Source: a virus. From it: a stretch of DNA of 52,724 nucleotides. Below the pieces are notes generated by a model that worked only from the letters and a program-made list of their open reading frames with translations, had not been told where the DNA came from and did no database searches. Shown piece by piece: positions 1-52,724 of the stretch (position 1 is the first letter of the stretch; every line of letters starts with the position of its first letter). Location of the stretch: the IMG/VR virus record IMGVR_UViG_3300022885_000020, positions 1 to 52,724 of that record. The stretch is one strand, 5' to 3'. Position numbers and translations under genes: made by a program.

Positions 1-2
1 GT

Positions 3-818
3 CGTACCCTGTTTGACTTTGGTCAATGGTCAGAGTACAAGTTCACAAAGGCAAAGGAAACTAGGGTTACTCTAGCACTGGATGAAGACCTTCGAGACGC
101 GGCCTTCAATGGAGTTTCGGTTGTTGATGATAACACAAATCTCAACAGTAAGTACCTAGCTCAAACCAAGGCCAAGGCTGAGAAACTGGGTTTTAGAGTT
201 GTCTTCAAGCAATTCTTCGACGTTCCTCTTCACAAGTTGATTGAGCGTAACCTGAATAGGGCATACTCTGTTCCAGAGGTCGTTATTCACGATATGTTTC
301 GCAAGCAGCTTGAGATCCAGGGTCGCGTCATAACTCCTACTGAGGGCCTGCCTGAGTGTGTGATTGTAGACGTTGATGGAACCATCGCCGATATGGGGAA
401 GGGTGAGAAGTGGGGCCGTATGCCTTATGACTGGGACAAAGTTGGGAATGATAGACCAAAGCCTAATGTCGTGTCTTTTGTGCAATCTCTGGTTCACGAT
501 AAGCTTACTGGGAAAAGAGGTTGCCCCAAAGTTATCTTCTTAACAGGTAGAGATGGAATAGCCCTTAAAGAAACCAAAAGCTGGATCGTTAAAGAAGTCT
601 TTCCTAGTTGTGAAGTTTTTAGAGAAGGTCTGTGTGAAATCTTCATCCGCACTCCAGACGATACACGTCCTGACTGTGATATCAAGGAAGAATTGCTCAG
701 AAATGAGATTCTCCCAAGGTTCAATGTAAAGTACGCGATTGACGATAGGGCACAGATCTGCTGGCATTACCGAGCATTGGGTTTAGAGGTGTGGCAAGTG
801 GATAATGGATTTTTCTAA
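3..818 (+). CDS. Polynucleotide kinase/3'-phosphatase, 5' end cut by window
   Basis: The frame is open from the window edge, so the N-terminal kinase P-loop lies outside; about 271 residues are visible. The C-terminal half is a HAD-family phosphatase: motif I DVDGTIA, motif II FLTGR, and a late acidic motif YAIDD followed by a short C-terminal strand. The preceding residues look like the end of the kinase domain (FFDVPLHKLIERNLNR, a lid-like arginine segment). This order, kinase then phosphatase, is that of T4 Pnkp (about 300 aa), which repairs 5'-OH and 3'-phosphate RNA or DNA ends with an RNA ligase. No ligase is visible here. An internal ATG at 237 would give a phosphatase-only protein, but the continuous upstream frame argues for truncation by the window. 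Confidence 0.85.
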   Translation, partial: RTLFDFGQWSEYKFTKAKETRVTLALDEDLRDAAFNGVSVVDDNTNLNSKYLAQTKAKAEKLGFRVVFKQFFDVPLHKLIERNLNRAYSVPEVVIHDMFRKQLEIQGRVITPTEGLPECVIVDVDGTIADMGKGEKWGRMPYDWDKVGNDRPKPNVVSFVQSLVHDKLTGKRGCPKVIFLTGRDGIALKETKSWIVKEVFPSCEVFREGLCEIFIRTPDDTRPDCDIKEELLRNEILPRFNVKYAIDDRAQICWHYRALGLEVWQVDNGFF

Positions 819-847
819 GAATAATCTAGTGATAGTCATCAGACAAG

Positions 848-878
848 TTGTTAATTGTCTTCGATAAAAGTGTATAAT
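848..878 (+). promoter_or_regulatory. Sigma70-like promoter upstream of the 915 gene
   Basis: TTGTTA at 848-853 and TATAAT at 873-878 are separated by 19 bases. The -10 lies in the string GTGTATAAT that recurs before several other genes in the window. It sits in the only sizeable gap after the kinase/phosphatase gene, and an RBS (GGAG, 903-906) and ATG follow at 915. The -35 spacing is longer than ideal. Confidence 0.5.
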
Positions 879-914
879 TACTTAGGTAACTTACTACACT
901 AATGGAGATTTATC

Positions 915-1139
915 ATGAGAATTACCGAACACAACAATGGCATGTGGGGCACTATTACTTGGTCTGGGGATGCGGATGGCAAAGCTGCCCTCATCACGGC
1001 TTCGAGAAGTGGTGCCACACTTTGGGTCTTTGAGTACACTAAGGGCGGATGGTTTAAGTCTGACTCTAGTTACTGGAAGATGATTAAGAAATACGCTAAT
1101 AAAGAAGAAGCTTACAAGGACTTAGGAATCAATGGCTAA
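915..1139 (+). CDS. Small hypothetical protein, 74 aa
   Basis: I do not recognise this protein. It is 74 residues, rich in tryptophan and glycine (MWGTITWSG near the start, GGWFKSDSSYW in the middle), with no membrane segment or cysteine pair. It has its own promoter and a good RBS (GGAG eight bases before ATG 915). Its 3' end overlaps the next gene by eight bases, so it is probably the first gene of the transcript running into the glycosyltransferase block. The pattern suggests a small beta-rich fold, but this is a guess. Confidence 0.6.
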   Translation: MRITEHNNGMWGTITWSGDADGKAALITASRSGATLWVFEYTKGGWFKSDSSYWKMIKKYANKEEAYKDLGING

Positions 1140-1851
1140 CATTATCTACATTTCGGCCCTAGACGGGTTTGCAGAAGATTTTCCTCTAGGGATCGAAACG
1201 TGGAAGAGATATGCTGATAGGATCGGTGTTCATCTACAGGTCCAAACAGAAAGAGACGAAAGAGTTGGCAAAGATGTGAATGGCTCTTGGTATCCCTGGC
1301 ACTGCCAATGGTTAGGAGCTATGGATCGATACAGCAAGCTTTTGATCGTAGATGCAGATACGATGGTTAGGTGGAACGCCCCTAACATTTTCGAGGTCGC
1401 TACTTCAAGCATCAATGTTGTCAAAGACTCTTCTCCCTTGAACTACGGTGCTATCCCGCATCTCAATCAGTGGAGGAAGCACTTCCATGTAGATATGCCT
1501 CCAGAGAACTATTTCAACGCTGGCGTCATGGTGATAGATAATCACCAATATTGGAGACTAAGATCTCAGTTAAGAAGCTTCTTCGAGTATTCGCAGAAGC
1601 ATAATACTAGCTCTTGGGAGCAGACGCCTCTCAACATTCTCGCTTGGAAAGAAATTGGAACAGGTATCAACTACTTGCCAAAAATCTGGAACGACATGCT
1701 GGGGTTCAACTATGAAGAAGGAGATACTTCTTATCTTAATAGCTCTTTTGTTTGGCACTTTACTGGCAATAACTACCAACTAGATAAGCCAAAAAGACAA
1801 AGACTAATGCGGGAAGCTTACAATAAGGTTGCTCACAACTATGAAGCTTGA
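1132..1851 (+). CDS. Glycosyltransferase, GT-A fold, GT8-like
   Basis: A 239-residue protein with GT8-type features: an N-terminal strand ANIIYISALDGF, a DxD metal/sugar-nucleotide motif in LLIVDADTMV (about residues 70-79), and the family block NYFNAGVMVID (about 127-137). Such enzymes transfer a hexose from a nucleotide sugar in the cytoplasm. The stop overlaps the next gene's start, so it should be co-translated with the DUF115-like protein. The surrounding methyltransferase and cupin suggest a short glycan-modification module. The acceptor (virion protein, host surface glycan or DNA) is not shown by the sequence. Confidence 0.75.
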   Translation: MANIIYISALDGFAEDFPLGIETWKRYADRIGVHLQVQTERDERVGKDVNGSWYPWHCQWLGAMDRYSKLLIVDADTMVRWNAPNIFEVATSSINVVKDSSPLNYGAIPHLNQWRKHFHVDMPPENYFNAGVMVIDNHQYWRLRSQLRSFFEYSQKHNTSSWEQTPLNILAWKEIGTGINYLPKIWNDMLGFNYEEGDTSYLNSSFVWHFTGNNYQLDKPKRQRLMREAYNKVAHNYEA

Positions 1852-2491
1852 AGACTACAAATATGAACACTACGGGCAGGAGGCTGTAGTTATGGGCTCC
1901 GGCCCTTCAATAAATGGATTGTCTGAGAAGGTTCTTGGCTTATTACTTCACGACAAAATTACTATCGGATGTAATGAGATTATCCACTTCCCTAGGAGAA
2001 TGGATTATTATTTCATCGGAGATGCCGGAAACAAGAGAAGAGGTTACAATTCTGATCCTAATAAGTACAAAGCATACAAAGCCACGAGACAGAACTTCTA
2101 CAGAGACCCTCTTTATAAGGCTACGTTTCGTAAGATACCCAAGGGACTAGACGGCGTCTATTATCCTTGTCTTTTTAATCCTTCTTGCTTGTTGCCCCTC
2201 GCTGTTGAAGAGATACCCCCTCTGTATGATTGTTACAGCATTACCTTTGAAATGATACAGTTTGCTGCATACTCTGGGGTTCAAAGAATCTACCTAGTCG
2301 GTCAAGACTGTGATTATACTCGTGGTAGCTTCCATACTGAGACTGTGCCCCCTTGGGTTATAAATCATTCAAACAAAATTTTAGAGTCTTGGACCTTGAT
2401 GGAGAAGTGGCTGACACAACACTATCCACACATCCAAGTTATCAATGTTAACCCAGTTAAAATGAGACGCTTCGAGCTATTTGCCTTATGA
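1841..2491 (+). CDS. DUF115/Maf-like glycosylation-associated protein
   Basis: The start is placed at ATG 1841, overlapping the stop of the glycosyltransferase by 11 bases; a TTG at 1829 is less likely. The protein (216 aa) begins with a nucleotide-binding-like strand-loop VVMGSGPSI, followed by TIGCNEI, YYFIGD and a late IYLVGQDCDYT. This arrangement matches the DUF115 / 6-hydroxymethylpterin-pyrophosphokinase-like fold seen in Maf flagellin glycosylation proteins and in phage glycan loci. Family members are thought to bind or transfer nucleotide sugars. Its place between a GT8-like enzyme and a methyltransferase fits glycan work. Confidence 0.55.
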   Translation: MKLEDYKYEHYGQEAVVMGSGPSINGLSEKVLGLLLHDKITIGCNEIIHFPRRMDYYFIGDAGNKRRGYNSDPNKYKAYKATRQNFYRDPLYKATFRKIPKGLDGVYYPCLFNPSCLLPLAVEEIPPLYDCYSITFEMIQFAAYSGVQRIYLVGQDCDYTRGSFHTETVPPWVINHSNKILESWTLMEKWLTQHYPHIQVINVNPVKMRRFELFAL

Positions 2492-3009
2492 TTTATGACT
2501 ATCAAAAGATCTATGAAGAGTCCTCTTGGTACGGCAATGCGAATGTTGGCCGCTGTCCAGGCGTAAGGCTCATCCCCTACTATATTGATTACCTAATTGC
2601 TCCAGTGGCAGACCTTGGTTGCGGTAGAGGGCATACAGTCCTAGCTCTTAGAGAAAAAGAACTAGACTGTAAAGGATATGACCAGATAGACCTTGGTAGT
2701 AAAATGGTGATTGCTGATATTACAAAACCAATAGAGTTGACGGATTTTCGGTCTGTTGTTTGTATTGATGTCATAGAGCACCTCTTAGACGAAGATTTAG
2801 AGGGTCTCTTTGAAAATTTTCGCAGAGTAGGTAGACAAGCAATTTCTATTAACAACAGCGTAAGTGAGTACGAAGGGGTTGATCTACACATAAACAAAAA
2901 AAACTTTGAAGACTGGTTTAGCTTTATAGAAAAAAGAGGTCTGGTTGTCGCTAGGTCTATTCCTATTCACGAAAATCAAGTGCTATACCTGACGGAGACA
3001 AAATGCTAA
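2488..3009 (+). CDS. SAM-dependent methyltransferase, class I
   Basis: A 173-residue Rossmann-type methyltransferase. SAM motif I is VADLGCGRGH (about residues 40-49), an acidic strand end GYDQIDLG follows, and VVCIDVIEHLL gives the motif II/post-II region. The start ATG overlaps the upstream stop (ATGA). The domain is close to minimal, without an obvious target-recognition domain. Similar short methyltransferases occur in phage sugar-modification clusters, where they may methylate a sugar or a small molecule. The substrate is unknown. Confidence 0.75.
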   Translation: MIYDYQKIYEESSWYGNANVGRCPGVRLIPYYIDYLIAPVADLGCGRGHTVLALREKELDCKGYDQIDLGSKMVIADITKPIELTDFRSVVCIDVIEHLLDEDLEGLFENFRRVGRQAISINNSVSEYEGVDLHINKKNFEDWFSFIEKRGLVVARSIPIHENQVLYLTETKC

Positions 3010-3350
3010 TAGAAGGAAAGATCTGGGGTAAAACCTGTGACCTGTTCAACAAGAACAACGTAAAGATCAGCAGAGTCGTTATAGATGGAGGCTATCAGTG
3101 TTCTAAGCATAGTCACCTACATACGCACAATATGTTTTTTGTTGAGTCTGGACAAATTTTGCTTAGAAGGTGGAAGAATGAATACGACTTGGTAGATGAC
3201 ACGTCGATGATTGCTGGAGACTCTTGTTCTGTTCCTCCTGGTGAGTATCACAGATTTATAGGGTGTGATGACAAGTCTGTTGTTTATGAAATATATTGGA
3301 CAGAATTGTCAGACGACATCCAACGAGAAGACTGTGGAGGAGAAGCATGA
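3003..3350 (+). CDS. Cupin-domain protein
   Basis: A 115-residue single cupin. The first cupin motif is seen as HSHLHTHNMFFVESGQI (metal-ligand histidines plus the glutamate) and the second as PPGEYHRFIG. It overlaps the methyltransferase stop and the next gene's start, so it is part of the same operon. Small phage cupins in glycan loci resemble the mannose-6-phosphate isomerase or sugar epimerase folds, but a binding-only role is equally possible. The metal-binding pattern looks intact. Confidence 0.65.
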   Translation: MLIEGKIWGKTCDLFNKNNVKISRVVIDGGYQCSKHSHLHTHNMFFVESGQILLRRWKNEYDLVDDTSMIAGDSCSVPPGEYHRFIGCDDKSVVYEIYWTELSDDIQREDCGGEA

Positions 3351-3931
3351 AGGGGGCGTTAGCTGATAAGGTCTTGGCAATGAAAAAAGAAGTAGCCACA
3401 AGACAAAAGAAGTGGGATCTTAGATTTTTAAAGCTTGCTAAAGAGGTTAGTACTTGGTCAAAAGACCCCAGCACAAAAGTTGGGGCAGTGGTTACTTCTG
3501 AGAACAGGGTTTTATCCACTGGATATAATGGTTTTCCTAGGGGTTTTGACGATTCAAAGATAGAAAACAGAGATTTCAAAATACAACACATCACACACGC
3601 AGAAGAAAATGCCCTCTATCATCTTGGTAACGCCAACTTGTCCGACCTAACCATTTACACTTGGCCGTTCCAGCCCTGCGGGGGTTGTGCTAAGGTTATC
3701 AGGGGATTTTCTGTTGTTCGCGTGGTTTCCTATGAAAGTGATGTTGAAAGATGGCAAGATTCTTTTAAGCAGGCATCAGAGATTTTCGAGCAGGCAAACA
3801 TAAAAATGGATTTATTTCCAAGGGTAGATAAGGATATTAACAAGATGAAAAATAATAAGACTGACGAAGAATTTATCAACATTTGTAGGGAGGTAGTGAT
3901 AGCTAATGAAGATCAAACTAAAGAAAGCTGA
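3347..3931 (+). CDS. dCMP/cytidine deaminase family protein
   Basis: Start ATG 3347 is preceded by GGAGG at 3337-3341; the longer frame from 3296 would overlap the cupin extensively. The 194-residue product has the zinc deaminase signature: HAEENALYH (His ligand and catalytic Glu) followed by PFQPCGGCAKVI (two Cys ligands). The substrate loop STKVGAVV and TGYNGFPRG are typical of dCMP deaminases. dCMP deaminase makes dUMP for thymidylate synthase, and both dUTPase and thymidylate synthase are encoded in this window, so the three form a complete dTMP supply route. The C-terminal extension of about 50 residues is not recognised. Confidence 0.85.
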   Translation: MKGALADKVLAMKKEVATRQKKWDLRFLKLAKEVSTWSKDPSTKVGAVVTSENRVLSTGYNGFPRGFDDSKIENRDFKIQHITHAEENALYHLGNANLSDLTIYTWPFQPCGGCAKVIRGFSVVRVVSYESDVERWQDSFKQASEIFEQANIKMDLFPRVDKDINKMKNNKTDEEFINICREVVIANEDQTKES

Positions 3932-4427
3932 ATTGAAGTATCTTTTTGATCTAGCTAAGAAGCGTCATGACGCCAAAGACCCTTCATTTAGAAACAAGAG
4001 TCGTATCATGCCAAAAGACAAGAACGAGTCTTTCGAGGATTTGTTCAAGATCGACAAACAATACATGCCTCACTTCCTTGGACTAGTAGGCGAATACGCT
4101 TGGTCTCAGTATAGTGGTGAGTCAACAGATGAAGAAATCTACGATGTGAGAGACGGTGGTGAAGACTTCAAAGGCATTGAGGTCAAAACAATCACCTATA
4201 TGGGTTATGGTGAACCTGAATTAAAAATCACCCAAAAAGAGTACGAGGAAAGGAAAGTTCCTAACAAGTACGTTCTTGCTAGGTTCGACATGAAGAATAA
4301 GGAAGTAGAAATTCTTGGAACTATAACACGTTATATGTTTGACAAGAAGAAGAAAGAGAAAAAGTATGGGCAACGTCTGCCTAACAACTTTGTAGTACCA
4401 GTATCCGAAATGAGGAAATTGAAATGA
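3906..4427 (+). CDS. Putative PD-(D/E)XK-type nuclease
   Basis: A 173-residue basic protein overlapping the deaminase by 26 bases. Residues about 60-100 hold a conserved-looking sequence: a GEYAW helix, then VRDGGEDFKGIEVKT, which fits the D-(x)n-ExK core of PD-(D/E)XK nucleases with the preceding helix glutamate. It is followed by an ITQKEYE segment and a beta-rich tail. It lies directly before SSB, so a DNA-processing role is plausible. The family is inferred from one motif only. Confidence 0.4.
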   Translation: MKIKLKKAELKYLFDLAKKRHDAKDPSFRNKSRIMPKDKNESFEDLFKIDKQYMPHFLGLVGEYAWSQYSGESTDEEIYDVRDGGEDFKGIEVKTITYMGYGEPELKITQKEYEERKVPNKYVLARFDMKNKEVEILGTITRYMFDKKKKEKKYGQRLPNNFVVPVSEMRKLK

Positions 4428-4747
4428 ATTTGAATGTTGTAACACTGACCGGAAGATTGACCGCTGACTCAGAGCTAAAGGAGACCCAAACGGGGACTCA
4501 AATTTGTAACTTTAGATTGGCCGTCAATGACAGACGAAAAGAGGATAAGACTATGTTCTTGAACGTCGTGGTTTTCGGTAGACAGGCGGAAGTCCTGGCT
4601 GAGCATCTTACGAAGGGTAAGTTGATCGGCGTCACTGGACGGTTGGACATTGACACTTATGAGAAGGATGGAGTCAAGCGTGACTCTGTTTCTGTCATCG
4701 CCAATGATATCCAGCTTGGACCTAAGAACGCAGCCCCGGCAGAGTAA
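4424..4747 (+). CDS. ssb: Single-stranded DNA-binding protein (OB fold)
   Basis: A 107-residue bacterial-type SSB: it opens with LNVVTLTGRLTADSELK, continues with NFRLAVND, FLNVVVFGRQAEVLAEHL, KGKLIGVTGRL and an IQLG strand. This is the full OB fold of about 100 residues. The usual long flexible linker and acidic DDIPF-like tip, which bind partner proteins, are absent; the protein ends NAAPAE. It would coat ssDNA during phage replication. Its stop overlaps the next possible start as TAATG. Confidence 0.92.
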   Translation: MNLNVVTLTGRLTADSELKETQTGTQICNFRLAVNDRRKEDKTMFLNVVVFGRQAEVLAEHLTKGKLIGVTGRLDIDTYEKDGVKRDSVSVIANDIQLGPKNAAPAE

Positions 4748-5052
4748 TGGTCCAGGTTTATGAGGATGGCAAGTGGACCGCTTTAGAGTCTTCTCGCTAC
4801 TATAAGGAAAGATGCGTTGATTTAGCAATAACTTCCATATATGGAGAAGACAATGAAGAAAATCCTATTGATATTACTCATGGCTCTTATGTTGACTGGT
4901 TGCAACCCTGCGAACCAGTCGGATACAGAGGTGGTCCCAGTCCCAGTTCCAGTTCCAGTTCCTATTCAATTAGGGATGGTAGAGTGTCCAGAGTGCTGCG
5001 GCGATGGTCTGATAGACATAGAGAAGGAATCAGTCCACTGCCCTCGCTGTGA
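4747..5052 (+). CDS. Possible overlapping ORF, 101 aa
   Basis: The ATG overlaps the ssb stop as TAATG, a common coupling signature, and the first 35 residues have ordinary composition. From 4853 onward it overlaps the lipoprotein gene in another frame, and the residue string becomes serine- and arginine-rich, as expected for a shadow of its P-V repeat. Either the 5' part is a remnant whose original 3' end was replaced, or this is a true nested pair. I favour a non-functional or very short product. Confidence 0.22.
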   Translation: MVQVYEDGKWTALESSRYYKERCVDLAITSIYGEDNEENPIDITHGSYVDWLQPCEPVGYRGGPSPSSSSSSYSIRDGRVSRVLRRWSDRHREGISPLPSL

Positions 5053-5233
5053 CGGCTTTGGTAAGCTTCACGAAGTTGAGATGGGTATTCTAAAGAATTA
5101 CTCTAGTGACTTCGCGAAGGGATACAAAGCTTTTGAAGCTGGAGATTCGATTAAAAAGTCTCCACTACTTCGCTTTAGGGCGAGAGAGTGGAAGGCTGGG
5201 TGGCTAGAGGCTAAGAAGCAGAGCGAGAAATAG
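4853..5233 (+). CDS. Lipoprotein with DnaJ-type zinc-finger motifs
   Basis: Start ATG 4853 follows GGAG at 4844-4847; an earlier ATG at 4841 is possible. The 126-residue product opens with a classical lipoprotein signal, MKKILLILLMALMLTGC, with lipobox LTGC. A Pro-Val repeat follows, then two zinc-binding knuckles of DnaJ type, CPECCGDG and CPRCDGFG (about residues 46-71). The remaining C-terminal half is charged and helical. It would be exported and anchored to a membrane. A phage lipoprotein may act in lysis or superinfection exclusion, but the zinc-finger arrangement does not point to a known family. Confidence 0.7.
   Translation: MKKILLILLMALMLTGCNPANQSDTEVVPVPVPVPVPIQLGMVECPECCGDGLIDIEKESVHCPRCDGFGKLHEVEMGILKNYSSDFAKGYKAFEAGDSIKKSPLLRFRAREWKAGWLEAKKQSEK
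4934..4963 (+). repeat. Hexamer tandem repeat coding for Pro-Val
   Basis: Five consecutive copies of GTYCCW (GTCCCA twice, GTTCCA twice, then GTTCCT) encode the V-P repeat of the lipoprotein just after its mature N-terminus. Such a tract can change length by slippage in multiples of two residues without a frameshift. Confidence 0.8.
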
Positions 5234-5235
5234 GG

Positions 5236-5259
5236 TATAATAGAGTAGTAACTACTCTA
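5236..5259 (+). promoter_or_regulatory. -10 box overlapping a perfect 9-bp palindrome
   Basis: TATAAT at 5236-5241 is followed by TAGAGTAGT (5241-5249), a one-base spacer and ACTACTCTA (5251-5259), a perfect inverted repeat. The palindrome lies where transcription would start, the classical place for a repressor operator. No convincing -35 box is visible 16-19 bases upstream, which suits an activated or weak promoter. The downstream gene is the 51-residue zinc-knuckle protein at 5275. Confidence 0.5.
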
Positions 5260-5274
5260 ACATGGAGATATCCT

Positions 5275-5430
5275 ATGGAAAAGATGAAAGAAGTCTGGGG
5301 CCAGTTAAAGGCCTTGGCCAACCTGAACTACAGTCTTATCTTTGATAAGTGCTTCGAGTGTCACGAGAGCAAGAACGGAAGAATGCTCTTCTGCTCGATC
5401 CGTTGTGCAATAAAAACGGTAAGAGGGTAA
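5275..5430 (+). CDS. Small Cys-pair protein, 51 aa
   Basis: The ATG at 5275 follows GGAG at 5263-5266 and the promoter/palindrome above. The 51 residues contain two cysteine pairs, CFECH (about residue 26-30) and CSIRC (about 40-44), spaced as in a small treble-clef or zinc-knuckle fold. I do not recognise the family. A perfect operator-like palindrome and a second promoter immediately downstream suggest an independently controlled early gene. Confidence 0.55.
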   Translation: MEKMKEVWGQLKALANLNYSLIFDKCFECHESKNGRMLFCSIRCAIKTVRG

Positions 5431-5439
5431 TTTTAGGGG

Positions 5440-5467
5440 TTGACAAGAATGGGTCGTGCTGTATAAT
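5440..5467 (+). promoter_or_regulatory. Consensus sigma70 promoter
   Basis: TTGACA at 5440-5445 and TATAAT at 5462-5467, both perfect, with a 16-base spacer. It lies just after the stop of the 51-residue gene and 29 bases before the ATG of the membrane-anchored protein at 5497. This is one of the strongest promoter sequences in the window. Confidence 0.75.
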
Positions 5468-5496
5468 GGGGGCAACTCAAACCCGAAAGACAGACC

Positions 5497-5880
5497 ATGA
5501 TTGGTATTTTCCTATTTTCTTGCCTTTTCGTTATTCTCTTGGTCTCCAAGTGGATTTTTGGGGATCAGGAGGTACAGCGACCAAGTAAAGACTACATGAT
5601 CGAGATTGCGACAATAAGTCCAACCCCTCGGCGTGTAGTCAGGCCAAAGGCTAATCCTCGATTAGCCCTACAAGTTAAGACAGAAAAGCCAAGGCCAAAA
5701 GTCAAAGCTAAGCCAGCACCTAGTGGCAAAGACCACCCTCTTTATGAGGACTGTGTCCAAGCCCTTGTTGCTCTTGGCGAGAAGTCAGCCTCTTCTAAAA
5801 AAACAGCCGCTTCAATCTTAGGATCTCAAAAGATAGACGGCGTTGAGCAGTTCATCACCGTGGTGTACTCAAAGAGCTAG
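5497..5880 (+). CDS. Membrane-anchored protein with RuvA-C-like tail
   Basis: A 127-residue protein: an N-terminal hydrophobic segment (residues 2-20, IGIFLFSCLFVILLVSKW), a long lysine/proline-rich linker (about 40-80), and a compact C-terminal helical unit, DCVQALVALGEKSASSKKTA. The last unit resembles the three-helix RuvA domain III pattern (xALxxLG), which in RuvA contacts RuvB, but the similarity is short. It would sit in the inner membrane with the tail in the cytoplasm or periplasm. It is driven by the consensus promoter upstream; no strong RBS is visible. Confidence 0.55.
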   Translation: MIGIFLFSCLFVILLVSKWIFGDQEVQRPSKDYMIEIATISPTPRRVVRPKANPRLALQVKTEKPRPKVKAKPAPSGKDHPLYEDCVQALVALGEKSASSKKTAASILGSQKIDGVEQFITVVYSKS

Positions 5881-5956
5881 ACTTAAAAAACAAACTAAAC
5901 GTCGATAGGTTATGGGTAACACCGTAGCCTTCTGTCGTTTGACGACTGGAGTGAGT

Positions 5957-6940
5957 ATGAACAAAGGACTAATGTTTCCAGATCAGCTATTTGAAATCAA
6001 CGACGAGGAACTTTACAAGAAGACCGTTAGTGCTGGATACCAAATAGCAAAAGGTAAGAAGATTCTTTTCTGCGGCATCTGTCGCAACGTTGGCGATAGG
6101 CTAGAACGTAACATCCTAAGGATGCAGTACACAGCCCAATACTTCAAAGATCACCATATCTTTATCTATGAGAACGATTCCACCGACGATACCGTGGATA
6201 TTCTCAAAAGGTACAGGTCGGAAAAACTAGACTATATTTCCGACACACGTAGTGACAAAAACTACGACACAATGTTGCAAGCTGGCGAAGACCCTGTACA
6301 TTACAACAGGTGTAAAGTCCTAGCAGACTGTCGCAACATGTACCTATCTGAGATCGAGTATCACGACGCTGACTTCGTGTGTGTGTTAGATCTCGACCTA
6401 TGGGGCGGATGGTCTTACAATGGCTTCCTGCACGCCCTGGCGGTCCTTGAGAATAGGCCGACCAACGGTGCCGTCACGGCATACGGAGTTTTGGCCGACT
6501 GTATCAATAAAAACCCATTAGAAGCGGTTCACCCTTCTAAGTACTTGATGTATGACTGCTTTGTGTTCAGACCACACGGAGAGGACAAGGCTCAGCCAAA
6601 GCATGAGACTGGAAGATACAACTTTATCAACCAGAAGCCTGGGGACAATGTTGCCTTTGTGAATTCTAACTTTAATGGCCTTGGGCTCTATAAGAAAGAG
6701 GCGTTCAAAGATGTTAACTATGGCGTTAAACTCTGGGACGCAAGATCAGTAGACGCAGACCACGTAGTTTTGCATAGGCAAATGAAAGAAAAAGGATGGG
6801 ACATTCTCTTCAATCCAAGTATGGTGGTCTCCTATGCGGATCACCAGTATTCACAAATCCCTTTAGAGAAGACGAACAATGAACAAGAAAAGGGCTCTAA
6901 TGTTCCTAGAAAATGCAAAGAAAGACATCAGTCTTGCTGA
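5957..6940 (+). CDS. Glycosyltransferase, mannosyltransferase (CAP59-like) type
   Basis: ATG 5957, preceded by GGAG at 5948-5951, is preferred to ATG 5912. The 327-residue protein has a GT-A-like layout: KKILFCGICRNVGDRL, then IYENDSTDDTVDILKR, which is the EN-x-S-x-D-x-T block of CAP59/GT69-like alpha-mannosyltransferases, a DxD-like FVCVLDLDLWGG, and later VNSNFNGLGLYKK and VDADHVVLHRQM. It would use a GDP-sugar-like donor. Its last 62 bases overlap the next small gene. Acceptor unknown. Confidence 0.65.
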   Translation: MNKGLMFPDQLFEINDEELYKKTVSAGYQIAKGKKILFCGICRNVGDRLERNILRMQYTAQYFKDHHIFIYENDSTDDTVDILKRYRSEKLDYISDTRSDKNYDTMLQAGEDPVHYNRCKVLADCRNMYLSEIEYHDADFVCVLDLDLWGGWSYNGFLHALAVLENRPTNGAVTAYGVLADCINKNPLEAVHPSKYLMYDCFVFRPHGEDKAQPKHETGRYNFINQKPGDNVAFVNSNFNGLGLYKKEAFKDVNYGVKLWDARSVDADHVVLHRQMKEKGWDILFNPSMVVSYADHQYSQIPLEKTNNEQEKGSNVPRKCKERHQSC

Positions 6941-7067
6941 GCAGGTCATAGAAGAACAAATCTCGCTACTAAAAGAAAGCATAGAGGAACTTCAAATACA
7001 AAAAGAGTCTCTATCAGATACGAGAGGTGGCATCATCTTAACAATCGAGGAAATCAATGGATCTTAA
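6879..7067 (+). CDS. Small coiled-coil protein, 62 aa
   Basis: The frame overlaps the end of the glycosyltransferase by 62 bases; an internal ATG at 6900 would shorten the overlap. The product is almost wholly helical with heptad-like leucine/isoleucine spacing (LAEQVIEEQISLLKESIEEL), so a short coiled coil is likely. It overlaps the start of the next glycosyltransferase by 11 bases. No family recognised; it may be an oligomerisation or scaffold partner. Confidence 0.5.
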   Translation: MNKKRALMFLENAKKDISLAEQVIEEQISLLKESIEELQIQKESLSDTRGGIILTIEEINGS

Positions 7068-8145
7068 TCTAATCGCCCCAATGAATCAGCTTGGGTATGG
7101 GCAAGTAGGGCAAAACATTCTACATGCGTTGTCCAGGTTCACGCAGTACGATGTCGCCCTCTTTCCTATTGGTCAAGTTAGGATGGAAGATGTGAAGAGT
7201 AGGTTTGAGACAATTCAAAACTCAATCAACCTAGCCAAAACCCCCAACTTCAATGCCCCCTGTATTAGACTCTGGCATCAACATGATATGTCTCAGTTTG
7301 TTGGCAATGGCAAGAAGATTGGGTTTCCTATCTTTGAACTTGACACCTTCACAAAACAAGAGAAGCACCATCTTTGTAATTTAGATCACATTTTTGTGTG
7401 CTCAGGATGGGCCAAGAGTATCATATTAAAAGAGCTTGACAACTCTTCTTACATGGTCGGCGACAACAAAGTTAGCGTCATACCCCTGGGTGTTCAAACT
7501 TACGACATAGAGAGCAAACCAACCAGCGGCCCCACTAAGTTCTTTACTTGTGGCAAGTGGGAGATTCGGAAGGGACATGACGCCGTCATCGAAGCGTTCA
7601 ACTTAGCTTTTAAGGATCACGATGACGTAGAGTTACACATGATGTGTACTAATCCTTTCTTAAATGCCAAACAACACAAAGCCTGGGAGAATAAGTACTT
7701 AGGGTCAGAACTGGGGCACAAAGTTCGATTCTTACCTAGGGTAGATTCGCATCAAGAAGTTTTAAAAACCATGAATTCGATGGATTGTGGTGTATTTATT
7801 TCAAGGGCGGAAGGTTGGAATCTTGAGCTTCTGGAAATGATGTCACTTGGAAAACCCGTGATAGCAACTAACTATTCAGGACATACAGAGTTTTGTAATA
7901 GTGACAACAGCCTGTTGGTAGAGATTGATGAACTTGAAACAGCAGTAGACAACATTTGGTTTCACGGACAGGGACGATGGGCTAAGCTAGGAGCAGAGCA
8001 AGTGACGCAAACCGCTAGACACATGCGAGACGTACACGTAAAGAAGCCTACAAATATAGAAGGAATTAACACTGGTAAGAAATTTACTTGGAAAAACACA
8101 ACAACGGAGATAATGGATGCAATCGACAGCTTTAGAGATTTTTAG
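7057..8145 (+). CDS. Glycosyltransferase, GT4 (GT-B) family
   Basis: A 362-residue GT-B enzyme. The N-terminal half has LGYGQVGQNILHAL; the C-terminal half contains VSVIPLGVQT, KFFTCGKWEIRKGHDAVIEAF and the family signature RAEGWNLELLEMMSLGKPVI (E-x7-E nucleotide-sugar-binding block), then TNYSGHTEF. These are standard GT4 elements. It is related in layout to the three GT4-like proteins at 38044, 40793 and 42067. It probably acts with the CAP59-like enzyme encoded just upstream. Confidence 0.85.
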   Translation: MDLNLIAPMNQLGYGQVGQNILHALSRFTQYDVALFPIGQVRMEDVKSRFETIQNSINLAKTPNFNAPCIRLWHQHDMSQFVGNGKKIGFPIFELDTFTKQEKHHLCNLDHIFVCSGWAKSIILKELDNSSYMVGDNKVSVIPLGVQTYDIESKPTSGPTKFFTCGKWEIRKGHDAVIEAFNLAFKDHDDVELHMMCTNPFLNAKQHKAWENKYLGSELGHKVRFLPRVDSHQEVLKTMNSMDCGVFISRAEGWNLELLEMMSLGKPVIATNYSGHTEFCNSDNSLLVEIDELETAVDNIWFHGQGRWAKLGAEQVTQTARHMRDVHVKKPTNIEGINTGKKFTWKNTTTEIMDAIDSFRDF

Positions 8146-8578
8146 GGTAGCAGTAGAACAGGCACAACTAGAGGCACAACTTGTGGCAGCAAAGGCTGCG
8201 GATGAAGAGACAGAGCCTGGAGTAGAAGCTATTTGTTCAGAAGAGCAAGAACCAGCAGATGAGCCGGTTGTTAACGCTTCCTTTGTCTACTCAATTCTTA
8301 ATGGAGACAATGACTCTCCGCACCTGACAACAGAGGTGGACGACTTTTCTACAGACAACTTAGAGTCTCTAGCTAAGCTAATCGCCCCAATGTCTCACCC
8401 ACAGTTCTTTTACCTAGTGCTAAACAAGGTACAACAGGACTTTGCGATAGCAGACAGAGAAATGGATTTCGCATACTTTATGCAGAAGATAGAAGAGCAG
8501 AAGGCAGAATTTGAATCTAACATGGGTGATCCTTACATCACGCCATTGGAATTATCTAAGAGGAACAGCAATGAGTAA
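8117..8578 (+). CDS. Hypothetical acidic protein, 153 aa
   Basis: ATG 8117 follows GGAG at 8106-8109 and overlaps the GT4 gene by 29 bases. The N-terminal 50 residues are alanine/glutamate rich and probably disordered or helical; the C-terminal half (about 75-140) looks folded, with SLAKLIAPMSHPQFFYLVLN and FAYFMQKIEEQKAEF. No family recognised. It is followed by another acidic protein and the sigma factor in one overlapping block. Confidence 0.55.
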   Translation: MQSTALEIFRVAVEQAQLEAQLVAAKAADEETEPGVEAICSEEQEPADEPVVNASFVYSILNGDNDSPHLTTEVDDFSTDNLESLAKLIAPMSHPQFFYLVLNKVQQDFAIADREMDFAYFMQKIEEQKAEFESNMGDPYITPLELSKRNSNE

Positions 8579-8996
8579 AGACAAGTTTATCATGTGGGAG
8601 AAGTTTGAGCATTATGTCAATAAGCATATTGGTATCTCCAAGTTATTGATGACTGGCAGCTTCATTAAACCAAAAGAAGCGGTAGAGAAGGACAACTTTG
8701 TAGAAGAGTTCGAGGAAGAACAAGAGGACGACGAGCAGTACGCAGTAATGCAATTCCCAATTACTGAGGACTTACTTGAGGGAATTAAACTCACAACCAA
8801 CTTTGAGTGCTGGTTGGCACACTGTAATTTTCCAATCACTAATGAATTGGTTATGAAGCTGAATAAGACAGAAGGGATTGAGTACTTGGAAATTTTGAGC
8901 AAGTATAGATTCCTCATCGGGTTGGGCAAGGCATTCACACTAAAGGACGTTAGAGCAAATCTACAACAGGATCTAGGAGTTACCAACAATGAATGA
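8571..8996 (+). CDS. Hypothetical acidic protein, 141 aa
   Basis: ATG 8571 is preferred to the longer frame from 8511 because it overlaps the previous gene by only eight bases and has a purine-rich RBS (AGAGGA). Residues about 43-57 are a dense acidic run (EEFEEEQEDDEQ) and the rest is mixed helical. The protein is unknown. Its overlap with the downstream sigma factor gene (ATG 8989) suggests linked expression, and an acidic partner for a DNA-binding sigma protein is conceivable, but that is inference. Confidence 0.55.
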   Translation: MSKDKFIMWEKFEHYVNKHIGISKLLMTGSFIKPKEAVEKDNFVEEFEEEQEDDEQYAVMQFPITEDLLEGIKLTTNFECWLAHCNFPITNELVMKLNKTEGIEYLEILSKYRFLIGLGKAFTLKDVRANLQQDLGVTNNE

Positions 8997-9489
8997 TATT
9001 AGCAATGACGACATGCTTGTGGCGATTGAAAATCAAGACTATCAAAAGATCATGGCCAAGGCCTCCAGGCGTTTCTTTGGGCTACTGAGCTACGACGAAA
9101 TCGAATCGTGCAAACTTACCGCGTTGTGGAAAGCACTCAGCAGATACGACGTGGAGGCTCCCAGACGCAACAAGAAAGAGGCTCCCAAGTTTACAAGCTT
9201 TCTCTATCGAGGGGTACAGCTTGAGTGCAAGACGGCTGTGAAGTTTGTGATAGTAGGAAAGAAACAACAAGAGCCAATACACGACAACATTGGTGTTGAT
9301 TCTGCCGCTATCGATAGTTTCGAGATGAGAGATGAGATTTCACGCATCAAACATGGTGACGTTATCGAAGAGCTATACTTCAATGGTCTAACGATCAAAG
9401 AACTAGCTGAGAAGGTCGGAGTTAGTAAGCAGATCATTGCTATCCGAAAGAAAAGGGCACTAAAATCTTTGAAAGCACGATTGGAATAG
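8989..9489 (+). CDS. Phage sigma factor, sigma70/ECF-like
   Basis: A 166-residue protein with the two-domain plan of short sigma factors. The region-2-like part has DEIESCKLTALWKALSRYD followed by FTSFLYRGVQLEC. The C-terminal region 4 is a clear helix-turn-helix, LTIKELAEKVGVSKQIIAIR (about residues 135-154), then a basic end helix RALKSLKARLE. It would direct host RNA polymerase to phage promoters, much as T4 gp55 serves late promoters. The GTGTATAAT-type promoters in this window look sigma70-dependent, so its own target may be different. A promoter for the next gene starts inside its 3' end. Confidence 0.7.
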   Translation: MNDISNDDMLVAIENQDYQKIMAKASRRFFGLLSYDEIESCKLTALWKALSRYDVEAPRRNKKEAPKFTSFLYRGVQLECKTAVKFVIVGKKQQEPIHDNIGVDSAAIDSFEMRDEISRIKHGDVIEELYFNGLTIKELAEKVGVSKQIIAIRKKRALKSLKARLE

Positions 9490-9497
9490 TGTATAAT
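9469..9497 (+). promoter_or_regulatory. Sigma70-like promoter for the 9572 gene
   Basis: TTGAAA (9469-9474), 17-base spacer, TATAAT (9492-9497) in the string GTGTATAAT. The -35 lies inside the sigma factor coding sequence and the -10 just past its stop. The leader of about 65 bases to ATG 9572 ends with CGGAGAAG as RBS. Confidence 0.7.
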
Positions 9498-9571
9498 TAG
9501 ATAGGAAACTAGGATCTTTTGCGGAATTGGAATTATGATAAACACAAATTCTACATTTTCGGAGAAGAAAC

Positions 9572-10231
9572 ATGGCCGTACAAGGTGCAAAAGGTTCTAG
9601 TGGCTCACAAGTAGCTAACAACGACGGTGGTACAGTTATCCAAGGTGGTAACATCCACGAAGACTCTAAAATCACCAACAGCCTAGAGATCAAGGATCTC
9701 GGCTTTCAGGGTAAATATGGTTCCCAGCTAGTTAGGGCTGAGGCTACTAGCGACGACCTCACAGATCCTAATGGTCTGATTGAGGCTAATCCAGATAGTG
9801 CTGGTGGGTTCGCCCAACAGTACTCTTACAGCGATCAAAACGTTATCGCTATCGGTCTGGATGCCACCATCAATGGTGAGCCGTCGAACCTACAAACCCC
9901 AGCCTCAGACGTAGCAGGGGTTTCTCGTTACAAGCGTAACACTCACGTTGGAACAACGATGCAAGGGAAGCAACAATGGGTTTACCCAATTCTTCCTGGT
10001 ATCGAAAGAGTTCCAGGTAAAGTCGCAGATGCTAACGAAGGCAAAGAGTACAAGTTCGCTGCTACTACGGAAGCTGGCGAAGAAGGCTTCGACCAAGCGG
10101 TTGAGTACAACAGACAGTTCCCAGGTGAATTAACCTACAGAACTGGTGCCCCACAACCTGTTAATGCTCGATTTAGAGACATGGAAGGAGTAGACACAAG
10201 AAGCTACAACGACGGATCAGGCACTCTGTAA
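9572..10231 (+). CDS. Hypothetical protein, possibly structural, 219 aa
   Basis: Not recognised. The protein is cysteine-free, rich in glycine, asparagine and serine, with no membrane segment or signal. It begins MAVQGAKGSSGSQVANNDGG and has a beta-rich composition later (QWVYPILPGIERVPG, EYNRQFPGELTYRTG). Its strong own promoter, the good RBS, and the absence of overlap with neighbours fit an abundantly made protein such as a virion component, but that is inference only. It lies immediately upstream of a small membrane protein and a protease. Confidence 0.6.
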   Translation: MAVQGAKGSSGSQVANNDGGTVIQGGNIHEDSKITNSLEIKDLGFQGKYGSQLVRAEATSDDLTDPNGLIEANPDSAGGFAQQYSYSDQNVIAIGLDATINGEPSNLQTPASDVAGVSRYKRNTHVGTTMQGKQQWVYPILPGIERVPGKVADANEGKEYKFAATTEAGEEGFDQAVEYNRQFPGELTYRTGAPQPVNARFRDMEGVDTRSYNDGSGTL

Positions 10232-10271
10232 GCTTCGTTTTTAGTTAACCTCACACAATAAAGGTGATAAG

Positions 10272-10526
10272 ATGGCAGATGAAAAGAAAAAGGGATCTTC
10301 AAGATTCAAGTTCAACAGTATGGACCTAATGGATGTACTCAAGAATGCAATCATGGTTGGTTTGGCTGCTGTTTTGACCTTCGTTGTTGACAACATTGGT
10401 AATATTGAAATGGGTGAGAACCTGTTGATTGTTATCCCAATGGTGACAATGGCCCTGAATGCTGCGATCCGTTGGATCAAGGACACGACATTCGGGAACG
10501 AAGATCAAACAGAAGATAACGAGTAA
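10272..10526 (+). CDS. Small two-helix membrane protein, holin-like
   Basis: An 84-residue protein with a charged N-terminus (MADEKKKGSSRFKFNS), two hydrophobic segments (about 24-42, IMVGLAAVLTFVVDNIG; about 50-68, LLIVIPMVTMALNAAIRW) and an acidic C-terminal tail. Size and topology match class II holins, which permeabilise the inner membrane at lysis. It directly precedes a protease gene, so a lysis or maturation role is possible. No sequence motif proves it. The RBS is AAGGTGAT. Confidence 0.45.
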   Translation: MADEKKKGSSRFKFNSMDLMDVLKNAIMVGLAAVLTFVVDNIGNIEMGENLLIVIPMVTMALNAAIRWIKDTTFGNEDQTEDNE

Positions 10527-10543
10527 ACAACGGAGAGCAACAC

Positions 10544-12439
10544 ATGAGTAATCATTTTGAAAGTCCTCAGACTATTGAGAAAGCATACGAACAAGGTTTA
10601 GTCGGTTCGTATTGTGACAAGGAAGAATTGGACGCACTGTTGGGTGAACTAAAGCACCCATTATTCAGTGTTGCTGCTCATAACTTGTACGGGACTGGTG
10701 AAGGGAAGATTAGTCTTCCTTTCAAGTCCCTGTTGAAGTATGACCCAGGATTTGGGCCAGCAGAAGCACAAAAGACAGGTGACTGTTACGCAAAGGGCAC
10801 AATAGTTATTGGAGAAGAGACCAAGACTATAGAAAAGGTCAAGATAGGAGATATGATATTTGGTCCAGATGGCGATTTAACCAGGGTAATTAGCACAAAA
10901 AAGCAAATTTCCCAAAAAAGCCTTGTAAAAATAAAGACGAAGGGGTCTGTACCGCTAATTGTAACAGAAGACCATGAAGTTATGGTTTCAAGAGATGGAA
11001 ACAGATCCCTTATAGAGGCCAAACACATTGAAAAGGGAGACTATTTAGTTACCCCAGCTAGTTTGCTAGATGGTGAAAAGTTTAACCTCTCTCCCTTTTC
11101 AAGTCATAAAGATTTTGATTGGTTTTTGGGTTATTTTTTGGGTGACGGGTGGTGCGATACAAAACAAATAGAAATAACCTTCGCAGAGCACCAGGAAGAT
11201 TATTATAGAACCTGTAAAGATTTGCTAGAAGATTTTGGTTTTAGAGTCAGAAGGTGCAACTACAAAGGCAAAGACACCACAGCGTTTAGGTTTAGGTGTT
11301 GGTGCCCAGGTTTAGCTGAACCTCTTAGAGCGATTGCTTATAATCAAGATAAAGACAAGGTTTTTCCCCTTGGAGCAATTGGCAACACTGAGATTTTATG
11401 CGGATTGATAGACTCTGACGGTTTCAGAAAACCTGGAAAAGAAACGTTTGATTCTAAATCTGTATCTTTAGCTTATGGAGTTTATTATTCTTACCTAAAG
11501 CTTGGATATAGACCAACTATCAATATTTTTCATAGGTCTAAAAATGGGTCTTATGAAACTTCTAGTGTTAGTTATAGAGTTTCTTGTATTTTTGAGAAGA
11601 AGAAAAATTATTCTTATGTAGAAGATGGTTTACTGCATATTTTAGTTAGTTCTACAGAGCTTGAAGCAGGATCACACGAAGTTTATGATATAGGCGTTGA
11701 ACACGAAGACCATTGTTTTTTAGCTAATGGTGTTATTTCTCACAACTGCGTATCTCACGCTACAAGAAATGCTGTAGACATTAGTCGAGCAGTAGAGATT
11801 GATAACGGAGAAGCAGAAGACTTTGTGGGCCGAAGTGCCACAGAGGGTATTTATGGAGCTAGGGGCCACAGAGGACAAGGTATGTCCTGTAGTGCTGCTG
11901 CTAGATTTGTATCTACAAGCGGAGGCATTCTAGTAAGAAAGAAGTACAGCTTTGCTGACCTATCTAAGTACAACGTAAATGTTGGCATGGGATGGGGTGG
12001 TAGAGGCGTACCTAGAGATGTTCTTACTGAGGCTTCTAAGCATCAAGTTAAGACGGTCAGTATGGTTCACACCGTAGAGTCCGCTAGAGACGCACTAGCT
12101 AATGGCTATGCTATCTCAGTTTGTTCGAGTCAGGGTTTCGGTAGTAGCCGAGACAAGAGCGGCATCGCGAGCCCTAAGGGTTCGTGGGCACACGCTATGG
12201 CCTGGATTGGTTGTGACGACAGTAGAGAGATTTTTAACGAGACCCTCTTCTTGGTTCAAAACTCTTGGGGCATTTGGAATAGCGGTCCTTTGAGATTGGG
12301 GCAACCCGAAGGTAGTTTCTGGATTCGCGAAAGCGTTGCCAAGAGAATGCTTGGGGCAGATGGCTCGTTTGTATTCAGCAATATCGACGGATTTAAGCCT
12401 AGAAAGCTTGACTACTCGATTATCACAGAGGTACTATAA
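10544..12439 (+). CDS. Papain-like (C1) cysteine protease interrupted by an intein
   Basis: The 631-residue precursor contains a 321-residue intein (residues 81-401); the joined extein is 310 residues. The extein reads QKTGD joined to CVSHATRN, the papain-type nucleophile block, with the catalytic His in SWAHAMAWIGC and the Asn/Trp block QNSWGIWNSG. The nucleophile cysteine is the +1 residue of the intein, so the enzyme cannot be active until the intein is spliced out. Substrates are unknown; candidates are virion proteins or host wall peptides. It overlaps the next gene by one base (TAATG). Confidence 0.8.
   Translation: MSNHFESPQTIEKAYEQGLVGSYCDKEELDALLGELKHPLFSVAAHNLYGTGEGKISLPFKSLLKYDPGFGPAEAQKTGDCYAKGTIVIGEETKTIEKVKIGDMIFGPDGDLTRVISTKKQISQKSLVKIKTKGSVPLIVTEDHEVMVSRDGNRSLIEAKHIEKGDYLVTPASLLDGEKFNLSPFSSHKDFDWFLGYFLGDGWCDTKQIEITFAEHQEDYYRTCKDLLEDFGFRVRRCNYKGKDTTAFRFRCWCPGLAEPLRAIAYNQDKDKVFPLGAIGNTEILCGLIDSDGFRKPGKETFDSKSVSLAYGVYYSYLKLGYRPTINIFHRSKNGSYETSSVSYRVSCIFEKKKNYSYVEDGLLHILVSSTELEAGSHEVYDIGVEHEDHCFLANGVISHNCVSHATRNAVDISRAVEIDNGEAEDFVGRSATEGIYGARGHRGQGMSCSAAARFVSTSGGILVRKKYSFADLSKYNVNVGMGWGGRGVPRDVLTEASKHQVKTVSMVHTVESARDALANGYAISVCSSQGFGSSRDKSGIASPKGSWAHAMAWIGCDDSREIFNETLFLVQNSWGIWNSGPLRLGQPEGSFWIRESVAKRMLGADGSFVFSNIDGFKPRKLDYSIITEVL
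10784..11746 (+). mobile_element. Intein with LAGLIDADG endonuclease in the protease gene
   Basis: 321 residues. It starts at Cys (block A CYAKGTIVIG), has block B in VTEDHEVMV, two LAGLIDADG-type motifs (FLGYFLGDGW and LCGLIDSDGF), block F HEVYDIGVEHEDHCFLANG, and ends in the canonical ISHN before +1 Cys. All splicing residues and both LAGLIDADG acidic residues are present, so it looks active for splicing and homing. The DNA appears more A/T rich than the flanking protease sequence. Boundaries were set by the continuity of the protease sequence and the HN|C junction. Confidence 0.93.
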
Positions 12440-13380
12440 TGAAGAATGTATTGATTTTTGCCCTAGTAGTAATGCTAGGGGCGACTTCCTACACAGCATT
12501 TGTTCCTGGGGATCAAACTCCAGCGGCAGTTGTTGAGGTAGATACTGGACTTTTGAATAGTACTTACACTGAATACTATCCTCTTGTCGTAACTGCTTTT
12601 GATAGGGCTGAAAAAGAGTTCATTAAAAAGGTAGTGATCGACGAAGTTCAAAGAATGGACCCAGATCCAAAGATTTGTGCTTGCAAGGGAACTGGGTTAA
12701 TGCCTACTGACGGTGGAGCGGTAAAGCTTTACTGTAAGTATCACGGCAATAGATCTTCTGATGACAGAATTGCCGCAATTGAAGAAAGAATGGCTCAAAT
12801 GCAACTAGAACTTGATAAGGAGGTCGTCATTGACGCACCTATTCTTAGAGAGAGTTTGGAAGAGCTAATGAAAGAAAGAGAAAAGGCCGTTGGTTGTACC
12901 TGTACTCCAGAACAAGCTGCGGCTGGAACTTGCCCATGTGGTGAAAACTGTAAGTGTCACGAGAAGACACCCACAAAAGAGCCAGTGGTAGCTGAGGCTA
13001 TTAGCGATGCAGAGCCATTGAAAGAGTTTGTTAGAAAAGAAAGAGAGAAAAATACGGCAGACAACACTGTTTATCAAGTTATTATGTTCTCTGCTGAATG
13101 GTGCGAACCTTGTAAGCAGTTCAAATCTACGACTCTTAAAGAATACTATAAGAAAGTAGAGGGCTTAGAGTTCTCGAAAAGTGCAAGTGCTGATTTTAGA
13201 GTGCTTGACATTGACGATCCACTCGTTACTGATTTCTATGTAGGACTTAGAGAGGGCTACAAAAGTATCCCTGTCTTCGTTGAGATTAAAGACAATGTTG
13301 TCGTTAGTCGAAGATTTGGGATCAAAGACATGGACGTACAGTTTTTAATCGACACATACGACTTTGAGGAAAAGAGATAA
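12439..13380 (+). CDS. Thioredoxin-domain protein with Cys-rich middle and signal anchor
   Basis: A 313-residue protein in four parts: an N-terminal hydrophobic segment (residues 2-22) that could be a signal peptide or anchor; a CACKGTG and later Cys region (80-99); a dense Cys cluster with CTCTPEQAAAGTCPCG and CKCH (153-173), which resembles a metal-binding cluster; and a C-terminal thioredoxin fold with active site SAEWCEPCKQF (CxxC at 222-225), cis-Pro region SIPVFVEI. A periplasmic or membrane-bound disulfide or metal-handling role is suggested. It is unusual for a phage and unlike short T4 thioredoxin. Confidence 0.65.
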   Translation: MKNVLIFALVVMLGATSYTAFVPGDQTPAAVVEVDTGLLNSTYTEYYPLVVTAFDRAEKEFIKKVVIDEVQRMDPDPKICACKGTGLMPTDGGAVKLYCKYHGNRSSDDRIAAIEERMAQMQLELDKEVVIDAPILRESLEELMKEREKAVGCTCTPEQAAAGTCPCGENCKCHEKTPTKEPVVAEAISDAEPLKEFVRKEREKNTADNTVYQVIMFSAEWCEPCKQFKSTTLKEYYKKVEGLEFSKSASADFRVLDIDDPLVTDFYVGLREGYKSIPVFVEIKDNVVVSRRFGIKDMDVQFLIDTYDFEEKR

Positions 13381-13790
13381 TGATTACACCAATTTTAGTA
13401 GGAGTGTGCGTTGTTATTGGACTAGTTTTACTTGTTCCAGTGATCTTCGGATACGATTCTATTACGGAGATGTTTAAGGGCAAGGAAGCAGTTGACAAAT
13501 TACCACCAGTAATGCCTATGCCATCGGGTCCAACGCCTGAGGTTGAAGTAGAATTGGTTCCTGTTGCACCAGTTAAGCCAGCAAGATCTAAGCTTGCCTA
13601 TATCGTTTCAGAATGGGAAGACTTTGTAAATGTTCTTGTTGACAATGGAATGCAAGAGTCCGCAGAGGACATGAAGTCTTTGCTTAACAAGATGGTTGAT
13701 GAGTATCGCAACGATCTAAATGAAGACGACAAAGATGAGAGTGTTGCCTCTATTGACAGCATTATTGCTCCCGCAGAAAAAGGAGAGTAA
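13380..13790 (+). CDS. N-terminally anchored membrane protein, 136 aa
   Basis: One N-terminal transmembrane segment (about residues 3-24, PILVGVCVVIGLVLLVPVIF), a proline-rich linker (about 40-60), and an acidic helical C-terminal domain (WEDFVNVLVDNGMQE, DMKSLLNKMVDEYRND). It begins on the stop of the thioredoxin gene (TAATG) and is followed three bases later by another membrane-anchored or lipoprotein-like product. A pair of this kind could be spanin-like, but no spanin motif is visible. Unrecognised. Confidence 0.5.
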   Translation: MITPILVGVCVVIGLVLLVPVIFGYDSITEMFKGKEAVDKLPPVMPMPSGPTPEVEVELVPVAPVKPARSKLAYIVSEWEDFVNVLVDNGMQESAEDMKSLLNKMVDEYRNDLNEDDKDESVASIDSIIAPAEKGE

Positions 13791-13792
13791 TT

Positions 13793-14275
13793 ATGAAAAA
13801 ACGATTGAGAATTATCCTCGGAACAGCTATAATAATCCTAGGTTGCTCTATCCCTTTGATTGAAAAGGGCCTTGTCTCGGTCATCGTTACTCCAGAACCG
13901 TCTATTAGACAAGTGATGGAGATTGAAAGACCTAGTGACGAAATGATTACCTTGGTTACACCATGGCGTGAAACTATTACAGAGAAGCAAGACCAAGAGT
14001 CTTTCGCCATTTTCAACGAAGAGTTTTCAGATAGGATTTCCCAGTACGAAGCTAAGGGACAATCTGTCCTACAGATTTATTCATCTGTTAGCAAAGAGGT
14101 ATTCGGAAAGAAACTGAAAGACAACTATGGGGGCGAAGTTGGTTCCCTTGTAGTGGAAGCTATGGAGTCTGTGTTGGGCGAGTTTGATACACCTTTGACA
14201 GACGAGAAGAAATCGGCACTGACAGAAAGGTTTAGTGCTATCGCGTGGTCCTTAGGTGGAGAGAGTGATGAGTAA
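13793..14275 (+). CDS. Lipoprotein-like or anchored protein, 160 aa
   Basis: Strong RBS (GGAGAG, 13783-13788) before ATG 13793. The N-terminus MKKRLRIILGTAIIILGC is a basic plus hydrophobic signal with a plausible lipobox (ILGC at about 15-18), though the following hydrophobic stretch (SIPLIEKGLVSVIV) could make it an uncleaved anchor. The rest is mixed alpha/acidic without a known domain. It belongs to the same membrane-protein run as 13380 and 14268. Confidence 0.5.
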   Translation: MKKRLRIILGTAIIILGCSIPLIEKGLVSVIVTPEPSIRQVMEIERPSDEMITLVTPWRETITEKQDQESFAIFNEEFSDRISQYEAKGQSVLQIYSSVSKEVFGKKLKDNYGGEVGSLVVEAMESVLGEFDTPLTDEKKSALTERFSAIAWSLGGESDE

Positions 14276-14582
14276 GTTTGAAGGCATTAGGTCAAAGGCT
14301 GAAAAAGAGTTCGGAAGTGATCCAAACGAAAGTGCGGTAGCGGGAAGAGCAGTAGACTTCCTAGAAGATTGGAGTAAGATGGCAAGCTGTGATGGCTGCG
14401 GTCTTAATATTTTTAGCAAGTGGAAGAGAAGAAGAGAGTGTTCTGCCTTTATTGAGGCAGGTTTATACAAGGCTAGAGAAGAAGAACATGGCTTCCTGGG
14501 TGCCTTACTTACAGCAGTGGCGTTTCAAATTCTTGTTCAAGTGATCGTGAAGTGGGTCATGAGCAAGTTCTTTGATGAGTAA
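14268..14582 (+). CDS. Small protein with C-terminal membrane segment, 104 aa
   Basis: ATG 14268 is preferred to the upstream start; it overlaps the preceding stop by eight bases and is preceded by GGAG. The soluble part has a Cys pair (SCDGCG, about 42-46) and a basic KWKRRREC stretch; the C-terminal segment (FLGALLTAVAFQILVQVIVKW) is a single transmembrane helix, giving a tail-anchored topology. Unrecognised. It is the last gene before a terminator-like hairpin. Confidence 0.5.
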   Translation: MSKFEGIRSKAEKEFGSDPNESAVAGRAVDFLEDWSKMASCDGCGLNIFSKWKRRRECSAFIEAGLYKAREEEHGFLGALLTAVAFQILVQVIVKWVMSKFFDE

Positions 14583-14606
14583 AACCCCTAAATTCAAATA
14601 ACAGAA

Positions 14607-14641
14607 AAGGTGCCACCTTGAACGGGGCGGTACCTTATTTT
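14607..14641 (+). terminator. Terminator-like hairpin before nrdJ
   Basis: AAGGTGCCACC (14607-14617) can pair with GGCGGTACCTT (14626-14636) with one G-T wobble and one mismatch, around an eight-base loop, followed by ATTTTG. It closes the membrane-protein block and overlaps a possible TTG start at 14640, which is one reason to start nrdJ at 14682. The T tract is short, so it may be leaky. Confidence 0.5.
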
Positions 14642-14681
14642 GTCTACACACCGAAACAAAGTAAAATTCAATGAGGAAAAT

Positions 14682-17600
14682 ATGTCAATTAAGGCTCTAC
14701 AAGATTACACATTTACGTCCAAGTATGCTAACTACAGACCGGACCTAAAAAGAAGAGAGACCTGGGTAGAATCCCAAGATAGAGTGCTGGATATGCAGCT
14801 AAGAAAGTATCCAGAGATTTCAGAAGACTTGAAGTGGGCTTATGAGCAGTCCAAGAAAAAGATTGTATTAGGGTCGCAGCGTGCCCTACAGTTCGGTGGT
14901 ATCGACATCGAGAAGAATAGCGCTAAGATTTACAATTGTATTGCGTCGTTTTGTGATAGGCCACGGTTCTTTCAAGAGTGCCTATGGCTTCTTTTGTGTG
15001 GCTGTGGCACTGGGTTCTCAGTACAAGACCATCATATTGATAGACTACCTAGCTTCTCAAAGAAATGGAACGACAACGATGGTCGACACACCAAAGTCTT
15101 TACGGCAGAAGACTCCATAGAGGGCTGGGCAGATACACTAGGGGTTTTCATTAGTAGTGTCTATGGGGGAGGAGACTTCCCAGAGTATGAGGGATACAAT
15201 GTTGAATTTGATCTCTCAGAAATTAGACCAGAAGGTGCTAAGGTTGGTAGCGGCAGGGGGAAGGCTCCAGGCCCCGAACCTTTACAAAAAGCCCTCAATA
15301 AGATCAAACTAATTTTTGCCGACGCCCTTGCCGCAGGACAGACTCGATTTAAGTCAATCAACTGTTATGATATCATCATGCACGCTAGCGATGCTGTTAT
15401 CTCTGGTGGTATCAGACGTAGTGCTACTATTTGTTTATTCAGCCCAGATGACGAAGAAATGGCGAAAGCCAAGACTGGGAACTGGTTCATTGACAACCCA
15501 CAGCGTGGACGTTCAAACAATTCGGCTGTGCTAGTTAGAGGCGAAACGACATTTGAAGAATTCCAGACTCTAATGGGATTCGTTAAACAGTATGGAGAGC
15601 CTGGGTTTGTTTGGGTAGACCATAGAGACTTAATGGTAAATCCCTGTGTAGAGATTGGCTTCTACCCAGTATGCGTAGAGACCGGAGAAAGCGGATGGCA
15701 GGCTTGTGTTTCTGGAGATACAAAACTAATTACCAAGGACGGCATTGATAACATCAAAAATCTCGTAGGTAAAGATTGTAAAATTTGGAATGGTGACTCC
15801 TGGAAAACCGTAAACCCATTTGTGACAGGTGAAAATAGAGAACTATACAGAGTAGAACTTTCTGATGGGTCTTATCTAGACTGTACCGATAATCACGAAT
15901 GGCTAGTTAAAAACAGGTTTGAAGAAGAACATAGGGTTGTTAAGACTAAAGACCTGCTGACGGGTGAAAAGTATAAAATATCGACGCCCAGGGTTAATTG
16001 TGTAAACCCTGGAGGTGTGTGGGAAGAGTATGCCTATGAGTATGGTTTTGTCTTAGGAGATGGGACGGCTAGACCTAATCATTCTCCTTTTGCAACCCTA
16101 TCTGGAGACGACTTTAAGCTAAACCTACGAGGAAAACAGAGTGAAACTAAGCCCCCGAATGAAAAATACGCGTTAGAACACGCTCATATAACCTTTACAG
16201 ATCTAGATAACAAATTTAGTTGTGACCTCAAATACTCTCAAGGGCTACCTAGAGATGTATTTACCTGGGATAAACATTGCATATTGGAGTTTGTTAGTGG
16301 GTGGATTGACGCAGATGGATCAAAAGCCAATGATGGATGTAGACTATACGGCGAAGAGAGTAAAATTAGAGATTGTCAACTTCTTTTGACCAAGGTTGGG
16401 GTTAATTCTAGTGTAAACCTAATGTCCGAAGCTGGTTCAATTACAAATATTGGAGAAAGGAGACGTTCAGTTTGGTATCTTCAAATACGAAATGCAGTCA
16501 AACTTAGGCCGAAAAGTAAAGGTAGAAGGCAAATTATTCAATCTGTGACAAAGCTACAAGGCTTGCACACCACCTATTGCGTATACGAAGAAGAAAAGAA
16601 CCAATGCACATTCAACAACGTATTAACTAAGCAGTGTAACCTTTGTGAGATTAACGGCAAGCATTGCAACACCCCAGAAAGGTTCTATAGTGCTTGCAAA
16701 GCTGGGGCCATCATTGGGACTGCCCAGGCTGGCTATACTGACATGGGCTACCTTGGAGACGTTAGTAAGCGAATCCTAGAAAAAGAAGCCCTACTTGGTA
16801 TTTCTGTTACTGGCATGATGGATAATCCAGACGTATTGTTTGATCCAGAGGTACAAAAGGAAGGGGCAAGAGTAATCCTAGAAGAAAACAAGCGTATTGC
16901 CAAAGCTATTGGGATTAACCCAACCGCAAGGGCAACTTGCGTGAAGCCCGCAGGGACCACCAGTTGCGTCCTAGGGACTTCTAGCGGCATTCACCCCCAC
17001 CATGCCAAAAGATACATCCGACGCACTCAGAGCAACTACATGGAGGCTCCACTGGCCTTCTTTACCAAAACGAACCCCTTGGCCGTGGAAAAGTCCGTTT
17101 GGTCAGCCAACGGAACAGACAATGTGATCGCATTTTGCGTAGAAGTTCCTAAGGGAGCAAAGACAAAGAATGACATTGGTGCTATTCAGTTGCTAGATTA
17201 TGTCAAATCGACACAACAGCACTGGGTAGAGGCAGGTAAAGTAGAAGAAAGATGTACTAGGCCTTGGTTATCCCACAATGTTTCTAACACCATTACTGTT
17301 AAAGACGATGAGTGGGAAGACGTAACTGAGTATATTTACGCCAATAGAGAGTACTTTGCTGGTATCAGCCTGTTGTCCATTAGTGGCGACAAGGACTACC
17401 AACAGGCCCCCTTTACGGCGATCTATACCCCCAGAGAGCTAGTTACTATGTACGGAGATGCTTCTGTAATGGCTTCTGGTATGATTACCGATGGATTACA
17501 TGCCTTTGAGGGCAACCTTTGGAGTGCTTGTGAAGCGGCCCTTGGTGTTAGGAAGGTCGACTATGGTAAGTTAGAAGAGGCAGAAAAAGAGCTTCAAGAG

Positions 17601-17915
17601 CTAAGAAATGGCACCGAAGAAGGTGCAGATGTGCCCCCATTCATTGTTTTTGCAGCAGAAGAAGGCTATAAAAAGCTTTGGAGTCAACACGATTGGGTTA
17701 GAAGGTCTAAACAGTTTGCGGAAAGATACTTCGATGGTGATGTCAAAAAGATGACATACTGTCTAAAGGACGTAAATAATTGGAAATACTGGTGTGACCT
17801 TCAAAGAGAGTACAAGGACATCGATTATTCAGGAATGGTAGAAGAAGAGGATAATACCAAAATAGAGGAAACAACGGCATGTTCAGGGGGAGCTTGCCAA
17901 ACTCAGTACGCATAG
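14682..17915 (+). CDS. nrdJ: Class II (adenosylcobalamin) ribonucleotide reductase interrupted by an intein
   Basis: ATG 14682 has a GAGGAA site just upstream. The 1,077-residue precursor contains a 310-residue intein; the joined enzyme is about 767 residues, close to monomeric B12-dependent reductases such as that of Lactobacillus leichmannii (739 aa). Visible blocks: NPCVEI (thiyl-radical Cys region), CNLCEINGK after the intein (redox Cys), PAGTTSCVLGTSSGIHP, and a C-terminal Cys pair ACSGGAC (reducing shuttle). It would make deoxynucleotides without oxygen, using host B12 and a thioredoxin. Downstream is a new promoter. Confidence 0.85.
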   Translation: MSIKALQDYTFTSKYANYRPDLKRRETWVESQDRVLDMQLRKYPEISEDLKWAYEQSKKKIVLGSQRALQFGGIDIEKNSAKIYNCIASFCDRPRFFQECLWLLLCGCGTGFSVQDHHIDRLPSFSKKWNDNDGRHTKVFTAEDSIEGWADTLGVFISSVYGGGDFPEYEGYNVEFDLSEIRPEGAKVGSGRGKAPGPEPLQKALNKIKLIFADALAAGQTRFKSINCYDIIMHASDAVISGGIRRSATICLFSPDDEEMAKAKTGNWFIDNPQRGRSNNSAVLVRGETTFEEFQTLMGFVKQYGEPGFVWVDHRDLMVNPCVEIGFYPVCVETGESGWQACVSGDTKLITKDGIDNIKNLVGKDCKIWNGDSWKTVNPFVTGENRELYRVELSDGSYLDCTDNHEWLVKNRFEEEHRVVKTKDLLTGEKYKISTPRVNCVNPGGVWEEYAYEYGFVLGDGTARPNHSPFATLSGDDFKLNLRGKQSETKPPNEKYALEHAHITFTDLDNKFSCDLKYSQGLPRDVFTWDKHCILEFVSGWIDADGSKANDGCRLYGEESKIRDCQLLLTKVGVNSSVNLMSEAGSITNIGERRRSVWYLQIRNAVKLRPKSKGRRQIIQSVTKLQGLHTTYCVYEEEKNQCTFNNVLTKQCNLCEINGKHCNTPERFYSACKAGAIIGTAQAGYTDMGYLGDVSKRILEKEALLGISVTGMMDNPDVLFDPEVQKEGARVILEENKRIAKAIGINPTARATCVKPAGTTSCVLGTSSGIHPHHAKRYIRRTQSNYMEAPLAFFTKTNPLAVEKSVWSANGTDNVIAFCVEVPKGAKTKNDIGAIQLLDYVKSTQQHWVEAGKVEERCTRPWLSHNVSNTITVKDDEWEDVTEYIYANREYFAGISLLSISGDKDYQQAPFTAIYTPRELVTMYGDASVMASGMITDGLHAFEGNLWSACEAALGVRKVDYGKLEEAEKELQELRNGTEEGADVPPFIVFAAEEGYKKLWSQHDWVRRSKQFAERYFDGDVKKMTYCLKDVNNWKYWCDLQREYKDIDYSGMVEEEDNTKIEETTACSGGACQTQYA
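15705..16634 (+). mobile_element. Intein with LAGLIDADG endonuclease in nrdJ, C-terminal Gln
   Basis: 310 residues, starting at Cys in CVSGDTKLITKDG (block A), with block B CTDNHEWLV and LAGLIDADG motifs YGFVLGDG and VSGWIDADG. Removing it restores GWQA-CNLCEING. The C-terminus is unusual: it ends NNVLTKQ before +1 Cys, so the penultimate residue is Lys, not His, and the last is Gln, not Asn. A few inteins with terminal Gln are known to splice; activity here needs a test. Boundaries rest on extein continuity. Confidence 0.9.
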
Positions 17916-17921
17916 TTGGTG

Positions 17922-17927
17922 TATAAT
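17922..17927 (+). promoter_or_regulatory. -10 box in a recurrent GTGTATAAT string
   Basis: TATAAT lies seven bases after the nrdJ stop and 16 bases before ATG 17944 (AGTGAGG as RBS between). A matching -35 is not convincing: TTGCCA at 17894-17899 gives a 22-base spacer. The leader would be very short. Confidence 0.4.
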
Positions 17928-17943
17928 AGAGTGAGGTACAATC

Positions 17944-18264
17944 ATGTTTTACATAATCGCAGAAGCCGCAACATCATCGGCAGATCCTTACTGGGTCAGT
18001 TTAATTACTGGCTCCGGTGGTGCTCTGATTGTGTTGATGCTATGGGTGAAATCTCTTTCCGCTTCTAATAAAAGACTAGAAGAAGAAAACAGGGACATTT
18101 CCAGACAATCTATTGAGTGTATTACAAAGATTGTAGAGAGACAAGACCAAGAAAAGATGACAAAGGCCACACAAATGATAGCCGACACGTCTTGGAAAGA
18201 GGACTTGAAGAGTCTCATGAATAGGGTTTGTAATAGGCTTGAATTGGACAAGGGAGAGAACTAA
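17944..18264 (+). CDS. Membrane-anchored coiled-coil protein, 106 aa
   Basis: Short N-terminal region, one transmembrane segment (about 18-36, SLITGSGGALIVLMLWV), then a long charged helix (KRLEEENRDISRQSIECITK and beyond) with coiled-coil character. The topology is that of small phage membrane proteins such as spanin-like or Rz-like products, but no diagnostic motif is present. It ends with a one-base overlap to the next gene (TAATG), which has a similar layout. Confidence 0.5.
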   Translation: MFYIIAEAATSSADPYWVSLITGSGGALIVLMLWVKSLSASNKRLEEENRDISRQSIECITKIVERQDQEKMTKATQMIADTSWKEDLKSLMNRVCNRLELDKGEN

Positions 18265-18524
18265 TGGAATTATTGATTTCTGTGGTGATTATGGTTGGAA
18301 TAGTGCTCTTTTCCGTATACGTCCTTCATAAAGGCGAGCAAAAAAAGACCAAGGCGGTACAAACCTTAATGTCTTCATACGAAGAAAGCTGCAAAGAGCA
18401 GTGTCAAACGACTAGGGATGTGACAGATAGATTTATGGAAGTCTCTGCGGAAAATTTAGGTAGCATTCGAGACCTACACAAACGAACACTAGAGATACTA
18501 TCTGGAGAAAAACTTGATGTTTAA
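18264..18524 (+). CDS. Membrane-anchored helical protein, 86 aa
   Basis: N-terminal transmembrane segment (about 2-21, LLISVVIMVGIVLFSVYVL) followed by a charged helical tail with a short CKEQC pair (about 43-47). It resembles the preceding protein in plan and is probably its partner. Its 3' end overlaps the multi-pass membrane protein by eight bases. Unrecognised. Confidence 0.5.
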   Translation: MELLISVVIMVGIVLFSVYVLHKGEQKKTKAVQTLMSSYEESCKEQCQTTRDVTDRFMEVSAENLGSIRDLHKRTLEILSGEKLDV

Positions 18525-18948
18525 TGACATAGCAGCACTAATCTCTCTTGCCCTGACCGTTCCAACTGTGATGTTTGCCGTTGCGGTGTTGTGTATTTGG
18601 GGCAAAGAGGCACTAAGAGTATTTAAGGCAGGCCCAAGTAACCCTATGGAGTGGTTGATTATCGGCGTTGTTATTTCCTTTTTAGGGAGCATTGTAGACA
18701 ACCTATACTGGGGGTTTGCGTGGTCTCATGCCTATTTCTTAGGACAAGAACTAGACCCAACTATCGCCCACATGGGCGTTGTGTTTAACATATTCTTTAG
18801 ACAAGCTTGTGGTATTCTTGCCGCATATTGTCACTTAAAGTCCTACACTGAACTTAAAAAAGATTCAAACCTAAATGCCAACTTGTGGATTTCTAGTTCT
18901 ATTGTTGGCGTTGTATACGTTATGTTATTGTCTCTCTTTAAGAGGTAA
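18517..18948 (+). CDS. Multi-pass membrane protein, 143 aa
   Basis: ATG 18517 is preferred over a TTG three bases earlier; GGAG is present upstream at 18503-18506. Four hydrophobic segments are visible (about 4-26, 46-62, 88-104 and 125-141), linked by short polar loops (KEALRVFKAGPSNPMEW, LKSYTELKKDSNLN). Family unknown. It is the third membrane protein in a row after nrdJ, so the block may form a membrane complex. Confidence 0.55.
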   Translation: MFNDIAALISLALTVPTVMFAVAVLCIWGKEALRVFKAGPSNPMEWLIIGVVISFLGSIVDNLYWGFAWSHAYFLGQELDPTIAHMGVVFNIFFRQACGILAAYCHLKSYTELKKDSNLNANLWISSSIVGVVYVMLLSLFKR

Positions 18949-18950
18949 GC

Positions 18951-19436
18951 ATGTTTAGACGAATAAGATACCTAGCTCGGCACTTAGCCGAGGGGTTGTT
19001 CCCTCCCAAGCCCCCTCATGTTGTGGGCATCTACTTATGGAGTTGTTCTATGAAGAAAGCAAAGTTGAGAGTTTATTGGGGTAAGTCCCCATCTAGTGAT
19101 GTTGTTGAGTACAGCGTCATTGTGATTAACGAGAGTACTCAAGAGACGGTCTTAGAGCAGACAGTTTCTTTTGCTGAGACAGAAGTTGTAGTTGAGGTTC
19201 CTGAGAATACAAGCATTACGGCAACAGTGATTGCTAATGATGGTGTGTTCGATAGCGATCCTGTATCTGCTTCTTATCAAGTTGGAGATCTAACAGCACC
19301 GGCCCCTGCGTCGTTTGTTGGGATTGAAGTTCTTGAGATTGTAACTGTTAAAGATGAAGAGCCTGTTGAAGTTGTCGAAGGAGGTGAACTTGACAACTTA
19401 GGTGAAGAGACCGACCTCCTATTGTTGCACCAGTAG
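18951..19436 (+). CDS. Ig/fibronectin-like beta protein, possible 3' frameshift
   Basis: Starts at ATG 18951 (AGAGG upstream); ATG 19050 with GGAG at 19039-19042 is a real alternative that drops a basic N-terminus. Residues about 34-110 form a beta-sandwich-like domain: LRVYWGKSPSSDVVEYSVIV, ETEVVVEVPENTSITATVIA, ending SASYQVGD, like Fn3/Big domains common in phage decoration proteins. The C-terminal part is acidic and ends awkwardly in DLLLLHQ. The -1 frame is open from 19406 to a stop at 19483 and would add an acidic/proline tail ending EGDEETIV, matching the composition upstream. Confidence 0.55.
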   Translation: MFRRIRYLARHLAEGLFPPKPPHVVGIYLWSCSMKKAKLRVYWGKSPSSDVVEYSVIVINESTQETVLEQTVSFAETEVVVEVPENTSITATVIANDGVFDSDPVSASYQVGDLTAPAPASFVGIEVLEIVTVKDEEPVEVVEGGELDNLGEETDLLLLHQ

Positions 19437-19501
19437 TTGAAGACGTGACAGCCCCAGAAGGCGACGAAGAAACCATTGTTTAATCTATTTGAATTGAGAA
19501 A

Positions 19502-19541
19502 GGGGTCTTGGTGTCTAAAGCGACACCGAGGCCCTTTTTTT
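19502..19541 (+). terminator. Strong rho-independent terminator
   Basis: GGGTCTTGGTGTC (19503-19515) pairs with GACACCGAGGCCC (19522-19534) with two G-T wobbles, a six-base loop TAAAGC and seven T residues (19535-19541). It lies 19 bases after the extended frame's stop at 19483 and ends the region of the membrane and Ig-like proteins. Confidence 0.9.
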
Positions 19542-19570
19542 GTCCACTAACAAGCTTCCATAAAAGTATT

Positions 19571-19621
19571 TTGAAAAAAACCGAGAATTATCGGTTCAAA
19601 AGTCGCTCAACTAGCTACAAT
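19571..19621 (+). promoter_or_regulatory. Inverted repeat and weak promoter in the leader of 19697
   Basis: AACCGA (19579-19584) and TCGGTT (19591-19596) form a six-base hairpin, with outer TTGAA/TTCAA arms (19571-19575, 19595-19599) and a bulge. TACAAT at 19616-19621 could serve as -10, with TTCAAA (19595-19600) only 15 bases upstream. The leader to ATG 19697 holds no convincing gene. The promoter is weak by sequence, and control by the palindrome is a guess. Confidence 0.3.
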
Positions 19622-19696
19622 ATAACAAATGTCGAGTTTGACTTGCGAGACTCTAGCCGGGGTCTGTCAAGACGGAAGACTATCTTAGGAGAAGTT

Positions 19697-20287
19697 ATGT
19701 CTAATTTAACACAAGAAGAAGAAGCAGCAAGCTTTCATACCTTTAGACACATCGAAACTGTAAGGAATTACCTTAATAGGTTCGTGTGCTCTTTAATAAG
19801 AAGAGGTGAGAAGCACGATCAGAGTAAACTAGAGAGTCCAGAGGTTGAGTTGTTCACAGAAATGACTCCCGTTCTTAGTCAACTTACATTCGGGAGTCCA
19901 GAATATGACGAGAGCAAAGCTAAGCTTGGTCCTGCACTGGATCACCACTATGCTAAGAACCGACACCACCCAGAACACTGGCCCTCGGTAGACAGCAAAG
20001 AAGCAGACCTAGTGGATGAGCATGTTAAAACATTAAATGAAGAAGCACAGCCAGAGTTGGTAGCAACACTCAAAGACTATGCTGCTTCCCTTAGAAGCTC
20101 CATCAACAACATGAGCTTGCTAGACCACAGTGAAATGCTATGCGACTGGAAGGCAGCTAGTGAAAGACATAACGATGGTAACATCAGAAAGTCTATCAAA
20201 CACAACGCCAAACGTTTTGGCATGAGCCCACAACTTATTAACATTTACGAAGCCACATTGGAAGTCTTTACAGACGACGACAAGTAG
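19697..20287 (+). CDS. DUF5662-like protein, 196 aa
   Basis: ATG 19697 has AGGAGAAG ten bases upstream; a longer open frame from 19508 starts inside the terminator and is rejected. The protein has a phage-conserved pattern: HDQSKLESPE (HD and SK), LDHHYAKNRHHPEHW, and NNMSLLDHSEMLCDWKAASE with RHNDGNIRKSI. The clustered His/Asp residues suggest a metal-dependent HD-like fold, as in DUF5662. The activity is unknown. It starts the operon of dUTPase and PhoH. Confidence 0.65.
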   Translation: MSNLTQEEEAASFHTFRHIETVRNYLNRFVCSLIRRGEKHDQSKLESPEVELFTEMTPVLSQLTFGSPEYDESKAKLGPALDHHYAKNRHHPEHWPSVDSKEADLVDEHVKTLNEEAQPELVATLKDYAASLRSSINNMSLLDHSEMLCDWKAASERHNDGNIRKSIKHNAKRFGMSPQLINIYEATLEVFTDDDK

Positions 20288-20295
20288 GAGAGAAT

Positions 20296-20865
20296 ATGTC
20301 AGGAAATATGCACACAGGAATGTTTGACGGATTCATTAAAAATGGAAAGATCGACTCCAACGGGATGATCGATAGCTTTCTTGAAGGGGCAAATAAAAAA
20401 ATAGATGGGTTTGTAGACAAAGTGTTTGAACCCGCACCACTGGCAGTCATTAAACTGTCAGATACGGCAACTTTGCCCACTAAGGCAAATGAATCAGATG
20501 CAGGCTTTGACCTGTATGCAAGCAAAGAGGTGGTGCTGTATGATGGCCCCAATCTAGTTTGCACCGATATCTCTATGGAGATCCCAGAGGGCTATGTGGG
20601 GCTCATCTGGCCGCGTTCTGGCCTATCTGCTAAGCACGGCATTGATGTGCTTGCTGGCGTCATTGACAGCGGCTATCGTGGAGAAATCAAAGTGTGTCTT
20701 CAAATGGCACACAGAGAGGAAGGGACGCCACTATACAAGGTTGAGAAAGGAGACAGGATCGCACAGATCTTGATTCAGGAAGTGCCAAGGTTCAAATTGA
20801 TCGAGGCGGAAGCCCTATCTGACTCCAATCGTGGAGCAAAAGGGTTCGGCTCAAGTGGACACTAA
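20296..20865 (+). CDS. dut: dUTPase
   Basis: A 189-residue trimeric-type dUTP diphosphatase with all five motifs: DAGFDLYA (1), PRSGLSAKHGI (2), GVIDSGYRGEI (3), GDRIAQILIQ (4) and RGAKGFGSSG (5). An N-terminal extension of about 45 residues (MSGNMHTGMFDGFIKNG onward) precedes the core and is not part of the usual family. It hydrolyses dUTP to dUMP, preventing uracil incorporation and feeding thymidylate synthase at 47446. The active-site Asp and Tyr in motif 3 are present. Confidence 0.95.
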   Translation: MSGNMHTGMFDGFIKNGKIDSNGMIDSFLEGANKKIDGFVDKVFEPAPLAVIKLSDTATLPTKANESDAGFDLYASKEVVLYDGPNLVCTDISMEIPEGYVGLIWPRSGLSAKHGIDVLAGVIDSGYRGEIKVCLQMAHREEGTPLYKVEKGDRIAQILIQEVPRFKLIEAEALSDSNRGAKGFGSSGH

Positions 20866-20877
20866 CAGAGAGCAAAC

Positions 20878-21606
20878 ATGACAACAAGACGTAAAGCTAG
20901 AAACCAAGAAAAGGAAGTTTCACAAAAGCCTCGTGGCTTATCTGCCAAGTCTAAGAATCAAAAGGATTACATTCGCACAATTGTCGAGAATGATATCATC
21001 TTTTGTTCTGGTCCCGCAGGTAGTGGTAAATCCTATATTGCCTCTGGTATGGCAGCTAACAAGCTGTACACTGGAGAGGTAGATCAGATCATTGTTACCA
21101 GACCCCTAGTCTGTACTGGTCGAGAACTTGGTGCCCTCCCTGGCAATGTCAGTGAAAAGGTAATGCCTCACCTTGCTCCCATGGAAGAGAACCTAAAGTG
21201 GTTCCTACAGAAAGTTAACTACGGCAAATTCATGAACGAGGGCTCTATTAGATATGAGCCTTTGGAATTGATGAGAGGGGCGACCTTTAACAACGCCTAC
21301 ATGATCCTTGACGAAGCACAGAACTGTACTTCCGATCAGATCAAGATGTTCATCACCCGTATGGGCGAAAACACAAAGGTTCTTATCAATGGAGATACGA
21401 ACCAGACCGATTTACATGGTCAGAGTGGACTAGCCTTTTGCATGGGGCGTCTTGAGGGCGTGAAGGGCGTGGGCGTGTCCAAGTTAAATTACGGCGATAT
21501 TCAACGAAATGGCATTTTGGGCAGAGTTTTATCGGCTCTCGAAGGCGATTCCGGCTATAATAACGATGACACCTTCCTTTACGACGACGACGACGGAGAA
21601 TACTAA
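20878..21606 (+). CDS. phoH: PhoH-like ATPase
   Basis: A 242-residue PhoH-family protein: basic N-terminus, then SGPAGSGKSYIASGMA (Walker A), VTRPLVCTGRELGALPG, AYMILDEAQNCTSDQIKMF (Walker B with DEAQN), and NGDTNQTDLHG (sensor-like). These are the family hallmarks. PhoH proteins are RNA/DNA helicase-like ATPases widespread in marine phages; function in infection is unsettled. The acidic C-terminal tail (DDDTFLYDDDDGEY) is notable. It overlaps the next start by one base. Confidence 0.93.
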   Translation: MTTRRKARNQEKEVSQKPRGLSAKSKNQKDYIRTIVENDIIFCSGPAGSGKSYIASGMAANKLYTGEVDQIIVTRPLVCTGRELGALPGNVSEKVMPHLAPMEENLKWFLQKVNYGKFMNEGSIRYEPLELMRGATFNNAYMILDEAQNCTSDQIKMFITRMGENTKVLINGDTNQTDLHGQSGLAFCMGRLEGVKGVGVSKLNYGDIQRNGILGRVLSALEGDSGYNNDDTFLYDDDDGEY

Positions 21607-22106
21607 TGCAAGAAAGTACAGAAAAGACAGTTGAAGCTTCTATTGACGCAATTACAACACCAGCACAGCCTGTAAGGCCGAGCCCTGTTGTAGATTCAAA
21701 GGAGACTGTGGAGCCAGAATTGACTCCAGCACCACAACAACCTTCAACTGCTGAAGTGACCCTACGACAAGAAGAGAAGAACTTTGTAGTGGGCGAGCAA
21801 AGAAAGCAGGGGACTCTTTACTTTGGAATTGATGCCAAAGAAGTACTAGAGAGCGAGCCCTACTTCGCAAAGAAGACCGTAACCACTAACGGTGATGGGT
21901 CAGAGTCTATCAAGTATTCGTTAGCCCTGTATAATGGCTCCCTATACAACCCTGCTGGTCCTTTTTCTCGTAGAAATAAGAACCTCAAGGACTTCTTTAG
22001 TTACAAAACATGCACAGAAGCTTGCTTCAATGACTATGTTGAGTTCCTAAAGAGCAAGAGAGAGCCTATCTACTGGCGAGCAAACAGGAGTATCCTAAAT
22101 GGCTAA
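21606..22106 (+). CDS. Hypothetical protein with disordered N-terminus, 166 aa
   Basis: The first 55 residues are rich in Thr, Pro, Glu and Ala and probably disordered. A folded C-terminal half contains VVGEQRKQGTLYFGIDAKEV, SIKYSLALYNGSLYNP, and a Cys-containing helix SYKTCTEACFNDYVEFLK. No family recognised. It begins on the phoH stop and overlaps the small HTH-like gene by eight bases. Confidence 0.55.
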   Translation: MQESTEKTVEASIDAITTPAQPVRPSPVVDSKETVEPELTPAPQQPSTAEVTLRQEEKNFVVGEQRKQGTLYFGIDAKEVLESEPYFAKKTVTTNGDGSESIKYSLALYNGSLYNPAGPFSRRNKNLKDFFSYKTCTEACFNDYVEFLKSKREPIYWRANRSILNG

Positions 22107-22404
22107 ACCAGGACCACTGAGTAAGGCAGACAAGTTCTATATCGATGAGAACTGGATGCACAAGAGCGTAAAAGCTATTTCTGCGTTCTTGGAGAGATCA
22201 GAAGAAACCGTCAACACCTACGTGGAACATGTTAAGATCATGAAGACAAAGGCTGGTGGACAGTTCGCTAGGCACGGAGACCCTGAGAAGGGTGGAGCCG
22301 TAGTAGCAACAGAGGCCGCCACCATGCGTGGTGACGACTTTAAGAGAAGCTCTGGATCAACAAGAAGGCAAAAAAGATGCACAGTCAAGATCACAGACTT
22401 GTAA
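22099..22404 (+). CDS. Small HTH-like DNA-binding protein, 101 aa
   Basis: The N-terminal 45 residues (LSKADKFYIDENWMHKSVKA, then ISAFLERSEETVNTYVEH) have the helix-turn-helix spacing of homeodomain-like phage proteins. The rest is basic, ending in KRSSGSTRRQKRCTVKI, consistent with nucleic-acid binding. It may regulate phage transcription. The 3' end overlaps the next gene by 28 bases. Confidence 0.45.
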   Translation: MAKPGPLSKADKFYIDENWMHKSVKAISAFLERSEETVNTYVEHVKIMKTKAGGQFARHGDPEKGGAVVATEAATMRGDDFKRSSGSTRRQKRCTVKITDL

Positions 22405-22802
22405 GCAGCCTTGAAGAGTGGAAGGCAGAGTATCGAAAAGATAAGACTAAGGTCTGGATCATCGTTACTCTGTCTGACGACTCTCTTTATTTCTTTAACG
22501 AATTCGATGATTGGTACAAGATCATTGAGCAGGGCAAAGAAAGGCAATTGAAAGTAAAAGAAGTGGGCCTTAGGTATAGGTCTAGTGTATACAGACAGCC
22601 CGTAGAGGGCGATGGTTTGTATTTGAGTAAGTCAGCCCTGGGTTCACCTGGGGTCGCAACGACACAAACGATGACCATTGGAACCGTGTTAAACGACTCG
22701 GTATTAAAAATAACAATTCAACTGCCCGCCTTTCAGGTCATGGATTCATTTGAAGACGGTATTGAAAACTGCTTTAGAGAGGCTATGTGGATATGGAAGT
22801 AG
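22377..22802 (+). CDS. Hypothetical protein, 141 aa
   Basis: Unrecognised, no membrane segment. Sequence features are a helical N-terminus, VWIIVTLSDDSLYFFNEFDD, a basic middle, and a beta-rich second half (TTQTMTIGTVLNDSVLKITI). It overlaps its neighbours at both ends, so it is part of the same transcript as PhoH. Nothing in the sequence points to a function. Confidence 0.5.
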   Translation: MHSQDHRLVSSLEEWKAEYRKDKTKVWIIVTLSDDSLYFFNEFDDWYKIIEQGKERQLKVKEVGLRYRSSVYRQPVEGDGLYLSKSALGSPGVATTQTMTIGTVLNDSVLKITIQLPAFQVMDSFEDGIENCFREAMWIWK

Positions 22803-23029
22803 AAGAAATTTTGGTAGAATACCTATCAGCAGAAGATCAAAAGGTCTTTGAAGATGTACACCTTTTCGACAAGGGGTTTGCTTGTTCAAACAACGCAGAC
22901 AGAGAACTGGTCGGATGGTACAACAGAAAAAACCTACGTGTTGCTTTTTATTATGAGCCCTCGTGGTGGAGTAAGAAGAAGATGTACTGGATTTACGGAT
23001 GGGAATGGGAACCTAAAAACAAAGACTAA
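22793..23029 (+). CDS. Hypothetical protein, 78 aa
   Basis: A GTG at 22787 has better spacing to AGAGG upstream, but ATG 22793 is used here; the two differ by two residues. The protein is acidic at the start and very aromatic at the end (SWWSKKKMYWIYGWEWEP), suggesting a small beta fold with an exposed tryptophan patch. Family unknown. It lies between 22377 and 23032 with minimal spacing. Confidence 0.5.
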   Translation: MEVEEILVEYLSAEDQKVFEDVHLFDKGFACSNNADRELVGWYNRKNLRVAFYYEPSWWSKKKMYWIYGWEWEPKNKD

Positions 23030-23031
23030 TA

Positions 23032-23574
23032 ATGACTAAAGAAAAGCCGAAGCTGTTCAATCGAGAGTATCAGAAAGAGCAGTCTGATAAGTACAAGTAC
23101 AAGCATATTCATACGGGTGAGCATTGTACTTTTGAGGCTTATGTAGCAGAGTATCTAGTTCTTAGAAGGGCAGAGAGGATGAACCTTGAGAAACCAGGAT
23201 ACAAATTCTGGACCAAGGGCGACCCTAATCACTGGATTTGGATGAAGCAGATGAATGCGGCGAGAGCCCTTGCTAAAAGATACAGCGAAGAAGCTGTACT
23301 AGCTGCCATCAAGTCACCCGACTTCAATAGATACTTAGTCATTGGTCTTCAAAACGGCAGAGGTTGGAAGATCAACCCTCCTATTGAGCCCATCATTAAG
23401 AAGCATCACGAAAGGCTTCTTAGAGAAGAGAAGAATAGAAAAGAAGAAACACTGGAAGTAAAAGACAACCCTGTTCGTAGAAAAGCTAGACCTGCGGGTA
23501 AGGGGTCTATACTTAACAAGCTAAGAGGTAAAGATGGCGAAAAAAGCAGCAGTAGAAAAGAAGAAGAAGTTTGA
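23032..23574 (+). CDS. Hypothetical basic protein before the recombinase, 180 aa
   Basis: A lysine/arginine-rich protein with a folded core (TGEHCTFEAYVAEYLVLRRA, GDPNHWIWMKQMNAARALAK, AVLAAIKSPDFNRYLVIGL) and a highly charged tail. It overlaps the recombinase gene by 41 bases, the longest overlap in this block, implying tight co-translation. A DNA- or recombinase-loading role is conceivable by position only. Unrecognised. Confidence 0.55.
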   Translation: MTKEKPKLFNREYQKEQSDKYKYKHIHTGEHCTFEAYVAEYLVLRRAERMNLEKPGYKFWTKGDPNHWIWMKQMNAARALAKRYSEEAVLAAIKSPDFNRYLVIGLQNGRGWKINPPIEPIIKKHHERLLREEKNRKEETLEVKDNPVRRKARPAGKGSILNKLRGKDGEKSSSRKEEEV

Positions 23575-24637
23575 TGATGATACTTCTAACGCCCTATTGA
23601 AAGAGTACGGCGACATTATCAAGAGTGGTTCAGAAGTCTTGGGAGAAATCCAAGAGCTAAAAACCATTAGCGTTTCTCCAGCCCTTGACTCTGCGCTTAA
23701 CGGGGGCATCAGAGAAGGAACAGTAGTAGGTATCGCAGGGGCACCTAAGACTGGAAAGACAACAGCGGCCCTTAACTTCGCGGCCAAGTGTCAAGCGAAG
23801 GGCAAGCTAGTGGTTTACCTCAACAGTGAAGGTAGACTTAACAGCCAGAACTTCGATGGCGTCAAGGGTCTTGATGTTGCAGCTTTGAAGATTGTAGAAT
23901 CTACAGACAAGGTTGCCGTTACTGGCGAAATGTTCTTGGACATTGCTGAGCGTTATGGTAAGACTGTGCCGGGTTGCGTAATCTTGATTGACTCGCTATC
24001 TAGTTTGGTCCCAAAGAACGAAATGGAAGACAAGCTTAATGCACAGACTAGAAATAGCCTGCCAAGACTGCTTGCTCAATTCTTTAAGCGTTCTAGTCAC
24101 TACATTACAAAGAACGGAATTATCCTGATTTGTATTGCTCACCAAATTGCAGACACCGGACCTTCTCGTAAGACTAAGATGACGGACTGCGGCAACATGT
24201 TCCAATACCAAGTGGGTACAAACCTTGTTATCAATTTCAAGACACCTTGGAAGGGCAAAGAGGGTGAGTCTGACATTGGTCAGTGTCTAAACTGGGAAGT
24301 CCTAACGTCTAATACTGGGGCTATCCCTGGTACTAAGGTTGTTGGATGGCTTAGATATGGCATTGGAATTGACGATGTAAAGGAAATGCTAGAAGCTGCT
24401 TGTGAATACAGGTTAATCTCTGGCTCTGGTTGGTATACAGTTTGTGCCCTATCAGAAGATCCAGAGCATCCGTTGGTTGCCAAGTACCTAGAAGAGAAGG
24501 GCACTGATACCTCTAAGCAAGAGAATATCGACAAGGCCTTCAAATTCCAGGGTATGGCTAAGCTGCAAGCATTCTTCCAAGATCATCCTGAGTTCATTCC
24601 TGTTATGAACGAGAAAATGAATGAGTTGTTTGCATGA
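23534..24637 (+). CDS. RecA/UvsX-family recombinase
   Basis: A 367-residue RecA-like ATPase. Walker A is GAPKTGKTTAALNFA (about residues 69-83), then LVVYLNSEGRLN (the strand and acidic residue after Walker A), GCVILIDSLSSLVP (Walker B), and ICIAHQIADTGPSRK, a loop-L2-like segment. The length and order match phage RecA/UvsX proteins, which form filaments on ssDNA and drive strand exchange in recombination-dependent replication. It sits with helicase and primase genes, and its stop overlaps a nuclease gene (ATGA). Confidence 0.85.
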   Translation: MAKKAAVEKKKKFDDDTSNALLKEYGDIIKSGSEVLGEIQELKTISVSPALDSALNGGIREGTVVGIAGAPKTGKTTAALNFAAKCQAKGKLVVYLNSEGRLNSQNFDGVKGLDVAALKIVESTDKVAVTGEMFLDIAERYGKTVPGCVILIDSLSSLVPKNEMEDKLNAQTRNSLPRLLAQFFKRSSHYITKNGIILICIAHQIADTGPSRKTKMTDCGNMFQYQVGTNLVINFKTPWKGKEGESDIGQCLNWEVLTSNTGAIPGTKVVGWLRYGIGIDDVKEMLEAACEYRLISGSGWYTVCALSEDPEHPLVAKYLEEKGTDTSKQENIDKAFKFQGMAKLQAFFQDHPEFIPVMNEKMNELFA

Positions 24638-25056
24638 GAGTACTAGGTTTTAACGGTAGAGAATACAGTTGGAACCTCGCTAAGTACAACACTTCAAACA
24701 TGGTTACTAAGAACAGGTCTAAGTACCATCTAAAAGCTAGAGAAATCATATCTAGTATCTATCACAGCTACGTTGTTCTGGAAGAAGTAAAGCTTCCAGG
24801 CAGCGTCATAGCTGAAAAGAAATCAGTGTTGTACTTCGATTTCTTCCTACCAAATTTAAGGCTCGCCGTAGAGGTTCACGGTCAGCAGCATTATGAGTAC
24901 ACGCCCTTCTTTCATAAGAACAAGGCTGCTTTTCTTCAAGGTTTAAACAGAGACGAAGACAAGGCACGTTGGTGTGAACTTAATGACATCGAACTAATCG
25001 TACTCAAGTATTCAGGAGCAGAAGATGAATGGAGAGAGCAATTACGCCCAGGATGA
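24634..25056 (+). CDS. Vsr/EDxHD-like endonuclease-fold protein
   Basis: A 140-residue protein with the core of Vsr-type nucleases: YFDFFLPNLRLAVEVHGQQH (the Asp and Glu lead into an H-G-x-Q-H block) followed by an Asp/Lys helix (LNRDEDKARWCELNDIELIV). Such proteins are mismatch- or site-specific endonucleases of the PD-(D/E)XK superfold. It overlaps both neighbours (ATGA with the recombinase), so it appears a stable operon member rather than a recent insertion, although homing nucleases also sit this way. Confidence 0.6.
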   Translation: MRVLGFNGREYSWNLAKYNTSNMVTKNRSKYHLKAREIISSIYHSYVVLEEVKLPGSVIAEKKSVLYFDFFLPNLRLAVEVHGQQHYEYTPFFHKNKAAFLQGLNRDEDKARWCELNDIELIVLKYSGAEDEWREQLRPG

Positions 25057-25501
25057 ACTTGACAAGTATCTAGTTCAAATTGACGAGTTTATTGAGTGCA
25101 ATCACTTTACAGACTCGACATACAAAGAACAGTATAAATCATACGCGGACCTAACCGAAGAAGACCTAAGACAGATGGGCTCCAAAGAATTACTCGATGG
25201 GGCCTACTTTTTGTTTGGATACTGTTCTTACATTCAGGATTGTGCGAACAAGCAAAGGGTTATACTCAACTGGTGCAACAGTCAGCTAGAAAAGATCGTA
25301 AGCAAATACGAGAAAGAGTCTGGCTTTGACAAGTACACTAAGCACGAGTCAAAGAAACCAATTGTGATTCGCGAAAACATATACGCCGAAAAGGTCGAAG
25401 AGCTACGACTCATAGCTGAGTCTAAGTATCAGATCTTAGAACTTAAATCTCTCAACATCAAGAAACGTGGAGAGGTACTAATGGAGAAGTCAAGAAAATG
25501 A
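25025..25501 (+). CDS. Hypothetical helical protein, 158 aa
   Basis: ATG 25025 has AGGAG upstream and overlaps the nuclease gene by 32 bases. The protein is mostly helical with an N-terminal acidic half, a Cys-containing centre (FGYCSYIQDCANKQRVILNW) and a lysine-rich C-terminus. No family recognised. Placement between the nuclease and the zinc-ribbon gene suggests a recombination or replication accessory protein. Confidence 0.5.
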   Translation: MNGESNYAQDELDKYLVQIDEFIECNHFTDSTYKEQYKSYADLTEEDLRQMGSKELLDGAYFLFGYCSYIQDCANKQRVILNWCNSQLEKIVSKYEKESGFDKYTKHESKKPIVIRENIYAEKVEELRLIAESKYQILELKSLNIKKRGEVLMEKSRK

Positions 25502-25932
25502 TAACGAAACAAGAACTAATAAACGTGGTCCTTGATATTCTTACGCAAGACCAAATGAAGGAACTGATTGCCAGACTTCAAGCCATCGACGCCAAGTCTA
25601 ACAAAACAGAAGACACTAGCCCAGTGTATGAAGAGCCGCCAGCGATGAGCAAAAGAATCGTGAATGATGACTTCACCGTCAACAGAGACGATAAGGAAGA
25701 TAGAAAATCTGTTCCAGTCCAGGCCAGTAGCAATACTTGGGTGGATGCTGGAGAAGAAAGAAAAGAAGAGACACAGATCAAGAAAGCCCCAATGCCTCGT
25801 GTTCGCAAGAAAGTAGAGATGATTAAGGTAAACTGCTCTGTGTGTCACCAGCCCAAAGAGATTTCTCCTGGTTTGATGACCAGTAGTAGGGCTTATTACC
25901 GTTGTGAAAATTGTGTTGGCGGTGGAAGATAG
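25498..25932 (+). CDS. Protein with C-terminal zinc ribbon, 144 aa
   Basis: The first third is helical (TKQELINVVLDILTQDQM), the middle is polar and low complexity, and the C-terminus has a four-Cys ribbon: NCSVCHQPKEIS and YRCENCVGG. This is a typical treble-clef or zinc ribbon. It starts on the upstream stop (ATGA) and ends eight bases before the helicase ATG, so a helicase-loader or replisome adaptor role is possible by position; no loader motif is seen. Confidence 0.55.
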   Translation: MITKQELINVVLDILTQDQMKELIARLQAIDAKSNKTEDTSPVYEEPPAMSKRIVNDDFTVNRDDKEDRKSVPVQASSNTWVDAGEERKEETQIKKAPMPRVRKKVEMIKVNCSVCHQPKEISPGLMTSSRAYYRCENCVGGGR

Positions 25933-25940
25933 GAGAGAAT

Positions 25941-27398
25941 ATGGAAAATTTATGTGACAATGGTGCAGAGAGGGCCGTACTGGCTGGACTTCTACAATAC
26001 GGATCAGAGGCTTATGTAGAGGTACACGACGTTCTGTCAGAAAACTCCTTTGCTTCTACTAGCAATCAAGTGATCTATAAGTGCTTGAAGAGAGTAATCG
26101 AAGCGGAACAACAAGTAGACTTGCCCGCAATCTTGTCTGCCGCAGAAGGTCTAAACTTACTTGACGTTATTCAGACAGAACAAGAACTAAGCTACATCAA
26201 GTCGCTATCTAACTTTTTCGTAAACAAGGCCAATGTTTTTAGCTTTGCCGTTCAGGTTAAGAAGTTTGAGTATGCGAGGTCTATCTGTGTTACGGCGGAT
26301 AGTATTAAGGCTACAGTCTCAAATATCAACGGTAGCGAGACTATTGATGAGATTATCAATATCCTTGAGAGGCCCGTTGAAGAGTTTGTGAGGCAAGGTG
26401 AATCTACTGACAAGACTATCGTACTTGGTAGTGGGGTCATGGACCATCTAACCTACCTAGAAGAAAACCCTTGCGACCTAGTTGGTATCCCAACACACTT
26501 CAAGCACTACGATGAAGCAATCGGGGGCGGGTTAAGAAGAAAGACTGTTAACCTAATTGCCGCTAGACCAAAGACTGGTAAGTCTGTGTTTGGTGACGCC
26601 GTCGCCGTTAATGCAGCACTAGATGGAACACCCACCTTGATGCTCGACACGGAAATGAGCAAAGAGGATCACATCAATCGTATTTTGGCTAACCTTAGTG
26701 GTGTGCCTATTAAGATGATTGAGACGGGCAAGTTCTCAGAAGACCAAAACATGAAGTCAAAGGTCATTGCCGCAGGTCGACAGCTAGAAGCTTTGCCCTA
26801 CCACTACATTAGTGTTGCTGGTAAATCCTTTAGTAGTATCCTGAACATCGTTAAGCGATGGGTGATGCACGAAGTTGGACAAGATGAAGAGGGCAATACA
26901 AATGACTGTCTATTGGTGTTTGATTACTTGAAGATGATGTCGGCTGAGGGTATCAGCGGTAACATTCAAGAGTATCAAGTGCTTGGTTTCCAGATTACGG
27001 CCCTACACGATCTATGTGTCAAGCTTGACATTCCCTGCCTAGCCTTCGTTCAATTGAATAGGGATGGTATCAGTAAGGAAAGCACCGACGCGGTTAGTGG
27101 ATCTGACAGATTGGTTTGGCTTTGTACTTCGTGTACGATCTTCAAGAACAAGTCTGAGGAAGAGATAGCCCAAGACGGGACAAAGAATGGCAACCGTAAA
27201 GCTGTCGTTCTCGCCGCTAGGCATGGGCCAGGACTAGTCGATGGTAACTATATCAATATGAACATGATTGGTGACCAAGCGAAGCTTCTGGAAATAGGAA
27301 CCAGGAACGACGCACACATAGAAATCAAAAACGACACAGGACTTGTAAATGAGGACGACCTAGATGAAATCGAAGCAAACGGATCTGAATCAGCTTAA
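25941..27398 (+). CDS. dnaB: Replicative DNA helicase, DnaB family
   Basis: ATG 25941 has AGGAGAG at 25931-25937; the longer frame is rejected. The 485-residue protein has an N-terminal helical domain starting with the DnaB-like NGAERAVLAGLLQYG, and a RecA-like C-terminal ATPase: NLIAARPKTGKSVFGDAVAV (Walker A), TLMLDTEMS (the acidic 'E' motif), CLLVFDYLKMM (Walker B) and AFVQLNRDG. It unwinds the replication fork 5' to 3' and would recruit the primase encoded next, which overlaps it by 35 bases. Confidence 0.93.
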   Translation: MENLCDNGAERAVLAGLLQYGSEAYVEVHDVLSENSFASTSNQVIYKCLKRVIEAEQQVDLPAILSAAEGLNLLDVIQTEQELSYIKSLSNFFVNKANVFSFAVQVKKFEYARSICVTADSIKATVSNINGSETIDEIINILERPVEEFVRQGESTDKTIVLGSGVMDHLTYLEENPCDLVGIPTHFKHYDEAIGGGLRRKTVNLIAARPKTGKSVFGDAVAVNAALDGTPTLMLDTEMSKEDHINRILANLSGVPIKMIETGKFSEDQNMKSKVIAAGRQLEALPYHYISVAGKSFSSILNIVKRWVMHEVGQDEEGNTNDCLLVFDYLKMMSAEGISGNIQEYQVLGFQITALHDLCVKLDIPCLAFVQLNRDGISKESTDAVSGSDRLVWLCTSCTIFKNKSEEEIAQDGTKNGNRKAVVLAARHGPGLVDGNYINMNMIGDQAKLLEIGTRNDAHIEIKNDTGLVNEDDLDEIEANGSESA

Positions 27399-28395
27399 AT
27401 CAGTTATGTACAAAAACCTAGAGATGGTTTTTGCTAACTTAGAGCTTGAAGTTGAACAGGACGGCGGTAGCTATGTTGGTTGTTGTCCTATTCATGATGA
27501 TAGTGATAATCCTAGTGCTTTCACTTATAGTGTTGAAAAGAACATGTGGAAGTGCTGGACTCACGAATGTCACTCTGACTACAGTTGTGATATCTTTGGC
27601 CTTATTCGCGGAGTGCTCTCTAAAAAGCAAGGAAAAGAGGTTAGCTTTGGAGAGACCCTAGGTTGGTGTTTCAGAGTCTTGAATTTAGACACCAGAGACA
27701 TCGACACCGTAGAGATCCACAAGGAGGCCCCTGACAGCTTTTTTGGCTTGGTCGACAAGTTCTACAAACCAACCGACGAAGTCGCAGACGAGCCCGGCAG
27801 GGAGTGGGAAACGCAGGTTCCTTCGGAGTACTTCGTTTATCGTGGATTTGAGCCCGCCACCATCGATCATTTTGGCGTAGGAGACTGCAAAGTCAACGGC
27901 CTTATGAAGTATAGGGCCGTCATCCCTATCCATAACAAAGATGGTACTGTCCAAGTTGGGGCTATTGGTAGGTCTACCCTTGACTATATTGATCCTAAGT
28001 TTGTAATTGAGCCTGGGTTCAACAAGAGAAACTACTTCTACAATCACCACAGAGCCATTGAGAAGATAAGAGAGACTAACTGTGCCTTTCTTAGTGAGGG
28101 CCAGGGCAACGTTTGGAGGTTGCACGAGTGTGGTGTGTTCAATGCTATCAGTATGCTAGGCAAAGAGCTATCACCTAGGCATGAAACCCTACTAGACGAA
28201 ATGGGTATCACCACGCTAGTGGTGTTGACAGACCACGACCAACCTGGAAGAGAAGCCAAGATCAAGATTCAGCGTAAGTACGACAGAATGTTTAGGCTTA
28301 TCTTTCCCAAGGTGCCCACAAGAAGAGACGTAGCCCAAATGGCTCCAGATAAAATCAAAAGCACAATCCTTAAAGACCTAAGAGGGCTATACTAA
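27364..28395 (+). CDS. dnaG: DNA primase, DnaG/TOPRIM family
   Basis: A 343-residue primase. The N-terminal zinc domain shows CCPIHDDSDNPSAF and WKCWTHECH (CHC2-type, with a longer spacing), and the central catalytic part contains AFLSEGQGNVWRLHECG (TOPRIM Glu), and VVLTDHDQPGREA (DxD). It lacks a long helicase-interaction domain, as many phage primases do. It makes RNA primers for the DnaE-type polymerase further on. The overlap with dnaB suggests coupled synthesis. Confidence 0.88.
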   Translation: MKSKQTDLNQLKSVMYKNLEMVFANLELEVEQDGGSYVGCCPIHDDSDNPSAFTYSVEKNMWKCWTHECHSDYSCDIFGLIRGVLSKKQGKEVSFGETLGWCFRVLNLDTRDIDTVEIHKEAPDSFFGLVDKFYKPTDEVADEPGREWETQVPSEYFVYRGFEPATIDHFGVGDCKVNGLMKYRAVIPIHNKDGTVQVGAIGRSTLDYIDPKFVIEPGFNKRNYFYNHHRAIEKIRETNCAFLSEGQGNVWRLHECGVFNAISMLGKELSPRHETLLDEMGITTLVVLTDHDQPGREAKIKIQRKYDRMFRLIFPKVPTRRDVAQMAPDKIKSTILKDLRGLY

Positions 28396-28577
28396 TGCCT
28401 CACGGATATGAAAACGAACCTATAAATCCATATCAATCCTCAACCAAGGATTATAAATGTCCTCTCAACTGTAGGGACATGAGCACACACAATTTTCTTT
28501 TATACAGCCTGATGGTGCTAGCCTTAGGTTTTTTAAGTTTTTTCGTTGGCGTACTAGTAGAGGTTTTCGCAATATGA
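28395..28577 (+). CDS. Small single-pass membrane protein, 60 aa
   Basis: Starts on the primase stop (TAATG). The N-terminal half is polar with a CPLNC pair (about 22-26); residues 34-57 (FLLYSLMVLALGFLSFFVGV) form a transmembrane helix. Family unknown. The end overlaps the MazG-like gene by four bases (ATGA). Confidence 0.5.
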   Translation: MPHGYENEPINPYQSSTKDYKCPLNCRDMSTHNFLLYSLMVLALGFLSFFVGVLVEVFAI

Positions 28578-28906
28578 TTTCAGACAGATTACAATTATTA
28601 ATAGAAGCGATTGAAACAAGAACAAATGAATGGGGAGGCGAAGAGAAAAGTGCTTTATTCAAAGCTTGTGAGATGGGAGGTGAGGCTGGAGAAGTCTTAA
28701 ACGAAGTGAAGAAGCTCGAAAGGGCGAGAATGGGAATGAAAGGTGGAAAAGAAGGACTCTCTGATTTAGCAGATGAAATTGGAGACGTAATTATTTCTAC
28801 CTTGATCTTAGCAGATCACTATGGATTAGATGTAGTGGCCTGTGCTGCTTTGAAATTTAACAAAACGTCAGCCAAGCATGGCTTCAAAACAAGGGTAGAG
28901 GTATAA
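28574..28906 (+). CDS. MazG-like nucleotide pyrophosphohydrolase
   Basis: A 110-residue all-alpha protein with the MazG-type metal motif ExxE...ExxD: FKACEMGGEAGEVLNEVKK (helix with EMGGEAGE) and LADEIGDVIISTLILADHYG (DEIGDV). These residues coordinate Mg2+ for hydrolysis of nucleoside triphosphates. Phage MazG homologues are thought to alter host ppGpp or dNTP pools. A promoter for the next gene overlaps its 3' end. Confidence 0.8.
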   Translation: MISDRLQLLIEAIETRTNEWGGEEKSALFKACEMGGEAGEVLNEVKKLERARMGMKGGKEGLSDLADEIGDVIISTLILADHYGLDVVACAALKFNKTSAKHGFKTRVEV

Positions 28907-28907
28907 T
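28902..28907 (+). promoter_or_regulatory. Possible -10 box overlapping the mazG-like stop
   Basis: TATAAT at 28902-28907 overlaps the MazG-like gene's TAA stop. Upstream TGGCTT at 28879-28884 gives a 17-base spacer but is a poor -35. The downstream gap of about 100 bases before ATG 29006 leaves room for a transcript start. Confidence 0.3.
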
Positions 28908-28917
28908 CTAGGATTTT

Positions 28918-29016
28918 ATGAAACATTTTACAAAAGTAATAACTTTAGATTGCCGAGAAAGAGCCACAAATTTACAGAATTATTCACACAAAAAAGGAGA
29001 TAAAAATGAGTTGTAA
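28918..29016 (+). CDS. Possible leader peptide, 32 aa
   Basis: ATG 28918 opens a 32-residue frame (beginning MKHFTKVITLDCRERATN) that crosses the RBS (AAGGAG) of the dNMP kinase gene and overlaps its first 11 bases. There is no clear RBS of its own. It could be a leader, a remnant of a larger gene, or chance. Low confidence. Confidence 0.15.
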   Translation: MKHFTKVITLDCRERATNLQNYSHKKGDKNEL

Positions 29017-29851
29017 AATCATCGGAATCAGCGGGAGAAAACAGAGCGGAAAGAATTCTTCGGCTAATCACCTGAATGGTGTTATCCTGCAACAAAGAGG
29101 AGTAGTGTCAGACTTCAATATGTTGGAGACTGGAGAGCTAAACGTCTTGACCAAATTTGAGAATGGAAAAGAAGACTGGGGAGTCTTGGACCTTTGTCGT
29201 AAAGACTATGCCTTCCTAGAGGCGGCAGAGAATCGAATCTTCCCCTTTGTGAAGAACTATAGCTTTGCAGACTCTTTGAAAGAAGCTGCTATCAATCTGT
29301 TTGAACTTAAACCAAGTTCTGCTTATGGCACAGACGCACAGAAGATGGAGACTACCCATCTACGATGGGAAGATATGCCAGGAGTAATAACGCCCTCTAC
29401 AATAAATGCAAACTCTGATAATTTGCTTTGCGACGGTGCCGAAGAGATACACCAAGATATCGCCAATGGACTAGGCTTAATTTTGCATTCCGAAGGGATG
29501 ATGACAGGTAGAGAGTTCTTGCAGTTCTTTGGTACAGAAATTGGAAGAAAGATGCACTGCCCGATCTGGGTAAACGCCACGATCAACAAGATCAAGGCAG
29601 AGCAATCAGGGTTAGCCATCGTAACAGACGTTAGATTCCCAGATGAAGTACAAGCAATTAAAGATGCTGGTGGTTATGTCATCAGGCTCGACAGAGAAAT
29701 GCTTCAAGATGACCACCCTAGCGAGGTGGCGTTAGACGCAGATGTCTATGATTGGGGCAACTTTGACGCAGTAATCAGCAACCAAGACCTAGCACTTACA
29801 GACGCTTGTGCGTTAGTTGAGAAGTTTGCCAGGTCAAATTATTTAATTTGA
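29006..29851 (+). CDS. Deoxynucleoside monophosphate kinase, T4 gp1-like
   Basis: A 281-residue P-loop kinase. Walker A is GISGRKQSGKNSSANHL (residues 7-23); later blocks include TGREFLQFFGTEIGRKM and LAIVTDVRFPDEVQAIKDAG, the phage dNMP kinase signature where VRFP[DN]E helps substrate binding. It phosphorylates dNMPs to dNDPs and fits the pathway made by dCMP deaminase, thymidylate synthase, dUTPase and ribonucleotide reductase. The RBS AAGGAG is five to nine bases upstream. A strong promoter for the next gene starts at its 3' end. Confidence 0.85.
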   Translation: MSCKIIGISGRKQSGKNSSANHLNGVILQQRGVVSDFNMLETGELNVLTKFENGKEDWGVLDLCRKDYAFLEAAENRIFPFVKNYSFADSLKEAAINLFELKPSSAYGTDAQKMETTHLRWEDMPGVITPSTINANSDNLLCDGAEEIHQDIANGLGLILHSEGMMTGREFLQFFGTEIGRKMHCPIWVNATINKIKAEQSGLAIVTDVRFPDEVQAIKDAGGYVIRLDREMLQDDHPSEVALDADVYDWGNFDAVISNQDLALTDACALVEKFARSNYLI

Positions 29852-29877
29852 CATAAATAAAACTTTGGGTGTATAAT
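29848..29877 (+). promoter_or_regulatory. Consensus sigma70 promoter for a homing endonuclease
   Basis: TTGACA (29848-29853), an 18-base spacer and TATAAT (29872-29877), both perfect. The -35 overlaps the dNMP kinase stop. It drives the free-standing endonuclease at 29918 with AAGGAG as RBS. A private promoter is common for mobile endonuclease genes. Confidence 0.75.
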
Positions 29878-29917
29878 ATGTGTAGAAGTTCCCAATTCTA
29901 AATAAGGAGAAATTAAA

Positions 29918-30604
29918 ATGGGACCAAAAGACATGTTAACCAAAGATTTTCTTGAAGAACACTATGTAAATCAACTTAAAAGCATCCAAGTCATAACCAA
30001 AGAGACTGGCATCAAGTCTTCAAACTCTGTGTCTCAGGCGTTGAGTCGTCATGGCATTAGCAGAGGTCACGTGTATGATAGCTCTAAAACTTTCACAAAA
30101 GAATTTTTAGAAGAATACTATGTAGACAAAAACATGACATTGAAAGAGGTGGCTGAGCTAGGAGGATTCAAAAGAAAGTCTATAGTTAGAAAAGCACTAG
30201 AAAAACACGGAATCACCATTAGAGAAAAAACCTATAGTCAAAAACAAGAGGATTTCCACAATAGGCAAAGATCTCACCACACAATTCCTGGTAGGTTTTT
30301 TCATTCTGTAAAATGTCAAGCAAAAAGAAGAAATATAGACTTTAACATAACGATTGAAGACATTTGGGACAAGTATGAAGAGCAAGGAGGCTTGTGTGCG
30401 ATGACCAAGACGCCAATAGCTTTTAAGAAAACAAAAGAGAAGCAAAATTGTCAAACCGTCTCTGTGGATAGGATAGACAGCGAAGAAGGGTACACCAAAG
30501 ACAACATTTGGTTAGTTCACAAAGATATCAACATAATGAAAAACCAGTTTACACTAGAATACTTATATGAACAGTGTGAGCTAATACTTAAACACAAGGA
30601 GTGA
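29918..30604 (+). CDS. Free-standing homing endonuclease with tandem N-terminal HTH repeats
   Basis: A 228-residue protein. Two related helical units lie at the N-terminus: LTKDFLEEHYVNQLKSIQVI and FTKEFLEEYYVDKNMTLKEV, each ending in a xALxxHGI helix, likely DNA-reading modules. The C-terminal nuclease part has QGGLCAMTKTPIAF and SVDRIDSEEGYTKDNIWLVH followed by NIMKNQ, an HNH-related (His-Me) motif variant also present in the protein at 49212. It has its own consensus promoter. Nothing intron- or intein-like surrounds it, so it would be an independent mobile gene. Confidence 0.7.
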   Translation: MGPKDMLTKDFLEEHYVNQLKSIQVITKETGIKSSNSVSQALSRHGISRGHVYDSSKTFTKEFLEEYYVDKNMTLKEVAELGGFKRKSIVRKALEKHGITIREKTYSQKQEDFHNRQRSHHTIPGRFFHSVKCQAKRRNIDFNITIEDIWDKYEEQGGLCAMTKTPIAFKKTKEKQNCQTVSVDRIDSEEGYTKDNIWLVHKDINIMKNQFTLEYLYEQCELILKHKE

Positions 30605-30607
30605 AAC

Positions 30608-31651
30608 ATGGGGATACTAATTCCTTATTTTAGAAGCAGTTCTTTAGGTTGTCATAGTTTTTGTGAGATGCAATACTATCAAATATATGGACTTGGGTAT
30701 CAAAACGCAAGTGGTCTTAAGGCGGTCCTTGGCACCTGCACGCATCGAGTTATGGAGATATTAGGTAAGTGTAAAAAAATACTACAAGACGGAGATAAGC
30801 AATCTTTTATCGATGACGCGATAGGATTGGTAAAGTTTACTAAAAAGGGGCTGCATACAGACAAATTTGTAGATGACCTTATTAGGAGAAGCTATGACTA
30901 CTATGTGGCCTCTCATCCAGAACTAGATTTCAATAAACCAAAGTTTTCTGAAAAGGTTGACGATGAGACCATTAAAGATACTTTCAAGTTCGTAGAGAAA
31001 CTTGTGTATGTAGGACTTAAAAACTGGAAAAAAGAATATGACCCAAGAACTAGTAATGTTTTAGCGATTGAGAAGCACTTTGATTTACCCATAGAGAAGG
31101 ACTGGGCACACTTCGAGCATGAAGGTAAAAAAATGCAACTATCTATCAAGGGAACGATAGATTCGGTAATGCTGCCAGACTCCAACACTATAGAGGTTGT
31201 AGACTACAAAAGTGGCCAAAGAAAAGACTTTGCTACTGGAGAAGTTAAAGACTACGCAAAGCTGCAAAAAGACCCTCAGCTATTGTTGTACAACCACGCG
31301 TTATCCAGATTATATCCAGAAGTAGAAAATAGAGTAATGACTATACTCTTTTTAAGAGACGGCGGACCTTTCTCTATGATGTATGGAAAAGAAGATGACG
31401 AAATGTTTCTTGAACATCTAAGAAAAAAGTTTGAAGAAATTAGCAATACTAAAAAGCCTAGGCCAGTATCTTCTGCTAGAAATAGCTGGAAATGTAAGTA
31501 CGTTTGCGAGTTTAGTAAAATAGACCCAGAGACGGGAAAGATGAAGTGTAAACACGTAGAAGACACGATAAAGACATACGGCATAGACGCTGCTACTAAA
31601 AAGCTTAAAAAGCCTGGATTCAAAGTGGACTACTACGAAAGCCCAGGATAA
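30608..31651 (+). CDS. PD-(D/E)XK (RecB/Cas4-like) nuclease
   Basis: ATG 30608 has AGGAG upstream. The 347-residue protein has the RecB-like nuclease core GTIDSVMLPDSNTIEVVDYK (D-x9-13-DxK with E/D), an N-terminal SSSLGCHSFCEMQYYQ helix resembling the Cas4/AddB-type FSxxxLxxCP block, and a C-terminal set of cysteines (WKCKYVCEF, KMKCKH) that could coordinate an iron-sulfur or zinc centre. It probably degrades or processes DNA ends in recombination or replication. It ends 20 bases before a structured leader for the polymerase. Confidence 0.75.
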   Translation: MGILIPYFRSSSLGCHSFCEMQYYQIYGLGYQNASGLKAVLGTCTHRVMEILGKCKKILQDGDKQSFIDDAIGLVKFTKKGLHTDKFVDDLIRRSYDYYVASHPELDFNKPKFSEKVDDETIKDTFKFVEKLVYVGLKNWKKEYDPRTSNVLAIEKHFDLPIEKDWAHFEHEGKKMQLSIKGTIDSVMLPDSNTIEVVDYKSGQRKDFATGEVKDYAKLQKDPQLLLYNHALSRLYPEVENRVMTILFLRDGGPFSMMYGKEDDEMFLEHLRKKFEEISNTKKPRPVSSARNSWKCKYVCEFSKIDPETGKMKCKHVEDTIKTYGIDAATKKLKKPGFKVDYYESPG

Positions 31652-31672
31652 TCAAGAATTTTTGATGGTTTT

Positions 31673-31726
31673 CGGTTGGCGATTACGTCGCCGACGACTA
31701 TCATAGAATAGGACAACCAACCGGAG
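31673..31726 (+). promoter_or_regulatory. Possible three-way-junction RNA at the dnaE RBS
   Basis: CGGTTGG (31673-31679) pairs with CCAACCG (31717-31723). Inside it a hairpin forms with GGCGA/TCGCC arms (31678-31692; its two outer G's compete with the outer helix), and a weaker CTAT/ATAG stem (31698-31701, 31708-31711). The outer helix ends on the GGAG Shine-Dalgarno (31723-31726) of the TTG start at 31733. Folding would limit access of the ribosome, so this may be a translational operator. The third stem is only four base pairs. Confidence 0.45.
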
Positions 31727-31732
31727 AAAAAA

Positions 31733-32917
31733 TTGAAAAAAGAATTCGCACCACTGTGTAACTACACGCACTACAGCTTACAACTAGGATTCTCAAAACC
31801 CAAGGCCTTAGTTAAGAAATGCAAAGACAATGGATATACCGCATGTGGTATTTCTGATTACAAGAGTATCTCGGGCACTGTCCGATTCTTTCAAGAGTGT
31901 AAGAAAGCTGGTATAAAGCCAATCATTGGGTGTTCTTTTGATGGGTTTAGTCTGTTTTCTAAAAACAAAGATGGCTGGTTTGACCTTATCGCAATTGTGT
32001 CAGCTATTCAGCACCAAGATGAAATGACTGTCATCAAAGAGTACTGCAAACGTGGTAACTTGATCTATGTTGGACGTAAGCAACAGACGCCACTGTGCCC
32101 AGGTGGCGATAATTACTTGAAGGGCGGGAAGATTAAGAATTACTTCTACACGGACAAGTCAGAGGTAGATATTCATAGAATTTCTTTATGCTCTGGGTTG
32201 AAGGTGCCCCTTCCCGACATGATGAAGTATATTGGTAAGGGTAAAGTTCAAGACGAACTAAAACCCTATATCAAGTTCTTCACAGAAGATAGCTTTGGCG
32301 TACCTAATAAGGATCACGCAGTTGTTTGTGAGGATATTTGCAGTATTGTAGACTCTTGTACAGAGTATGATATTCTTGAGAAGCCAATGTTGCCAACCTT
32401 CCCCACTCCAAATGGAGAGTCCGAGGAAGAGTATCTAAAGCAGCTATGCCGACAAGGCTGGAATGAATTACTTGGGAAGACGGGCAAAGTAGAAAAAGAA
32501 GAAGCCAAGCAAAGATACCTAGACCAATTCAACGAAGAGTTTGGAGTTATTAAGGGGGCGAAGCTGTTTGGTTATTTCTTGATTGTATGGGACATCATTA
32601 ACTTCATCAAAAGCAAGGGCTGGATCAGCGGACCAGGAAGAGGGTGCTTTTTGCCAGACACGAGGGTGAGAATGTCTAACGGCTTATTGAAACCAATCTC
32701 TATAATAAAGAAAGGAGAAAGCGTTGTAGACGCTTTTGGTGGTTCGCAAATTGTTGCAGATACACTTTCTTATCTAGTGGATGAAGAAATAATTGAAATG
32801 ACCATGGAAAACGGCAAAATTATTCGGTGTACAGAAGATCACAAGTTCTTAACGAGCAATAGAGGCTGGGTTACAGCAAAAGACTTGACAGAATTTGACG
32901 AAATCACAGAAATATAG
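31733..32917 (+). CDS. dnaE: DNA polymerase III alpha, piece 1 (PHP to GPGRG) fused to an N-intein
   Basis: A TTG start at 31733 follows GGAG. The 394 residues are 304 of N-extein and 90 of N-intein. The extein begins with a PHP domain, but its first metal motif is degenerate (CNYTHYS where HxH-type pairs are usual), and ends at KSKGWISGPGRG, a known polymerase motif. The sequence then runs into CFLPDTRV, and the frame stops at a TAG. Without the missing half this is not a polymerase; it should be ligated by trans-splicing to the piece at 33159. Confidence 0.85.
   Translation: MKKEFAPLCNYTHYSLQLGFSKPKALVKKCKDNGYTACGISDYKSISGTVRFFQECKKAGIKPIIGCSFDGFSLFSKNKDGWFDLIAIVSAIQHQDEMTVIKEYCKRGNLIYVGRKQQTPLCPGGDNYLKGGKIKNYFYTDKSEVDIHRISLCSGLKVPLPDMMKYIGKGKVQDELKPYIKFFTEDSFGVPNKDHAVVCEDICSIVDSCTEYDILEKPMLPTFPTPNGESEEEYLKQLCRQGWNELLGKTGKVEKEEAKQRYLDQFNEEFGVIKGAKLFGYFLIVWDIINFIKSKGWISGPGRGCFLPDTRVRMSNGLLKPISIIKKGESVVDAFGGSQIVADTLSYLVDEEIIEMTMENGKIIRCTEDHKFLTSNRGWVTAKDLTEFDEITEI
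32645..32914 (+). mobile_element. N-terminal half of a split DnaE intein
   Basis: 90 residues, starting with Cys in CFLPDTRVRMSNGLLKPIS (block A) and containing block B in RCTEDHKFLTSN, followed by GWVTAKDLTEFDEI. A TAG stop ends the frame. Insertion lies between GPGRG and SAAG of the polymerase. Size and motif order match N-halves of DnaE-type split inteins. Confidence 0.88.
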
Positions 32918-32980
32918 TCTAGGTCGGGGTTCTATTATAACAATCCAATTGAATATGAAGACGAAAATGGTGTCTTTAGG

Positions 32981-33187
32981 ATGTATTTTCCAGACTTTAT
33001 TATAAATGAGAAAACAATCGTAGAAGTTAAAGGGCTAGGGCTTTACTACAAAAAAAAACTACGATCATCACTTTTCTCTTCTGGAGAAGATTATTTAGTA
33101 TTATTTAGTGATGATGAGATATTAAAGACAAATTACCTCAAAGCTAGAAAGTGGCACCATGCAAATAAAAAAGAAAAGAAAAATTAA
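32981..33187 (+). CDS. PD-(D/E)XK nuclease frame between the two intein halves
   Basis: Counting from the first Met at 32981, this is a 68-residue frame, but the same frame is open right after the TAG at 32915-32917 and the extra upstream residues (FYYNNPIEYEDENG) look like part of the domain. The core is YFPDFIINEKTIVEVKGLGL, a PD-(x)n-ExK nuclease motif, followed by DYLVLFSDDEIL. It therefore looks like an intein endonuclease domain cut off from the N-intein by a stop codon and from the C-intein by a frameshift. Whether it starts at 32981, is made by amber readthrough, or is dead cannot be told. Confidence 0.5.
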   Translation: MYFPDFIINEKTIVEVKGLGLYYKKKLRSSLFSSGEDYLVLFSDDEILKTNYLKARKWHHANKKEKKN

Positions 33188-33263
33188 ATACTCTGGACTT
33201 GTTAACGATCTAACCGTCGAGAACTCCCACACTTACAACGTAGAAGGGTTAGCTGTGCATAAC
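33159..33263 (+). mobile_element. C-terminal half of a split DnaE intein
   Basis: 35 residues, with block F LVNDLTVENSHTYNVEGLAV and the canonical ending HN before +1 Ser (SAAG). The length and start Met are as expected for a free C-intein of the DnaE class. Together with the N-half at 32645 all known splicing residues (Cys1, TxxH, HN, Ser+1) are present. Confidence 0.88.
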
Positions 33264-34004
33264 TCTGCTGCTGGTTGTTTGATCTCCTATCTTATTAGAA
33301 TTACAAAGATCGACCCTATTGAGTTTAACTTATTATTCTCTAGGTTCTACAATGCTGGTCGTAATACAGAAGACCACGTCTCGTTGCCAGATATCGATAT
33401 TGATGTTCCAGGAGATAAGCGTGATGAAGTGATTGCCTATCTCAAATACAGATATGGTCCAGAAAACGTTAGCCAGATGATTACCTATGGGCGACTTCAA
33501 GGTAAAAGCTCCCTAAAAGAAGTTCTACGTATGAACAAAGCTTGTGGTTTCAATGAAATGAACGCCATGACTAAGCCAATCCCTGACGAGGCTGCTATTT
33601 CTGACCAACTTGAATTGATGGATGAAGAAGATCGTTCTATCATCAGGTGGACCCTAATCAATGACCCAGAAAGCTTGCGTCAGTGGTGCCACTTGGATGA
33701 ACAGGGAAACCTAAGGGGCGACTACGCTCCATACTTCGATCAGGCTATTAGACTTGAGGGCACATTCAAGAGTCAAGGTAAACACGCCGCTGGTGTGGTT
33801 ATCTCTAGGGAGCCTCTTCACAAGGTTTGCCCCATGTTGCCAGAAAAGAATGGCGAAATGATTGCAGGACTAGAAATGAACGACCTAGAAGCACTGGGTC
33901 ACGTTAAATTTGATATCTTGGGTCTCATGTTGCTTGATAAGCTTATGGAAATCCAAGAACTAATTGGAGAAAAAAAAGATGAATGCAAAGAAACAGGCCC
34001 TTGA
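33159..34004 (+). CDS. dnaE: DNA polymerase III alpha, piece 2 (C-intein plus palm)
   Basis: ATG 33159 opens 281 residues: 35 of C-intein and 246 of C-extein. The extein begins SAAGCLISYLIRITKIDP, matching the GRG|SAAG polymerase motif, and carries LPDIDIDVPGDKRDEVI (two catalytic aspartates, E. coli D401/D403 equivalents) and KFDILGL (third, D555 equivalent). So the whole palm active site is in this middle piece. It ends at LIGEKKDECKETGP, in the region between palm and fingers, with no intein. It overlaps the nuclease frame by 29 bases in another frame. Confidence 0.85.
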   Translation: MQIKKKRKIKYSGLVNDLTVENSHTYNVEGLAVHNSAAGCLISYLIRITKIDPIEFNLLFSRFYNAGRNTEDHVSLPDIDIDVPGDKRDEVIAYLKYRYGPENVSQMITYGRLQGKSSLKEVLRMNKACGFNEMNAMTKPIPDEAAISDQLELMDEEDRSIIRWTLINDPESLRQWCHLDEQGNLRGDYAPYFDQAIRLEGTFKSQGKHAAGVVISREPLHKVCPMLPEKNGEMIAGLEMNDLEALGHVKFDILGLMLLDKLMEIQELIGEKKDECKETGP

Positions 34005-34218
34005 GCTAATAAGAAAAAAAGACGAAGAGTTTGGGGAGGGGTGGTCAAACGACACAGAAGAGATCGCCAGACTTATGGTCGAGTTCCAAAACTCTACCTT
34101 GAAAGATATCAAACAAATCATGGAGAATGGCACACCCAACCGTAGATACTATAATGGCTGGGAAGAACGTGTTCTTGATCTGTGTAAAGAGACCGACCCA
34201 TATTTACAAACGAGGTAG
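33979..34218 (+). CDS. Hypothetical protein, 79 aa
   Basis: ATG 33979 lies inside the 3' end of polymerase piece 2 in another frame, after an eight-A run, with GGAG at 33966-33969. The product is charged and helical (MNAKKQALELIRKKDEEFGE, then a mixed core with VEFQNSTLKDIKQIMENG and RRYYNGWEERVLDL). I see no family. It is the first of several small genes between polymerase pieces 2 and 3. Confidence 0.5.
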   Translation: MNAKKQALELIRKKDEEFGEGWSNDTEEIARLMVEFQNSTLKDIKQIMENGTPNRRYYNGWEERVLDLCKETDPYLQTR

Positions 34219-34220
34219 CC

Positions 34221-34325
34221 ATGAAAATGTTAAAAGAAGAAATTGTAGCTGGAGTTTTTGTAGGAGGTTTTCTATCTAAATGGAAAGAAGACACTATTGA
34301 ACAAGCGTCAGAAGAATATGATTAG
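34221..34325 (+). CDS. Micro-ORF, 34 aa
   Basis: Starts at ATG 34221 two bases after the previous stop, with AGG upstream. It reads MKMLKEEIVAGVFVGGF then a charged tail. A short hydrophobic stretch in the middle could insert in a membrane. Expression is unproven; position and spacing favour a real small gene. Confidence 0.35.
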   Translation: MKMLKEEIVAGVFVGGFLSKWKEDTIEQASEEYD

Positions 34326-34410
34326 GACGAACAAGAGCGAGAGAGAAACTAAAACAATTCAGAGAAGAGAGCGAGGGCCTCTTCGATACACCCCTAAGAG
34401 AAAAGGATAA
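34318..34410 (+). CDS. Micro-ORF, 30 aa, basic
   Basis: Starts at ATG 34318, overlapping the previous stop region, and encodes a very basic peptide (MIRTNKSERETKTIQRRERG and onward). No RBS stands out. It ends nine bases before the exonuclease gene. Low confidence. Confidence 0.2.
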   Translation: MIRTNKSERETKTIQRRERGPLRYTPKRKG

Positions 34411-34418
34411 AAATAATT

Positions 34419-35114
34419 ATGGCAGATAGAGACTTCATCGTATTTGACTTTGAAACCGGTGGCAGAGATCCACATACGTGTCAACCAACGCAGCTTGCTG
34501 CAATCGCCCTACATGGACGAACTCTTGAAATGAAGAAAGTGGGGGGCGAGTTTAACAGTGAAATCTGGGCAGAAACAGATGACGACAAGGCTATTGCGGC
34601 GGGGCTGGCACCTCTTGAGGAAGAGGCTTTGAAGGTCACGGGAAAGACTAGAGAACAGATCGCCAAGGCACCTAAGCCAAAGGCTGTGTGGACTAAGTTC
34701 TTAGCCTTTGTGAATAAGCACAACTGGAAGGGTACAACCTGGTTCGCCCCTATTCCTGCTGGCTACAACATCATCAACTACGACATGCCAATCATTAACA
34801 GGATGGCAAAGTTGTATGGAGGCTGGGATGACAAAAAGGGCCAGAACAAGTTCTTTAATCCTATCAAGAAATACGACATGATGGACGACATGTTCTTATG
34901 GACAGAGAGCGACCCTACTATTAAGTCTATCAGCATGGACAACGTCAGAAAGCGAATGGGTATGGAAAGCGAGAACGCCCACGATGCTCTTCAAGACGTA
35001 AAAGATACGGCAAACATCATTATTAAATTCCTTAAAACTAGAAGGGCAATGTATAAAACACTCAGCCCTAAGATTGACAAGGCGTTTGCTAATGGTGGAC
35101 TATACATAGAATAG
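34419..35114 (+). CDS. DEDD 3'-5' exonuclease, DnaQ-like
   Basis: A 231-residue exonuclease with the DEDDh layout: FIVFDFETGG (Exo I, DxE), PAGYNIINYDMPIINRM (Exo II, Asp), and ENAHDALQDVKDT (Exo III, His and Asp). These match the epsilon/RNase T-type proofreading enzymes. It lies between pieces 2 and 3 of the polymerase whose own PHP motif is degenerate, so it is a good candidate for the proofreading activity. No clamp-binding motif was identified. Confidence 0.85.
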   Translation: MADRDFIVFDFETGGRDPHTCQPTQLAAIALHGRTLEMKKVGGEFNSEIWAETDDDKAIAAGLAPLEEEALKVTGKTREQIAKAPKPKAVWTKFLAFVNKHNWKGTTWFAPIPAGYNIINYDMPIINRMAKLYGGWDDKKGQNKFFNPIKKYDMMDDMFLWTESDPTIKSISMDNVRKRMGMESENAHDALQDVKDTANIIIKFLKTRRAMYKTLSPKIDKAFANGGLYIE

Positions 35115-35123
35115 GAGATTGGA

Positions 35124-35285
35124 ATGGACATAACTTGCCCAAGATGTGAATGTGAATTTGAGGACAAAACATGGAATGGTGGCCAGTGCCCAGATTGTAA
35201 CTTAGACTACTGGTGGGATGACGGCTATGTCCCAAATACGGACATTGATTACTACTTGATTGTGTGGGAAAAATATGACAGTTGA
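35124..35285 (+). CDS. Small zinc-ribbon protein, 53 aa
   Basis: ATG 35124 with AGGAG upstream. Two CPxC knuckles, CPRC (residues 5-8) and CPDC (22-25), form a zinc ribbon, followed by an aromatic/acidic tail (NLDYWWDDGY). It overlaps polymerase piece 3 by 11 bases in another frame. It might bind the polymerase or DNA; no family is recognised. Confidence 0.55.
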   Translation: MDITCPRCECEFEDKTWNGGQCPDCNLDYWWDDGYVPNTDIDYYLIVWEKYDS

Positions 35286-37257
35286 CATTGATAATATTCC
35301 GATGAATGATCCAGAAGTCTGGAAGCTTTTCGCGGAAGGTAGAACCAAGGGTATTTTTCAACTTGAAAGCAATCTTGGAAGATCGTGGTCCAAGAAAGTC
35401 AAGCCCGAAAATATGGAAGAGCTTGCGGCTCTGATCTCTATTCTTCGTCCTGGCTCTTTGAAAGCTATGTATCAGGGCAAGTCTATGTCCCAGCACTATG
35501 TAGACAGAAAGCACGGACTAGAACCCGTTGAGTATCTACATCCTTCTCTTGAGCCATTCTTAGCTCCAACCTACGGGGTTTTGATCTATCAAGAACAAGC
35601 TATGATTATAGCCAAAGAGCTTGCGGGTTTCTCTGAGTCAGAGGCCGATGTTCTTAGAAAGGCCATTGGTAAAAAGAAAGCAGACGTGATGGCAAAGGTC
35701 AAGGAAGACTTTATCATTGGTTGCGAGAAAGTCGGGACGGTTGAAGCCAAAGACGCAGAAGAAATCTTCGGGTGGATTGAGAAGTCTGCCCGATACAGTT
35801 TTAACAAGTCTATTACGAAGGATTCAGTAGTACAAACACCAGACGGTGAAAAGCAGCTATCAGAAATTAAAGCTGGAGATTTTGTACTATCTCCCTGTTT
35901 ATTGTCTGACCAATACGTAAAAGTCTTAGAGACTTATGACCACGGGTCACTAGAGGTCTATGAGTTAGAGCTAGAGTGTGGTAAAACTATAAAATGCACA
36001 ATGGAGCATAAATTCTTGTGCAAAGATGGTGTTATTAGACCTCTTTCTGATATTCTGTTATATTTTCACGAGATAGTTGTTCAAGATTGTGTAGACATGA
36101 AATCTAGTAAAATAGTTAGAATAAAAAGCTTGGGCACAATGCCCACTATGGACATTGAGGTTGATAGTGATAGCCATCTTTTTTATGCTAATAAAATAGC
36201 CACCAGTAATTCTCACGCAGTGGCTTATGGGCTAGATTCGTATTGGAGTGCTTATTTCAAGGCACACTATATCAAACAGTTCTTTGTAGCCTATTTTCGT
36301 TACGCAAAAGACAAACAGGACGCTCACCAAGAGGTTTATGAACTAGCGTCAGAAGCTAAGCTTTTTGATCTTCAATTGAAAACTCCTAGTATTGCTAATT
36401 TTAAGCGTCAATTCAATTGCGTTGGAGACATCATCTACTTTGGCATCAAGGACATTAAGTCTTTGACTGGCAAGAATGGAGACAAGGCTTTTATTGCTGT
36501 TGAAGATATGCTTGTGCATCTAAATAAAAAGATTGAGAACACCTCGTGGATGGAAATCTTGTTGTTCTTCTCTCCTAAGGTAAACTCTACAGTGTTCAAA
36601 ACTTTGGGGTCTATTGGGTTCTTCCTTGGAATCAAAGACAAAGTCACGAGAAACAAAGTTTTATATGACTATCAGATCTTTCGCATCTTGACTAAGGCCG
36701 AAACCGACTGGGTAATAGAAAACTACCCTAAGAGAAGATGGAAGGATTTGCAGTCTTGCTTTAGAGATCTAGCACCTACAAAAAAAGAGGGCGGCGGGAC
36801 CAGTAAAGAGTCCAGAAAGCAGATTATCTTGAACGAGATTAAGATGCTACAGAACCCACCCTACGACCTAGAAGACGATCCAGAGTGGATCATTGACCAG
36901 GAAGTGAAGTTCTTAGGTTGCCCTGTCTCTATGTCTAAGATTGAAACCACAGACATGTGCGGCAATACAACCTGTAAGGAACTAGCAGACGGGAAAAAGG
37001 GCAAGAAGCTAACAATCGCCGCAAACATTACCCGAGTGTTTAACACGAAGGTTAAGAAAGAAGGGGCAAGTAAGGGAAAAGAGATGTCCTTCCTGACCAT
37101 TGAGGACGAAACCTGCTCAATTGACAGCGTTGTGGTCTTTCCAGAGGCGAGAGAAGACAATAAGTACAGCTTATTTGAAGGAAACAACGTGATGATCTAC
37201 GGAAGTTCAGAGAAGGGCGACGGAAGTCTGATCGTTGAAAAAATTTCAGATATTTAG
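35275..37257 (+). CDS. dnaE: DNA polymerase III alpha, piece 3 (fingers to OB) with an internal intein
   Basis: ATG 35275 is used; GTG 35260 is an alternative. The 660-residue frame contains a 134-residue mini-intein, giving 526 residues of polymerase: fingers (KGIFQLESNLGRSW, ALISILRPGSL, APTYGVLIYQEQAM), the SFNK/SHAVAY motif split by the intein, a helix-hairpin-helix-type middle and a C-terminal OB-like fold (KLTIAANITRVFNTK, MSFLTIEDETCSIDSVVVF). It follows directly the natural break after piece 2, so the polymerase is separated at the palm-fingers boundary without an intein at that point. Confidence 0.85.
   Translation: MTVDIDNIPMNDPEVWKLFAEGRTKGIFQLESNLGRSWSKKVKPENMEELAALISILRPGSLKAMYQGKSMSQHYVDRKHGLEPVEYLHPSLEPFLAPTYGVLIYQEQAMIIAKELAGFSESEADVLRKAIGKKKADVMAKVKEDFIIGCEKVGTVEAKDAEEIFGWIEKSARYSFNKSITKDSVVQTPDGEKQLSEIKAGDFVLSPCLLSDQYVKVLETYDHGSLEVYELELECGKTIKCTMEHKFLCKDGVIRPLSDILLYFHEIVVQDCVDMKSSKIVRIKSLGTMPTMDIEVDSDSHLFYANKIATSNSHAVAYGLDSYWSAYFKAHYIKQFFVAYFRYAKDKQDAHQEVYELASEAKLFDLQLKTPSIANFKRQFNCVGDIIYFGIKDIKSLTGKNGDKAFIAVEDMLVHLNKKIENTSWMEILLFFSPKVNSTVFKTLGSIGFFLGIKDKVTRNKVLYDYQIFRILTKAETDWVIENYPKRRWKDLQSCFRDLAPTKKEGGGTSKESRKQIILNEIKMLQNPPYDLEDDPEWIIDQEVKFLGCPVSMSKIETTDMCGNTTCKELADGKKGKKLTIAANITRVFNTKVKKEGASKGKEMSFLTIEDETCSIDSVVVFPEAREDNKYSLFEGNNVMIYGSSEKGDGSLIVEKISDI
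35809..36210 (+). mobile_element. Mini-intein without endonuclease, Ser-initiated, in dnaE piece 3
   Basis: 134 residues: it begins with Ser in SITKDSVVQTPDGEKQLSEI (block A), has block B CTMEHKFLCK, and ends MDIEVDSDSHLFYANKIATS-N before +1 Ser (SHAVAY). Ser1 instead of Cys and Ser before the terminal Asn are acceptable variants. It lies three residues after the canonical cyanobacterial DnaE split-intein site (Y|CFNKSH). No endonuclease motif is present, so it is not self-mobile. Confidence 0.85.
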
Positions 37258-37258
37258 G

Positions 37259-37287
37259 TTGTCTTTTCCAAACCTTCTGACTATAAT
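37259..37287 (+). promoter_or_regulatory. Sigma70-like promoter for the HNH endonuclease
   Basis: TTGTCT (37259-37264), 17-base spacer, TATAAT (37282-37287), starting right after the stop of polymerase piece 3. RBS AGGGAG precedes ATG 37304. It is the second homing-type nuclease with a private promoter. Confidence 0.6.
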
Positions 37288-37303
37288 AGATAAGGGAGCA
37301 AAA

Positions 37304-38047
37304 ATGAAAACCTGTAGAAGATGCAAAGAATATCTTGATGAAAGTCGTTTTGGAAATAGCAAACGTCACAAAAGCGGCAAAAATAATACATGTAAAAGGT
37401 GCCTTAGGGATTTGTACTATACTCCAAGACCTAGAAAACCTGTGAGTACTTTGTGTGCTAAGTGCAAGACAAATAAAAAAGATCCTCAAGGTAATAGAAA
37501 ACGTCAACCTAGCTATTGTAAAGAGTGTAATAAAGCAATGGTGAAAGAAAGTTATCCTAAGTATGAAGAAAGGCGAAAAAGGAGTGCAAGAGAATACTAC
37601 CTCAAAAATCAAGAAAAGATACAAGAGTATTGTAGAAACAACACAGAAGCAAGGAGGGAGCGAAATAGAACCTGGAGAAAGAACAATCCAGAAAAATGCT
37701 TAGCACAGAGTAGGAAAAGCAATGCCGACCCAATACAAAGAATGAACAGGAATATGAGGAATAGTATAACAAGAGGACTAAGGGGCCAAAAGAAGAAGTT
37801 AAAAACGTTTGACTACATAGGGCTTAAAACGGAAGAGTTTTGGGACTATTTAGAATCTAAATTCCAAGATGGTATGACTAGGGAAAATTATGGAGAATGG
37901 CATGTAGATCATATAAGGCCATTAAGCAGCTTTGATTTTGCTTCTAATGGCATGGAAGATCAACTAAAAATAGCATGGCATTACACAAACCTACAACCCC
38001 TATGGGCTATTGATAACTTCAAAAAAGGAAATAAAATAGAACAATGA
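37304..38047 (+). CDS. HNH homing endonuclease with zinc fingers
   Basis: ATG 37304 is used (247 aa); a longer frame from 37235 overlaps the promoter. The N-terminus has several Cys pairs (CRRCKEYLDE, CKRC, CAKC, CKEC) that form zinc fingers, a basic helical linker, and a C-terminal HNH core: EWHVDHIRPLSSFDF (the HNH His/Asp) then NLQPLWAIDNFKKGNK (Asn and His-like region). This is a classic free-standing phage homing endonuclease. It lies next to the split dnaE gene and an intein-bearing glycosyltransferase. Confidence 0.8.
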   Translation: MKTCRRCKEYLDESRFGNSKRHKSGKNNTCKRCLRDLYYTPRPRKPVSTLCAKCKTNKKDPQGNRKRQPSYCKECNKAMVKESYPKYEERRKRSAREYYLKNQEKIQEYCRNNTEARRERNRTWRKNNPEKCLAQSRKSNADPIQRMNRNMRNSITRGLRGQKKKLKTFDYIGLKTEEFWDYLESKFQDGMTRENYGEWHVDHIRPLSSFDFASNGMEDQLKIAWHYTNLQPLWAIDNFKKGNKIEQ

Positions 38048-40749
38048 GAAAAAAAAGAATCCTCTTCTGTAGTGAGGCGACCTTTCTAAACACTGGTTAT
38101 GCTACCTACACTAGAGAAATCATGGAGTATCTAAACTCCACAGGAAAATACGAACTAGCCGAATTAGCCGCCTATGGTCAAAGAAACGATCCTAGGGGGC
38201 TATCTTTGCCTTGGAGGTACTATGGAGTACAACCAAACAAGGAGTTTCAACCTAGAGCTAGTAGAGAAGAGATGCAGTCATACGACTCAAGTCCCTTCAA
38301 TCAATTTGGCGAGTTCATCTTTGAAGAAGTTTGCCTAGACTTTAAGCCAGACATTGTCTTTGATATCAGAGACTTCTGGATGTGCTTAACTCCTAATACT
38401 AATATCGTATGTAAAAACTCCATCAAGAAGATCAAAGACATAAAAGTCGATGACTTGGTCTTAACACACGAAGGAAGATATAGAAGAGTAATAAACACAT
38501 TTAAAAAGAGTTATTTCGGAGATCTCCACACTATTAATGTGCAAAATTGCCCATTTAATGTAGAACTAACAGACGATCATCCGGTCTATTGCTTAAAAAG
38601 AAATGGAGAGAAAAGCCTACCAGTGCATAAGTTTTCACCTAAAAATTTAGAATGGGTAGACTCCCAAGGCATTGAGAAAAACGACATATTGGTTTACCCA
38701 ATTGACAAAGAGGGAGATAAAAATCACAAGAATGACTTTTGTAGATTCTTAGGCTACTATATGGCCGAAGGCTGCATAATGTACGAGGGCTTAAAAGAGG
38801 ACAACAAATACAAAGGTATTCAGTTAACCTTTAATGCTAATGAGTCTAGTCATATTGATGACTTTATCTCTCTTGTTAAGGTTTTTTATGATAAAGAAGC
38901 TAAAATAAAGATACTTGGGAATACGGCAATAGTAAGGTGTTACGGCAAAAGAATATCACAAGATTGTCTAAAGTTTTGCGGTTCTTTGGCTGGAGACAAG
39001 AAGCTTTCTGATGAGGTGTTTTTCTCAAATAACGAGTGTATAAGGTCGTTTTTGTGTGGCTTATTTAGGGGTGACGGAGGTTATTACAAGGAAAGAGCTT
39101 CTTACTGCACAAAGAGTGAGCAATTAGCACACCAAGTATTTAGGATGTGCCTAAGGATTGGAATATTGCCATCCTTCAATCTAAATAAAAATAATATCAA
39201 AGGAATCGACAAAGATTATTTTAGATACATATTCTCTTTTAGGTCTAATAGCTTAGAGGGATTTAAGACTATTTATGACAACCTCCTCAATAAAGAAATA
39301 GCTAAAGCGACAAGAATTAAAAATGGCTACGCTTGGTTAACTGTTAAAGAGGTTATTAAACAATCCTATGGAGAACAAGTTCATAACTTTGAAGTAGAAG
39401 AAGACAATACCTATGTATCTTCTTTTTGTATTCATAATTGCGAGTTTGTAGAGCGATCTCCCTTTAGGAAGATGTTCAAGTGGGTAATTATCCCCACAGT
39501 AGACGCGGCACCACAAGCTAGGCAGTGGATTAGTACTTACGCAAGTGCTGACGCAGTCCTGTCTTACTCTGAGTGGTCTGGCGACGTTATGAAAGAACAG
39601 TCTGGAGGGAAGATCAACTATGTTGGGACAGCCCCTCCATCTGCTAATCCTGCGTATAAGCCAATGGACCAAGCTGTTTGTAGAGAAAACCTGGGGCTAG
39701 ATAAGGATATAAAGATTGTGGGCACGGTTATGCGTAATCAAAGACGCAAGCTTTACCCAGATCTCTTTGAGGCGTGGGCTCTGTTCTTAGGGCAACAAGA
39801 GAACCCTAATGAGTACAAGCTGTACTGTCACACAAGTTATCCAGACCTAGGTTGGGATATCCCAGAGTTACTACAGCAGAACTGTGTCTCTTCAAGTGTT
39901 TATTTTACTTACATTTGCCCAGAGACCAACAAGACATTTGCTTCATTGTTTGCGGGGGGTATCTGTGAATCGCCTTTCACTGGTAAATACAACGCCACCA
40001 TGTGCAATGTTAAGCAGGGTGCTAGCTATGAACAGTTGTCAGAAGTGATGAATTGCTTTGACTTATATGTTCAATATGCTAACAGCGAGGGATTTGGCCT
40101 TCCACAAGTAGAGGCGGCTGCTTGTGGTATCCCCGTTGTTTCTGTTGACTACAGTGCTATGAGCAGTGTTGTTAGCAATCTAGCCGGAGTGCCCTTGAAG
40201 CCCAAAGCTCTATACAAAGAACTAGAGACAGGATGCTATAGGGCCGTTCCAGATAACGAAGACACCGCGATGGTTTTCGGTAGGTTCTTCGATATCGACA
40301 AAGAAGACAGGATCGCTTTGGGGCACAGGACTTTAGACAGATTTAAGAAGCATTATCAGTGGGATCAGACTGGAGACATACTTGCAAAGGTATTCGATTC
40401 ATTCGAGATTGAACCAGTAGAGAAAACTTGGGAGTCTGCACCAAGAATTCACCAACCAAAACCAAAACCAGAGATTCCTCCGCAGACTACGCACAAGCAA
40501 TTGGCTCAGTGGTTGATTGTAAATGCACTAGGAGAGCCTGACAGACTTAACACTCAGTTTGAGTCTCGTCTTACTAGAGACCTTATGTATGAGAGTAGGA
40601 CTTCTTCTACCTCTAAGGTTTATGAGAATGAGAGTTCGGCAGGTTTTGATGGTAAGGTGGTAAGAATACCCTTTAACTTTGATCTAGCTTACCGGGAAAT
40701 GCTCAAGATAGCAGAGAAGAGGAACTATTGGGAACAAAAGAGAATCTAA
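38044..40749 (+). CDS. GT4-like glycosyltransferase interrupted by an intein
   Basis: A 901-residue precursor holding a 352-residue intein (residues 114-465), so the enzyme is 549 residues. Exteins show an N-terminal GT-B half (RILFCSEATFLNTGYATYTR) and the C-terminal GT4 signature ANSEGFGLPQVEAAACGIPV (E-x7-E). The intein sits in FDIRDFWM|CEFVERSPFR of the N-terminal half. Inteins in glycosyltransferases are rare; most known inteins sit in DNA-metabolism enzymes. It starts on the stop of the HNH nuclease (ATGA). Confidence 0.85.
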   Translation: MRKKRILFCSEATFLNTGYATYTREIMEYLNSTGKYELAELAAYGQRNDPRGLSLPWRYYGVQPNKEFQPRASREEMQSYDSSPFNQFGEFIFEEVCLDFKPDIVFDIRDFWMCLTPNTNIVCKNSIKKIKDIKVDDLVLTHEGRYRRVINTFKKSYFGDLHTINVQNCPFNVELTDDHPVYCLKRNGEKSLPVHKFSPKNLEWVDSQGIEKNDILVYPIDKEGDKNHKNDFCRFLGYYMAEGCIMYEGLKEDNKYKGIQLTFNANESSHIDDFISLVKVFYDKEAKIKILGNTAIVRCYGKRISQDCLKFCGSLAGDKKLSDEVFFSNNECIRSFLCGLFRGDGGYYKERASYCTKSEQLAHQVFRMCLRIGILPSFNLNKNNIKGIDKDYFRYIFSFRSNSLEGFKTIYDNLLNKEIAKATRIKNGYAWLTVKEVIKQSYGEQVHNFEVEEDNTYVSSFCIHNCEFVERSPFRKMFKWVIIPTVDAAPQARQWISTYASADAVLSYSEWSGDVMKEQSGGKINYVGTAPPSANPAYKPMDQAVCRENLGLDKDIKIVGTVMRNQRRKLYPDLFEAWALFLGQQENPNEYKLYCHTSYPDLGWDIPELLQQNCVSSSVYFTYICPETNKTFASLFAGGICESPFTGKYNATMCNVKQGASYEQLSEVMNCFDLYVQYANSEGFGLPQVEAAACGIPVVSVDYSAMSSVVSNLAGVPLKPKALYKELETGCYRAVPDNEDTAMVFGRFFDIDKEDRIALGHRTLDRFKKHYQWDQTGDILAKVFDSFEIEPVEKTWESAPRIHQPKPKPEIPPQTTHKQLAQWLIVNALGEPDRLNTQFESRLTRDLMYESRTSSTSKVYENESSAGFDGKVVRIPFNFDLAYREMLKIAEKRNYWEQKRI
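38383..39438 (+). mobile_element. Intein with LAGLIDADG-type motifs in a glycosyltransferase
   Basis: 352 residues starting at Cys (CLTPNTNIVCKNSIKKIKDI, block A), block B LTDDHPVYCL, LAGLIDADG-like FLGYYMAEGC and LCGLFRGDGG, block F HNFEVEEDNTYVSSFC and the canonical end IHN before +1 Cys. Splicing residues are all present. The first LAGLIDADG motif has Glu and the second Asp as acidic positions. A/T-rich relative to the exteins. Confidence 0.92.
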
Positions 40750-40792
40750 AACACGAGAAGTAACCATATCTCCATACAAAGGAAAATTACCA

Positions 40793-41989
40793 ATGGGTAA
40801 CGAGAGACGTAAACAGAATGAAAATGGACATGAATCAGTCAGACTTCATTCGGGTCTGCAAAAAAATAGTGGAAGCTCAAAAATGAAAGTGCTATACTTG
40901 GGTCACCAAAATGAGCCGACAGGGTGGGGGCGAGCAGCACTTGACAACATTTTAGCTCTCGGCGCCGCTGGTGTTGATGTTGTGTGTCGCAACATTGACC
41001 TTACCGGACAAGTTAATACTCCACCGGAGTTGGTAGAGTTTGAGCGTAAGGATTGTCACGACGCTACTCATTGTGTGCAACATGTATTGCCCCACTATCT
41101 AGTGGGCACTGCTAAGTATAAGAAGAACATAGCCTACTTTGTTTCTGAAACATATGAGACCAATCACTTAGACTGGAACAGTCACCTACAACTAGTAGAT
41201 GAACTTTGGGTTCCTAACGACGGCCTTAGGAGTGACTTGTCTATGGAAGGCTTTAAGGCTTCTGTTGTGCATCACTGTTGTGATCCTACCAAGTATGCTA
41301 AGTCATATCCAGAAGTTAAGATTCCAGGTGCCGACCACACGTTTAAATTCTACTGTATCTCTGATTTTAATGATCGAAAGAACATCGAATCGGTGGTTAG
41401 GTGCTTTCACTCCGAGTTCGATAGGTCTGAGCCTGTTTCTCTGATATTGAAGCTTAATAAGTTCAACATCCCAGCAGAAAAGGTTAAACATCAGATTGAA
41501 GGGCTTTGTAATAACATAAAGATTAGATCTAGGTTGTATTCAAACAAAGAAGACTATCACAAAGAATTTGTTATCACCGGCCATAGCACAGAAGATCAAA
41601 TAATGTCTCTTCATCAGTATGGTGATTGCTTCCTTAACTTCTCACACGGAGAAGCTTGGTCGATTCCAGCCTTTGATGCGATGGCGTTTGGCAATACTCC
41701 CATTGTGACAGACCTACCTGGAACTAGCGAGTACATTCAGTGGGATGAAGACGAGGTTGGTTACTGTGTTTCTTGTCAGTCTTCTGTGTGCGATTCTGTT
41801 GATGCTGCATTCCCAGACTTGTTTACCGCTAGGGATACCTGGAGGCAGATAGACGAAAGCGAAGCCAAGAGAACAATGCGACACTACTACGAGAACAGAG
41901 TGGACAGAAGATCCAGAGGCTTAAAGAGGGCGAAGGACTTCTCACACCAATTGGTAGGCAACACAATGAAGGAGCTACTTCTAGCATAA
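40793..41989 (+). CDS. GT4-like glycosyltransferase
   Basis: 398 residues from ATG 40793; ATG 40883 (MKVLYLGHQNEPTGWGR) is a good alternative because the first 30 residues are polar and unconserved-looking. The enzyme shows a GT-B N-terminal part, DELWVPNDGLRSD, FYCISDFNDRKNIESVVRCF and the C-terminal SHGEAWSIPAFDAMAFGNTP (E-x7-D variant of the GT4 signature) then VTDLPGTSEYI. It is a likely nucleotide-sugar transferase working with neighbours on one glycan. Confidence 0.8.
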   Translation: MGNERRKQNENGHESVRLHSGLQKNSGSSKMKVLYLGHQNEPTGWGRAALDNILALGAAGVDVVCRNIDLTGQVNTPPELVEFERKDCHDATHCVQHVLPHYLVGTAKYKKNIAYFVSETYETNHLDWNSHLQLVDELWVPNDGLRSDLSMEGFKASVVHHCCDPTKYAKSYPEVKIPGADHTFKFYCISDFNDRKNIESVVRCFHSEFDRSEPVSLILKLNKFNIPAEKVKHQIEGLCNNIKIRSRLYSNKEDYHKEFVITGHSTEDQIMSLHQYGDCFLNFSHGEAWSIPAFDAMAFGNTPIVTDLPGTSEYIQWDEDEVGYCVSCQSSVCDSVDAAFPDLFTARDTWRQIDESEAKRTMRHYYENRVDRRSRGLKRAKDFSHQLVGNTMKELLLA

Positions 41990-42005
41990 CAAGCGTGTGA
42001 ATTAT

Positions 42006-42083
42006 ATGAAATGGACTCACGATCAAGATTACTTTTTGGAACTACGTAAAAGGATAACAGAAAACAATGACAAATGTAGTTAA
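42006..42083 (+). CDS. Micro-ORF, 25 aa
   Basis: ATG 42006 opens MKWTHDQDYFLELRKRITEN..., overlapping the start of the next glycosyltransferase by 17 bases. It looks like a short helix with a W-T start reminiscent of an SANT-like helix. No RBS is convincing. It may be a remnant. Confidence 0.2.
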   Translation: MKWTHDQDYFLELRKRITENNDKCS

Positions 42084-43062
42084 TTACGTTAGAAGAGAAC
42101 CTAAGAAAAAATTAAATATATTAACGTTTTGTACTCACCGTAGATACGAGACAGAGTTGGCCAAGACTGGTCACAACTTCTATGCTGCAAACATTAAGGG
42201 TATGGGGGCGTTTGAAGACTATGGACTAGACAACTATCACCTTATGCCACTAGACAAGTTCTATCCCTACGATGGGTACGACTTGATCTTGTCACAAAAC
42301 AGGTTTGGACAGTTTGATCTAGCCAATCAGATCAATCAAAAGCTACAGATCCCCATCATTGCCCTTGAACACACAACGCCCACAATTGACTTGAGCCAAT
42401 CCGCTTTGAATCAAATGGGGGCCATGATTGGTGATGTTAATATCTTCATTACGCATCATTCAAACTATGTTTGGTCTAGTGTTGGTATTCAGAAAAACAA
42501 CAATGTGATTCATCACTGTGTTGACTCAGATGCCTTTAGTCCAAAAACAGAAAGGACAGGCAAATACATCTTAACAGTAGCAAACGACTATAAGGCTAGA
42601 GACTATTGCTTAAACTACAAGATGTGGGAAGAGCTTTACAATACTGAAAAGTACATGATGACTGTTATTGGAAAAAACAGCGATCAAATCAATGACACGT
42701 TTGTTAGTGAGGGCAATTCAGAAAGACTGGCGTTCTATTACAGCGAGTGCCAAGCTTATCTGAACACAACCCTGGACAGCCCAATGCCGATGAGTCTCCT
42801 AGAGGCGATGGCTTGTGAGTGTCCAGTTGTCACCACTGGCACCTGTGGGATCTCTGAGTTCGTCGAGGACGGCGTTAATGGTTTAATCGCCAATACCTCA
42901 GAGGAAGCTTCTAAGACTCTTGACAGGCTCGCTAGAGACCCTGACTACGCCAAGAAACTAGGAAAGGCCGCTAGGCAGACAGTTCTTGATAAATGCTCTT
43001 CGGACAGATTTGTTCAAGAGTGGAATGAAATCTTCACCAAAACATACGAGGCAAGTTTATGA
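42067..43062 (+). CDS. GT4-family glycosyltransferase
   Basis: 331 residues. Features: LNILTFCTHRRYETELAKTG, PIIALEHTTPTIDLSQ, GKYILTVANDYKARDY, and the GT4 block SPMPMSLLEAMACECPVVTT followed by GISEFVEDGVNGLI, the standard C-terminal nucleotide-sugar-binding region. It overlaps the following methyltransferase-like gene by four bases (ATGA). A fourth GT4-type enzyme in the window. Confidence 0.88.
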   Translation: MTNVVNYVRREPKKKLNILTFCTHRRYETELAKTGHNFYAANIKGMGAFEDYGLDNYHLMPLDKFYPYDGYDLILSQNRFGQFDLANQINQKLQIPIIALEHTTPTIDLSQSALNQMGAMIGDVNIFITHHSNYVWSSVGIQKNNNVIHHCVDSDAFSPKTERTGKYILTVANDYKARDYCLNYKMWEELYNTEKYMMTVIGKNSDQINDTFVSEGNSERLAFYYSECQAYLNTTLDSPMPMSLLEAMACECPVVTTGTCGISEFVEDGVNGLIANTSEEASKTLDRLARDPDYAKKLGKAARQTVLDKCSSDRFVQEWNEIFTKTYEASL

Positions 43063-43472
43063 AACTAATGATTTTGAACCCAGACGAGAAGGGACCAACC
43101 GGGTATGAGTTTGTCTATATGACAGGCGTAGATGTTAATCTTGACCACATTTCAGACAACGAGTGTGAAGAGATCTCAGTACAGAACTGTTTTGCAAGTC
43201 TGCCCCTTGAGGCTTCAATCGGATTCTTGACCGCCCTATCGTGCAAACTTAGACGTGGTGGGCTGTTAAGGTTTAATGGAGTAGATGCTAGGATGCTGTG
43301 TCGGGCACTTATCAAGGGGAAGATGAACGACCAAGACTTCAACACCATTGTGTATTCTTGCCGTTCTCTCTTGTCAGTCCCAACAGTAAAAGAGATCATT
43401 CGCAGATCTGGACTACAAATTGAAACTCTAACACTCAACGGATTCAACTATGACGTTACAGCCACAAGGTAA
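43059..43472 (+). CDS. Truncated methyltransferase-like protein, 137 aa
   Basis: The C-terminal part of a Rossmann methyltransferase is visible: KLRRGGLLRFNGVDARML, a strand-turn region of the sort following motif IV, and TVKEIIRRSGLQIETLTL at the end. The N-terminal SAM-binding motif (GxGxG) is absent, so the protein either is a degenerate relative or binds something else. It is co-translated with the preceding GT4 gene. Confidence 0.45.
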   Translation: MKLMILNPDEKGPTGYEFVYMTGVDVNLDHISDNECEEISVQNCFASLPLEASIGFLTALSCKLRRGGLLRFNGVDARMLCRALIKGKMNDQDFNTIVYSCRSLLSVPTVKEIIRRSGLQIETLTLNGFNYDVTATR

Positions 43473-44187
43473 ACAATCACTAGAGACCATCTGTAAAGAC
43501 TGCGTGTTCGCCGTATACGATGGAGACAATCAGTCTGGATGCAAGGCTAAGAGGCTGGAATCTTTTGCAGCAGACAAGGTCACAGAAGCCACTGACAATG
43601 AAAAGGAATTCTATGTCATCAAAGGGGTTTGTCCTTCTTATAGGCCTCCAAGCTGGGGCGAAGCAAACCTAGAAAAGATGAGAGAAGAGCTACGTCCAAG
43701 TTTCACACTAATCCTAGACGTTGATGAGTACACTAGGCCTCAATTGCTTGAACTACAAACTAGTCTCAGAAGCGTTTTCTACTACGAAAGTGTTGACGTG
43801 ATTTTGGCACATAGGGGCACTTATGACAATAAGGATATTGTCTCTCAGATGGTCCACGAATGGATGGGTAAGAAGAAGTTCCGCGTTATCCAGTACCACG
43901 ACGATCTGACCAAGCCAGAGATTGATGCGGAACTATTGAGATATGTCAAAGGGAAGTTCTTCTCTATGTCTCCAGTGACTCCGTGGACAGAAGATCTAAT
44001 GAGAGCAATCGAATATGATTTCTCTGTAAACTATGGGGTTTTCGTTGTCGCCTCCAAGTCTGACAGTGTAATGGTTATGTCCTCTGCTCTAAAATTCTAT
44101 CGAATGAGTGATGGAAAGACGTACCAAGATTTCGAGGATAGTCTTTTGGATGGAGCAAAGACTGCCAATCTCTATAAGAAGTTCTAA
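43450..44187 (+). CDS. Cys-cluster protein with GT-A-like core, 245 aa
   Basis: The first 65 residues hold four cysteines (ICKDC, GCKAK, GVC; about 15, 18, 31 and 61) that could bind zinc or a cluster. The rest has TLILDVDEYTRPQLLELQTS and SVDVILAHRG, a pattern like a GT-A nucleotide-sugar fold without a clear DxD. It overlaps the previous gene by 23 bases. It is probably part of the glycan cluster, but the reaction is unknown. Confidence 0.45.
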   Translation: MTLQPQGKQSLETICKDCVFAVYDGDNQSGCKAKRLESFAADKVTEATDNEKEFYVIKGVCPSYRPPSWGEANLEKMREELRPSFTLILDVDEYTRPQLLELQTSLRSVFYYESVDVILAHRGTYDNKDIVSQMVHEWMGKKKFRVIQYHDDLTKPEIDAELLRYVKGKFFSMSPVTPWTEDLMRAIEYDFSVNYGVFVVASKSDSVMVMSSALKFYRMSDGKTYQDFEDSLLDGAKTANLYKKF

Positions 44188-44188
44188 C

Positions 44189-44980
44189 ATGCCAAGAAAC
44201 AGAGTCAACTCTATAACGTCAGCGAGAGGCGATAAAAAGAATAGAAAGAAAGGGGACAAGGTAACAATTGCTATCTTGTCTGCCAAGCCTGGCTATAGGA
44301 TGAAGTCCTATGGTCCGCCATCACTACTTAGCGTCGGGTCGCACTGCTTGCTTGACATTCAAATTGAAGCGATTAGAGCCGTACATAAGGACTATGAGAT
44401 CATAGTCTGTTGCGGCTTTGAAGCTGACCGTGTCTCAAGACACATAAAGACGAAGTATAAGAACCAAAACATCAGGATAGTAGAGAACCAACTCTTCGAC
44501 GAGACCAATTGCTGTGAGACTCTCAGATTGTGCTTAAACAACGTGTCTTCGGATTCGCTATTGGTTTGCAACGGGGAGTTGGTTCTATATCCTGAACTGG
44601 TTAAGATACACGAAGAGGTGCCATACATCCTAAGTCATAAGCGTGGCAAGAAAAAGTCTACGTTAGAGATTGGCAGCGTATGTGATGAAAATGGACTTGT
44701 TACGAATATGTCCTATGGGTTAACCGACTTGTGGTCCGAGATCTTTTACTTGCACAGCAGAGAGACAATAGAGTCCCTAAGAAGGATTGTCTCTACAGAA
44801 GCCTTTAAGAACAAACTGATCTTTGAGGCCTTGAATGAGTTCAATAAGACTAAATACAATCTTCACCAAGTAATGACAAAAGACAGGGCGGTGAAAATTG
44901 ACAACATCAAAACATACCACAGGGTTAAAGATAGATATGAGAACATTGGTACACAACTATTCGTCAGAAATTTCAACTGA
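44189..44980 (+). CDS. Sugar nucleotidyltransferase-like protein
   Basis: ATG 44189 is used; the longer frame from 44108 overlaps the preceding gene. After a basic N-terminus, VTIAILSAKPGYRMKSYGPP (G-rich NTP-binding loop) and DYEIIVCCGFEADRV are the typical start of a GT-A nucleotidyltransferase (GlmU/RfbA-like). Such enzymes make NDP-sugars from sugar-1-phosphate. The catalytic lysine-type motif was not confirmed. If active it could supply the donor to the local transferases. Confidence 0.6.
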   Translation: MPRNRVNSITSARGDKKNRKKGDKVTIAILSAKPGYRMKSYGPPSLLSVGSHCLLDIQIEAIRAVHKDYEIIVCCGFEADRVSRHIKTKYKNQNIRIVENQLFDETNCCETLRLCLNNVSSDSLLVCNGELVLYPELVKIHEEVPYILSHKRGKKKSTLEIGSVCDENGLVTNMSYGLTDLWSEIFYLHSRETIESLRRIVSTEAFKNKLIFEALNEFNKTKYNLHQVMTKDRAVKIDNIKTYHRVKDRYENIGTQLFVRNFN

Positions 44981-45734
44981 GGCGATCTATATTGCTCAGT
45001 TCCTAAGAGAAGAGGGCAACGAGGTAAAGTTTTGGAATAACCAAGAAAGTGCCTTTGATGTCTTTGATGACTTTAAGCCAGATGTCTTTTTTACTCATTA
45101 TCTAATGCTGACTAAAGACATTGCAAAGAGAACGAAAGGAGAGGGGGTCAAGACTGTAATTAACGTCACCGGGGCCACGCCACAGCACCTACAGGTTATT
45201 GACGACATGATGGAGAACCATTACTGTTTTCAAAACTACAAAATGCTGCCAGACATAGACGTTGTCGCCCCTTGTGCTGATTTTTACCTAAAGGATACAC
45301 CTGGACTTAAAGTTCCAAGATATGCCATAGAGACGCTATTTATTGTAGACTCTCAACAAGAACTTGACTTGGTTAGTCCGTTGTTTGAAGATAGAGAGAC
45401 GTATCACGTCTTAACAAACTCTATTGATATGAAGGCTTCTAATCAAGTTGATGAGTATGTGAGTATTGCGGTATTGTCAAAGCTTTACCAAAACTACGAA
45501 GAGATCATTGTAACAAAGTCTAATCAAGTGTTTTTCGACGCGGCCTACTACGGTGGAAAGTGTGGATTGATTCAGCGAGAGGGAAATCCGGTATTTTTAC
45601 AAAAAGAGGTTGTCGAATCGGGCCATTCTCCCTATAATAGAGTGACAGCCTTACTCGAAAAGATTGGCGAAAACGGCCCTTATGGAGAAAAAGATGCCAG
45701 ATACATCGGTAACAGTGGTGATGAACGGGTTTAA
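44937..45734 (+). CDS. GT-B-like hypothetical glycosyltransferase, 265 aa
   Basis: ATG 44937 is chosen; the longer frame from TTG 44898 overlaps the nucleotidyltransferase more. The protein has an N-terminal Rossmann-like half (IYIAQFLREEGNEVKFWNN, DDFKPDVFFTHYLM, VKTVINVTGATPQHL) and a C-terminal half with VDEYVSIAVLSKLYQNY and FFDAAYYGGKCGLIQ. It resembles degenerate GT-B proteins of phage glycan loci but has no clear GT4 signature. Confidence 0.45.
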   Translation: MRTLVHNYSSEISTEAIYIAQFLREEGNEVKFWNNQESAFDVFDDFKPDVFFTHYLMLTKDIAKRTKGEGVKTVINVTGATPQHLQVIDDMMENHYCFQNYKMLPDIDVVAPCADFYLKDTPGLKVPRYAIETLFIVDSQQELDLVSPLFEDRETYHVLTNSIDMKASNQVDEYVSIAVLSKLYQNYEEIIVTKSNQVFFDAAYYGGKCGLIQREGNPVFLQKEVVESGHSPYNRVTALLEKIGENGPYGEKDARYIGNSGDERV

Positions 45735-46473
45735 GAGACCCCACGCTGCAAAAGAACAATACGAAGCCTACAGAAACCAGTCGACGGGAACGCCCAAGTT
45801 TCTCTTCTGGGGCAACTACGGCGGCAAGAACACAATTGAAGACTCCTTTGATCGCTATGTTGTAGATGGCTCCAAGTCGGCTATCGCCAATAGCAACATG
45901 GGTGTGTGGGCTAGGTTTGCCTACGCTCTTAATGCAGACACCTCCTACGTGTGTGTCGCAGATGACGACACGATCCCAGGTAAGCGTTGGATTGAGAACT
46001 GCATTGACACAATTGAAGTGATTGGTAATCAAGCTGTTTTGACTACTCGTGGAGTGAGGATAAAGAGCAACAACTATCCAATGCCCGAAAGCTATGACGC
46101 AGTTGGTTGGCCAAGTCAAAACGAGAAGATAGAACAGGTAGACTTTGGTGGACACTGTTGGTTCTTCCACAAGACCCTCTTGAAAGCCTTCTGGATGGAT
46201 GCTCCAGATGTTCTACCGTTGAACTATGGGGAGGATATCAATATCTCTTACGCAGCTTGGAATACGGCAAATTGTAACACTTACGTTCCTAAGCACCCAA
46301 AAGACAACAAAGAACTTTGGGGCTCGTTAAATGGAAGTAAGTATGGAGAAGACATGAACGCCACTTCTCGGCTGGGTGACGCTAGTCAGGGGATGTTTCA
46401 GTACTTTAACTCGATTCTTAGGAAGGGATATGTTCCTGTATTAGCGAGAAACCAAGATGCAAAAACCACTTGA
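45694..46473 (+). CDS. GT-A glycosyltransferase
   Basis: ATG 45694 has GGAGAA just upstream and overlaps the preceding gene by 41 bases. The 259-residue protein shows VTVVMNGFKRPHAAKEQYEA, TSYVCVADDDTIPGKRW (DxD motif in a GT64/exostosin-like context), and LNYGEDINISYAAW, an acidic acceptor/donor region. This is the last clear transferase of the cluster. Acceptor unknown. Confidence 0.7.
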   Translation: MPDTSVTVVMNGFKRPHAAKEQYEAYRNQSTGTPKFLFWGNYGGKNTIEDSFDRYVVDGSKSAIANSNMGVWARFAYALNADTSYVCVADDDTIPGKRWIENCIDTIEVIGNQAVLTTRGVRIKSNNYPMPESYDAVGWPSQNEKIEQVDFGGHCWFFHKTLLKAFWMDAPDVLPLNYGEDINISYAAWNTANCNTYVPKHPKDNKELWGSLNGSKYGEDMNATSRLGDASQGMFQYFNSILRKGYVPVLARNQDAKTT

Positions 46474-46570
46474 TATTTGGCATGAAGACTTTGACATTAG
46501 CAAACACAAAGAACCCTCCACTATAGAGAGAATAATTCAATGGGTCACAAGGAAGAAGCACTCTACCTAG
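46457..46570 (+). CDS. Micro-ORF, 37 aa
   Basis: ATG 46457 lies in the 3' end of the GT-A gene in another frame; it encodes MQKPLDIWHEDFDISKH and a basic end. A following ATG (46540) begins a further micro-ORF. Spacing and overlap resemble real small phage genes, but there is no other support. Confidence 0.3.
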   Translation: MQKPLDIWHEDFDISKHKEPSTIERIIQWVTRKKHST

Positions 46571-46614
46571 AAATAAGAAAAAAAAACAAAAGCAAGAGAT
46601 TCATGAAGCAATAG
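46540..46614 (+). CDS. Micro-ORF, 24 aa
   Basis: ATG 46540, reading MGHKEEALYLEIRKKNKSK and on to a stop at 46612-46614 that overlaps a GTG start (TAGTG) of the next frame. Very basic and short. Low confidence. Confidence 0.2.
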   Translation: MGHKEEALYLEIRKKNKSKRFMKQ

Positions 46615-46826
46615 TGGCCGTGGAGAAAAGACACGCCAGAAAGATTAAGAACATAGAAGACAAAATAGAAAATCTTGGATGTGAACACCACTTCTATCGC
46701 ATTGAAAACAGGAATGACGACGATAGATATGGAAGACGGTACGTCATAAGAATTAAGCGCTGCAAAGTATGCGGGGCGACAGACATTTACAACGAATGGC
46801 CAAAGGTGAAAGATGCCCGTAATTAA
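46614..46826 (+). CDS. Small Cys/His zinc-binding-like protein, 70 aa
   Basis: GTG start at 46614 overlapping the previous stop. A helical basic N-terminus leads into CEHHFYRIENRNDDD and RCKVCGATDIYN, a Cys-x-His/Cys-x2-Cys set that could bind zinc (about residues 23-55). Unrecognised. It ends in a 14-base overlap with the deoxyribosyltransferase-like gene. Confidence 0.45.
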   Translation: MAVEKRHARKIKNIEDKIENLGCEHHFYRIENRNDDDRYGRRYVIRIKRCKVCGATDIYNEWPKVKDARN

Positions 46827-47265
46827 ACCAGGAACAGACACAGAGAGAGACGAAAGCTTGCCCTCTGTATTTCTAGCTGGCTCCATTGAAATAGGGGTCG
46901 CAGAAGAGTGGCAAAAGAGAGTAGGGGCACAAATTGGCCACCTGTACAACGTCTACGACCCAAGAAGGGACGACTGGGATAGTAGCTGGACAGAAGACAG
47001 TCCTGAACTAGAAGCACAAATTCTATGGGAACAGCACTACTTGAGACGGGTTGAGTACATCTTGTTTTATTTTGATCCTAATACCAAGTCTCCAGTAACA
47101 CTGTTGGAACTAGGTCAAGCTCTTGAGAGAGATGTTTTTCTTGCTGTTGTGTGCCCCCAGGGGTATTTCCGAAGAAAGAATTTAGAAATAACATGCCAAG
47201 AGTATGGAGTAGAGCTTAGAGAAGACCTAGGTGAAGTTATTGAAGAAATCATTCAAGCAGGTTAG
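46813..47265 (+). CDS. Nucleoside 2-deoxyribosyltransferase-like protein
   Basis: A 150-residue protein with the family start PSVFLAGSIEIG (nucleotide-binding loop), VYDPRRDDWD, and SPVTLLELGQALERD (catalytic Glu region). Such enzymes move deoxyribose between bases and occur in phages with unusual nucleotides or as NAD-like hydrolase relatives. It sits just upstream of thymidylate synthase, in keeping with nucleotide salvage or base modification. Confidence 0.65.
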   Translation: MPVIKPGTDTERDESLPSVFLAGSIEIGVAEEWQKRVGAQIGHLYNVYDPRRDDWDSSWTEDSPELEAQILWEQHYLRRVEYILFYFDPNTKSPVTLLELGQALERDVFLAVVCPQGYFRRKNLEITCQEYGVELREDLGEVIEEIIQAG

Positions 47266-47273
47266 GAGTTAAC

Positions 47274-47444
47274 ATGGTTCCATACACAATTTTAGAAGTC
47301 ATGGCTGGGTCTTTGAATGTAGATATTGATGTGAACGATCATCCTCGCTACTTTACGGAAATAGAGATTGAAGACTACTTCACAAACTACGTGAATGACA
47401 TTACAGAAAGTATGAACGACACAATGGAAGAATTAGGAGGATAA
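47274..47444 (+). CDS. Small acidic protein, 56 aa
   Basis: ATG 47274 with AGGAG upstream, reading MVPYTILEVMAGSLNV and a Glu/Asp-rich helical end; it ends one base before thyA's ATG (47446), and its own 3' end contains the thyA RBS. No family known. The tight spacing supports expression. Confidence 0.5.
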   Translation: MVPYTILEVMAGSLNVDIDVNDHPRYFTEIEIEDYFTNYVNDITESMNDTMEELGG

Positions 47445-47445
47445 G

Positions 47446-49215
47446 ATGAAACAATACATTGATATAGTAAGTAGGGTTTTGGAAGACGGCAAGTGGAAGT
47501 CTCCAGTCAGAAAAGTCGGTAACACATGGGAGCCAGTAGATGGGGGTATTAGGACTAAAGCTGTACCTAACGTTTTCTTTTCTCACGAAATGCGGGATGG
47601 GTTTCCTTTACTTACGACGAAAAAGATGGCTTGGAAAGCAATCAGAGTCGAACTTGAAGGATTTATCAAAGGGATCACAGACAAGCAGTGGTTTCAAGAC
47701 CGAAACTGTAAGATTTGGTCAGAATGGTGTAACCCAGAGGCGGTAGAGGGGCACCAGTATATGCAGGAATACTCTCACGACGAAACAATGAGTCATGAAG
47801 AATCTAATGCAGAATACAACTCTCGAAAGAAAGCCGCCCAAAAAGAACTTAATTGCCTTGGTCCCATATATGGTGCGAATTGGATTAATTTTGATGGAGA
47901 CTATGCTCCAGTTCCACAAATAACAACGGGACTAAATAAGACAATTAAGGTCTCACTGAGTGAAAATTGTCCATTCGATCTAGTTGGCAAAGAATTCAAT
48001 GGGACAAATGGGATATACACAGTAGTATCATACGACGGCAAAGACAGGCATTGTAATTGTAGGTTCTCAGTAAAGTTTCATACTAGTGGATTTGTAAAAG
48101 ATAATTTGTGTAAATCACAAGTACAAGAAGGGAAAATCTACGATCCATATTATCCATCGGTATGCGGTGTCGCTTGCATGGGAGAGTATAAAGATGTTGA
48201 GATTCCAGAGCTTCACTATGAAGAAGATAAGGAATCCACGGTAGAGGCGATAAAAAACCAATGGAGACAAATGATCCAAAGATGCTATAATAAAAGCAAC
48301 AAAGCTTATAAAAATTATGGTGCTTGCGGAATCTATGTTCACAATAACTGGCTAATATTCGAGAACTTTTTAAGAGACATTCAAAGAGTAAACGGATGGA
48401 AGTTTAAATTAGATAATTGGTCTGGATACCACTTAGACAAAGACATTAATGGACTAGGCTTTTATGGACTTAGGGGGTGTCAATGGACCACTAGAGAAGA
48501 CAACGCTAATCATACTAGCCAACAATACTATTTTGACGCTGTAGACCCAAACAACAATACGTTCTTTAACGAGTATGGCTTAGCTAGATTCTGTAGAAAA
48601 TACAACCTAAATGTCAAAACAGTAGAAGCTTCTATAAAGAGCAAAACAAAGACCCATGGTGGATGGTGTTTCCATAGAAAAGAAAACTTAGATACTAGGC
48701 CAAAGATTAAGACTGGCACTAATCAACTAGCCAATATCGTTGAGACTCTTCGCACCAACCCTATGGACAGACGAATGGTCTGTTCCGCATGGAACCCCAA
48801 TCAGATCCACATGATGGCCCTACCACCCTGTCACTATGCTTGGAATGTCACAGTCATCGATAACAAAGTCAATCTCTTCTGGGCTCAGCGTAGTGCAGAT
48901 CTGATGTTAGGCGTGCCCTTCAACATCGCTTCTTATGGCTTACTTTTAAGCCTATTGGCCGCAGATGCCGGGTTGGAAGTGGGCAATCTATCAGGCGTAT
49001 TTGTTGACTGTCATATCTATGAAAATCAACTAGATGGTGCTATTGAGCAAGTCCAAAGAGAGCCGCAACCCTTGCCCTCTATTGAATTGGACCCTAATGT
49101 TCAAAACTTAATGGCCCCTAATGAGTTTGATATCTTCAACTGGACCCACGACAAGGTGGGACTCGTAGGATACAACCCCCTTGACAAGATTGACTTTGGT
49201 GAGGTAGCAGTATGA
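47446..49215 (+). CDS. thyA: Thymidylate synthase with an in-frame endonuclease-like insertion
   Basis: 589 residues in one open frame. The N-terminal part (SHEMRDGFPLLTTKKMAWKA, ELNCLGPIYGANW) and the C-terminal part (NPMDRRMVCSAWNPNQIHMM, LPPCHYAWNV with the catalytic Cys, FNIASYGLLLSLLA) are a normal ThyA of about 331 residues. About 258 residues in between (after residue 164) belong to an HNH/NUMOD-type protein. The insertion is in the small-domain loop that is naturally variable between ThyA species (Lactobacillus casei has about 50 extra residues). No intein splice residues are present, so the fused protein may have to tolerate it. Confidence 0.85.
   Translation: MKQYIDIVSRVLEDGKWKSPVRKVGNTWEPVDGGIRTKAVPNVFFSHEMRDGFPLLTTKKMAWKAIRVELEGFIKGITDKQWFQDRNCKIWSEWCNPEAVEGHQYMQEYSHDETMSHEESNAEYNSRKKAAQKELNCLGPIYGANWINFDGDYAPVPQITTGLNKTIKVSLSENCPFDLVGKEFNGTNGIYTVVSYDGKDRHCNCRFSVKFHTSGFVKDNLCKSQVQEGKIYDPYYPSVCGVACMGEYKDVEIPELHYEEDKESTVEAIKNQWRQMIQRCYNKSNKAYKNYGACGIYVHNNWLIFENFLRDIQRVNGWKFKLDNWSGYHLDKDINGLGFYGLRGCQWTTREDNANHTSQQYYFDAVDPNNNTFFNEYGLARFCRKYNLNVKTVEASIKSKTKTHGGWCFHRKENLDTRPKIKTGTNQLANIVETLRTNPMDRRMVCSAWNPNQIHMMALPPCHYAWNVTVIDNKVNLFWAQRSADLMLGVPFNIASYGLLLSLLAADAGLEVGNLSGVFVDCHIYENQLDGAIEQVQREPQPLPSIELDPNVQNLMAPNEFDIFNWTHDKVGLVGYNPLDKIDFGEVAV
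47938..48711 (+). mobile_element. In-frame homing-endonuclease-like domain inside thyA
   Basis: About 258 residues. The first part (FDLVGKEFNGTNGIYTVV, PSVCGVACMGEYKD), a middle with WRQMIQRCYNK and YHLDKDINGLGFYG then CQWTTREDNANH, and a C-terminal NUMOD-type DNA-reading unit ending KTHGGWCFHR, are typical of phage HNH/AP2-like homing endonucleases. No Cys/Ser/Asn splice junctions exist and the frame never closes, so it is neither an intein nor an intron with room for a ribozyme core. A short imperfect repeat (near 47926-47935 and 48712-48722) flanks it. Confidence 0.65.
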
Positions 49216-49736
49216 AGAGTCACACAGGAGAAGTCTTTGGGACTAAGACCGTAGGAAAGTTCGTTAAAAAGTCCCACAATGGTTTTCATATATACGAGGT
49301 GTTTTGTTCTGCTTGTGGTAAGACGGAAGAAAGAAGATACCAAAAATCAGACCTTAAATGCAGATGCGTCTGTCGTACTAGAAAAAGTTTTGATTATGAA
49401 GACATCTCTTGTGGCTATCTAACAGGCATAAAGAAAAGAGCTAGACTAAAAGGTCACGAGTATTCAGTTAGTGCTAAATACCTATGGGAGCTATACGAAG
49501 CCCAAGGTGGGAAGTGCTCTATCTCAGGAGAACCTATTGGGTTTGTAAAACCATACGCGAAGAACGAAAGATTACAGACCGCATCCCTAGACAGAATCGA
49601 CAGTTCTAAGGGATACATAGAGGGCAACCTTCAGTGGGTTCATAAGTATGTAAATAACATGAAAATGTCCCTAGACCAAGGAGTGTTTATCCGTATGTGT
49701 AAAAAAATATCAGAAAACAACGAGGTGACATACTAA
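49212..49736 (+). CDS. Free-standing homing endonuclease, HNH-related
   Basis: 174 residues; ATG 49212 overlaps the thyA stop (ATGA). N-terminal zinc finger (CSACGKTEERR, CRCVC), then a nuclease part QGGKCSISGEPIGF and SLDRIDSSKGYIEGNLQWVH followed by NNMK, closely similar in pattern to the protein at 29918 (SVDRIDSEEGYTKDN). The two share a nuclease domain but have different N-termini, so they are different members of one family. Directly downstream of thyA. Confidence 0.7.
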   Translation: MKSHTGEVFGTKTVGKFVKKSHNGFHIYEVFCSACGKTEERRYQKSDLKCRCVCRTRKSFDYEDISCGYLTGIKKRARLKGHEYSVSAKYLWELYEAQGGKCSISGEPIGFVKPYAKNERLQTASLDRIDSSKGYIEGNLQWVHKYVNNMKMSLDQGVFIRMCKKISENNEVTY

Positions 49737-50086
49737 TGAATAGAGTAATGTATATGCACGAAACTACATTTCGATATTTGAAAGAGCATCCAGACGTGTT
49801 CAAGGCGAAGCAACAAGTCATGACAAGCGGCTCTGAGTTTGGGTTCTATGGAATTGATATCAAGTTTGACAACAAGCTAAAGCCAACCATCAATGAGCAA
49901 AAGGGGCGATGGATTTTTCCAAAGGAGAGATTTGTCACCTACGAACATAGCGATGAAGGTTGGTGTCGCTATTTCAAGATCGGACACGAGGGTAGGGGTT
50001 TAATCTTAGGAGAGGTCTTGGTAGTAGACAAGGACTTCTTTCAAACAAAACCAATGAAGAGATCACGAGCTTTTGACCCAAAATGA
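49736..50086 (+). CDS. Hypothetical protein, 116 aa
   Basis: ATG 49736 begins on the stop of the previous gene (TAATG). The protein is beta/mixed with GFYGIDIKFDNKLKP, GRWIFPKERFVTYE and GLILGEVLVVDKDFF; no signal or membrane segment. Unrecognised. A promoter lies in the short gap after it. Confidence 0.5.
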   Translation: MNRVMYMHETTFRYLKEHPDVFKAKQQVMTSGSEFGFYGIDIKFDNKLKPTINEQKGRWIFPKERFVTYEHSDEGWCRYFKIGHEGRGLILGEVLVVDKDFFQTKPMKRSRAFDPK

Positions 50087-50125
50087 ATGAGATACTAAGA
50101 AGATGGGGGTTTTAAAGACTTGATG

Positions 50126-50131
50126 TATAAT
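50126..50131 (+). promoter_or_regulatory. -10 box in a TGTATAAT string
   Basis: TATAAT at 50126-50131, again in a TGTATAAT context, with no clear -35 about 17 bases upstream. The gap between 50086 and ATG 50155 is the only non-coding spacing here. AAGGAT precedes ATG 50155 as RBS. Confidence 0.4.
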
Positions 50132-50154
50132 ACTTACAACAATAAGGATAATAA

Positions 50155-50277
50155 ATGATAATTTGCGGAACTGGTCACAGACCTAAATTCTGTCCATGTA
50201 AATACAAGGATGTGCATCCTTGGCTTGATAAATTAAAGGGCGATATCAAAGTCACAGTAACAGTGGAGGCCTCATGA
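50155..50277 (+). CDS. Truncated SLOG-like N-terminus, 40 aa
   Basis: The frame reads MIICGTGHRPKFCPCKYKD... and stops at 40 residues. GTGHRP is the typical start of DUF1273/YpsA-type SLOG proteins, which are normally well over 100 residues. Either a degraded remnant or a small protein that only shares the motif, with a CPC site. It overlaps the next start (ATGA). Confidence 0.4.
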   Translation: MIICGTGHRPKFCPCKYKDVHPWLDKLKGDIKVTVTVEAS

Positions 50278-50714
50278 ATTTTGGAGTATTTATTGAGAAC
50301 ATAGGAGACAGTAGAGTCTCTGTTCCTGCTTATAAAGCCGCGAACAAGGCGGTGTCTTCCCGAAAGTTTAAGGATGCGAGCCTGTTCTATCAAGATGTGG
50401 GCCGCTGTTCAGAAGAAAGAACTTTTGGCATCTTCAATTCTACTGATATTTGTCATTTTAAGGGCTCTTTAGTGGTTACATTCCTTGATGGTATCAAGAG
50501 CGTGTCAAACGAGATTAACAATAGAGACCTGTATTATTACTTCGGTCTTGAGAAGAACAGAGATTTATTTGGTTACTTGCAATACCTACGAGATGAGAAC
50601 GTCACCATTCTCGCTGGTGGCTCAGACGTTGACTATGTAAAGCGTAAGCTTTGTAGACACGACGTTGTGACATGTGAAAACTTAGAAGACGTAGTGGATA
50701 TTATTAATGACTAA
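50274..50714 (+). CDS. Hypothetical protein, 146 aa
   Basis: Not recognised. It has SVPAYKAANKAVSSRKFKD, RTFGIFNSTDICHFKGSLVV, and LYYYFGLEKNRDLFGYLQYL, with a late Cys-containing KRKLCRHDVVTCENLEDV. A mixed alpha/beta sequence without motif; could be a Rossmann-like phage protein. It overlaps the downstream endonuclease by eight bases. Confidence 0.5.
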   Translation: MNFGVFIENIGDSRVSVPAYKAANKAVSSRKFKDASLFYQDVGRCSEERTFGIFNSTDICHFKGSLVVTFLDGIKSVSNEINNRDLYYYFGLEKNRDLFGYLQYLRDENVTILAGGSDVDYVKRKLCRHDVVTCENLEDVVDIIND

Positions 50715-51483
50715 AACAAACCTAAACAAAACAGAGGTAATTCAAGCGTATAAAGACGGAGAGTCTACATACGACATTGCCAGAAAGAACAACACAAACC
50801 CCAATAGGATTCGTAGGCTCTTAAAGAAAGAAGGAGTGAAACTACGAAGCAAAGCAGAAGCCCAGAAGAACGCACTAGAGAAGGGCAATGTTGAGCACCC
50901 AACCAAGGGCAGAAAGAGAACAAAAGAAGAGAGGCTTGCTATTAGCCATTCTGCTGTTCGATATTGGAACAATATGGACGAAGCCGAGAAAGAGAAGCGT
51001 CGTAAGCAGGCTGAGGCCAATTGGAAGAAGATGACCCCTGCACAAAGAGAAGACATGCGGAAGAAGGGTAACGCACAAATTAGGAAGGCCGCTATCGAGG
51101 GGTCTAAGCTTGAGCGTGAGGTGCAGAAATTCTTAGCTGGTGCTGGCTACAGATTCCAGGCTCACAAGAAAGATCTGATTCCGCAAAAAAATTACGAAAT
51201 AGATTTGTACATTCCTGCGTTAAGGACTATAATAGAAATAGATGGACTCTCTCACTTCGCACCGATTTGGGGAGAAAAGGCTCTAAGAAAGCAAGTGGGC
51301 TTCGATACTGAGAAAGATGGAGTACTCCTAAGTAAAGGATATCAACTTATCAGGATTGAAAACCGAAGTAGTTCGATGGCCCTGTCTAAACTGGCTCAGC
51401 TAGAGACGGACTTGGTTCAAGTTCTTACACAGATTTCAGAAGGAACAATTGACTCCCAATTAAAGGTGATAACTTATGAGTGA
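50707..51483 (+). CDS. EDxHD (Vsr-like) homing endonuclease
   Basis: 258 residues. N-terminus: HTH-like VIQAYKDGESTYDIARK and a basic linker with NUMOD3-like KEERLAISHSAVRYW. C-terminus: YEIDLYIPALRTIIEIDGLSH (E-x-D then I-E-I-D-G-x-S-H) followed by FAPIWG and a later D-x3-D-x-LLSKG block, which is the pattern of the Vsr-like EDxHD family described for phage split-intein loci. Free-standing. Confidence 0.75.
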   Translation: MTKTNLNKTEVIQAYKDGESTYDIARKNNTNPNRIRRLLKKEGVKLRSKAEAQKNALEKGNVEHPTKGRKRTKEERLAISHSAVRYWNNMDEAEKEKRRKQAEANWKKMTPAQREDMRKKGNAQIRKAAIEGSKLEREVQKFLAGAGYRFQAHKKDLIPQKNYEIDLYIPALRTIIEIDGLSHFAPIWGEKALRKQVGFDTEKDGVLLSKGYQLIRIENRSSSMALSKLAQLETDLVQVLTQISEGTIDSQLKVITYE

Positions 51484-52225
51484 GAAGGAAGAGATTTTCA
51501 GCGACACAGTAGTGAGCGATGACAAAGTGGAACTAGTAGTTAACGGCGAATCTGCCCCAGACCCAACCTCTGTAGAGTGGGCTGATTGGGTGATGAGCCT
51601 ATTTGACGAAACTGAACTGGTGCAGCCAGAGCAGGGAGACCCAATGCCCAAGGTGGCGGGGCTTCGACGTGTGGCAAGCCTAGTTCTAGGCAGGATTGTA
51701 TCAAGTGGGCCTACTACAGTGTTCCCCGCAACGAATGTGGATCATCCTGGCCGTGCAACTATTGTCTTCCAAGTTGAATTTGAGGACGGCACAGCGTTTA
51801 GAGAGGTGGGCGAATCTTATGTTGATAATACTGACGATAAGTTTGCCATCTATCCAGCCGCTATTGCCAGTACAAGAGCAGAAGCCAGGGCCTTGAGAAA
51901 GGCACTAGGCATCAATCGTGTCTCGGCTGACGAGATCACAAACAAAGACGCCAAACAAATTGTCCGTGATTCTGTCCGAACCGAAGAGGCGAAGAAAGAA
52001 ACGGATGGTGAGTTTAAGGGCGACAACCTTGCGACTGATAAGCAAAACAATCTTATTGGCTTTTTAGCTGATAAGCTTGAAATTGATCGTGAGAAGTTCT
52101 TATCGGAAGTCATCAAGGTAAAAGATGGCGACGCTCTGTCTAAGGCCGACGCTAGTATTAGTATTGACCAACTACATAAGTACAGAGACGAGAAAGAAGA
52201 CATTCCAACAAATATCAAAAAATAG
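51476..52225 (+). CDS. Hypothetical protein, Rad52-like annealing motif possible
   Basis: 249 residues overlapping the endonuclease by eight bases. The N-terminal 45 residues are acidic. A folded part (GRATIVFQVEFEDGTAFREV, AAIASTRAEARALRKALGIN) resembles the alanine-rich STRAEARALRKAL segment that appears in single-strand annealing (Rad52/Erf-like) phage proteins. The C-terminus is charged and ends with DQLHKYRDEKEDI. The link to annealing is weak. Confidence 0.45.
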   Translation: MSEKEEIFSDTVVSDDKVELVVNGESAPDPTSVEWADWVMSLFDETELVQPEQGDPMPKVAGLRRVASLVLGRIVSSGPTTVFPATNVDHPGRATIVFQVEFEDGTAFREVGESYVDNTDDKFAIYPAAIASTRAEARALRKALGINRVSADEITNKDAKQIVRDSVRTEEAKKETDGEFKGDNLATDKQNNLIGFLADKLEIDREKFLSEVIKVKDGDALSKADASISIDQLHKYRDEKEDIPTNIKK

Positions 52226-52240
52226 TTTAGGTGAAAAAGA

Positions 52241-52573
52241 ATGAAGTTGAATTACACAACTGCCAACGGCAGAATTAACGTCGGTTTTGAAGGTAACTCC
52301 GCTAAAGACCTATTTGGTCAGATTGCAGAGTTTCAAGAGATCTTTGACGTTTCAACCTGCGGCAAGTGCGGTAGCGACGACTTGCGATTTGTAAAGCGTA
52401 CCGTAGACGGAAACGACTACTACGAGTTACGATGTAACAATTGTGGAGCTAAGTTGGCATTCGGTGCTAACAAAGATGGTAAGGGCCTATTCCCGAAGAA
52501 GAAGGATGGCGATAAGTATCTGCCAGACGGCGGGTGGGTCAAGTGGGACAAGGCATCAGGCGGTTACGTCTAA
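52241..52573 (+). CDS. Zinc-ribbon protein, 110 aa
   Basis: A four-Cys ribbon, TCGKCGSDDLRF and LRCNNCGAKLAFG (about residues 40-66), with a glycine/lysine-rich tail ending YLPDGGWVKWDKASGGY. Similar small ribbon proteins recur in phages of aquatic origin near recombination genes; the function is unknown. It is the last gene before a strong terminator. Confidence 0.6.
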   Translation: MKLNYTTANGRINVGFEGNSAKDLFGQIAEFQEIFDVSTCGKCGSDDLRFVKRTVDGNDYYELRCNNCGAKLAFGANKDGKGLFPKKKDGDKYLPDGGWVKWDKASGGYV

Positions 52574-52587
52574 GCCAAGTGTCTACG

Positions 52588-52624
52588 AAAAAAGGGAGAC
52601 TCCGTGAGGGGCCTCCCTTTTTTT
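52588..52624 (+). terminator. Strong rho-independent terminator
   Basis: AAAAAAGGGAG (52588-52598) pairs with CTCCCTTTTTT (52613-52623), with a short inner CTC/GAG stem and T tract to 52624. The symmetry makes it likely bidirectional. It ends the run of + strand genes; the remaining 100 bases hold no clear gene. Confidence 0.88.
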
Positions 52625-52724
52625 ATGCATCTAAATCACTAGCCCCAACATAGTGAGGGTCCACTCTAAAAGAATTATTGAGAATCCTGATATTCTTTAA
52701 GAATGTTTGGATAGTTGTCTTTCA

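What the first reader, a model, noticed from the sequence alone, without database searches (positions are those of the whole stretch)
33264..34004. All catalytic palm aspartates in the middle piece
LPDIDIDVP and KFDILGL, the equivalents of E. coli D401, D403 and D555, both lie in piece 2, while PHP is in piece 1 and fingers/OB in piece 3. The gene is cut at domain boundaries, so each piece may fold alone. It makes trans-assembly more credible than random decay.
Basis: partly seen in the sequence, partly recalled or inferred. Interest (0 to 1): 0.6.

Follow-up and report, generated by a model that had tools for sequence, protein, structure and literature searches.

The report
Split intein mends two-chain phage DnaE
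An uncultured phage encodes its DNA-copying enzyme in three separate pieces: a split intein most likely glues the first two together, and the third should pair with them without a bond, an arrangement that about 100 related phages share in part and that random gene decay does not explain.

Summary
The middle piece (33264-34001) carries the equivalents of E. coli DnaE D401, D403 and D555; PHP is upstream and fingers/OB are downstream.

Break 1 is not a domain boundary. It cuts the palm between GPGRG and SAAG (E. coli G363/S364) and is a split intein: N-half after GPGRG, C-half before SAAG. Between them lies the 89-codon remnant of a PD-(D/E)xK endonuclease gene that is full-length in relatives. 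Pieces 1 and 2 should be ligated by protein trans-splicing.

Break 2 lies near the palm/fingers boundary, holds a proofreading-exonuclease gene, and shows no intein or intron. The same DnaE-N | exo | DnaE-C order occurs in about 100 distinct IMG/VR viruses. They form one clade (support 100/100), with dN/dS about 0.05 and often overlapping genes that leave no room for an intron. No PolA or PolB was found in 15 contigs of 102-176 kb. A second phage lineage broke at the same place. AlphaFold folds each half well alone.

So: a conserved two-chain DnaE, secondarily fractured by an intein. Splicing, docking and activity are inferred. New variant of known kinds.

The parts
31733..32644 (+). DnaE-N extein 1: PHP domain and start of the palm, ends GPGRG
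   Evidence: PF02811 and PF07733 positions 1-65; TIGR00594 up to position 362
32645..32917 (+). Split intein N-half (Cys1 ... CTEDHKF ...), 90 aa, then stop TAG at 32915-32917
   Evidence: TIGR01445 intein_Nterm 29.1 bits against a cut-off of 24.5, starting at the residue after GPGRG; nearest solved chain NrdJ-1 intein, E=1.6e-6; L139 has the same TAG stop
32918..33187 (+). Remnant (89 codons) of a PD-(D/E)xK homing endonuclease gene, motif FPDF...EVKG
   Evidence: Matches the C-terminal part of the full-length endonuclease ORFs of L139 and L124 at 53% and 39% identity; weak PDDEXK and DUF7487 Pfam hits
33159..33263 (+). Split intein C-half, 35 aa, ends VHN; overlaps the end of the endonuclease remnant in another frame
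   Evidence: Sequence; 69-77% identical C-halves at the same site in L101, L124 and L139; start region compared
33264..34004 (+). DnaE-N extein 2 (the finding): rest of palm and thumb with catalytic Asp codons 33390-33392, 33396-33398 and 33912-33914
33979..34218 (+). Small ORF overlapping the end of DnaE-N, function unknown, inserted between DnaE-N and exo in this lineage
34419..35114 (+). Proofreading-type 3'-5' exonuclease (RNase_T / DnaQ-like) encoded between the two polymerase subunits
   Evidence: PF00929 E=1.1e-11; PHROG 192 'DNA polymerase exonuclease subunit' E=4.1e-27; conserved in place in about 100 relatives
35124..35285 (+). Small Cys-rich ORF (MDITCPRCECEF...) between exo and DnaE-C, overlaps the DnaE-C start
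   Evidence: Sequence; same ORF in L003
35275..35808 (+). DnaE-C extein 1: fingers, up to FNK
   Evidence: PF17657 E=5.6e-50; aligned from E. coli residue 584
35809..36210 (+). Contiguous Ser1 mini-intein, 134 aa, at FNK^S, no endonuclease
   Evidence: Nearest solved chain gp41-1 intein, E=1.5e-12; absent at this site in most relatives
36211..37257 (+). DnaE-C extein 2: rest of fingers and OB domain, from SHAVAYG
   Evidence: orthologous DnaE-C model folds with an OB-like end

Best explanation
This is the replicative DNA polymerase (family C, DnaE type) of an uncultured phage clade, encoded as two subunits: DnaE-N (PHP, palm with all catalytic aspartates, thumb) and DnaE-C (fingers, OB), with a proofreading exonuclease gene between them in one operon. 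In this phage DnaE-N has in addition been fractured at GPGRG^S by a split intein whose homing endonuclease gene is now a remnant. The intein halves associate, excise themselves and ligate exteins 1 and 2; a second, contiguous mini-intein excises itself from the fingers at FNK^S. Mature DnaE-N and DnaE-C then assemble without a covalent bond across the natural palm/fingers interface. Shown: anatomy, conservation, selection, phylogeny and predicted foldability of each half. Inferred: splicing, docking and catalysis.
For: Intein N-half starts exactly after GPGRG and passes a curated intein model; C-half ends VHN before the extein Ser. Intein-free orthologues have exteins 1 and 2 in one ORF. L139 and L124 carry a full endonuclease gene between the halves; it is reduced in the window, L003 and L101 while the halves stay open and are nucleotide-identical between window and L003. 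The DnaE-N | exo | DnaE-C order is in 157 of 249 loci, 100 distinct DnaE-N proteins, one clade at 100/100. dN/dS 0.01-0.14 in all three genes. N and exo overlap in 49 of 76 loci, exo and C in 41 of 76, so nothing could be spliced out there. No PolA or PolB and exactly one palm and one fingers gene set in 15 large contigs. Each half is predicted to fold alone: pLDDT 88.9 and 87.7, both matching solved DnaE best. The last helix of DnaE-N keeps invariant L532, K534 and M536. The pieces tile TIGR00594 without loss.
Against: No splicing, binding or activity was measured. The complex was not modelled. The host's own polymerase could serve the phage. Records are linear metagenomic contigs of unknown completeness, so absence of PolA/PolB is not proof.
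Confidence: 0.82

Rival explanations
1. One reading: three domain-sized pieces that each fold alone and assemble without any ligation.
For: Palm/fingers break is near a domain boundary and each natural half is predicted to fold. Intein halves could be inactive.
Against: Break 1 cuts the palm between the GPGRG and SAAG halves of one motif, and the sequences flanking it are intein halves with Cys1, His-Asn and Ser+1 in place. Orthologues without the intein have one chain there.
Confidence: 0.07
2. A decaying polymerase: stop codons and insertions mark a pseudogene replaced by another enzyme.
For: Several breaks; endonuclease remnant; L003 has a further insertion in the palm.
Against: dN/dS 0.01-0.14; catalytic Asp invariant in 100 orthologues; the same order across a whole clade; no PolA or PolB found.
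Confidence: 0.04
3. The breaks are removed at RNA or decoding level: self-splicing introns, stop-codon recoding or frameshifting yield one chain.
For: Insertions sit in highly conserved motifs, as introns do; the endonuclease remnant is in frame with piece 1 after one TAG.
Against: No Rfam intron even with a permissive search; overlapping genes at break 2 in relatives leave no intron; TAG is an ordinary stop (9 of 45 genes) and the L139 N-half also ends in TAG, the L124 and L101 halves in TAA.
Confidence: 0.04
4. Misassembly of metagenomic reads.
For: Metagenomic contig; L003 shows mosaic divergence around its extra insertion.
Against: The same structure in three further contigs, L002, L003 and L004, and the break 2 order in about 100 distinct relatives.
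Confidence: 0.02

Closest known systems
'Fractured genes': split inteins with a free-standing homing endonuclease gene between the halves (gp41-1, NrdJ-1, IMPDH-1; Dassa et al. 2009, from memory, paper not held)
   Same: Gene broken inside an intein, endonuclease ORF between the halves (intact in L139, L124 and L183), phage replication-type gene; N-half is nearest to the NrdJ-1 intein and the fingers intein to gp41-1 among solved chains
   Different: Host gene is dnaE at GPGRG^S; in the window the endonuclease is a remnant; the same gene also has an old break without any intein
Split 'minimal' Pol III alpha of group 2.2 jumbo phages (PMC7824862)
   Same: Phage Pol III alpha in two proteins predicted to reconstitute one enzyme
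   Different: According to the paper it lacks the other Pol III domains, is split between NTP-binding and Mg/DNA-binding subdomains, has distantly located genes and accompanies a PolB. Here PHP and OB are present, GPGRG and all Asp are in one subunit, the genes are neighbours and no PolB was found
Cyanobacterial split DnaE (Ssp/Npu DnaE intein; site Y^CFNKSH from memory)
   Same: DnaE rejoined by a split intein
   Different: Cyanobacterial break is in the fingers; here the split intein is in the palm, and the fingers site FNK^S, three residues away from the cyanobacterial one, holds a contiguous intein
Pseudomonas phage MIJ3 split DNA polymerase B (PMC6892783)
   Same: Phage polymerase gene broken at a putative split intein with a homing endonuclease ORF between
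   Different: Family B polymerase and HNH endonuclease; no conserved intein-free break described in the passages read

Membership tests
Family C DNA polymerase, DnaE type | Palm with the three catalytic aspartates | tested here: met
Family C DNA polymerase, DnaE type | PHP, fingers and OB domains in DnaE order | tested here: met
   OB is below the Pfam cut-off but OB-like in the orthologue model
Family C DNA polymerase, DnaE type | Polymerase activity | not testable with these tools
   needs purified proteins
Split intein in a fractured gene | N-half with splicing nucleophile and blocks A/B directly after the N-extein, then a stop | tested here: met
Split intein in a fractured gene | C-half ending His-Asn before Cys/Ser/Thr, in a separate ORF | tested here: met
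   the match to the Intein_splicing model is only 13.3 bits
Split intein in a fractured gene | Free-standing homing endonuclease gene between the halves | tested here: met
   Intact ORF in L139, L124 and L183; only a remnant in the window
Split intein in a fractured gene | Protein trans-splicing | not testable with these tools
   needs co-expression
Split minimal Pol III alpha of jumbo phages (PMC7824862) | Only the core domains, PHP absent | tested here: not met
   PHP present
Split minimal Pol III alpha of jumbo phages (PMC7824862) | Accompanied by a family B polymerase | tested here: not met
   0 of 15 large contigs
Cyanobacterial DnaE split intein | Split at Y^CFNKSH in the fingers | tested here: not met
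   Split intein is at GPGRG^S; fingers intein is contiguous at FNK^S

The most novel reading that the evidence does not exclude
In this phage clade the catalytic core is an obligate palm / exonuclease / fingers heterotrimer in which the exonuclease encoded between the two halves bridges or gates the palm-fingers joint, so that no polymerase forms without its proofreader.
Probability: 0.15. Interest if true: 0.8.

Novelty: new variant of a known kind. Interest (0 to 1): 0.6.

Why it matters
A replicative polymerase cut between palm and fingers, and kept that way across a large phage clade, makes it directly testable whether a family C polymerase can work from separate chains. The intein series (full endonuclease, remnant, almost none, with open intein halves throughout) suggests a split intein trapped in an essential gene after its homing endonuclease is lost. 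It also supplies new split inteins at a conserved catalytic motif.

Tried and rejected
Intron at either break: no Rfam hit and no room in relatives with overlapping genes. TAG recoding: TAG ends 9 of 45 selected genes and the N-half ends in TAG in L139 and in TAA in L124 and L101. Frameshift from the endonuclease ORF into the C-half: considered from the frames (offset +1) and dropped, because relatives have separate starts. Another polymerase in the genome: none found. Cellular genomes with this exonuclease: no hit. Bacteroides and Chryseobacterium phages with a related exonuclease: no DnaE piece among the neighbours scanned. Nature of the ~515-bp insertion in L003: no RNA family, protein family or other contig found. 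L191/L193 looked split but only carry an intein in the fingers. A complex prediction and coevolution analysis of the two halves were not run (single-chain tool only; too few paired sequences).

Full report
Observation. The window is an IMG/VR virus record of 52,724 bases. The middle ORF, 33159-34004, encodes 35 residues of intein followed from 33264 by the larger part of a DnaE palm with the thumb (PF07733, E=4.8e-46). Residue-by-residue alignment to solved DnaE chains puts LPDIDID on E. coli D401/D403 and KFDILG on D555. PHP is in the upstream ORF; fingers and OB are in the downstream one. The three pieces tile the TIGR00594 profile: up to 362, 359-576, 579 onward.

Break 1 is a split intein. 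Piece 1 runs through GPGRG straight into CFLPDTRV..., which passes the curated cut-off of the intein N-terminal model from exactly that residue; its closest solved relative is the NrdJ-1 intein. Piece 2 starts with a 35-aa intein C-half ending VHN before the Ser of SAAG. The junction equals E. coli G363/S364. E. coli palm limits (271-432 and 511-560, Lamers et al. 2006, from memory) place it inside the palm, so this is not a domain boundary. Relatives L005-L009 (64-65% identical in the palm) have no intein and carry exteins 1 and 2 in one ORF, 533 aa in L005.

What lies between the intein halves. L139 and L124/L127 have a PD-(D/E)xK endonuclease ORF of roughly 270 aa there. The window keeps only its last 89 codons, L003 has a further 95-bp deletion, and L101 keeps little beyond the tail. 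The intein halves are identical at nucleotide level between window and L003. The last codons of the endonuclease, which overlap the start of the C-half ORF, are retained in window, L003, L101, L124 and L139; I infer that they supply the translation start. L183, a distant phage, has a split intein at the same GPGRG^S site with a homologous endonuclease (30% identity over 172 columns).

Break 2 is old and conserved. Of 249 fetched loci, 157 have palm and fingers in different genes with the exonuclease between them, 79 are single-chain, 4 are split without exo and 9 are incomplete. Loci include repeat fetches of the same contigs; they give 100 distinct DnaE-N proteins. In a 37-row tree the split-with-exo group is one clade with 100/100 support and one gain; L183 is a second, separate gain at the same spot. 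Two of the four 'split without exo' loci (L191, L193) only carry an intein. N and exo overlap in 49 of 76 loci and exo and C in 41 of 76, which leaves no room for an intron or intein. In the window, extra small ORFs have been inserted around exo.

Selection and necessity. Between close relatives dN/dS is 0.01-0.14 in DnaE-N, exo and DnaE-C, mostly near 0.05. Fifteen contigs of 102-176 kb contain no PolA or PolB match, and each has the palm and the fingers; the controls rang as expected. These are linear records, so absence is not proof.

Foldability. AlphaFold on the intein-free orthologue L093, with alignments of 100 and 81 relatives, gives DnaE-N alone pLDDT 88.9 / pTM 0.86 and DnaE-C alone 87.7 / 0.74. 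Both match solved DnaE structures best. The last helix of DnaE-N, just past the palm, keeps invariant L532, K534 and M536, as expected of a kept interface. The complex could not be modelled here.

Second intein. Piece 3 contains a contiguous 134-aa Ser1 mini-intein at FNK^S, most like gp41-1 among solved chains. L034 and L139 have a split Cys1 intein at the same site with an endonuclease ORF between the halves; the L034 ORF is Vsr-like and matches phage homing endonucleases.

Reading. A two-subunit DnaE with an exonuclease gene between the subunits is the shared state of this clade; inteins invaded DnaE-N and DnaE-C later in some members. Pieces 1 and 2 should be ligated by trans-splicing, and the product should pair with piece 3 without a covalent bond. 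Splicing, docking and activity are inferred, not shown.

Comparison. Only one held paper matched 'split DNA polymerase III' together with 'phage' (PMC7824862); its split protein differs in domains, break point, gene distance and PolB company. Phage MIJ3 shows a similar fracture in a PolB (PMC6892783). The closest cultured phages reach only about 36% identity in the palm and about 30% in DnaE-C and exo. The combination found here was not located in the held literature; most subscription papers are not held, so novelty is provisional.

Noticed in passing
L003 5521-6036: About 515 bp inserted in the palm three codons before the catalytic LPDIDID, flanked by GTATCT/GTATCC, next to a strongly diverged 39-codon tract (dS about 3 against 0.01 in extein 1) that looks like homing co-conversion. 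No intein motif, intron or homologue found.
   Followed up: partly
window 10544-12439: Papain-like protease by eye, interrupted by a LAGLIDADG intein directly before CVSHATRN.
   Followed up: no
window 14640-17915: Ribonucleotide reductase ORF that appears to contain an intein after GWQA.
   Followed up: no
window 38044-40749: Glycosyltransferase with a LAGLIDADG intein.
   Followed up: no
window 47446-49215: Thymidylate synthase with an in-frame HNH-endonuclease insertion of roughly 265 aa and no obvious intein motifs.
   Followed up: no
window 37235-38047: Cys-rich ORF directly after DnaE-C that reads like an HNH endonuclease; Pfam finds no match.
   Followed up: no
L183 2259-6968: Distant phage DnaE with a split intein at the same GPGRG^S site, a homologous endonuclease and an independent palm/fingers break holding two small ORFs but no exonuclease.
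   Followed up: partly
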